From an uncultured Pseudomonadota bacterium (GTDB taxonomy: Bacteria > Pseudomonadota > Gammaproteobacteria > Burkholderiales > Methylophilaceae), in NCBI GenBank assembly GCA_903882525.1, contig CAIRXI010000078.1, forward strand, positions 1-39,043: DNA of 39,043 bases. The letters are read 5' to 3'. The first letter of the stretch is position 1; each line of letters begins with the position of its first letter. Below are positions 1 through 39,043 of the stretch, piece by piece. A program made the position numbers and the translations under genes. The notes beneath the pieces were generated by a model. The model was not told where the DNA came from, ran no database searches, and saw only the letters and a list, made by a program, of their open reading frames with translations.

Positions 1-1
1 G

Positions 2-142
2 CCCTGCCTTTCCACCATCGCCACCTTGAAAAATGAATCTAAAAGCAGTGGATTTATGTGGCTATCTATAGCGTGGTCGCTTAGCTTGGCTTGGGTGGTA
101 AGTTTTGTATTTTACCAAGGAGCCCGCGCACTAGGTTTTTAA
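2..142 (+). CDS. feoB: Ferrous iron transport protein B, C-terminal fragment (5' truncated by window edge)
   Basis: Frame 2 is open from the window edge and reads PCLSTIATLKNESKSSGFMWLSIAWSLSLAWVVSFVFYQGARALGF*, resembling the FeoB C-terminal PC.(A/S)T(I/V)A..K.E.G..W...YQ segment. Not in the ORF track because it lacks a start in the window. Confidence 0.8.
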   Translation, partial: PCLSTIATLKNESKSSGFMWLSIAWSLSLAWVVSFVFYQGARALGF

Positions 143-227
143 AAGAGTCTGCGACAAAAATATGGCAGATAAACTTAGCGCGGTTAAAGAAGTTATTCTT
201 TGCTTATAAAACCTATTGGAATTGTTC

Positions 228-252
228 AGGCGCTTGCGAGCAACAAGCGCCT
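228..252. terminator. Perfect 9-bp inverted repeat AGGCGCTTG-N7-CAAGCGCCT between convergent feoB and glnB
   Basis: Exact arm complementarity read from sequence; lies between two convergent 3' ends. No clear U-tract on either strand. Confidence 0.45.
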
Positions 253-275
253 ATATATAACGAAGTCCTAAATAA

Positions 276-2275
<2,000 letters not shown>

Positions 2276-2342
2276 TTAAGTGCGCTCATTGCAAATAAGC
2301 TTTAACCTAGTGACTAAACTGCAAACAGCCAAAGTGGGGAGA

Positions 2343-3296
2343 TTAATAAGAACCACCAGCCTCTTTCAGAAGGTGGACGATTTCTGTATCACGGCCTTTA
2401 AGTGCATACACCAAAGGGGTCAGTCCGTATTGGTCTTTAGCTTTTACATCAGCCTTATTGTCGATGAGCAATTTAACGATGCTAGCATTCTTGTTATTGA
2501 CCGCAACATGGAGTAATGAAGAACCTTGATAGTCTAAATTATTCACATTAGCACCCGCTATAATAAGTACGCGTGCTGAATCCAGTTTAGATTTTTTAAC
2601 TGCCCAAGTTAAGGCAGTCCACTTTGAAGCATCCTTTTGTTCTAATGCTGCACCTTGCTTCACTAGCAATTCAACTACTGGTGCGTTCCCTTCTCGCGAA
2701 GCAATCATTAATGCCGTGGTATCTAATCTATCCCGCGCCTGCATATCGGCTTGATGCTCAAGCAGAATTTTAACTGTGGCTAAGTCACCGCCCTTTGCCG
2801 CGTGCATCAGTACCGTTTTGCCATCATCGCTTCGGGAATTTACATCCACGCCATGCTTCAATAAAATATCAACTGCGGGGGCAAAGCCTGCTACAGCAGC
2901 CATACCAAAAGCACTCCAACCAGCAGCGTCACGTACTTTTGGATCAGCACCATGACTAAGCAATACTTCTATGGTATCAATATAGTTTTTCTTGGCAGCA
3001 AACATAAGTGCTGTCCAGCCACCGTTATCCTTTGCATTCACATCAGCGCCTTTGTTTAGGAGCGCAGAGGCAACCTCGGCATTATTCTTGCGCGCTGCGT
3101 ACATCAAAGCGGTAATACCATCCGCATCTTTAACATTAGCACTAGCCCCGCTATTTAACATTGCATTGACTGCAGCCAAGTCGCCTTTACCTGCGGCTGT
3201 CAGCATGTAGCTAATTTCTTCGGTTGCTTGGGCAGAAGACACTGCCATCAATGCCACCAAGCAAAATGCAAAAATATTTTTGTATAGAGTATGCAT
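2343..3296 (-). CDS. Secreted/periplasmic ankyrin-repeat protein
   Basis: Signal peptide MHTLYKNIFAFCLVALMAVSSAQA followed by multiple ~33-aa ankyrin repeats (DGITALMYAARKNNAEVASALLNKGADVNAKD). Confidence 0.9.
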   Translation of the reverse strand: MHTLYKNIFAFCLVALMAVSSAQATEEISYMLTAAGKGDLAAVNAMLNSGASANVKDADGITALMYAARKNNAEVASALLNKGADVNAKDNGGWTALMFAAKKNYIDTIEVLLSHGADPKVRDAAGWSAFGMAAVAGFAPAVDILLKHGVDVNSRSDDGKTVLMHAAKGGDLATVKILLEHQADMQARDRLDTTALMIASREGNAPVVELLVKQGAALEQKDASKWTALTWAVKKSKLDSARVLIIAGANVNNLDYQGSSLLHVAVNNKNASIVKLLIDNKADVKAKDQYGLTPLVYALKGRDTEIVHLLKEAGGSY

Positions 3297-3306
3297 AAGA
3301 ATTAGG

Positions 3307-4188
3307 CTATTTTATTTTAAGATTAATTGCAGCCAACACGGCTTCACCAAGTCCTGCCGGTGAACTTGCCACTACTGCACCAGCGCGCTCTAAAGCACGC
3401 ATTTTGTCTTCGGCCTTACCACTGCCGCCCGAAATAATAGCACCTGCATGACCCATGCGCTTACCCGCAGGTGCCGTTTGTCCCGCAATATAAGCGGCAA
3501 CAGGCTTACTTACATTACTTTTAATAAATTCGGCTGCCGCTTCCTCATCAGAACCACCAATCTCACCCACCATAATGATAGCTTCGGTTTCATCATCGGC
3601 TTCAAACATTTCTAGGCATTCAATAAAATTCAACCCCTTAATCGGGTCGCCGCCGATACCAACGCAGGTACTTTGTCCTAACTTCAAGGCCGTTGTCTGA
3701 TGCACCGCTTCATAAGTGAGAGTGCCAGAGCGCGATACAATGCCGACTTTACCGCGTAAATGAATGCTACCGGGCATAATGCCGATTTTACACTCGCCAG
3801 GGGTAATCACACCGGGGCAGTTAGGGCCAATCAACTTAACATTATAAGAGTTGAGCACATGCTTAACATTCAGCATATCTAATACGGGGATGCCTTCGGT
3901 AATGCAAATAATAAGCTCAATACCAGCATCGCAAGCCTCTAAAATAGAATCAGCAGCAAACGCAGGTGGCACATAAATCACACTCGCAGTCGCGCCAGTT
4001 TCTCGCACAGCATCACGCATAGTATTAAATACAGGTAAACCTAAGTGTATTAAGCCACCCTTACCCGGAGTAACGCCACCGACCATTTTAGTGCCATAAG
4101 CCAATGCCTGTTCCGAGTGGAAGCTACCTTGCTTGCCAGTAAACCCTTGGCAAAGCACTTTGGTGTTCTTATTCACTAATATACTCAT
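3307..4188 (-). CDS. sucD: Succinyl-CoA ligase (ADP-forming) alpha subunit
   Basis: [45 protein letters not shown] and [17 protein letters not shown]; overlaps sucC by 4 nt. Confidence 0.97.
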
Positions 4189-5348
4189 ACTAAAACTGCC
4201 TTCACTGCTTGCACCGCAGCATCGGTTAAGCCATCGGCCGAAATGATATTTAAACCACTGGTTTGCAACATGGTTTTACCTAGTTCCACATTGGTACCTT
4301 CTAAACGGACAATCACCGGAATTTGCATACCAACTTCTTTCACCGCGGTAATAATACCTTCGGCAATAATATCGCAGCGCATAATCCCGCCAAAAATATT
4401 TACTAAAATAGCTTTTACATTACTATCGGCCAAAATAATTTTAAACGCCTTAGTGACGGTTTCTGCAGTAGCGCCACCGCCGACATCTAAAAAGTTAGCC
4501 GGCGCCCCGCCATGTAGCTTAATTAGATCCATAGTCGCCATCGCTAAACCAGCTCCGTTTACCATGCAACCTATATTGCCATTAAGCGCGATATAGTTTA
4601 GACCGGCGTGATGCGCAACCGCTTCTTTGCTGTCCTCCTGCGACCAGTCGCGCTGCTCAGCCAAAGCCTTTTGTCTGTAAAGTGCATTATCGTCCACACT
4701 CATTTTGCAATCTAGTGCGAAGAGCTTGCCATCAGTGGTGACGACTAAAGGGTTGATTTCCAACAAAGCCAAATCATTGTCTTTAAATAGTTTATAAAGA
4801 CCTTTAAGAATTTTTGAAAATGCGCTGATTTGATCACCGGCCAAGTCTAGTTTAAAGCCCAAGTTGCGCGCTTGGTAATCCATTAATCCAGTTAAAGGGT
4901 CACAGACTTCCTGTAATATTTTTTCTGGGCTGTTCTGGGCAATTTCTTCAATATCCATGCCGCCAGCACTAGAGGCTACGACTACCACGCGCTCCAACGT
5001 TCTATCTACTAGCATGGATAAATATAACTCACGTGCTATTGGTAGTGTTTCTTCAATCAACACCTGATTCACAGGCTGACCATCTGGTGCATTTTGATAG
5101 GTGACTAAAGTTTTACCTAGTAGCTCACTGGCCACCACTTGCGCTTCACTAGCTGATTTAACAATCTTAACGCCACCCGCCTTACCGCGACCACCAGCAT
5201 GCACCTGTGCTTTCACGACCCAAGCATTACTAGCAATTTCGGTGGTGACGGCTACCGTCTCCTTTGCTACTGCCACCACTTGACCTCGCGGCACCGGAAT
5301 ACCATATTTTTGCAATAGCGTCTTGGCTTGATATTCGTGCAAATTCAT
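4185..5348 (-). CDS. sucC: Succinyl-CoA ligase (ADP-forming) beta subunit
   Basis: [25 protein letters not shown]-grasp motifs; [16 protein letters not shown]. Confidence 0.97.
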
Positions 5349-5494
5349 AACAATAATGCTCTATTTAAAGGTAACTATCATTTTCTCGCAATTCAGCCAA
5401 ATGTGCTAGTACTGGCTTCATATTCTGAGCCAATACAGCCAAGCCGAGGTGTGCCAAGTGTATAATCTATTTTTTTAATATAATCAAAAAAACT

Positions 5495-6334
5495 ATGCGT
5501 TTAGTTATTCAAAGCCAAGCCATTAATTACTCACATTTAGCCCATATTCATCAATTATGTGCGACTAGTGTCCAATTTGTGCAAACTGGGCAACACGCTT
5601 ACTACTTAGCTAACCAAACGGAGATTCTGCCGGCAGTGCAGCAGTTTTGTGCAGACCAGCATATAGATTGTAGTTATGTGCAAAATAAGCAAATCCTAAA
5701 TAATTATGGTTTGTGCGTCATGGATATGGATTCGACACTTATTAGCATTGAATGTATTGATGAAATCGCCGATATGATTAATATCAAACCGCAAGTGGCT
5801 GAAATTACTGAACGCGCAATGCGTGGCGAACTCGACTTTGCGCAAAGCCTACGTCAACGTGTTTTGCTATTAAAGGGCTTACAACATTCTGACCTAATGC
5901 GGGTATTGGATGAACGGCTAAAACTTAATCCTGGGGCCACTGAGTTAATTGCCGCATGCAGAAGCAATAACATTACAACCTTACTGGTTTCTGGTGGCTT
6001 TACTTTTTTTGCTGAGCAAGTCAAAACGATGTTAGGTTTGGATTATGCAGTTTCTAATACGCTAGAAATTATAGATGGTAAATTGACTGGTCATATATTA
6101 GGCAACATTGTGGATGCACAAGGTAAGGCTGATGAGCTTGTTAAACTACGTGAAAAGTTAGGATTAACTGCCGCGCAAACCATTGCTATCGGCGATGGCG
6201 CGAACGATCTGAAAATGATGGCGGTTGCCGGTATCGGTATCGCTTACCATGCTAAACCTATTGTACAAACACAGGCTACTTACGCCCTTAATTATGTGGG
6301 ATTAGACGGCGTAGTGAATTTGCTCACCACTTAG
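5495..6334 (+). CDS. serB: Phosphoserine phosphatase
   Basis: HAD motif MDMDSTLISIECIDEIAD, VSGGFTFFAE, GDGANDLKMM. Confidence 0.95.
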   Translation: MRLVIQSQAINYSHLAHIHQLCATSVQFVQTGQHAYYLANQTEILPAVQQFCADQHIDCSYVQNKQILNNYGLCVMDMDSTLISIECIDEIADMINIKPQVAEITERAMRGELDFAQSLRQRVLLLKGLQHSDLMRVLDERLKLNPGATELIAACRSNNITTLLVSGGFTFFAEQVKTMLGLDYAVSNTLEIIDGKLTGHILGNIVDAQGKADELVKLREKLGLTAAQTIAIGDGANDLKMMAVAGIGIAYHAKPIVQTQATYALNYVGLDGVVNLLTT

Positions 6335-6338
6335 CGTT

Positions 6339-7169
6339 CTACAACACAAGCAACTGTTCTAGCTCAGCTTCAGTAAATCCGGCTTTGCGCCTAGCTTCTA
6401 AATTAAATGGGCCACGAAGCTTAGGTGCTGAATATTCCACACAAAGGCGCTTAAAGGTTTGTAATGGCGGCAATCCCTGTTGATTACACAAGTAATTAAA
6501 CCAAGTATTGCCAATAGCAACATGCCCCACTTCATCGCGTAAAGTAATATCCAAAATTTGGGCAGCTTGCAAATCTCCTGCCTGTGCCAGTTTTTCCCTT
6601 AGCGCTGGCAAAGCATCCAAACCTCTAGCTTCCATAGTTCGCGGCACCAAAGCCATCCGCGCCAGGATATTTAGCTTGGTTCTATCCACCATTTCCCAAA
6701 GACTATTATGCGCGGCAAAGTCTCCGTAATGAAAACCGAGACGATGCAAATGTCCGTTGAGTAAATTGAAATGATGTGCTTCTTCTGCAGCCACTTGTAG
6801 CCAATTGGCATAGTAGCTTTGGGGCATATCACTGAAGCGCCAAATCGCGTCCAATGCTAAATTAATAGCATTAAACTCTATATGGGTGAGCGCATGGACT
6901 AGCGCAGCGCGGCCAGCAATCGTATTCATTGCACGGCGTTTTACTAGTAATGGAGGAACTAACTCCGGCTTTTCAGGCCGTCCGGGAATAGCACGCAATT
7001 CGGTTGCTAATATGGATGCGCTTGAACGTGCCGTGTCGAGCTCCATCTGCCCACCTTGCCAAGCAAGCGCTAATGCGCTGACTGCCTCTGATTTTAGTAG
7101 CGCATCAGTTTCGGCTAAGCAGTTTAAGGCGGCTAAGCGAAGTTCAACGGAAAGTTGCTGCGGTAACAT
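6339..7169 (-). CDS. DUF455 / ferritin-like domain protein
   Basis: Carboxylate/His motifs ALTHIEFNAINLALD, AAEEAHHFNLL, DEVGHVAIG typical of the DUF455 ferritin-like family. Confidence 0.85.
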   Translation of the reverse strand: MLPQQLSVELRLAALNCLAETDALLKSEAVSALALAWQGGQMELDTARSSASILATELRAIPGRPEKPELVPPLLVKRRAMNTIAGRAALVHALTHIEFNAINLALDAIWRFSDMPQSYYANWLQVAAEEAHHFNLLNGHLHRLGFHYGDFAAHNSLWEMVDRTKLNILARMALVPRTMEARGLDALPALREKLAQAGDLQAAQILDITLRDEVGHVAIGNTWFNYLCNQQGLPPLQTFKRLCVEYSAPKLRGPFNLEARRKAGFTEAELEQLLVL

Positions 7170-8044
7170 TAATGCAGGGAGATAAAATCTAATTCACCCG
7201 CCTTCATATCAGGCACCATTAAATATTGCTCGTCCCGTGTTAGTGCAATATCTGCTGCAGATTGATAACCGGCCTTTATTTCAGCTACTTCTCCGGCCAG
7301 ATTCATGCTAAAAATCTTGCCGTTTTTCCAGTCACTGACGTACATTTTTCCACTAGAATGATGCACTAAACCATCACCACCGCCAAAGCCTTCAGCGAGG
7401 TTTGTGAATGCATGTGTTTTCATATTAATACTGTATAAAACACCGGAAACAAAATCTACCACCGTTAACACATCGCCAGTATCATCCATCAGCAAGCCGT
7501 TGGGTGCTAGTAGACGTGGTTCTTGCTTGTTGTTAAGCACCAGCGACACTTTGCCTTGTGCGTTTATTTTGTAAATTGCGCCACCCACACCGTTTAGGTC
7601 ACCGCTATCGCTGACATATAAATTGCCGGCAATATCCGCCTCTAAATCATTTAAAAATAGCGGCAGTTCAGGAAATGCATTGGTGTCAGCAAACACTTGA
7701 GCTTTACCCTGCATATCTATTTTTAATATCTTCGTTTTATCGGCAACATATAAATATTTACCTATAATGACTAAGCCTTTAGGGTCATCTAATCCTGATG
7801 TAAAGACACTTGCTTTGCCATTCTCAATCACTGTAATCTGACCGTCGCCATCTTTGCCAAAGCCGTTAATCTCAGAAACATAAATCTTGCCATCTTGGCC
7901 CTGCACCACAGACTCAGGCATTTTCAATCCGCTAATTTTTTGCATATGTATGGAACTTGGTTCTTGAGCGCTAGTAGGTAATGAAATGCCTAACGTGGTA
8001 ATTGCAGCAATGAACAGTCCGCTGACTAATGAGGGTTTATTCAT
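7169..8044 (-). CDS. Secreted SMP-30/gluconolactonase-like beta-propeller protein
   Basis: Signal peptide; repeats such as GNLYVSDSGDLNGVGGAIYKINAQGKV and GKMYVSDWKNGKIFSMNLAG. Confidence 0.75.
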   Translation of the reverse strand: MNKPSLVSGLFIAAITTLGISLPTSAQEPSSIHMQKISGLKMPESVVQGQDGKIYVSEINGFGKDGDGQITVIENGKASVFTSGLDDPKGLVIIGKYLYVADKTKILKIDMQGKAQVFADTNAFPELPLFLNDLEADIAGNLYVSDSGDLNGVGGAIYKINAQGKVSLVLNNKQEPRLLAPNGLLMDDTGDVLTVVDFVSGVLYSINMKTHAFTNLAEGFGGGDGLVHHSSGKMYVSDWKNGKIFSMNLAGEVAEIKAGYQSAADIALTRDEQYLMVPDMKAGELDFISLH

Positions 8045-8108
8045 ATCATCCTTTTAAATGGTAACTCAATAAAAATTAATCTGACTTAGATCACCTAAGA
8101 TCTCAAAA

Positions 8109-9380
8109 TTAAGTAAGCGTATCGGCCCAGATGTTTTGCGCCCAAGCCTTGGCATACAAACCTTCTTGCTCACTAGGACTCGCAGATACGCCGCCACCTT
8201 CGGCAGATACCATGATTTTTTTCACAGCGTCATAACGGTAAACATTAGCGACATGAATGGCAGCCTTGTCGGTGACGTAGCTATAACAAGTATTTGCAAA
8301 TACTGGCATTGCGTCAGGTGCCAAGCCAGCCATCAACTGTACTATGGCACTAGCGCAAACTTTGGCTTGATTAGTGGCCATATGGGCAGACTTAGGTAAA
8401 GCGGCTGATACAGCATCACCAATCACATGTACATTAGGCGCTAATTTTGACTCATAACTTAAAAAATCCACTTCACACCAACGCTTATCAATATTATTAA
8501 GTTTTGCCATCTGCGCAACTTTACCAGCACGCTGCGATGGAATGATATTAAGCACATCAGCATAAACGGAATCAAATTCTGTTTTTACGGTTTTAGCCTT
8601 TAAGTTGACATCTATTATCGTGTTATTAGGACGGTAATCAACAATTCCTGTGTATAGCTCATTGAAGACTTTGCTGAACAAGCCTTTTTTGGAAATGATC
8701 TCTGCATTGGCATCCAATACAATCACTTTAGATTTAGGCTTATTATTTTTAAGGTAATAAGCAACCTGTGCGGCACGCTCATAAGGCCCTGGTGGGCAAC
8801 GGTACGGCGCCTTGGGCACGTTCATGACAAATACACCACCATCAGGCATGGCTTCTAACTGTTTACGCAAATTAACAGTTTGCCAACCGGCTTTCCATGC
8901 ATGTGGCACCTGCTGTTGCGCCTCAGTGCTTGCCAACATTGGCAAGTCATCATAAATAAAATCAATGCCAGGTGCAATCACTAAGCGGTCATAACTCAGC
9001 TCACCTCGTAACATGCTTATTTTCTTGGTGCTCACATCAATGGCGGTAACCTGATCATGCACCCACTGAATACCATGATTAGTTTTGAGTAAATCATAGC
9101 TAAAACTTAAATCATTAATGCTTTTACTACCACCCAATACGAGATTGCTTAATGGGCAGGATACAAACTGCTGACTGGCCTCCACCACCACGACTTCTAT
9201 AGAGCCCATACTCCAAATGCGCAGATACTTCGCGACGCAAGCCCCAGCATAACCACCACCAATAACCACTACACGGCCCATGGGAGGCTTATTTGCTCGG
9301 GCAAAGGCTGGCAAGCTCAATGACCCCAGACCTAAGCCTAAGCCTGATAACTTAACAAAGTCACGACGGTTAATGACCAT
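8109..9380 (-). CDS. fccB: Sulfide dehydrogenase (flavocytochrome c) flavoprotein subunit, Tat-exported
   Basis: Twin-arginine signal NRRDFVKLSG; FAD GGGYAG; FccB-like cysteine contexts SCPLSN (FAD attachment), APYRCPPGPYERAAQVAYYLK and NTCYSYV (redox pair). Confidence 0.85.
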   Translation of the reverse strand: MVINRRDFVKLSGLGLGLGSLSLPAFARANKPPMGRVVVIGGGYAGACVAKYLRIWSMGSIEVVVVEASQQFVSCPLSNLVLGGSKSINDLSFSYDLLKTNHGIQWVHDQVTAIDVSTKKISMLRGELSYDRLVIAPGIDFIYDDLPMLASTEAQQQVPHAWKAGWQTVNLRKQLEAMPDGGVFVMNVPKAPYRCPPGPYERAAQVAYYLKNNKPKSKVIVLDANAEIISKKGLFSKVFNELYTGIVDYRPNNTIIDVNLKAKTVKTEFDSVYADVLNIIPSQRAGKVAQMAKLNNIDKRWCEVDFLSYESKLAPNVHVIGDAVSAALPKSAHMATNQAKVCASAIVQLMAGLAPDAMPVFANTCYSYVTDKAAIHVANVYRYDAVKKIMVSAEGGGVSASPSEQEGLYAKAWAQNIWADTLT

Positions 9381-9804
9381 GATCTTTCAATAATGGCTGT
9401 GATTGCAACACTGCGGCTTGATGAGCGGGAAGTCGTGAAAAATATTCCGCCAAGTCTTCAATTTCAAGGTTAGTTAATCCTTTGGCGTGATGATGCATCA
9501 CTGTCGCGGGGCGCTGGCCTAACTTGAAAGCCTGCATTTTGCTAATAAAATCAGTTTTATCGATTGCGGCCAGCGAGTTGATATGACTTAAATCATTTTG
9601 CGTGGCTGTGGCATGATTGTTTATGCTACTACCAACACTATTACCATCAGTGCCGTGACAGGCAGCACATGATGCAGCCAAGGTACGCACATGCAAAAGC
9701 ATGGATGCTGATTGAAATGCCTGAGCATTACTTTCTTCTGCACAAGCAATTATCGGGCTATAAAGCCCGATAATTATGGTCAAAAAATAAGCAAAGCTTT
9801 TCAA
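9370..9804 (-). CDS. Class I monoheme cytochrome c, probable partner of FccB
   Basis: Signal peptide; single CAACH heme motif (SCAACHGTDGNSVG); overlaps fccB by 11 nt. Confidence 0.85.
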   Translation of the reverse strand: MKSFAYFLTIIIGLYSPIIACAEESNAQAFQSASMLLHVRTLAASCAACHGTDGNSVGSSINNHATATQNDLSHINSLAAIDKTDFISKMQAFKLGQRPATVMHHHAKGLTNLEIEDLAEYFSRLPAHQAAVLQSQPLLKDHGH

Positions 9805-9828
9805 TGCCCTATCTAGCTTAACAAAATA

Positions 9829-10320
9829 TTAAAAACACTTTTGCTCTAAACAACCTTCGTCTTTAACGCCCATTTTAACTAAGAAATCGACCATTTTAGT
9901 GTTGTCCATATCACGCAATAAACGAAGAACAGAAACATCGCCTTTAGCTCTGATATTAATGTTAGCGCCTTTATCAGCTAAGTACTGCGTCATTTTCTCG
10001 TCACCATCATAAGCAGCATGATAAAAAGCAGTCCATTGCGTCATAGGATGTTGGTAGTCTAATTTAGCACCATGTTCAACAAAGTATTTTACCAATGGAA
10101 GTTGACCCTTAGCTGCAGCCATTAGTAGTGGTGGCCAAGCAAAATAGCCTACGTTCACGTCCACACCACTTTCTACGTATTTTTTGACTAACTTCATATC
10201 ACCTTTACCGATTGCATCGGTAAATTCAACTGACTCATCATCGGTCAGCGCTCTAGCTGCCATTGCGTTAAATGAGAAACCCAAAACCATTACCGCTAAC
10301 AATACTTTCAATAATTTCAT
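9829..10320 (-). CDS. Small secreted ankyrin-repeat protein
   Basis: Signal peptide MKLLKVLLAVMVLGFSFNAMAA; ankyrin repeats; C-terminus ...KDEGCLEQKCF. Confidence 0.85.
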   Translation of the reverse strand: MKLLKVLLAVMVLGFSFNAMAARALTDDESVEFTDAIGKGDMKLVKKYVESGVDVNVGYFAWPPLLMAAAKGQLPLVKYFVEHGAKLDYQHPMTQWTAFYHAAYDGDEKMTQYLADKGANINIRAKGDVSVLRLLRDMDNTKMVDFLVKMGVKDEGCLEQKCF

Positions 10321-10377
10321 ACTATTTTTCTCCTGCCTTATGTAATAAATTTAATTTCTCTATTTTTATAAAAGTGC

Positions 10378-13300
10378 TTACGCAATAAAAGCTCTTGCAT
10401 TGCGGAACATCCGCATCCAAGCACTATCTTCAGCGTTACCACAAGCTTGCCAAGTGTTTTGTACATTACGGATTACCCGTTCTGGATGTGGCATCATAAT
10501 ACTAAAACGCCCATCTGTGCTGGTTAATCCAGTAACACCCTGTGGCGACCCATTAGGATTGTATGGGTAGCTAGTGGTAGGCATTGAAGCGTTATCAATA
10601 AAGCGCATCGTCACCAATTTTTTAGCCAACAAGCTATTGACTGCAGAAAGTTCAGAAAATTCCGCATAACCTTCACCATGTGCAACGGCAATTGGCATTT
10701 GACTACCCGCCATGCCGTTAAAGAACAGTGACGGTGACTCTAAAACTTCCACCATTGCCAACCTAGCTTCAAACTGCTCTGATTTGTTACGCACAAAATG
10801 CGGCCAATGCGCTGCGCCTGGAATCAGCTCACGTAAGTTGCTCATCATCTGACAACCATTACAAACCCCTAGTGCAAAGCTATCTGTTCGTTCAAAGAAT
10901 GCTGAAAATTCATCACGTGCTCGCGTATTAAATAAAATCGATTTTGCCCAGCCTTCACCAGCACCCAACACATCGCCGTAAGAAAATCCACCGCAAGCCA
11001 CAAAGCCAGCAAATTCTTGCAATGAAACGCGACCACTAATAATGTCGCTCATATGCACATCATATGCTGCAAAGCCGGCACGATCGAAAGCTGCAGCCAT
11101 TTCCACATGCCCATTGACACCTTGCTCACGCAAGATTGCCATTTTTGGACGCACGCCAGTTGCTATATAAGGTGCGGCTACGTTGGCACTGGGCTCATAT
11201 GTCAGCTGGCTAAATAAACCACGATTGTTAATATCTAAAATACGGTCGTACTCTTGCTGAGCACAATCAGGGTTGTCGCGTAGTTTTTGCATCTGATAGG
11301 TCGTTTCTGACCACATACGATGTAAATTAACCCGTGTGTCCGCAAACAACTCCAGGCCATGCTGACTGATGGTAATTTGATTGCTCGGCACTACGTCGGC
11401 AATCACGTGCGCCAAGCCATTAAATTGCGCAGCGATTTCTAACGCATGCTTGGCCTGAACCTGAATGACCGCACCTAACTCTTCGTTATAAAGTACGTCA
11501 ATCACTGCACCGGACAACGATGACAGGTCTACTTGCAAGCCACAATGTCCTGCAAAACTCATCTCAACCAAAGTTGCAAACAGACCACCGTCAGAACGGT
11601 CATGATAAGCCAACAGCTTTCCAGTTAGGTTAAGTTCCTGTATGTTGGTAAAGAAGTGCTTTAATTGTTGCGCATCATCCACATCTGGTGCGACATCACC
11701 CACCGCAGCGTATACCTGCGCAAGGCTAGAGCCACCCATACGATTTTTACCTGCACCTAGGTCAATTAAGATCAGCTTAGTATTTGCATAATCAGGATTA
11801 TCCTGTGGCGTTTTAAGTTGGGGCGTCAGCGTTTTACGAACATCAGGGCTAGCAGAAAAAGCCGTCACCACTAATGAAATAGGCGAAGTGACCGCTTTAT
11901 TTTTCCCACCCTCTGTCCACAGTGTTTTCATACTCATGGAATCTTTACCCACTGGGATACTAATGCCCAGTTGTGGGCACAACTCCATACCGACCGCTTT
12001 CACAGTGGCATATAAAGCTGCATCTTCACCTTGATGCCCAGCTGGTGCCATCCAGTTTGCGGAAAGCTTTAAGTCACTCAAGTCTTCGATTAAACAAGCA
12101 GCGATATTGGTAATCGCTTCGCCTATTGCCATTCGACCTGAAGCTGGCGCATTTACTAATGCCAGCGGTGCTTTTTCGCCAATGGCAAAAGCTTCGCCTC
12201 TGTAAGTGTCGTAACCAGCAATGGTTACCGCCACATCAGCAACTGGCACCTGCCACGGACCTACCATTTGCTCACGCGCCACAAGACCGGTCACTGAGCG
12301 GTCCCCGATAGTGATCAAAAACGTTTTATCGGCCACGCCAGGTAATCTTAATACACGTGCTGCCGCCTCTTTTAAATCAATACGGCTACTATCAAAAGCT
12401 TTTAAATTAGGGACCGTGCTTGTAACATCGCGGGTCATTTTAGGTGGTTTACCCAGCAGTACAGATAAATCCATATCCACCGGCTTGTTGTCAAAATGGC
12501 TATCGGCAACGGTTAAATGACGCTCAGCCGTGGCATAACCCACCACTGCAAATGGGCAACGCTCGCGTTCACATATCGCTTGAAAACGTGGCAAGTCAGC
12601 CGGTAACACAGCCATCACGTAACGCTCTTGCGCCTCGTTACTCCACAACTCTCGTGGCGACATGCCCGGCTCTTCATTATGTACATCTCGCAATTGGAAT
12701 GCGGCGCCTACACCAGCATCATTCACCAATTCTGGGAAGGCATTAGAAATTCCGCCTGCACCAACATCATGAATACTTAAGATTGGATTATGGTCGCCTA
12801 ACTGCCAACAACGATCGATGACCTCCTGTGCACGGCGCTCTAGCTCCGGATTGCCACGCTGCACCGAATCAAAATCCAGATTCTCGATATTGCTACCTGT
12901 ATCCATACTTGAAGCCGCGCTGCCGCCGAGACCGATTAGCATGGCGGGTCCGCCTAGTTGTATTAAAGCGGCTCCTGCTGGGATTGGATTCTTTTTAGAA
13001 TGCTTGGCTGAGATATTACCGATACCTCCAGCCAACATAATAGGCTTATGGTAACCACGCACTTCATCATTGATTTCCAGCTCAAAAGTACGGAAATAGC
13101 CGGCAATATTGGGGCGTCCAAATTCATTGTTATAAGCAGCGCCACCTAATGGGCCGTCAAGCATAATTTGTAACGGCGAAGCGATACGTCCAGGTTTGCC
13201 ATAGGCGGTCGATTCCCATGGCTGACCAAACTCTGGAATATTCAGATTAGATACTGAAAATCCAGTTAAACCAGCCTTAGGTTTAGAGCCACTTCCGGTT

Positions 13301-14325
13301 GCACCTTCATCACGTATTTCACCTCCTGCACCAGTAGCTGCACCAGCAAATGGTGAAATTGCGGTTGGATGGTTATGCGTTTCTACTTTCATGATGTAGT
13401 GCATTTCTTCTTCTACATGATGATAAGCGTTGCCATCCTTTGGGTAAAAGCGCTTGGTTGCCACGCCAGCTTGCCCAGCCACAATTGAAGAGTTATCGGA
13501 ATAGGCTACTACTGTACTGCCAGGATTAAGTTTGTGCGTATTGCGAATCATGGCGAATAAAGACATATCCTGCACTTGGCCATCAATGACCCAATCCGCA
13601 TTGAATATTTTATGTCGACAATGCTCAGAGTTGGCCTGCGCAAACATCATCAACTCTACATCACTAGGATTGCGTCCAATTTTGCAGAAATTCTCATACA
13701 AATAGTCAACTTCATCCAGAGATAAAGCGAGCCCCATATTAGCGTTAGCTTGTGACAACGCCGCCTTGCCTCCACCTAAAATATCCACTGTCGTTAATGG
13801 TGCCGGAGCGTCGCTATGGTAGAGCTTAGCGGCATCATCTAAATCCGTAAATACGGTTTCCGTCATGCGATCTTGGATTAATGGCAATAAGTGCTCAAGC
13901 TCACCCGCGCTTAATTTTTTGCCGTTTTTAGTCTGAACGTAATAGGCAATACCGCGCTCTACGCGAAGCACAGCAGGCAAACCGCAATGTTGCACAATAT
14001 CAGTAGCGCGCGAGGCCCATGGCGAAATCGTACCGACTCTAGGTAACACCAAAAACAGCTCACCTTGCGCGTCTTCTTTCTGCATGGAGGGGCCATAAGT
14101 CAGAATTTGTTGTAGCGTTTTTTCCTGCGCCTTGTCTAAGCGATAGCTCTCATGGCCAGAAAACTGCGTATCCACCCAAGCAAAATGTTGGAACTCCCCA
14201 TAAAGGTGCGTAATGTTGGGGCAAGCGCCCACTAATTTGGCTAATATTTTTTCAATACGGAATTGAGATAAAGCGGCGCTGCCACGCAGGCAAACCATGT
14301 GCGTATGGGTTTGAGATTGGATCAT
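10378..14325 (-). CDS. purL: Phosphoribosylformylglycinamidine synthase (large, fused form)
   Basis: 1315 aa; [32 protein letters not shown] and C-terminal glutaminase [11 protein letters not shown]. Confidence 0.98.
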
Positions 14326-14462
14326 TAAAATTCAGCTAAATAGGTGCAATTATTAAAGCTGAATTCTAACAGATTAGGGCTTGTTTAGCCGCTTGTTGTT
14401 TGGGGCTAAACCTAGAATATATTTGCAGCAAAGCATAACGCTAGCGCCAAAAAGAATCAGCG

Positions 14463-14494
14463 CTTGCGACTGGGATTTAAAGCCCACTCACAAG
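14463..14494 (-). terminator. Long hairpin downstream of glgP (12-bp arms, one G.G mismatch and one G.U pair)
   Basis: Minus strand CTTGTGAGTGGG-CTTTAAAT-CCCAGTCGCAAG starts ~25 nt after the glgP stop; only a delayed T-run follows. Confidence 0.45.
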
Positions 14495-14518
14495 CACTAA
14501 CTTTTCAGACCTTGAGCA

Positions 14519-17044
14519 TTACTTTTTAGAACTGCCTTTGGCTTTTTTGCCTTTATAAGGGCTGACATGCCATATATTTTCTGCATATTCGCCAATGGCT
14601 CTGTCACTAGAAAACTTAGCCATATTCGCAACATTTAGAATAGCCAAGCGCGTCCACTCATCTTGGTTCTTATACAGTTTTGACACTTTTTCCTGCGCCT
14701 CAATATAACTGGCATAATCCGCTAGCAATAAATATTGATCGCCGTTATTAAGAAGATTGTCGATAATTGGCTGATAACGATTTGGCTCATCCACCGAGAA
14801 GAACCCACTACCAATCATATCCAACACACGTTTTAGTTCTGGATTCGAATCGTAATATTCACGTGGGTTATAACCGTTAGCTTTAGCTGTCGCCACTTCA
14901 GCTGTAGTTAAACCGAATATGAAGATATTTTCATCACCCACTTCTTCCTTAATTTCAACATTGGCACCATCTAAAGTACCGATGGTTAAGGCACCATTTA
15001 ATGCCATTTTCATATTGCCAGTGCCTGAAGCTTCGGTACCCGCAGTTGAAATTTGTTCAGATAAATCACTGCCTGGAAATAGTATTTCTGCCGCTGAAAC
15101 CTCATAGTTAGGGTAATAAACCACTTTCAACTGGTCACCAACAACTGGATCCTCATTCACAATCAAGGCAATATCGTTAATTAAGCGAATAATTTGCTTC
15201 GCCATCCAATAACCAGGGGCCGCCTTACCGCCAAAAATAATGGTGCGTGGCGTAATATGCTTCTCACCGCTACGAATTCGGTTATAAAGCGTAATGACGT
15301 GCAGCACATTAAGTAACTGGCGCTTATATTCGTGTATACGCTTAATCTGCACATCAAATAAACTATGCGTATTGAGCTTAATGCCCGTTAGCTTCTCAAT
15401 CGTCTCTGCCAAACGCACTTTGTTGCCATGCTTGACCTGCGCAAAGGCTTTTCTAAAGTCTGCATCATCCGCTAGCGGTGTTAATTTCTTAATATGGCTA
15501 AGATCTTTTTTAAATTCCTGACCAATCACCATCTCGATCAAACTGGTCAAAGCTGGATTGGCTTGATTAAGCCAACGTCGCGGCGTAATCCCATTAGTTA
15601 CATTGGTTAACTTACCTGGATAGATTCGGTCAAAATCAGCAAATAATGTGGTTTTTAGTAGCTCACTATGCAAGGCAGCAACGCCGTTCACGGTATGACT
15701 TCCCACCACCGCCAAATGCGCCATACGTACACGACGGCCATGCGTTTCATCAATAATCGACACGCGTGTTAATAAATCAGCTTCGCCTGGGAAATGATGA
15801 TTTACCATATGCAGAAACTCACTATTAATCTGGTAGATAATTTCTAAATGACGAGGAAGTAGATTACCAAAAAGATCAATAGACCAAGTTTCCAATGCTT
15901 CCGGCATTAAGGTGTGATTGGTGTAAGAGAAAATCTTCAGCACTAATCCCCACGCTTGAGACCAAGGCAAATTATGATTATCCACTAGCTGATACATCAT
16001 TTCAGCCACAGCAATCGCTGGATGCGTATCATTAAGCTGGATCGCAATTTTATCCGGCAGCTGATTCCAGTCTTGTAGCGTTTTAATATCGTGTATCGAT
16101 AAGAATCGGCGCAATATGTCTTGTATTGAGGCCGACACAAAAAAGTACTGTTGCTTTAATCTGAGTTCACGACCTGATGCAGAAGCATCATTTGGGTAGA
16201 GTACTTTTGAAATAGTCTCAGTTTCATTGCGCTCTTCAACTGCACGTACATAGTTGCCATCGTTAAAGTGACGTAAATCAAACTCGCGAGTCGCCTTAGC
16301 TGACCATAAACGTAAGTTATTCACAGTATCTGTACCATAGCCTGGCACCGGCACATCGTAAGCCATGGCCACCACGTGTTCAGCATCTAACCAGTACTGA
16401 ATTTCACCGTCATCTTTAGGATACTTGACGACATGTCCATAAAATTTGATGACATAAGTAGCTTCTGGTCGCTGGAATTCCCATACATTGCCATAACGCA
16501 ACCAGTTATCTGGATTTTCAACCTGCTGACCATTTTCTATGGTTTGCTTAAACATGCCATATTCATAGCGTATGCCGTAGCCTCCGGCAGGAATATCCAT
16601 CGTCGCCATTGAATCTAAAAAACATGCGGCCAAGCGGCCTAAACCACCATTACCTAGTGCCGCATCCGGCTCCATTTCTACGGTAGTTTCTAAATCACGC
16701 CCTAAAGCAACTAAACCATCACGCAACTCATCATTAACGCCCAAATTTAGTGCGGCATTACTTAACATGCGCCCGATTAAAAACTCTAACGATAAATAAT
16801 AAACACGCTTTGGATCATCACGAGAATAAGATTCGGCGGTTTTAATCCAACGCTCGACCACGCGATCACGCACGGCATGACTAGCGGCCGCATACCAATC
16901 TCTAGGCGTTGCCGCCTCACTGGTCTTAAATCCAGTGAAAATTAAGTGGTTTTGGAGACTTTGCTCAATCGGTGTCAGCTTTGGCATTGCACTATGTTTA
17001 GACTTGCTAGATTTTTTGAGTTTGACGTTTGGTGTAATAGGCAT
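14519..17044 (-). CDS. glgP: Glycogen/starch/alpha-glucan phosphorylase
   Basis: Phosphorylase motifs RVYYLSLEFLIGRML, DAALGNGGLGRLAACFLDS and the PLP site EASGTGNMKMALNGALTIGTLDGANVEI. Confidence 0.97.
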   Translation of the reverse strand: MPITPNVKLKKSSKSKHSAMPKLTPIEQSLQNHLIFTGFKTSEAATPRDWYAAASHAVRDRVVERWIKTAESYSRDDPKRVYYLSLEFLIGRMLSNAALNLGVNDELRDGLVALGRDLETTVEMEPDAALGNGGLGRLAACFLDSMATMDIPAGGYGIRYEYGMFKQTIENGQQVENPDNWLRYGNVWEFQRPEATYVIKFYGHVVKYPKDDGEIQYWLDAEHVVAMAYDVPVPGYGTDTVNNLRLWSAKATREFDLRHFNDGNYVRAVEERNETETISKVLYPNDASASGRELRLKQQYFFVSASIQDILRRFLSIHDIKTLQDWNQLPDKIAIQLNDTHPAIAVAEMMYQLVDNHNLPWSQAWGLVLKIFSYTNHTLMPEALETWSIDLFGNLLPRHLEIIYQINSEFLHMVNHHFPGEADLLTRVSIIDETHGRRVRMAHLAVVGSHTVNGVAALHSELLKTTLFADFDRIYPGKLTNVTNGITPRRWLNQANPALTSLIEMVIGQEFKKDLSHIKKLTPLADDADFRKAFAQVKHGNKVRLAETIEKLTGIKLNTHSLFDVQIKRIHEYKRQLLNVLHVITLYNRIRSGEKHITPRTIIFGGKAAPGYWMAKQIIRLINDIALIVNEDPVVGDQLKVVYYPNYEVSAAEILFPGSDLSEQISTAGTEASGTGNMKMALNGALTIGTLDGANVEIKEEVGDENIFIFGLTTAEVATAKANGYNPREYYDSNPELKRVLDMIGSGFFSVDEPNRYQPIIDNLLNNGDQYLLLADYASYIEAQEKVSKLYKNQDEWTRLAILNVANMAKFSSDRAIGEYAENIWHVSPYKGKKAKGSSKK

Positions 17045-17138
17045 CGCATTGGTTTCTATATGATTGATTTCAGGTGATATTCTAGCAAAAAATATGCCAC
17101 CTTACTTTGCGCCCAATCAATAACTTTAAAATTAAAAT

Positions 17139-17171
17139 AAAAAAGCCCACCTAACATCTCGTCAAGTGGGC
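17139..17171 (-). terminator. Rho-independent terminator of htpG
   Basis: Minus strand GCCCACTTGACGAGATGTTAGGTGGGC followed by TTTTTTATTTT, ~20 nt after the htpG stop. Confidence 0.85.
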
Positions 17172-17193
17172 CTCTTATGCGCATATCACATGC

Positions 17194-19092
17194 TTAGCTA
17201 ATTAAACTATTCATCCGTTTTACAAAGCTTGCAGGATCATTCAATACCCCGCCTTCTGCCAGCAAAGCTTGGTCAAACAAGACCAAGCTAAGATCGCTAA
17301 ATACCGCCTCTGAAGTTTCAGCTTCAAGACGTTTTACCAATTTGTGCGTAGGATTAATTTCTAAGATAGGCTTGGTCTCCGGCGTATTTTGACCCGCGGC
17401 TTTAAGCATACGCGCCAAATTACCTGACAAATCCTCAGCATCACTAATCAAACATGCCGGTGAGTCAGTTAATCTATGCGTGACCCGCACATCTTTCACT
17501 TGGTCGCCTAGCGTTTTCTTAATCCTTTCAAGCAAGCTTTTAGCTTCATCTTCAATTTTCTTATGGATTTCTTTTTCTGTATCGGATTCCAGCTTACCAA
17601 GATCCAGATCACCTTTTGCAATCGACTGCAGCTTTTTGCCTTCAAAATCAGTCAAGCTACCTAACAGCCATTCGTCAACGCGATCAGACATTAGCAAGAC
17701 TTCAATGCCTTTTTTGCGGAAAATTTCTAGATGCGGACTATGTTGGGCAGCAGCAAAGCTATCGGCAGTAATATAATAAATTACCTCCTGTTCCGGCTGC
17801 ATACGTGCAATATAGTCTTTAAGTGATACTACTTGTGCGTCAGTATCGGCGTGAGTAGAGGCAAAGCGCAACAAAGAAGCAATTTTATCTTTGTTCGCAA
17901 AATCTTCACCTACACCTTCTTTTAACACGCGGCCAAATTCTTTATAAAACGTAGCGTAATCTTCCGTTTTATTTTCAGCTAAATCTTCAAGTAAGCTTAA
18001 TATTTTTTTGGTAGAGCCAGCTTTAATCGCATCCACATCTCGGCTGGACTGCAAAATCTCGCGTGAGACATTCAACGGCAGGTCTGCGCTATCAATCACC
18101 CCGCGAACAAAGCGCAAATATTGTGGCATCAACTTTTCAGCATCTTCCATTATAAATACGCGTTTTACATAAAGCTTAATGCCATGGCGGCGTTCGCGGT
18201 CATAGAGATCAAATGGCGCCTTAGTTGGAATATACAGCAATGAAATATACTCTTGATTACCTTCAACTCGGCTATGACTCCAAGCCAATGGCGCTTCAAA
18301 ATCATGCGAAACGTGCTTATAAAACTCTTTATACTCATCTTCGCTAATATCATTTTTATTGCGCGCCCACAAGGCTGATGCACGGTTGACGGTTTCATCA
18401 TCATCCGTCGCCACTTCCGCACCCTCTTTCCACTCGCTTTTTTTCATCACAATTGGCAAAGTAATGTGGTCTGAATATTTTCGAATAATGGTTTTTAGTT
18501 TCCAATCGCTTAAAAACTCATCCTCACCATCACGCAGATGTAGAATAATTTCCGTACCACGCGCAGCTTTCTCGGCTGCTTCTAGTGTGTAATCTCCTTC
18601 CCCAGAAGACTGCCAACGCACAGCGTCAGTTGCGCCAGCACGGCGCGTAATTAAGGTCACCTTATCCGCAATAATAAATGATGAGTAAAAACCAACACCA
18701 AACTGGCCAATCAAATTAGCATCTTTGGCTTGATCGCCAGTTAAAGCATTAAAAAACTCTTTTGTGCCAGATTTTGCAATGGTACCAATATTAGCAATCA
18801 CCTCATCACGGCTCATGCCAATCCCATTGTCACTAATACTTACAGTGCGAGCTTCCTTATCAAAAGCTACGCGAATTTTTAATTCACTGTCATCTTCATA
18901 CAAAGCGCCATCAGCTAAGGCTTCAAAACGAAGTTTGTCTGCAGCATCTGAGGCATTAGAAATCAATTCACGTAGCACAATCTCTTTATTGCTATACAGC
19001 GAATGGATCATCAGTTGAAGCAACTGTTTGACCTCGGCCTGAAAAGCCATCTTTTCTGGAGCTGCACTATTATTAGCGGTTTGTTTTGCCAT
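17194..19092 (-). CDS. htpG: Molecular chaperone HtpG (Hsp90)
   Basis: [56 protein letters not shown]. Confidence 0.98.
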
Positions 19093-19128
19093 GTTAAATT
19101 CCTGAATGAGTTGATTAATACTTAACCT

Positions 19129-19157
19129 TAATTAGGCTTTGTCATCAAACTTTCAAG
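19129..19157 (-). promoter_or_regulatory. Candidate sigma-32 (heat shock) promoter of htpG
   Basis: Minus strand CTTGAA-N14-GCCTAATTA versus the sigma-32 consensus CTTGAA-N(13-15)-CCCCATTTA; ~37 nt upstream of the start codon. Confidence 0.55.
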
Positions 19158-19173
19158 TAGTCACTACATAATA

Positions 19174-19192
19174 GAAACAATATTATTGTTTC
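19174..19192. repeat. 19-bp palindrome GAAACAAT-ATT-ATTGTTTC between divergent htpG and ppx
   Basis: Exact 8-bp arms, 3-nt centre; 8 nt upstream of a TATAAT (19201-19206) reading toward ppx. Confidence 0.8.
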
Positions 19193-19238
19193 AAAAAAGT
19201 TATAATCGCAAAAAAATGAAAAGCAATTGCTAAAAATT

Positions 19239-20768
19239 ATGGAAATCATGACCCAATTAGACCCCAAAACACCCGCTGACAAATCGTTATTAGCCGCTAT
19301 AGACCTGGGTTCTAATAGCTTTAGATTAGAAATTGGACGTTTAGATAGCGGCCATATTCAACGCGTAGAGTATTTAAAGGAACCGGTACGCCAAGGTGGC
19401 GATTTAGATGAGGATCGCAACCTCACCGCAGAATCTATGGAGCGAGGTATCCGTTGCTTAGCTAGATTTGGTGAGCGTCTACAGGATTTTGAGCCGTCGC
19501 ATGTTCGGGCCGTAGCCACACAGACGCTTCGTGAAGCCAATAACCGTGATGTATTTCTTAAATTAGCAAAAAAAGCCTTAGGCTTTGATGTAGAAGTGAT
19601 TTCTGGTGTTGAGGAAGCGCGCTTAATTTACCAAGGTGTTAGTCGTTTTTTACCACAATCAGATGAGCGACGCTTAGTGCTTGATATTGGCGGACGCTCT
19701 ACCGAATTTATATTGGGCCAAGGCTTTAAAGCGCAGCAAACCGCATCTTTACATGTAGGCTCTGTCGCATGGTCGCTCAAACATTTTGGCTCCGGAGAAT
19801 TAACCGAAAATGCCTTTATGCGTGCTGAAATCGCCGCTGAATCTATTTTTGATACGCTCGGGGTGAATTTTAATCACAAGCGCTGGGATGTGGCTTATGG
19901 CGCATCAGGCACTGTGGGCGCAATTGCTGATGTTTTAGTACAGTACGGCCGACCTGAGGATACTATTACCAGAGAAGGCCTATATTGGCTTCGAGAAGAA
20001 CTACTTCGCAGCAACCATGTAGATAAGATTAAATTACTAGGTCTAAAAGAAGAGCGAAAACCTGTGATTGCTGGTGGCCTGTCCATTATGCTTGGCATCT
20101 TTGATTTCTTAAATATTGAAACCTTAAATGTAGCCAAAGGTGCGCTTAGGCATGGACTACTATACGACATGCTCGCGCGCGATGACGCCATGCTGGACTT
20201 AAGGAACGCTTCAGTAGAAAGATTGGCCAGTAAATTTGATGTAGATATAGCGCACGCGAAAATTGTGGCAGAAGTAGCCGAGAAGTTATTTGAAAAAATT
20301 GGTGTCGATATACAATTTTCCCCGGGTGAACAACAAGCCCATGCGCGTAAATTGCGCTGGGCTGGCTTACTGCACGAGATTGGCTGCGCGGTCTCACCGA
20401 TAGATGCACACCTCCATGGCGCTTACATTCTTGAGCATACCGACCCTCCAGGGTTTGCTCAAAGCGAACTACGCTGCCTAAGCTTATTAATACTAGGCCA
20501 CAGAGCAAAATTAAAAAAACTTGATGCCGATTTTTCAAACCGCATCTTTGTCATGCAGCTCTGTTGCCTGCGCCTTGCGGTAATTTTATGTCACGCACGC
20601 CAAATGCCTAATTTACGTGGCATACAACTCCATCTATTTGACAATAAAATTGTACTAAGCCTACCGAGAACTTGGCCTGAAAAGTACCCACAGTCTTATT
20701 ATCTCTTGGATGAAGAAACTGCCTCATGGCAGAAAACAAACTGGATATTTGAACTGAATACCATTTAA
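19239..20768 (+). CDS. ppx: Ppx/GppA family exopolyphosphatase
   Basis: LLAAIDLGSNSFRLEIGR, VLDIGGRSTEF, GASGTVGAIADVL. Exact start uncertain: ATG 19239 or 19248, TTG 19227 in the track. Confidence 0.92.
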   Translation: MEIMTQLDPKTPADKSLLAAIDLGSNSFRLEIGRLDSGHIQRVEYLKEPVRQGGDLDEDRNLTAESMERGIRCLARFGERLQDFEPSHVRAVATQTLREANNRDVFLKLAKKALGFDVEVISGVEEARLIYQGVSRFLPQSDERRLVLDIGGRSTEFILGQGFKAQQTASLHVGSVAWSLKHFGSGELTENAFMRAEIAAESIFDTLGVNFNHKRWDVAYGASGTVGAIADVLVQYGRPEDTITREGLYWLREELLRSNHVDKIKLLGLKEERKPVIAGGLSIMLGIFDFLNIETLNVAKGALRHGLLYDMLARDDAMLDLRNASVERLASKFDVDIAHAKIVAEVAEKLFEKIGVDIQFSPGEQQAHARKLRWAGLLHEIGCAVSPIDAHLHGAYILEHTDPPGFAQSELRCLSLLILGHRAKLKKLDADFSNRIFVMQLCCLRLAVILCHARQMPNLRGIQLHLFDNKIVLSLPRTWPEKYPQSYYLLDEETASWQKTNWIFELNTI

Positions 20769-20819
20769 TTACTATTAAGACCTACTTATAAATTTTTATT
20801 GCAATTCAAATTAAACGGT

Positions 20820-20841
20820 ATAAACTGTTTATATAGTTTAT
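20820..20841. promoter_or_regulatory. Operator-like inverted repeat ATAAACT-N8-AGTTTAT upstream of the H1-like gene
   Basis: Exact 7-bp arms; also contains TAAACTGTTTA palindrome; ends just before the AAGGAG Shine-Dalgarno. Confidence 0.55.
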
Positions 20842-20854
20842 TAAGGAGATTGTC

Positions 20855-21298
20855 ATGACAAAAAGAAAGCCAGCGAGACCTACAGCATTAAAACCTGCAG
20901 CGCCAAAAGTTACCCCAGCGCAAGTAAGTAAAACAGTTGTAGTAAAAACTGTTGCTGTAAAGCCTGCCGTCACTAAAGCCGCAATCGCTAAGCCCGCAGC
21001 GCCTAAAGCTGTTGCAAGCGTTACAAAAACTGCTGTTAAAAAAGTAGCGGCTCCTAAACCAGTTAAAATTGTAAAAGCACCTAAAGTAAAAATGGAGCGT
21101 GACAGCTTCACTATGCCTAAAGCTGAATATGCACAATTCCATGTGTTAAAAGAGCGCTTACAGAAACTGGGTAGCCCAGTGAAAAAAAGTGAGTTATTAC
21201 GTGCAGGGATTATGCAACTGAGTGCTATGACTGATGCCGCTTTAACCGCTGTGATGAGCAAAGTGCCGACGATTAAAACTGGCCGTCCGAAAAAATAA
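20855..21298 (+). CDS. Histone H1-like K/A/P-rich tail fused to a predicted ribbon-helix-helix-type C-terminal domain
   Basis: AAGGAG SD 8 nt upstream of the ATG; residues 1-80 contain repeated KPAAPK-like units; residues 81-147 (RDSFTMPKAEYAQFHVLKERLQKLGSPVKKSELLRAGIMQL...KTGRPKK) fit a strand-helix-helix pattern with SELLRAG. Confidence 0.8.
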   Translation: MTKRKPARPTALKPAAPKVTPAQVSKTVVVKTVAVKPAVTKAAIAKPAAPKAVASVTKTAVKKVAAPKPVKIVKAPKVKMERDSFTMPKAEYAQFHVLKERLQKLGSPVKKSELLRAGIMQLSAMTDAALTAVMSKVPTIKTGRPKK

Positions 21299-21311
21299 AT
21301 GTAGAAGTGCG

Positions 21312-21347
21312 CGCGCGGCTTAGCTTTTCAATAAGTTTAGTCGCGCG
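21312..21347. terminator. GC-rich hairpin CGCGCGGCT-N18-AGTCGCGCG between convergent H1-like gene and sixA
   Basis: 9-bp stem including one G.U; overlaps the last codons of sixA; no U-tract. Confidence 0.4.
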
Positions 21348-21837
21348 GGTTGCGAACGGCGTACAGGTATGTCTGAGATTGTCCAAACATCAAACGCTGA
21401 CGTAGCCACCATACGGCGCCCTTCTTAACCACACACGCGCCTTCATTCATTCCAAGCAACTTAGCAATGACCCGTCCAAGGTTTGGCTGATGGCCAATAA
21501 GTAATAGCGTTTTACTGCTATCGTCATTAGCTACGTTCTTTACAATCATCTGTGCAGTGCTATCTACAGACAATAAATTCACAATCTGTACTGGATACTT
21601 CTTTCCTTCATACTGAGTATCAACTTCATCCAACTGCTGCAAAGCCGCTAAAGTTTCCAAGCAGCGCCGCGCAGGGCTACACAAAATCTCTGTATTGTCT
21701 GGCAAATGTTTATGTAACCACTTGGCCATCCTGTCAGCGTCTTTGAGACCACTCTTACTTAATGCCCGATCGGCATCTTTACCCGTCACACTATCTACTT
21801 CAGCGTCAGCATGACGCCATAAAATTAAATTAGCCAT
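21337..21837 (-). CDS. sixA: SixA-type phosphohistidine phosphatase (histidine phosphatase superfamily)
   Basis: LILWRHADAE catalytic His motif, SPARRCLETL, LLIGHQPNLG. Confidence 0.9.
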   Translation of the reverse strand: MANLILWRHADAEVDSVTGKDADRALSKSGLKDADRMAKWLHKHLPDNTEILCSPARRCLETLAALQQLDEVDTQYEGKKYPVQIVNLLSVDSTAQMIVKNVANDDSSKTLLLIGHQPNLGRVIAKLLGMNEGACVVKKGAVWWLRQRLMFGQSQTYLYAVRNPRD

Positions 21838-21862
21838 TGTTAACCGGTATCTAAATCAAAGA

Positions 21863-23932
21863 CTAATCTGCATATTTTTTAAGCAGCTGCTGCTGCGCAC
21901 TAAAGCTTAAATCTGCTCCGTTAGCTCTTCCAATGGGGACTGGAATTCTGGCATAAACGCCATCTGATCCGAGCAACCAAGAATCCTTATTGTCATCCAA
22001 ACTCATTTGGCAGCATTCAAGTAAAATACGTGCACGGTCATTGATGTTATCAATTGGCCATGCAATTTCAACCCGGCGCATCATATTGCGATTCATCCAA
22101 TCAGCGCTTGCCAGCCACATATTCTCTTCAGTATCAATTTTAAAATAGAATACGCGAGAATGCTCTAAGAGCCGGCCAATAATGGAACGTACACGGATAC
22201 GCCCATCCAGCCCCGGCGCATCCACTGGTAAAATGCAGGCACCGCGAATAATTAAATCCACTTCGACTCCAGCGCGCCCAGCTTTTACCAAGGCCTTCAC
22301 CAAGGCTTCATCGGTAAGCGCATTCATTTTCAAAATAATACTTGCTGGCTTACCTGCAATAGCCGCCAACTCAGCCGCTCTAATCTTGGCTAACATCTGC
22401 CGATGTAAATAAAATGGTGCTACCAAAAGTTTCTGCATACGGGGCAATTTAACCTGACTAGCAATATGCCTAAACAGATGCTCCATATCACGTGTAATTT
22501 GCACATCTGCCGTGAGCATACTGACATCCGTATACAAACGAGTGGTTCGAGGATTGTAATTGCCTGTAGATAAATGGCCGTAGTACTTGAGTCCAGCTTC
22601 TTCACGACGCATCACTAATAGCATCTTGGCATGCGTTTTTAAGCCGACAATCCCATACACCACTTGCGCACCTACAGATTCAAGCGCTTCAGCCCAGTTA
22701 ATGTTAGCCTCTTCGTCAAACCTAGCTTTAAGCTCGACCACCGCCATGACTTCCTTGCCTTGACGCACAGCCTCTTGTAGCAGCTTTAGCATGCGCGTAT
22801 CAGAACCTGCACGATAGATGGTTTGCTGTATCGATAACACATCTGGATCATTCACAGCTTCACGTAAAAAGTCGATTACTGATTCAAAACTTTCATAAGG
22901 CTGATGAATCAAAACGTTTCTCTGCTTCAACTGGCTAAAGAAAGATTGATTAGGTAACAACTGATGGCTAATTTGTGGCTCAAATGGCTTAAATTTGAGC
23001 TGACTACCTTCAGCCAAATCAGCCAACTGCATTAAGCGCGCTAAATTTACTGGTCCATGCACGCGATATAAGGACTGTTTAGGCAAATTGAATTGCTGCA
23101 ATAACATCTTAGCAAGCTTGTCATCACAACCATGTGACACCTCTAAACGCACTGCATCTCCAAAATTTCTATGCACCAAGCCTTTACGCAAAGCTGTGCG
23201 CAGATTCTTCACATCATCTTCATCGACGGACAAATCCGAGTGCCGGGTAACCCGAAACTGAGAGAAATTAAGCACTTCACGCCCATCAAACAGACTAGAT
23301 AAGTGAGCGCGAATCACGCTAGAAAGTGAAACAAACTTTTGCTGTTTATCACTTAAGTTCTTTGGTAACTTAATCAGACGTGACAACACTCGCGGCACTC
23401 TGACAATAGCAATATTATTGCTACGTCCAAAAGCATCACTCCCAGCCAGCGAAACAATAAAATTCAGTGATTTATTAGCTACCTGTGGAAAAGGGTGCGA
23501 TGGATCTAGTGCAACCGGAATCAATAAAGGCCGAACTTCCGACTCGAAATACTTTGCCACCCAACCGCGTTGCTGCAACGTACGCTCACCATGTGAGACT
23601 AAATGAACACCCTGCTCCGCTAAAGCCGGCATCAGTTCATTATTGAAAATGTGATATTGCTTATCGACTAGTGCGCGTGCTACGTTAGAAATCGACTCAT
23701 AACTTTGCACGGTAATATCGCCGTCCTGATCATCTTCGCGCATGGCATCTACATGCGGTGCGGCACGCACCTCAAAATACTCATCTAAATTTGAGGATAC
23801 GATGCATAAAAACCGCAGACGCTCAAGCAATGGGTATTCAGGATTTTGCGCTAACCCTAACACGCGTTCGTTAAACGCTAAAATGCTGGTGTCACGATTA
23901 ATAAGTTTTAATGGCGGGTAAGATTTGCGCAT
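21863..23932 (-). CDS. ppk1: Polyphosphate kinase 1
   Basis: FLCIVSSNLDEYFEVRAA, ALDPSHPFPQVANKSLNF, LKTHAKMLLVMRRE, HLSTGNYNPRTTRLYTD. Confidence 0.97.
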   Translation of the reverse strand: MRKSYPPLKLINRDTSILAFNERVLGLAQNPEYPLLERLRFLCIVSSNLDEYFEVRAAPHVDAMREDDQDGDITVQSYESISNVARALVDKQYHIFNNELMPALAEQGVHLVSHGERTLQQRGWVAKYFESEVRPLLIPVALDPSHPFPQVANKSLNFIVSLAGSDAFGRSNNIAIVRVPRVLSRLIKLPKNLSDKQQKFVSLSSVIRAHLSSLFDGREVLNFSQFRVTRHSDLSVDEDDVKNLRTALRKGLVHRNFGDAVRLEVSHGCDDKLAKMLLQQFNLPKQSLYRVHGPVNLARLMQLADLAEGSQLKFKPFEPQISHQLLPNQSFFSQLKQRNVLIHQPYESFESVIDFLREAVNDPDVLSIQQTIYRAGSDTRMLKLLQEAVRQGKEVMAVVELKARFDEEANINWAEALESVGAQVVYGIVGLKTHAKMLLVMRREEAGLKYYGHLSTGNYNPRTTRLYTDVSMLTADVQITRDMEHLFRHIASQVKLPRMQKLLVAPFYLHRQMLAKIRAAELAAIAGKPASIILKMNALTDEALVKALVKAGRAGVEVDLIIRGACILPVDAPGLDGRIRVRSIIGRLLEHSRVFYFKIDTEENMWLASADWMNRNMMRRVEIAWPIDNINDRARILLECCQMSLDDNKDSWLLGSDGVYARIPVPIGRANGADLSFSAQQQLLKKYAD

Positions 23933-23975
23933 AGTTTCTTAATTTTTTATGTGACAACAATTTTAAGCGTCAATT

Positions 23976-23993
23976 GTTACAAATTAATGACTG
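23976..23993 (-). promoter_or_regulatory. Candidate Pho box of the ppk1 promoter
   Basis: Minus strand CAGTCAT-TAAT-TTGTAAC versus CTGTCAT-N4-CTGTCAC (11/14 in the repeat halves), followed after exactly 10 nt by TAAAAT (23960-23965), 44 nt from the ATG. Confidence 0.6.
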
Positions 23994-24096
23994 TTTAATG
24001 AAAAAAGAAAACCGTTAAAAATAAGCGCGCGGCCTTCACAGCCAATCATTGGGTGGCCACGCCCTAATATTAGATGGGCTTTTAAGCTAGCGCTTG

Positions 24097-24915
24097 CTAA
24101 GCGTTGACTAGCTGTTGCAACAGCCATCCGGCAGCAATAAATCCAAACGGTGCCGTCACTGTCACACTAGACCCATATCCAGCACAGTTCAAACCTGTGA
24201 TAGCATTGCTCTCTAAGGCACATAATCCTTCTGGCTTTATCGCTTCTTCATCAGAATAAACGCAGTGGATACCCAACTTAGGTATTTTACTTTTTTCAGG
24301 TTCTGCTTTAGCAAAGGCGTAATCGCGGCGCAGCGTATTGCGTACCTTAGCCAACAATTTATCATGGCTGACTTGCGCTAGATCAGCTTGTTTGATACGG
24401 CTGCCATCAAGCCGGCCACCAGCGGCGCCCGTCATCACTAGCGGTAAATGATGGGTTTTGCAAAAATGCGCAATGGCTGCTTTGGCTTTGGCATCGTCTA
24501 TGCAATCAATAACTCCATCAAACTTTGCCATTAATAGCGAATTGATATTTTCAATACTTACAAACTCTTCAATTTCGACTACCTCTGCCGATGGGTTAAT
24601 CAGGCGAATGCGTTCAGCCATCGCCGTCACTTTAGCTTTACCAAAACTACCCTCTAGCGCATGCAGTTGCCGATTCACATTAGATTCAGCAATATTATCC
24701 AAGTCAATTAAGGTGATAGTGCCAACAGCATTACGCGCAAGCGCTTCTGCTGCCCAACTACCAACCCCGCCAATGCCAATAATACAGATATGTGAGGCTT
24801 GCAGTCTAGCTAAGCCCGTTGCGCCATATAACCGAGCCACACCGCCAAAACGCCGCGCGCTATCCATCGCTTCCAAATCATCTGTTAATGCAGCAGTCTG
24901 ACTGATGCTTGTCAT
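24097..24915 (-). CDS. tcdA: tRNA threonylcarbamoyladenosine dehydratase (TcdA/CsdL family)
   Basis: ThiF/E1-like: HICIIGIGGVGSWAAEALARNAVGTITLIDLDNIAESNVNRQLHA. Confidence 0.93.
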   Translation of the reverse strand: MTSISQTAALTDDLEAMDSARRFGGVARLYGATGLARLQASHICIIGIGGVGSWAAEALARNAVGTITLIDLDNIAESNVNRQLHALEGSFGKAKVTAMAERIRLINPSAEVVEIEEFVSIENINSLLMAKFDGVIDCIDDAKAKAAIAHFCKTHHLPLVMTGAAGGRLDGSRIKQADLAQVSHDKLLAKVRNTLRRDYAFAKAEPEKSKIPKLGIHCVYSDEEAIKPEGLCALESNAITGLNCAGYGSSVTVTAPFGFIAAGWLLQQLVNA

Positions 24916-25289
24916 GATTCTAAAATCACAAAAGCCGTGGCTAAATTTTTCTCATCACTAATACTAATGTGGGTATGCTGTATGTTTTTTTCTTGCATAA
25001 ATGCCAGCAAGTCAGGGGCAAGCACCAATATGGGTTTACCTAAATCGTCGTGGGAAATGGCAATATTCTGAAATGTGGCGGGCGCACGCAGACCGGTACC
25101 CAAGGCTTTAGAAAAGGCTTCTTTAGCCGCAAACCGCTTGGCCAAAAAACGTGCTTTAATCTGTGAGTTTTGATAGCCTTCTAATTCACTTGTCGCCAAA
25201 ACACGTTCGGCAAAACTATCTCCGAACGCATTAATTGAAGCCGCAATACGTGAGACTTCAACAATATCGGTACCGATGCCAAAAATCAT
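24912..25289 (-). CDS. acpS: Holo-[acyl-carrier-protein] synthase
   Basis: MIFGIGTDIVEVSRI, RFAAKEAFSKALGTG. Start at ATG 25289 preferred over GTG 25298. Confidence 0.95.
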   Translation of the reverse strand: MIFGIGTDIVEVSRIAASINAFGDSFAERVLATSELEGYQNSQIKARFLAKRFAAKEAFSKALGTGLRAPATFQNIAISHDDLGKPILVLAPDLLAFMQEKNIQHTHISISDEKNLATAFVILES

Positions 25290-25320
25290 ATTGCACACTG
25301 ATGTGTCGAGCGAATCATGG

Positions 25321-26049
25321 CTACTTGAAAGAAAATTCTTTCACTAACGCCTTCATTTCTCGCACCGCATTATCCCAACCTACAAATAAAGCATGCGCGA
25401 CGATGGCGTGGCCAATATTGAGTTCTTCTAAGCCTTCTATCGCAGCGATTTCATGCACATTATGATAGTGCAATCCGTGACCTGCATTCACCACCAATCC
25501 TAGTCCACGCGCGTAACTAACGGCCTGCTTAATCCGTAGTAATTCTAGGGCTTTAGTCTGCGCAGTCTCTGCGTCGGCAAACGTGCCGGTATGAAGCTCA
25601 ATCACAGGTGCGCCACACTTTTTCGCGGCATCTATTTGCGCATGGTCAGGTCCTATAAATAAGGACACACGGATGCCGGCACTGCTTAGTTTTTTAACGG
25701 CCTGTTCTACTTTTTCAAAATTAGCGAGCACATCTAACCCACCTTCCGTGGTGCGTTCCTCGCGCCGTTCCGGCACTAAGCAAACATCTTGTGGCGCTAC
25801 TTTTAAGGCTATATCAACCATTTCATCTGTAACAGCACATTCAAGATTCATACGTGTTTGCAATAATCCACGTAATGCGTGCACATCCGCATCCTGCATA
25901 TGCCTGCGATCTTCGCGAAGATGCAAGGTAATACTATCGGCACCAGATTGTTCAGCCCTTAATGCAGCTTGCACTACACTAGGATATTGAGTGCCACGTG
26001 CTTGACGTATGGTCGCCACGTGATCGATATTAACGCCTAATTTGATCAT
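25321..26049 (-). CDS. pdxJ: Pyridoxine 5'-phosphate synthase
   Basis: [56 protein letters not shown]. Confidence 0.98.
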
Positions 26050-26105
26050 ATTTTTGCTAGTTTTCTATACTAAGTTATCTATACTATGTTTGTGTTGTGG
26101 CTAGT

Positions 26106-26840
26106 TTATAGCCCTTGCAAATCTATTAAAAGTTGCCTAGTGTGCAAAGGTTTATCCCCTAAATAATGCGCCAATAAATAGCGCATTAACTGCTTACTTT
26201 GTTGTTGCGTTTGTGGATGACTATAATCATCATTGGCCATCGCCATCAGAGTACCACCAGACAATTGTACGCCATTTTTCGTGTGTTTTAATGCTGCATT
26301 TAACCTGATTGCGCCATGCTCGGCCTCATAGCGATAGATGTAGGTAGTATTAATCACTGCATTATCAGCGTCTACCCCTAGTGGAATGGCATACCCTAAT
26401 TCCTGCAACAACTTCAATTCAAATCGGCGTAAAGTGCTTGCTAAATCTTCACCGCTAGCGAGAATTTTTAAAGTGGCACTATAGTACTCAAAAAGGGTTT
26501 CGTGCGGATCTTCGCGCGGCAACAAGCGTAATAACAGTTCATTTAGGTAAAATCCACACATCAGCGCTTCGCCCTTGAGAAGCAGTAAACCACCGCCCCA
26601 ATCTAGACTATGTAACGTTTTGAGTTCTAGCTTACCAGACCAAGTAGCGACCAATGGCTGAAAGGATTGCAACATTCCTCTCATGGCAGAGCGTGGACGT
26701 CGCGCACCTTTGGCAGTGGCGGCTACACGCCCAAAACCGTGGGCAAATAACTCTACGACTAGGCTGGTTTCTTTAAACGGAAAAGTATGAAGCACATACA
26801 CCGCTTGGTTGTCTTGACGATTTAAACTAACTACAGCCAT
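26106..26840 (-). CDS. recO: DNA repair protein RecO
   Basis: VYVLHTFPFKETSLVVELFAHGFGRVAATAKGARRPRSAMRG; position between pdxJ and era. Confidence 0.93.
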   Translation of the reverse strand: MAVVSLNRQDNQAVYVLHTFPFKETSLVVELFAHGFGRVAATAKGARRPRSAMRGMLQSFQPLVATWSGKLELKTLHSLDWGGGLLLLKGEALMCGFYLNELLLRLLPREDPHETLFEYYSATLKILASGEDLASTLRRFELKLLQELGYAIPLGVDADNAVINTTYIYRYEAEHGAIRLNAALKHTKNGVQLSGGTLMAMANDDYSHPQTQQQSKQLMRYLLAHYLGDKPLHTRQLLIDLQGL

Positions 26841-26883
26841 AAAAGCTTAGTGGTAATTAAACCAAGGGCATGAGTGTCAATGA

Positions 26884-27786
26884 TTAATAACCTAAAGATT
26901 TCAAAGCACGCTCATCATCGGCCCAGCCACCTTTAACCTTAACCCAAGTTTCTAGATAAACCTTGCCGTCAAAAAGCTTCTCCATATCTTGACGCGCTTC
27001 AGTTGAGATTTGCTTGAGCTTTTCTCCGCCTTTTCCGATTAGCATCGGCTTTTGACTATCTTTATCTACAATAATTGCGCAAAAAATACGGCGTAGCTTG
27101 CCCACCACTTCAAATTTCTCAATCTCTACGGTCACTGAATAAGGGATTTCATCACCTAATAATCTGAATATTTTCTCACGCACCAGCTCAGCGGCTAAAA
27201 ATCGTTCGTTCTTATCTGTCAGCTCATCCTCAGAATAGATGGCGGCTTGCTCAGGCAAGTACTTGCGAATAGTCGCCAACAACTCATCCAAATGCAGGCT
27301 CTTTTTGGCGCTGACCGGCACGATGTCTGAGAATGGAAACTCAAGATCAAAGTCTTGAATTAAAGGTAATAGATTCCCCTTATCTCCCATCAAATCTGAT
27401 TTATTCACCACCAAAATAGTTGGTGTCTTTTCTGAAAGTAAGGCCAATACTTTGCGATCCGCATCACCCAGCTTCATAGGCTCAATCACAAATAACACGA
27501 CATCCACTTCAGCTAAAACCTGCGTCACGGTTTTATTTAAACCTTTATTGAGCGCATTTAAATGTTTTTGTTGAAAGCCGGGGGTATCCACAAACAAAAA
27601 TTGGGTATCGTCAGTGGTATGAATGCCAAGCAATCGATGTCGCGTAGTTTGTGCCTTGCGTGAAGTAATGGCTAACTTCATGCCCAAAATATGGTTGAGT
27701 AACGTTGATTTACCTACGTTAGGACGACCGACAATTGCTACCGTGCCACATTTGTATGCGCTCAGCTCTTTATCTAAATCTGTCAT
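26884..27786 (-). CDS. era: GTPase Era
   Basis: GRPNVGKSTLLN, DTPGFQ, NKSDL and KH domain MLIGKGGEKLKQI. Confidence 0.98.
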   Translation of the reverse strand: MTDLDKELSAYKCGTVAIVGRPNVGKSTLLNHILGMKLAITSRKAQTTRHRLLGIHTTDDTQFLFVDTPGFQQKHLNALNKGLNKTVTQVLAEVDVVLFVIEPMKLGDADRKVLALLSEKTPTILVVNKSDLMGDKGNLLPLIQDFDLEFPFSDIVPVSAKKSLHLDELLATIRKYLPEQAAIYSEDELTDKNERFLAAELVREKIFRLLGDEIPYSVTVEIEKFEVVGKLRRIFCAIIVDKDSQKPMLIGKGGEKLKQISTEARQDMEKLFDGKVYLETWVKVKGGWADDERALKSLGY

Positions 27787-28475
27787 TTTCTAATCTTCTC
27801 CAAAGCAATTTTTTCTAATGCGATTAACGCATAGTTTGCAGCCTGCTGTTCTGCAATGCGGCGACTGGTGCCTTCACCAGCCGTACGTATATTTAATTTC
27901 TCTATGTAACATTCAACCATAAACAGTTGCGCATGGGCTTCGCCTGCTAATTGCGTAACCTTATACTCTGGGACTGCGAGCTTTTGGCCTTGTAAGTGCT
28001 CTTGCAATAATGACTTAGGATCTTTGTCGATAACATTGGGATCTATTGTTGCCAACTTATCAGCAAACAAAGCGATCACCATGGCTTCCGCCTCGGCATA
28101 ACCACCATCTAGATAAACCGCACCAACCAAAGCTTCTAATGCATCAGCCAATATAGATGGTCGGCGCCAACCACCACTTTTAAGTTCACCCTCACCTAAT
28201 TTAAGCGCAGCGCCAACGTCTAGTGACTGCGCTATTTCGCATAGGGTAGCTTCTTTGACTAATTGTGCGCGTAATCGGCTTAAATCTCCCTCAGCCAACG
28301 CTTGGAAACGCTGAAACAACTGCTGAGCAATGATAAAGTTAAGTGCGCCATCGCCTAAAAACTCAAGTCTCTCATTATTTTGCGCACTAAAACTGCGATG
28401 AGTGAGCGCCTGCGTTAGTAGACTGTCGTTGACAAAACGATAGGGCAATCGATTTGCTAAAGCTTGTTGCGTCAT
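27783..28475 (-). CDS. rnc: Ribonuclease III
   Basis: NERLEFLGDGALNFIIA catalytic motif; C-terminal dsRBD; overlaps era by 4 nt. Confidence 0.97.
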   Translation of the reverse strand: MTQQALANRLPYRFVNDSLLTQALTHRSFSAQNNERLEFLGDGALNFIIAQQLFQRFQALAEGDLSRLRAQLVKEATLCEIAQSLDVGAALKLGEGELKSGGWRRPSILADALEALVGAVYLDGGYAEAEAMVIALFADKLATIDPNVIDKDPKSLLQEHLQGQKLAVPEYKVTQLAGEAHAQLFMVECYIEKLNIRTAGEGTSRRIAEQQAANYALIALEKIALEKIRK

Positions 28476-28502
28476 TATAGATCGCTTGAAATGGCGCGCA
28501 TT

Positions 28503-28616
28503 TTATTCATGACGACTTGCAGAAAAATGCATCAACACCATGCGGGCAATCACCAGGTTATCTTCTGAAACCAAGGCCATTCCAGCTTGCTTGCTTACGC
28601 TTTCAAAGTGATGCAT
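28503..28616 (-). CDS. Candidate 37-aa small ORF between lepB and rnc
   Basis: MHHFESVSKQAGMALVSEDNLVIARMVLMHFSASRHE*, with GGGA ~7 nt upstream of the ATG; below the ORF-track cutoff. Confidence 0.35.
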   Translation of the reverse strand: MHHFESVSKQAGMALVSEDNLVIARMVLMHFSASRHE

Positions 28617-28654
28617 TGAATTCCCTTACATGTTCAGCATAGCGCGCAACCATT

Positions 28655-29434
28655 TTAATGAATGGCCGTGCCTATTCTTGAGAACTGATCAAAATTCATC
28701 CAGATAAAAAAGGCTTTACCTACCAAATTTCTTTCTGGTACAAAACCCCAAACACGACTATCCGAACTATTATCACGATTATCACCCATCGCTAAATATT
28801 GTCCAGCAGGCACGATAATTTCTTCATTATTCGCGAATTTAGCGCCGATGGCATTAGGCTCATAATTTCCCACAACATCATGGATTAAAATGTCGTGCTT
28901 CACGGCACCCAATTGCTCTTGATACTGCTTAGCACGGATCATATTTAAACCAGAGATGACATAATCATAATCACCAACATCATTCACTACTAACAGCTGT
29001 CCATTAATGGTTAAGTGCTTATCTTGATAGCTAATTTTATCGCCAGGCAAACCCACCACGCGCTTAATGTAGTCTATAGAAGGTTGTGGCGGATAGTGAA
29101 ATACAAAGACATCACCGCGACTCGGCTGATTTATTGATGCAAATACATTATTCAAAATAGGTACACGCAAACCGTAGGTAAATTTATTCACCAAAATATA
29201 ATCGCCTGCTAACAAGGTCGGCATCATAGATCCCGAAGGGATTTTGAATGGCTCAACAATAAATGAGCGCACACAAAACACTACTAAGATGACCGGAAAA
29301 AAGCTTTTGGCATATTCAACCAGAACCGGCTCATCAGCACCTGCAGCACGATTTTTACTTAAGACTAAAATATCGAGCAACCAGATAAAGCCAGTGGCCA
29401 CCAGTATGACGATCATAAATAATGCAAACATCAT
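28655..29434 (-). CDS. lepB: Signal peptidase I
   Basis: Ser motif IPSGSMMPTLLAGDYILVNKFTYG, IKRVVGLPGD, MGDNRDNSSDSR. Confidence 0.97.
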   Translation of the reverse strand: MMFALFMIVILVATGFIWLLDILVLSKNRAAGADEPVLVEYAKSFFPVILVVFCVRSFIVEPFKIPSGSMMPTLLAGDYILVNKFTYGLRVPILNNVFASINQPSRGDVFVFHYPPQPSIDYIKRVVGLPGDKISYQDKHLTINGQLLVVNDVGDYDYVISGLNMIRAKQYQEQLGAVKHDILIHDVVGNYEPNAIGAKFANNEEIIVPAGQYLAMGDNRDNSSDSRVWGFVPERNLVGKAFFIWMNFDQFSRIGTAIH

Positions 29435-29480
29435 TGCGTATATATCCTATTAGTTTGGTTAGGCTTTATAGAAGCCGATA

Positions 29481-31271
29481 TTAGTCTTCAATGCGCAAAA
29501 TGGCCAAAAATGCCTCTTGCGGAATCTCCACATTACCCACTTGCTTCATGCGTTTCTTGCCTTCTTTTTGCTTATCTAGCAACTTACGCTTACGTGAAAC
29601 ATCGCCTCCATAACACTTAGCAATCACGTTCTTACGCATCGCTTTCACGGTTTCACGCGAAATAATATTTGCACCAATGGAAGCTTGGATGGCCACATCA
29701 AACATCTGACGCGGAATCAACTCACGCATTTTTGCCGCCACTTCGCGGCCACGACGCACACTATTGGCTCTATGTACAATCATGCTCAAAGCATCTACGC
29801 GTTCGCCATTGACCATAATATCAAGCTTTACCAAATCTGCTGCGCGAAACTCTAAAAACTCATAATCCATGGAAGCATAACCACGTGACACTGATTTTAA
29901 TTTATCAAAAAAATCGAGCACCACTTCATTCAGTGGCATTTCGTAGCTCAACATTACTTGCCTACCCATGTACTGCATATTCTTTTGAATACCACGCTTG
30001 TTATTGCAAAGCGTCATCACCGCACCTACGTAATCTTGCGGCATTAACAAATTGACATTAATCACCGGTTCGCGGGTTTCCGCAATACGTGAAATCTCAG
30101 GCAATCGTGATGGGTTTTCAATCTGCACCACTTCACCGTCTTTAAGCAGCAATTCATAGACTACCGTAGGTGCAGTGGTAATTAGGTCCATATCATACTC
30201 ACGCTCCAAGCGCTCTTGTACGATTTCCATATGCAGCAAGCCTAAAAATCCACACCTAAAACCAAAGCCTAACGCTGTGGAGTTTTCCGGTTCAAACAAC
30301 AAGCTAGCATCGTTTAAACTTAGCTTTTCTAGTGCCGTACGCAAAGCTTCAAACTGATTAGATTCTACTGGATATAGCCCTGCAAACACTTGTGGTTTTA
30401 CTTCTTTAAAACCCACCAATGGCTGTGCTGCTGGTTTATTCACCAAGGTAACAGTGTCACCAACTTTAGCACTAGCCAACTCTTTAATACCCGCAATAAC
30501 AAAGCCTACTTCACCGGCTGAAAGCGCCGTTTTTTGCACAGACTTTGGTGTAAATACACCGACCTGCTCACATAAAAATTCTGCATGCGTGGCCATTAAG
30601 CGGATTTTATCTTTTGGCTTTAGCACGCCATCAATCACACGCACCAGCATGACTACACCCACGTAGTTATCAAACCAAGCGTCAATCACTAGCGCTTTGA
30701 GCGGGCCATCTACATTACCTTTTGGCGGCGGCACCTTGGCCACCACAGCTTCCAATACATCACGTACACCCAATCCAGTTTTGGCAGAGCAGCGCACGGC
30801 ATCTTTAGCATCAATGCCAATGACATCTTCAATTTCCTGCATGACGCGATCAGGATCTGCTGATGGCAAATCAATTTTATTGAGCACCGCGGTTACTTCC
30901 ACACCTAAATCTAGTGCGGTATAACAGTTGGCCACACTCTGCGCTTCTACGCCTTGACTGGCATCCACTACTAACAGTGCGCCTTCGCAAGCTGAAAGTG
31001 AGCGAGATACTTCATAGCTAAAATCCACGTGGCCAGGGGTATCAATCAAATTAAGATGATAAATCTGGCCGTCGTCTGCTTTGTAATCCAGAGCTGCCGT
31101 TTGCGCTTTAATCGTAATGCCGCGTTCCCGCTCAATATCCATAGAGTCCAGGACTTGTGCTTCCATTTCACGGTCAGCTAAACCGCCACATAAATGAATG
31201 ATACGATCAGCTAAAGTTGATTTGCCGTGATCAATGTGGGCAATAATGGAGAAGTTACGGATATTTTTCAT
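29481..31271 (-). CDS. lepA: Elongation factor 4
   Basis: [30 protein letters not shown]-terminal [25 protein letters not shown]. Confidence 0.99.
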
Positions 31272-31377
31272 GGTTTGGATAGACTATTTTATTGTCTGGC
31301 TAGCAACTTAAGTTTATTAAAAACTTAATGCCTATGGCGCAGTTTAATAACAAGGGTGTAGCTTAAGAACGAAGATT

Positions 31378-31410
31378 AATAACAAAGGCGCCTTAAGCGC
31401 CTTTGTTATT
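31378..31410 (-). terminator. Perfect 14-bp inverted repeat hairpin between mucD and lepA
   Basis: AATAACAAAGGCGC-CTTAA-GCGCCTTTGTTATT, ~78 nt after the mucD stop on the minus strand; AT-rich outer arms flank the GC core. Confidence 0.75.
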
Positions 31411-31487
31411 GCAAATTAACTGACCGGATTTTACAGCAAATTCAAAGTATTAACATCAACTGATTGGTGCGCAACTTTTCATAGCCA

Positions 31488-32906
31488 TTACTTTCCTGCG
31501 GGGATTTTGACTGGCACATACAGCGTATTCTCACCGCGTTGCACTAGCAATGCGATGGTTTTCCCTACAGGGATACCCAAAAGCTGTTTGTTAAATTGGT
31601 CTAAAGACTGTACTTCAGAATTATTGAGGCCAAGGATTATATCCCCATGACGTACGCCTGCTTGTGCTACGGCTCCTTGCGAGTCAACGACCATCAAGCC
31701 ATTTTTACCATTTAGCTTTTTCCTTTGCTGCACTGTCAGCTCTTTTAAAGTCAAGCCTATGCGGTTCATTTCCGGCTTGGTGGCGGGCTTACTATTTTGA
31801 AATGCCTCGCTTGCGTCGGCCGGCATCTCACCCACCCCTACGTTAAGCATCTTCACGCTGCCTTTACGCAGAATCTCAACCGGCACAATTCTGCCTGGCT
31901 TTGCTGACCCTACCGCGCGCGGCAAATCTGCTGAAGCGACAATGGGCTTGTCATCAAACTTGGTAATGACATCTCCAGGCTCTAAGCCACCTTTATCAGC
32001 AGGGCCGTTTTTCTCAACACCAGCCACTAACGCCCCATTGGTATTTTTCATTGAAAACGATTCTGCCAACTCCTTACTAATCTCCTGAATGGCAATACCC
32101 AACCAACCACGCGTGATCTTTCCGCTAGATTTCAGTTGATTAGAAATCTCAAGCGCTACATCAATTGGAATCGCGAACGATAAGCCCATAGAGCCACCGC
32201 TACGGCTATAGATTTGCGAATTAATGCCCACCACTTCACCGCTTAAATTAAACAGCGGACCGCCGGAATTACCCGGATTAATCGCAACATCGGTTTGGAT
32301 AAATGGCACAAAGTTTTCTTGCGGTAAGGCGCGCCCTTTGGCGCTGACAATGCCCGCAGTCATTGTATTTTCTAGGCCAAACGGTGAGCCGATGGCGGCC
32401 ACCCAAGCCCCCACTTTCAGTTTAGCAGGGTCACCAATGGTGACTTTAGGTAAGCCTGTCGCCTCGATCTTAACCAACGCCACATCAGTGCGCTTATCAA
32501 CGCCTATAATTTTGGCCTTAAATTCACGCTTATCAAACAGCTTGACCACCACTTCATCAGCCTCAGAGACGACATGCGCGTTGGTTAGGATGTATCCATC
32601 ACTACTAATAATAAAACCTGAGCCTAACGACTGCGTTTTGTATTCAGCTGGTGGTGTACCATTCTGCCCAGGTACCACGGGAATGCCAAACCGTTTAAAA
32701 AACTCCTGCATCTGTTCATCACCTGGCATACCCGGAAACTGCATCGCCCCAGCGTCTTGTCGCACATTTTGCGTCACACTAATATTAACCACTTCTCCGC
32801 CATGCTTTTCAGCCAACTCGGTAAAGTCAGGCAGACTCTGTGCATAAACATCCAAATGTAAGGCTGAAGTCAGCGCGAATACTAAAATGGCAATCCAATT
32901 TTTCAT
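31488..32906 (-). CDS. mucD: DegP/MucD-type (Do) periplasmic serine protease
   Basis: Signal peptide; triad contexts LTNAHVV, KRTDVALVKI, GNSGGPLFN; two PDZ domains; linked to the rpoE block. Confidence 0.95.
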   Translation of the reverse strand: MKNWIAILVFALTSALHLDVYAQSLPDFTELAEKHGGEVVNISVTQNVRQDAGAMQFPGMPGDEQMQEFFKRFGIPVVPGQNGTPPAEYKTQSLGSGFIISSDGYILTNAHVVSEADEVVVKLFDKREFKAKIIGVDKRTDVALVKIEATGLPKVTIGDPAKLKVGAWVAAIGSPFGLENTMTAGIVSAKGRALPQENFVPFIQTDVAINPGNSGGPLFNLSGEVVGINSQIYSRSGGSMGLSFAIPIDVALEISNQLKSSGKITRGWLGIAIQEISKELAESFSMKNTNGALVAGVEKNGPADKGGLEPGDVITKFDDKPIVASADLPRAVGSAKPGRIVPVEILRKGSVKMLNVGVGEMPADASEAFQNSKPATKPEMNRIGLTLKELTVQQRKKLNGKNGLMVVDSQGAVAQAGVRHGDIILGLNNSEVQSLDQFNKQLLGIPVGKTIALLVQRGENTLYVPVKIPAGK

Positions 32907-32916
32907 GTGTTAACCC

Positions 32917-33393
32917 TTATTCAGTTTCAAGTTTGTCTGCGTCCACAGTTGCTGCTTGTCGCAAGATTGTTGCTTGATATTTTAGTGCGTAGGCTTTAGC
33001 AGTGCAACTGCGACCGAGCATGAAGCGCTTAACCAAGACAAAGCTTAGCAACAAGCCAGTTGTGGCACCGATCATGACATAAAATTCATTGTTGAAATAG
33101 ATATCGGTTAGCACAGCACCGATTAACATCCCTAACATCGGGAGAACATAAAGCAGGAATACTGAACTTAGCATTGCCTGTTCATTGATACCAACGACTA
33201 CACTGTCGCCAACATTGGCATGAATTGCATTCTCAGCAGTAAAGCCATGGCTTTTATGCCCAAGCAACTTGCCCCAGGTAGCATTTCCGCAACCGCGTTT
33301 CTGACCGCAAAGGCCACAAGCAGTCCGCCTTTCAATTTCCAACGTCGCTTGATTGTCGACACAAGCAGTTACAACGGCATATTCTTCTATCAT
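32917..33393 (-). CDS. rseC: RseC/MucC-family regulator
   Basis: N-terminal cysteine cluster CGLCGQKRGCG, two hydrophobic helices, synteny with rseB. Confidence 0.88.
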   Translation of the reverse strand: MIEEYAVVTACVDNQATLEIERRTACGLCGQKRGCGNATWGKLLGHKSHGFTAENAIHANVGDSVVVGINEQAMLSSVFLLYVLPMLGMLIGAVLTDIYFNNEFYVMIGATTGLLLSFVLVKRFMLGRSCTAKAYALKYQATILRQAATVDADKLETE

Positions 33394-33426
33394 AGAGGCC
33401 TATAGGGGAAGGATTGTCTTGATTGA

Positions 33427-34404
33427 TTATTTATTAAAGATGACCGCATTACCAATTTGAGCTGCCGTAATTTCCGGGACCTCACCAACCACAGTGACCT
33501 GATAACCATCCGTCACATTCATATAATAACTGGTATTTCCAACAACTGCTTGGGTAGCCTTAGTACTGGCTTTAGATTTTAGGTTAGCTGGTTCAATAAA
33601 CAAGGACACGTAAGCCATGCCATCTGAAAATACGACATGGGTAACCGGCAGCGTCTTACCATGCACCATGCGAATCATTTGATCTACTTTGCGATATCCT
33701 GCAGGGAGCTCTTTGATACTCCATGCATTTGCAGCACCAGTATCCGTGCTGGTGGGAACCTCATCTTCCATCACATAGTTTTTTTTGCTATCAATCTTAG
33801 GTCTAAACCAATCTAAACCTGCAACATGTATTAAGCCAATCTGATTGAAAGCAATACTCTCAATGACTTCGTTGTGGCTATTGAGTAGCACCGATTTCAA
33901 CAGCAAGCCATATTCGCTATCGACCCAAAGCTTGTAGCTGTATCTTAAACCATCCTTAGATTCTAATAGATAAATCTGCGCTTGGCGGTCGGCTATGCGC
34001 TCTAATTCACCGCTGTGCAATGCATAGTTCGCTCTGATTGAATCCAGATTGGTCGGCAATACGGCAGGGAACATATTCTGTCCATGTCGTTTTTCAATCA
34101 CAACTTTTTCATTTTTTTGGTTGTAAATCACCAAGTCATTGCCCTGACTAAGTAATTGACGCGGCGTCCCGTCTAGCAACACATTGCGTGAAAATTCACC
34201 TTTGTCGGTAAACATATGGGTGATTTGCACAGACTTGGACTGTTTGCCACTTTGGCAAACGAAAATACCTTGATAACTTAAAGCGCGTGCAGCGACAGCC
34301 GCTTTTTGCAGCACTTGCCACATATCATCATCACTTGCCGCCTGCGCACCCAAACTAGCAGTAATTAAGATACAAACTGCAATAAAATGCTTCATGTGCA
34401 TCAT
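33427..34404 (-). CDS. rseB: RseB/MucB sigma-E regulatory protein
   Basis: Signal peptide; AARALSYQGIFVCQSG; rpoE-rseA-rseB synteny. Confidence 0.93.
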   Translation of the reverse strand: MMHMKHFIAVCILITASLGAQAASDDDMWQVLQKAAVAARALSYQGIFVCQSGKQSKSVQITHMFTDKGEFSRNVLLDGTPRQLLSQGNDLVIYNQKNEKVVIEKRHGQNMFPAVLPTNLDSIRANYALHSGELERIADRQAQIYLLESKDGLRYSYKLWVDSEYGLLLKSVLLNSHNEVIESIAFNQIGLIHVAGLDWFRPKIDSKKNYVMEDEVPTSTDTGAANAWSIKELPAGYRKVDQMIRMVHGKTLPVTHVVFSDGMAYVSLFIEPANLKSKASTKATQAVVGNTSYYMNVTDGYQVTVVGEVPEITAAQIGNAVIFNK

Positions 34405-34883
34405 TTAGAGTAACTTACGGTTTGTATATAGTAGGCACTGCCTGATGGCGCAGTAGTTTGATGCGCTAATAAATATTCCGCAGGAATGGCCGATGTTACT
34501 GCTTCTCCTTGTGCATCAGCAACCAAATCACTGGCAACTTGTGTAGGTTGATGCAACGCCATCCAACCAACCACCATTACCGCCGCAACCGAGGCGGCAA
34601 TTGACCAAGAGGCGGGGACTTTATGATGTGGCTTAAACGCTTCACCTGACATAGCTAGCGTAGCATTAGGCGCCAGTACAGTTGGCTCTGAATCTAATCT
34701 TTGCATTAAACTTTGTTTGAAATTAGGGCTTAGGTTGTTATCCCCACGCATCAAATCACCAATCATATGGTACTGACTCCAAGCCTCGGCACCCTGCTTG
34801 GAGGATTGCAGCATCGTAATTAAATAGGCAGCATCTTCGATGGCTATTTCGTCGTCAATTAAGGCTGATATTTGCTCGTTCAT
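34401..34883 (-). CDS. rseA: RseA/MucA anti-sigma-E factor
   Basis: MNEQISALIDDEI, WSQYHMIGDLMRGD, single central TM segment; 4-nt overlap with rseB. Confidence 0.93.
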   Translation of the reverse strand: MNEQISALIDDEIAIEDAAYLITMLQSSKQGAEAWSQYHMIGDLMRGDNNLSPNFKQSLMQRLDSEPTVLAPNATLAMSGEAFKPHHKVPASWSIAASVAAVMVVGWMALHQPTQVASDLVADAQGEAVTSAIPAEYLLAHQTTAPSGSAYYIQTVSYSK

Positions 34884-34947
34884 TGTTTACTCCTGAAACA
34901 CTTACACTAATACTATTAAATTGATGGGAATTTATTTATAACTTGAA

Positions 34948-35565
34948 TTACCAACGCTTATGATCTGGGGTGTCTAACAAGGGCCTCAGCTTCACCGCAA
35001 TAGTTTCACGCGCCCTAAAAATACGTGAGCGCACAGTGCCAATTGGGCAACTCATGATACTGGCAATCTCTTCGTAACTTAACCCCTCTATCTCACGTAA
35101 AGTAATCGCGGTTCTGAGTTCTTCTGGCAAACTGGCAACGGTATCATTTACTGTTTGCGCAATCTGCTTAGTCATTAAAGTAGATTCTGGGGTTTCGGTA
35201 GTCCGCAATTCATTACCGCTATCAAAATTCTCCGCATCATCAATTTCAATATCGGTGCTAACCGTTGGTCTGCGCCCTAATGCCACTAAATGATTTTTTG
35301 CGGTATTGATACCAATGCGATACAGCCAAGTGTAAAAAGCACTATCACCACGAAAGTTAGGTAATGCTCGATAGGCTTTAATAAAAGATTCTTGCACCAC
35401 ATCTTCGATTTCAGACTGATCACGAATCATACGCGACAGTAGTCGACCTAATTTGCGCTGATACTTATCCACTAGCATGCCGAAGGCGCGCTTATCGCCA
35501 CGTTGCGCTAGCAGCACAAGCTCATGATCAATTTCACGATTACTGGGTGTTGGAGTTGCTGTCAC
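34948..35565 (-). CDS. rpoE: RNA polymerase sigma-E factor
   Basis: REIDHELVLLAQRGDKRAFGMLVDKYQRKL, EDVVQESFIKAYRALPNFRGDSAFYTWLYRI. GTG start at 35565 with upstream GAGGG preferred over the TTG start of the track ORF (35706). Confidence 0.93.
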   Translation of the reverse strand: MTATPTPSNREIDHELVLLAQRGDKRAFGMLVDKYQRKLGRLLSRMIRDQSEIEDVVQESFIKAYRALPNFRGDSAFYTWLYRIGINTAKNHLVALGRRPTVSTDIEIDDAENFDSGNELRTTETPESTLMTKQIAQTVNDTVASLPEELRTAITLREIEGLSYEEIASIMSCPIGTVRSRIFRARETIAVKLRPLLDTPDHKRW

Positions 35566-35779
35566 GACGCTTAGGCCCTCTGCGGGCAAAATCCCGACAT
35601 GTTTTGTTTCATGAATAGGAGTATAACCTTGCCCCGCCCCTTGCACGAAGCTAATTTGCGTAAGCTTATGCATTTTGGTAAGTTGTATTCTCATGCCTCT
35701 CCCCAACTAACATTACATATTAATAATTAACCATGCCTTACATTTATTGCGGTTGTTATACGGTTGCTATTACCCCTAT

Positions 35780-35808
35780 AATGACCGCGACACAAGATGA
35801 TAAGTTCC
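35780..35808 (-). promoter_or_regulatory. Candidate autoregulatory sigma-E promoter of rpoE
   Basis: Minus strand GGAACTT-N17-TCATT versus the sigma-E/AlgU consensus GAACTT-N16/17-TCtga. Confidence 0.6.
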
Positions 35809-35885
35809 TGAGCGAACACTTTCTGTCACCACTCAACTTAATCACTGAATTTAACTTCAGTATTTAACTTTTGGCCCTAAGTAAA

Positions 35886-37529
35886 ATGCAGCAATTTGAT
35901 GTACTGATTATTGGCAGTGGACTCGCTGGTTTATCTCTGGCACTGCGAACTGCCGAGCATAAAAAAGTATGTTTGGTGAGCAAACGTCGCATCAACGACA
36001 CGGCGAGTGACTGGGCGCAAGGCGGCATTGCGGCAGTCATCAATGATGATAACGATACCGTTGAAGCGCACATTCAAGATACCCTAACGGCCGGCGCAGG
36101 ACTTTGTGATGCCGCTGTGACTGAACTGGTAGCAAAGCAAGCGAAACCTGCGGTAGAGTGGCTGATTGCGCAGGGCGTAGGATTTACACGCGAGCAAGAT
36201 GACAGCGGTTATCACTTAACCCGTGAAGGTGGACATAGCCATAGACGCGTGATTCATGCCGCAGATGCGACAGGGCACGCCATACAGACCACACTTTCTG
36301 AGAAGGTACGCACCCATCCCAATATCTGCCTGTTGGAAAATCATATTGCCGTTGATTTAATTACCACCCGTAAAGTCACACAAACAAAAATAGAACAGGC
36401 CGACGACAATAGTTGCTTGGGGGCCTACGTATTAGATAATCACACAGGCAAGGTGATCACAATTGCTGCTCAAAATACTATTCTAGCCACCGGTGGCGCA
36501 GGCAAGGTGTACTTATACACGACCAATCCAGATGTCAGTACCGGCGACGGGATGGCGATGGCATGGCGTGCCGGCTGTCGTATGGCCAACATGGAGTTTA
36601 TTCAATTCCACCCCACCTGCTTATTTCATCCCCACGCTAAATCATTTTTAATTTCTGAAGTGGTGCGCGGTGAGGGTGGTTTGCTAAAGCTGGCGGATGG
36701 CACGCGCTTTATGCCTGAGTATGATGTGCGGGCCGAGCTTGCACCGAGAGATATTGTCGCGCGGGCCATCGACTTTGAAATGAAAAAACGCGGGCTAGAC
36801 TGCGTTTACTTGGATATCTCACATAAACCGCTCGCTTTTATTATGGAACATTTCCCTAATATTTATAGACGCTGCCTTGAGCTTGGCATCGACATGAGTA
36901 AAGCGCCGATTCCAGTAGTGCCAGCCGCGCACTATATTTGCGGCGGAGTGATGACCGATGATAAAGGCCGTACTGATATTAAAAATCTATATGCAGTTGG
37001 TGAAACTGCCTGTACTGGATTACATGGTGCTAATCGGCTAGCCAGCAACTCGCTGTTGGAGTGTCTCGTATTTGGACACACTGCCGCTGAAGATATTTTA
37101 AGTCAGCCGACAAAACTCTCGCCACAACTGCCTTACTGGGACGAAAGCCGCGTCACCGATGCCGATGAAGAAGTGCTGATTACTCATACCTGGGATGAAC
37201 TACGCCGCTTCATGTGGAACTATGTAGGCATTGTACGTACCGACAAGCGTCTAAGTCGCGCCCTGCATCGTATCCATATGCTTCGTAATGAAGTCCATGA
37301 GTTTTATAGCAACTTTAAAGTCAGTAACGATCTAATTGAGTTGCGTAACTTACTGCAGGTTGCTGAACTGATCGTCGAAAGTGCAATTGCACGCAAAGAA
37401 AGTCGTGGCTTGCACTTTAGTAAAGACCACCCGAATTTAGATGCGGATGCTATTCCTACCGTACTCGTACCTTCAAACTACTATAGCCTGCTCGATAGCG
37501 ACCAAAGACACCCGCACTCAATGCTTTAA
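35886..37529 (+). CDS. nadB: L-aspartate oxidase
   Basis: [54 protein letters not shown]; divergent from rpoE. Start ATG 35886 preferred over TTG 35871. Confidence 0.97.
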
Positions 37530-37721
37530 TTCAATAAGCTATCTATTTTCTTAATTATCCGTATAATCCAGTTTCCCTGCGCCAACCAATCAGCGTAGCG
37601 GTCCAAATACCTTAATCTTTCTGATTTCTTAAATCCTCAAGAAGATTTACAAACCTGCCTACCTCGATTGGTGTTGCTTCATAAGTAATAGGTTGGCTTA
37701 AACCCAAGCTGGAGCATTACA

Positions 37722-39043
37722 TTGTCTATTGAAACAAACCCAACCCTTAACTTTAACGAGTTAGGATTAGCTGAACCCATTTTGCGTGCGATTATCGACG
37801 CCGGTTACACCACCCCAACCCCTATTCAAGCGAAAGCCATACCGCAAGTATTAAGTGGTGGCGATTTATTGGCTGGGGCACAAACCGGCACTGGCAAGAC
37901 CGCAGGTTTCACCTTGCCTATTTTGCATTTACTCAGTCAAAAACCTTTGGCTGAACAAGCAAAAGGCCGCCCACGCTGCCTAATGCTTACACCTACGCGT
38001 GAATTAGCTGCACAGATTGAAGAGTCAGTTAAAACTTACGGTAAATACTTACCGCTAACTTCAACTGTTATTTTTGGTGGCGTTAATGCCAATCCACAAA
38101 TTGCACGCTTAAAAAAGCCACTAGATATATTAGTTGCCACACCAGGCCGCCTGCTTGATCACGCCAACCAAAGAAACGTTGATCTATCTGGTGTAGAAAT
38201 TCTGGTGCTAGATGAAGCTGACCGTATGTTGGACATGGGCTTTATCCGCGATATTAAAAAAATTCTGGCTATGCTACCTAAGCAACGTCAAAACTTACTC
38301 TTTTCAGCAACCTTCTCGGAAGAGATTAAAGGTTTGGCCGATGGCCTATTGCATAACCCAGGCTTTGTTGAAGTGGCGCGCCGCAATACAGCGTCTGAGC
38401 TGGTTGAGCAAACTGTGCATTTGGTGAATCAAAGTCATAAGCGCGAGTTAGTTAGCCATCTTATTAAACACCACGACTGGAAACAAGTCCTGGTATTTAC
38501 TCGCACCAAACATGGTGCGAATCGTTTAGCAGAAAAGTTGATTAAAGATGACATTCAAGCGGCAGCCATTCATGGCAACAAAAGCCAAGGCGCACGTACC
38601 AAAGCGCTAGCGCAATTTAAAGACGGCACCATGCGCGTATTGGTTGCAACCGACATTGCTGCACGTGGTTTAGATATTGATCAATTACCACAAGTGGTAA
38701 ATTTTGAATTACCCAATGTACCTGAAGATTACGTGCATCGTATCGGCCGTACTGGTCGTGCCGGGAGTAGTGGCGCCGCAGTATCGTTGGTCGATCGTGA
38801 AGAACTCAAATTACTAAAAGATATTGAAAAGCTGATTAAGCGCGAGATTCCAAAAGTGGTGGCAGAAGGCTTCACGCCATCCGCTAATCCAGAGCCAGAA
38901 GCGCCACGCGCACCAAGACAACCGCATGGTCAGTCAAGAAAACCAGCCGGTGGTGGCCAAAATGCTGGTCGCAATCAAGGCCGTGGTCAGACACAAGGCC
39001 GTACACCTAATGCAACACAAGGAGCTGAAGGCCGTCCAGCGCA
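37722..39043 (+). CDS. rhlE: DEAD-box RNA helicase, RhlE type (3' truncated by window edge)
   Basis: [47 protein letters not shown], then a basic/Gly/Gln-rich tail. TTG start with GGAG SD; open to the window end so absent from the ORF track. Confidence 0.93.

Follow-up and report, generated by a model that had tools for sequence, protein, structure and literature searches.

AlgP of Pseudomonas aeruginosa is found on polyphosphate (polyP) granules, where its KPAA tail is required for granule spacing, and it is thought to tether the granules to the nucleoid (PMC9239181). According to a 2025 review, AlgP is the only protein that has been assigned a role in polyP-granule positioning, and the granule-positioning proteins of Caulobacter have not been identified (PMC13052382). 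For another storage polymer, PHB, the regulator PhaR leaves the phaP promoter once the polymer forms (PMC3079617). The protein family described here bears on the sensing, size and positioning of polyP granules. The sequence-only reading of one member had proposed a DNA-polyP tether or a polyP-responsive regulator, which is plausible by analogy with AlgP (PMC9239181) and PhaR (PMC3079617). Our main reading, to which we assign a probability of roughly 0.48, is that the protein may be an autoregulated, granule-associated polyP adaptor, that is, an autorepressor whose tail would bind polyP and which would tether the granule to the nucleoid.

The gene lies in the window, by which we mean the whole stretch of 39,043 nucleotides that was analysed, from an uncultured member of the Methylophilaceae (Table 1). 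Its open reading frame is intact, starts with ATG and encodes 147 residues. A spacer of 86 nt separates it from ppx on the same strand, and it converges on the sixA-like gene and ppk1. A K/A/P/V-rich tail followed by a non-repetitive half had been read from the letters alone, and the frame and the composition agree with that description; the placement of the gene between ppx and sixA-ppk1 was likewise borne out when the neighbours were identified by Pfam. The repetitive first half and an overlapping frame on the opposite strand (20806-21261) could suggest a low-complexity coding artefact. However, the opposite-strand frame draws no support from the pattern of domain conservation, the gene's own frame and its operator are retained, and the domain is strongly conserved, being found in 74 of 150 relatives. 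Because of this last observation, we consider the frame to be a real gene and not chance low-complexity sequence, and the probability of an artefact to be practically negligible.

Table 1. Features of the 147-residue gene and its surroundings (positions are those of the window).
Feature	Position	Strand	Basis
147-aa gene, K/A/P/V-rich tail and RHH-like domain	20855..21298	+	ORF, conservation
Ribosome binding site AAGGAG	20843..20848	+	sequence
ppx (exopolyphosphatase)	19227..20768	+	Pfam Ppx-GppA
sixA-like histidine phosphatase	21337..21837	-	Pfam His_Phos_1
ppk1 (polyphosphate kinase)	21863..23932	-	Pfam PP_kinase
Palindromic operator-like site TAAACGGTATAAAC T GTTTATATAGTTTA, GTWTAWAC boxes, 9-bp period	20812..20840	.	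upstream alignments, genome searches
H1-like basic tail, residues 1-79	20855..21091	+	composition conserved, sequence divergent
Conserved domain, residues 80-147	21092..21295	+	conservation across relatives
Predicted DNA-contact strand RDSFTMP, residues 82-88, triad R82-S84-T86	21098..21118	+	alignments
Predicted helix A, residues 89-104	21119..21166	+	AlphaFold2, mean pLDDT 93.5
Predicted helix B with KSELLRAG, residues 111-123	21185..21223	+	AlphaFold2
Predicted extra C-terminal helix, residues 127-135	21233..21259	+	AlphaFold2
KTGRPKK terminus, conserved K-[TA]-G-R-P	21275..21295	+	family alignment

The family is widespread in Burkholderiales and has no curated family model, and among the open-licence papers searched we found none describing it. 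Of 399 genomes from the order, 97 carry the domain, whereas a class-wide draw of 276 genomes, order members included, contained only 8 carriers. Among the named carriers are Methylotenera, Methylophilus, Acidovorax, Hydrogenophaga, Ramlibacter, Polaromonas, Rhodoferax, Azonexus and Dechloromonas.

On the evidence of profile comparison and a structural model, the domain behaves as a divergent member of the ribbon-helix-helix (RHH)-like type, in which the first helix is lengthened and one more helix follows at the C-terminal end. Searches of Pfam, NCBIfam, PHROGs and, as a single sequence, the PDB with the window protein returned nothing useful. No Pfam or NCBIfam model covers the domain, and the matches to ParD_antitoxin, RHH_1 and RHH_3 stay below the RHH cut-offs; one member alone gave an E-value of 0.12 against RHH_1, and single members reached 0.0025 for ParD_antitoxin and 0.0065 for RHH_1, still short of the Pfam cut-off. 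Profile-to-profile alignment was more informative. With an RHH_1 profile built from the RHH_1 proteins of relatives, the polyP-type homologues scored 20.8 in hhalign, compared with at most 12.2 in 40 shuffles and 12.0 for an HTH_3 control, and the addition of distant homologues raised the score to 26.5 and 28.8 (HTH control, 11.2). Column shuffles for the score of 28.8 reached at most 15.7 in 199 of 200 cases; the remaining one gave a bogus score of 129 over 14 columns at a terminal gap. A few shuffle runs in all scored near 130, of which one was inspected and proved to be this 14-column terminal-gap artefact, and all were set aside. The alignment register places RDSFTMP on the RHH ribbon strand and KKSELLRAG (SEL(L/I)RAG) on the second helix, and the top three matches of a PDB profile search were ParD RHH antitoxins (E-values 0.013-0.034). 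The AlphaFold2 monomer model, for which plasmid-collection sequences were left out of the input alignment, predicts, with a mean pLDDT of 93.5, an extended N-terminal segment followed by three helices. Relative to the RHH core, helix A appears about five residues longer. DSSP does not assign the ribbon strand in this model, as expected if the ribbon requires a partner chain, and three Foldseek searches of the monomer against the PDB and viral models gave no significant match, the ribbon needing a dimer. The strand triad R-S-T is present in 146 of 176 homologue loci; its role in DNA contact is one that we assume from the Arc/CopG register. The RHH assignment made from the sequence alone is thus supported by the profile scores, the ParD matches and the helical model, and left undecided by the structure search; membership of a curated RHH family is not supported, and because no Pfam or NCBIfam cut-off is passed we term the domain RHH-like. 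The terminal KTGRPKK, also singled out at that stage for its AT-hook-like core, is real and proved to be the conserved terminus (K-T/A-G-R-P) of the whole family.

Antitoxins of the ParD type head these weak matches in both the PDB and Pfam, so the protein might be a stray antitoxin of the ParD/CopG type whose toxin has been lost. However, its tail is long and basic, it is flanked in the window by ppx and, on the opposite strand, by sixA with no toxin gene alongside, and the genes that recur as neighbours of the family belong to polyP and phosphate metabolism rather than to toxins. We therefore regard an antitoxin origin as very improbable.

Residues 1-81 contain 18 lysines, 18 alanines, 15 valines, 11 prolines and 8 threonines, with a net charge of about +19. 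By composition the tail is of the lysine-rich, disordered KPAA type, with few true KPAA repeats; the window protein has two KPAAPK units. Within the genus, the mean identity of random pairs is approximately 84% in the domain (residues 80-147) and 42% in the tail, which is the pattern expected of a folded domain joined to a compositional tail. Across 133 homologues, the N-terminal tail is on average about 82% K/A/P/V/T/S and net basic. The arrangement is variable: in Hydrogenophaga and Sphaerotilus the order is swapped, with the domain first and the tail at the C-terminus, and Acidovorax homologues carry tails on both sides of the domain. Homologues in which the RHH-like domain comes first and a KPAA-type tail last (L121, L125, L144, L036, L140) lie mostly in the same ppx/ppk1 locus. 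Because the tail has been rearranged while the neighbourhood was kept, the comparison argues that the attachment of a tail to the RHH-like domain has been under selection. Some homologues apparently have no long tail, and a few of these, such as L148, are possibly artefacts of the start codon or of a contig end. In most Methylotenera homologues (L004, L008, L012 and others), the variable tail is preceded by a conserved N-terminal motif, MSKINxxQAxALK, which is degenerate in the clade of the window (MTKRKPARPTALK).

When the sequences preceding the gene were aligned within the genus, a palindrome, TAAACGGTATAAACTGTTTATACCGTTTA, became apparent just 5′ of the ribosome binding site. The window copy has two mismatched pairs and is the only occurrence in its genome. 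Exactly one palindrome per genome was found in 47 of 52 genus genomes, a reversed control pattern gave no match, and comparison with the gene positions places the palindrome shortly before the gene, apart from cases in which a contig ends at this point. The substitutions seen in several genomes are symmetric (AACAGTATAAACTGTTTATACTGTT is one example), which is what the site of a dimer would show. Across families, the site takes the form of tandem GTWTAWAC boxes with 1-nt spacers, and a double box (at most two mismatches, within 700 bp upstream) precedes 133 of 176 homologues, compared with 0 of 412 control windows. It is also present at 28 of the 39 loci that are not linked to polyP genes, and the tail-less homologue L110 has the box too. 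Of 25 genomes searched whole with a longer pattern, 14 gave a match, which in 13 of them lay only at the gene's own promoter; beyond it, the search for a wider regulon in these 25 genomes yielded one off-target site. The RNA-structure reading of the palindrome was rejected, because it has no Rfam match and its 1-nt centre is unsuited to an RNA hairpin. A sigma-70 promoter scan found nothing. Allowing up to two mismatches, the box is present at 2 of the 10 loci with the triad R-S-A and at 118 of the 146 with R-S-T; its usual loss with R-S-A is probably due largely to one clade.

The candidate site has the form of a short symmetric or tandem operator at the gene's own promoter, as is typical of RHH proteins. 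Autoregulation by way of the RHH-like domain is the best explanation of this pattern, which we take as strong sequence-level evidence for it, because the operator-like site stands at the gene's own promoter across homologues, including loci without polyP genes. That the protein is an RHH autoregulator is highly probable.

The sequence-only reading also implied that homologues should be enriched near ppk1 and ppx. This holds for most loci: 141 of 180 contain one or more genes of the set ppk1, ppx, ppk2, CHAD, phoU and pst, whereas none of 20 arbitrary regions of carrier genomes has a polyP or phosphate marker. It does not hold universally, since the other 39 loci have none of these genes. Among the best 80 named loci, 68 have ppx or ppk1. 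In a sample of 82 loci from 20 families, mostly with one locus per genome, the linked cases comprised 51 loci in 10 families, and the other 10 families had no polyP marker nearby. Loci that lack ppk1 and ppx often carry PPK2 with PhoU, CYTH-CHAD, or PstSCAB-PhoU, and a plasmid copy in Caballeronia adjoins a CHAD gene and pstS. CHAD domains are described as specific polyP binders (PMC6537752). The linkage to polyP and phosphate genes is strong, and it is neither universal nor exclusive; the genes conserved around the unlinked homologues have no common theme. Co-occurrence with Ppk1 was rejected as evidence, because in the 399 genomes Ppk1 is nearly universal and does not discriminate: it is present in 92 of 97 carriers and in 269 of 302 non-carriers. 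In two domain-carrying genomes, neither PPK1 nor PPK2 was detected. We judge a polyP-related function of the protein to be somewhat favoured.

Further variation was observed at individual loci. At L123, L132, L139, L168, L187, L188, L194 and L196, which include Rhodocyclales, the homologue adjoins pstSCAB-phoU instead of ppk1/ppx, and in several of these homologues the strand motif is changed to RDSYAMP and the operator boxes are weaker. Two genes, one for a C39-peptidase/TPR protein and a small one resembling that of a membrane protein, are inserted between the RHH gene and sixA in some Methylotenera (L071, 7931-9321 on the minus strand; L082, 10396-11783 on the minus strand).

The neighbourhood bears on a simpler explanation, namely that the protein is a plain autoregulated H1-like nucleoid protein whose tail binds DNA only, and whose location next to polyP and Pst genes reflects shared phosphate-starvation control or old synteny rather than polyP binding. 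KPAA peptides do bind DNA (PMC9239181), and half of the sampled families are unlinked to polyP genes. In addition, a Pho-box-like element, TGTCAYAAAAAATTCA, with an 11-bp period is present upstream in 17 of 38 Methylotenera loci and absent in the window; it may reflect control by PhoB. However, the linkage recurs with different partners in different families (ppk1/ppx, ppk2, CHAD, pst/phoU), and old synteny alone is therefore insufficient to account for it. We consider this nucleoid-protein explanation rather unlikely.

A second explanation arises from kinship with plasmid partition loci. Nine distant homologues adjoin a gene of the ParA family, on Piscirickettsia and Calothrix plasmids and at seven further loci, and the 9-bp array recurs at the par locus of Piscirickettsia as GTTTAAACTGTTTAAACTGTTTAAGC. 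A ParA-like gene was found in 22 of 204 homologue loci, some of them polyP clusters, and in 0 of 20 control regions. In the polyP clusters of Methylophilus and at three other Burkholderiales loci (L174, L190, L195), it is the immediate neighbour of the RHH-like gene; it lies inside several Methylotenera clusters and stands alongside CHAD at L044 and L174. An iterated upstream site combined with an RHH-like domain and a disordered-type tail, as in proteins of the ParG type, is what we found here; ParG itself combines an RHH fold with a disordered N-terminal tail and acts as a repressor of its own operon (PMC7308502). The protein could therefore bind both DNA and cargo on behalf of a ParA-type ATPase, as a plasmid partition protein that polyP clusters have captured, in which case ParA would position polyP granules or the granules would be tied to the ppk1 locus. 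Against this, a nearby ParA gene is missing from the window and from the majority of polyP-type loci, the assembly to which the window belongs (88% complete) contains no close ParA-like orthologue, the ParA-like family is just as familiar a sight in genomes that lack the RHH-like gene, and the array adjoins the gene only, as a plain operator would. We regard such a partnership as distinctly unlikely. Because the window cluster has no ParA and the ATPase family is common elsewhere, par kinship is a lead and not our main reading. A related and quite improbable version would have a plasmid-type partition module recruited to polyP clusters, with granule positioning driven by ParA or anchored to the locus; in most lineages, including that of the window, the ATPase would then be absent or would act from elsewhere, and the RHH protein with its H1-like tail would be the adaptor that was kept.

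Loci at which a ParA-like ATPase lies inside or next to a polyP cluster, or next to the RHH gene, include L031 (7517-8137, minus strand), L032, L085 and L099; L073 (7040-7672, minus strand), L065, L076 and L079; and L174, L190, L195 and L044. Beside the ParA-like gene, a similar protein of 80-84 residues is encoded on the minus strand at L099 (2875-3120), L032 (6998-7243), L073 (7726-7980) and L076 (7103-7348); the L073 copy has no Pfam match, and the protein is a possible partner of the ATPase. The par-locus homologues L293 (Calothrix plasmid), L056, L308, L309 and L310 share an N-terminal stretch resembling K-x-A-L/I-x-x-S/G-L/I-K-A-E, which was not seen in the polyP-type proteins and is possibly a ParA-contact peptide.

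The adaptor mechanism that we infer as our main reading comprises DNA binding, repression, polyP binding, titration and tethering. The C-terminal domain would dimerise as an RHH fold and bind the tandem GTWTAWAC boxes upstream of its own ribosome site, repressing its own gene only, while the disordered lysine-rich tail would bind polyanions, both polyP and DNA, without sequence specificity. When Ppk1 makes polyP, the tails would bind the granule and the protein would be drawn off the operator; the freed operator would allow more protein to be made, and the granule would become coated and held to the nucleoid. Once the polyP is consumed, the released protein would switch the gene off. The titration mechanism is a tentative part of this reading, on the doubtful side of even. 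The protein is nevertheless a good candidate for a polyP-granule sensor or anchor, and with a precisely defined operator beside polyP genes, a possible polyP-responsive circuit is directly testable.

The operator-like site at the gene's own promoter, the kinship with par loci, and the homologues with a swapped domain order or no tail are additions to what was first read from the sequence. The family suggests how a plasmid partition protein could have evolved into a protein of storage granules. Its divergent RHH-like domain, the candidate operator, the H1-like tail and the linkage to polyP genes form an unstudied combination of known elements. With the Burkholderia histone H1-like family NF038053 of NCBIfam, the window protein shares a basic low-complexity composition, and it matches that model with 9 bits against a cut-off of 80. 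Like AlgP of P. aeruginosa, it has an H1-like, K/A/P-rich disordered tail and a link to polyP; however, AlgP carries its KPAA tail at the C-terminus of a predicted helical N-terminus, whereas here the tail comes first and is followed by an RHH-like domain with its own operator (PMC9239181). In the proposed logic, the protein resembles PhaR, an autoregulator and repressor titrated by a storage polymer (PMC3079617), although the DNA-binding domain and the polymer are different and titration here would be a presumed property. The proposed tether between granule and nucleoid, with a histone-like basic part, recalls PhaM and PhaF (reviewed in PMC13052382), which serve PHB/PHA granules and have a granule-binding partner domain where this protein has an RHH-like one. 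ParG and similar RHH centromere-binding proteins (PMC7308502) share with it a disordered N-terminal tail, a C-terminal RHH domain and repeated boxes, and the likeness extends to autorepression, putative in our case, and to the distant homologues beside ParA. Unlike ParG, the window protein is chromosomal, has a long H1-like tail, and lies in a polyP neighbourhood whose cluster contains no ParA.
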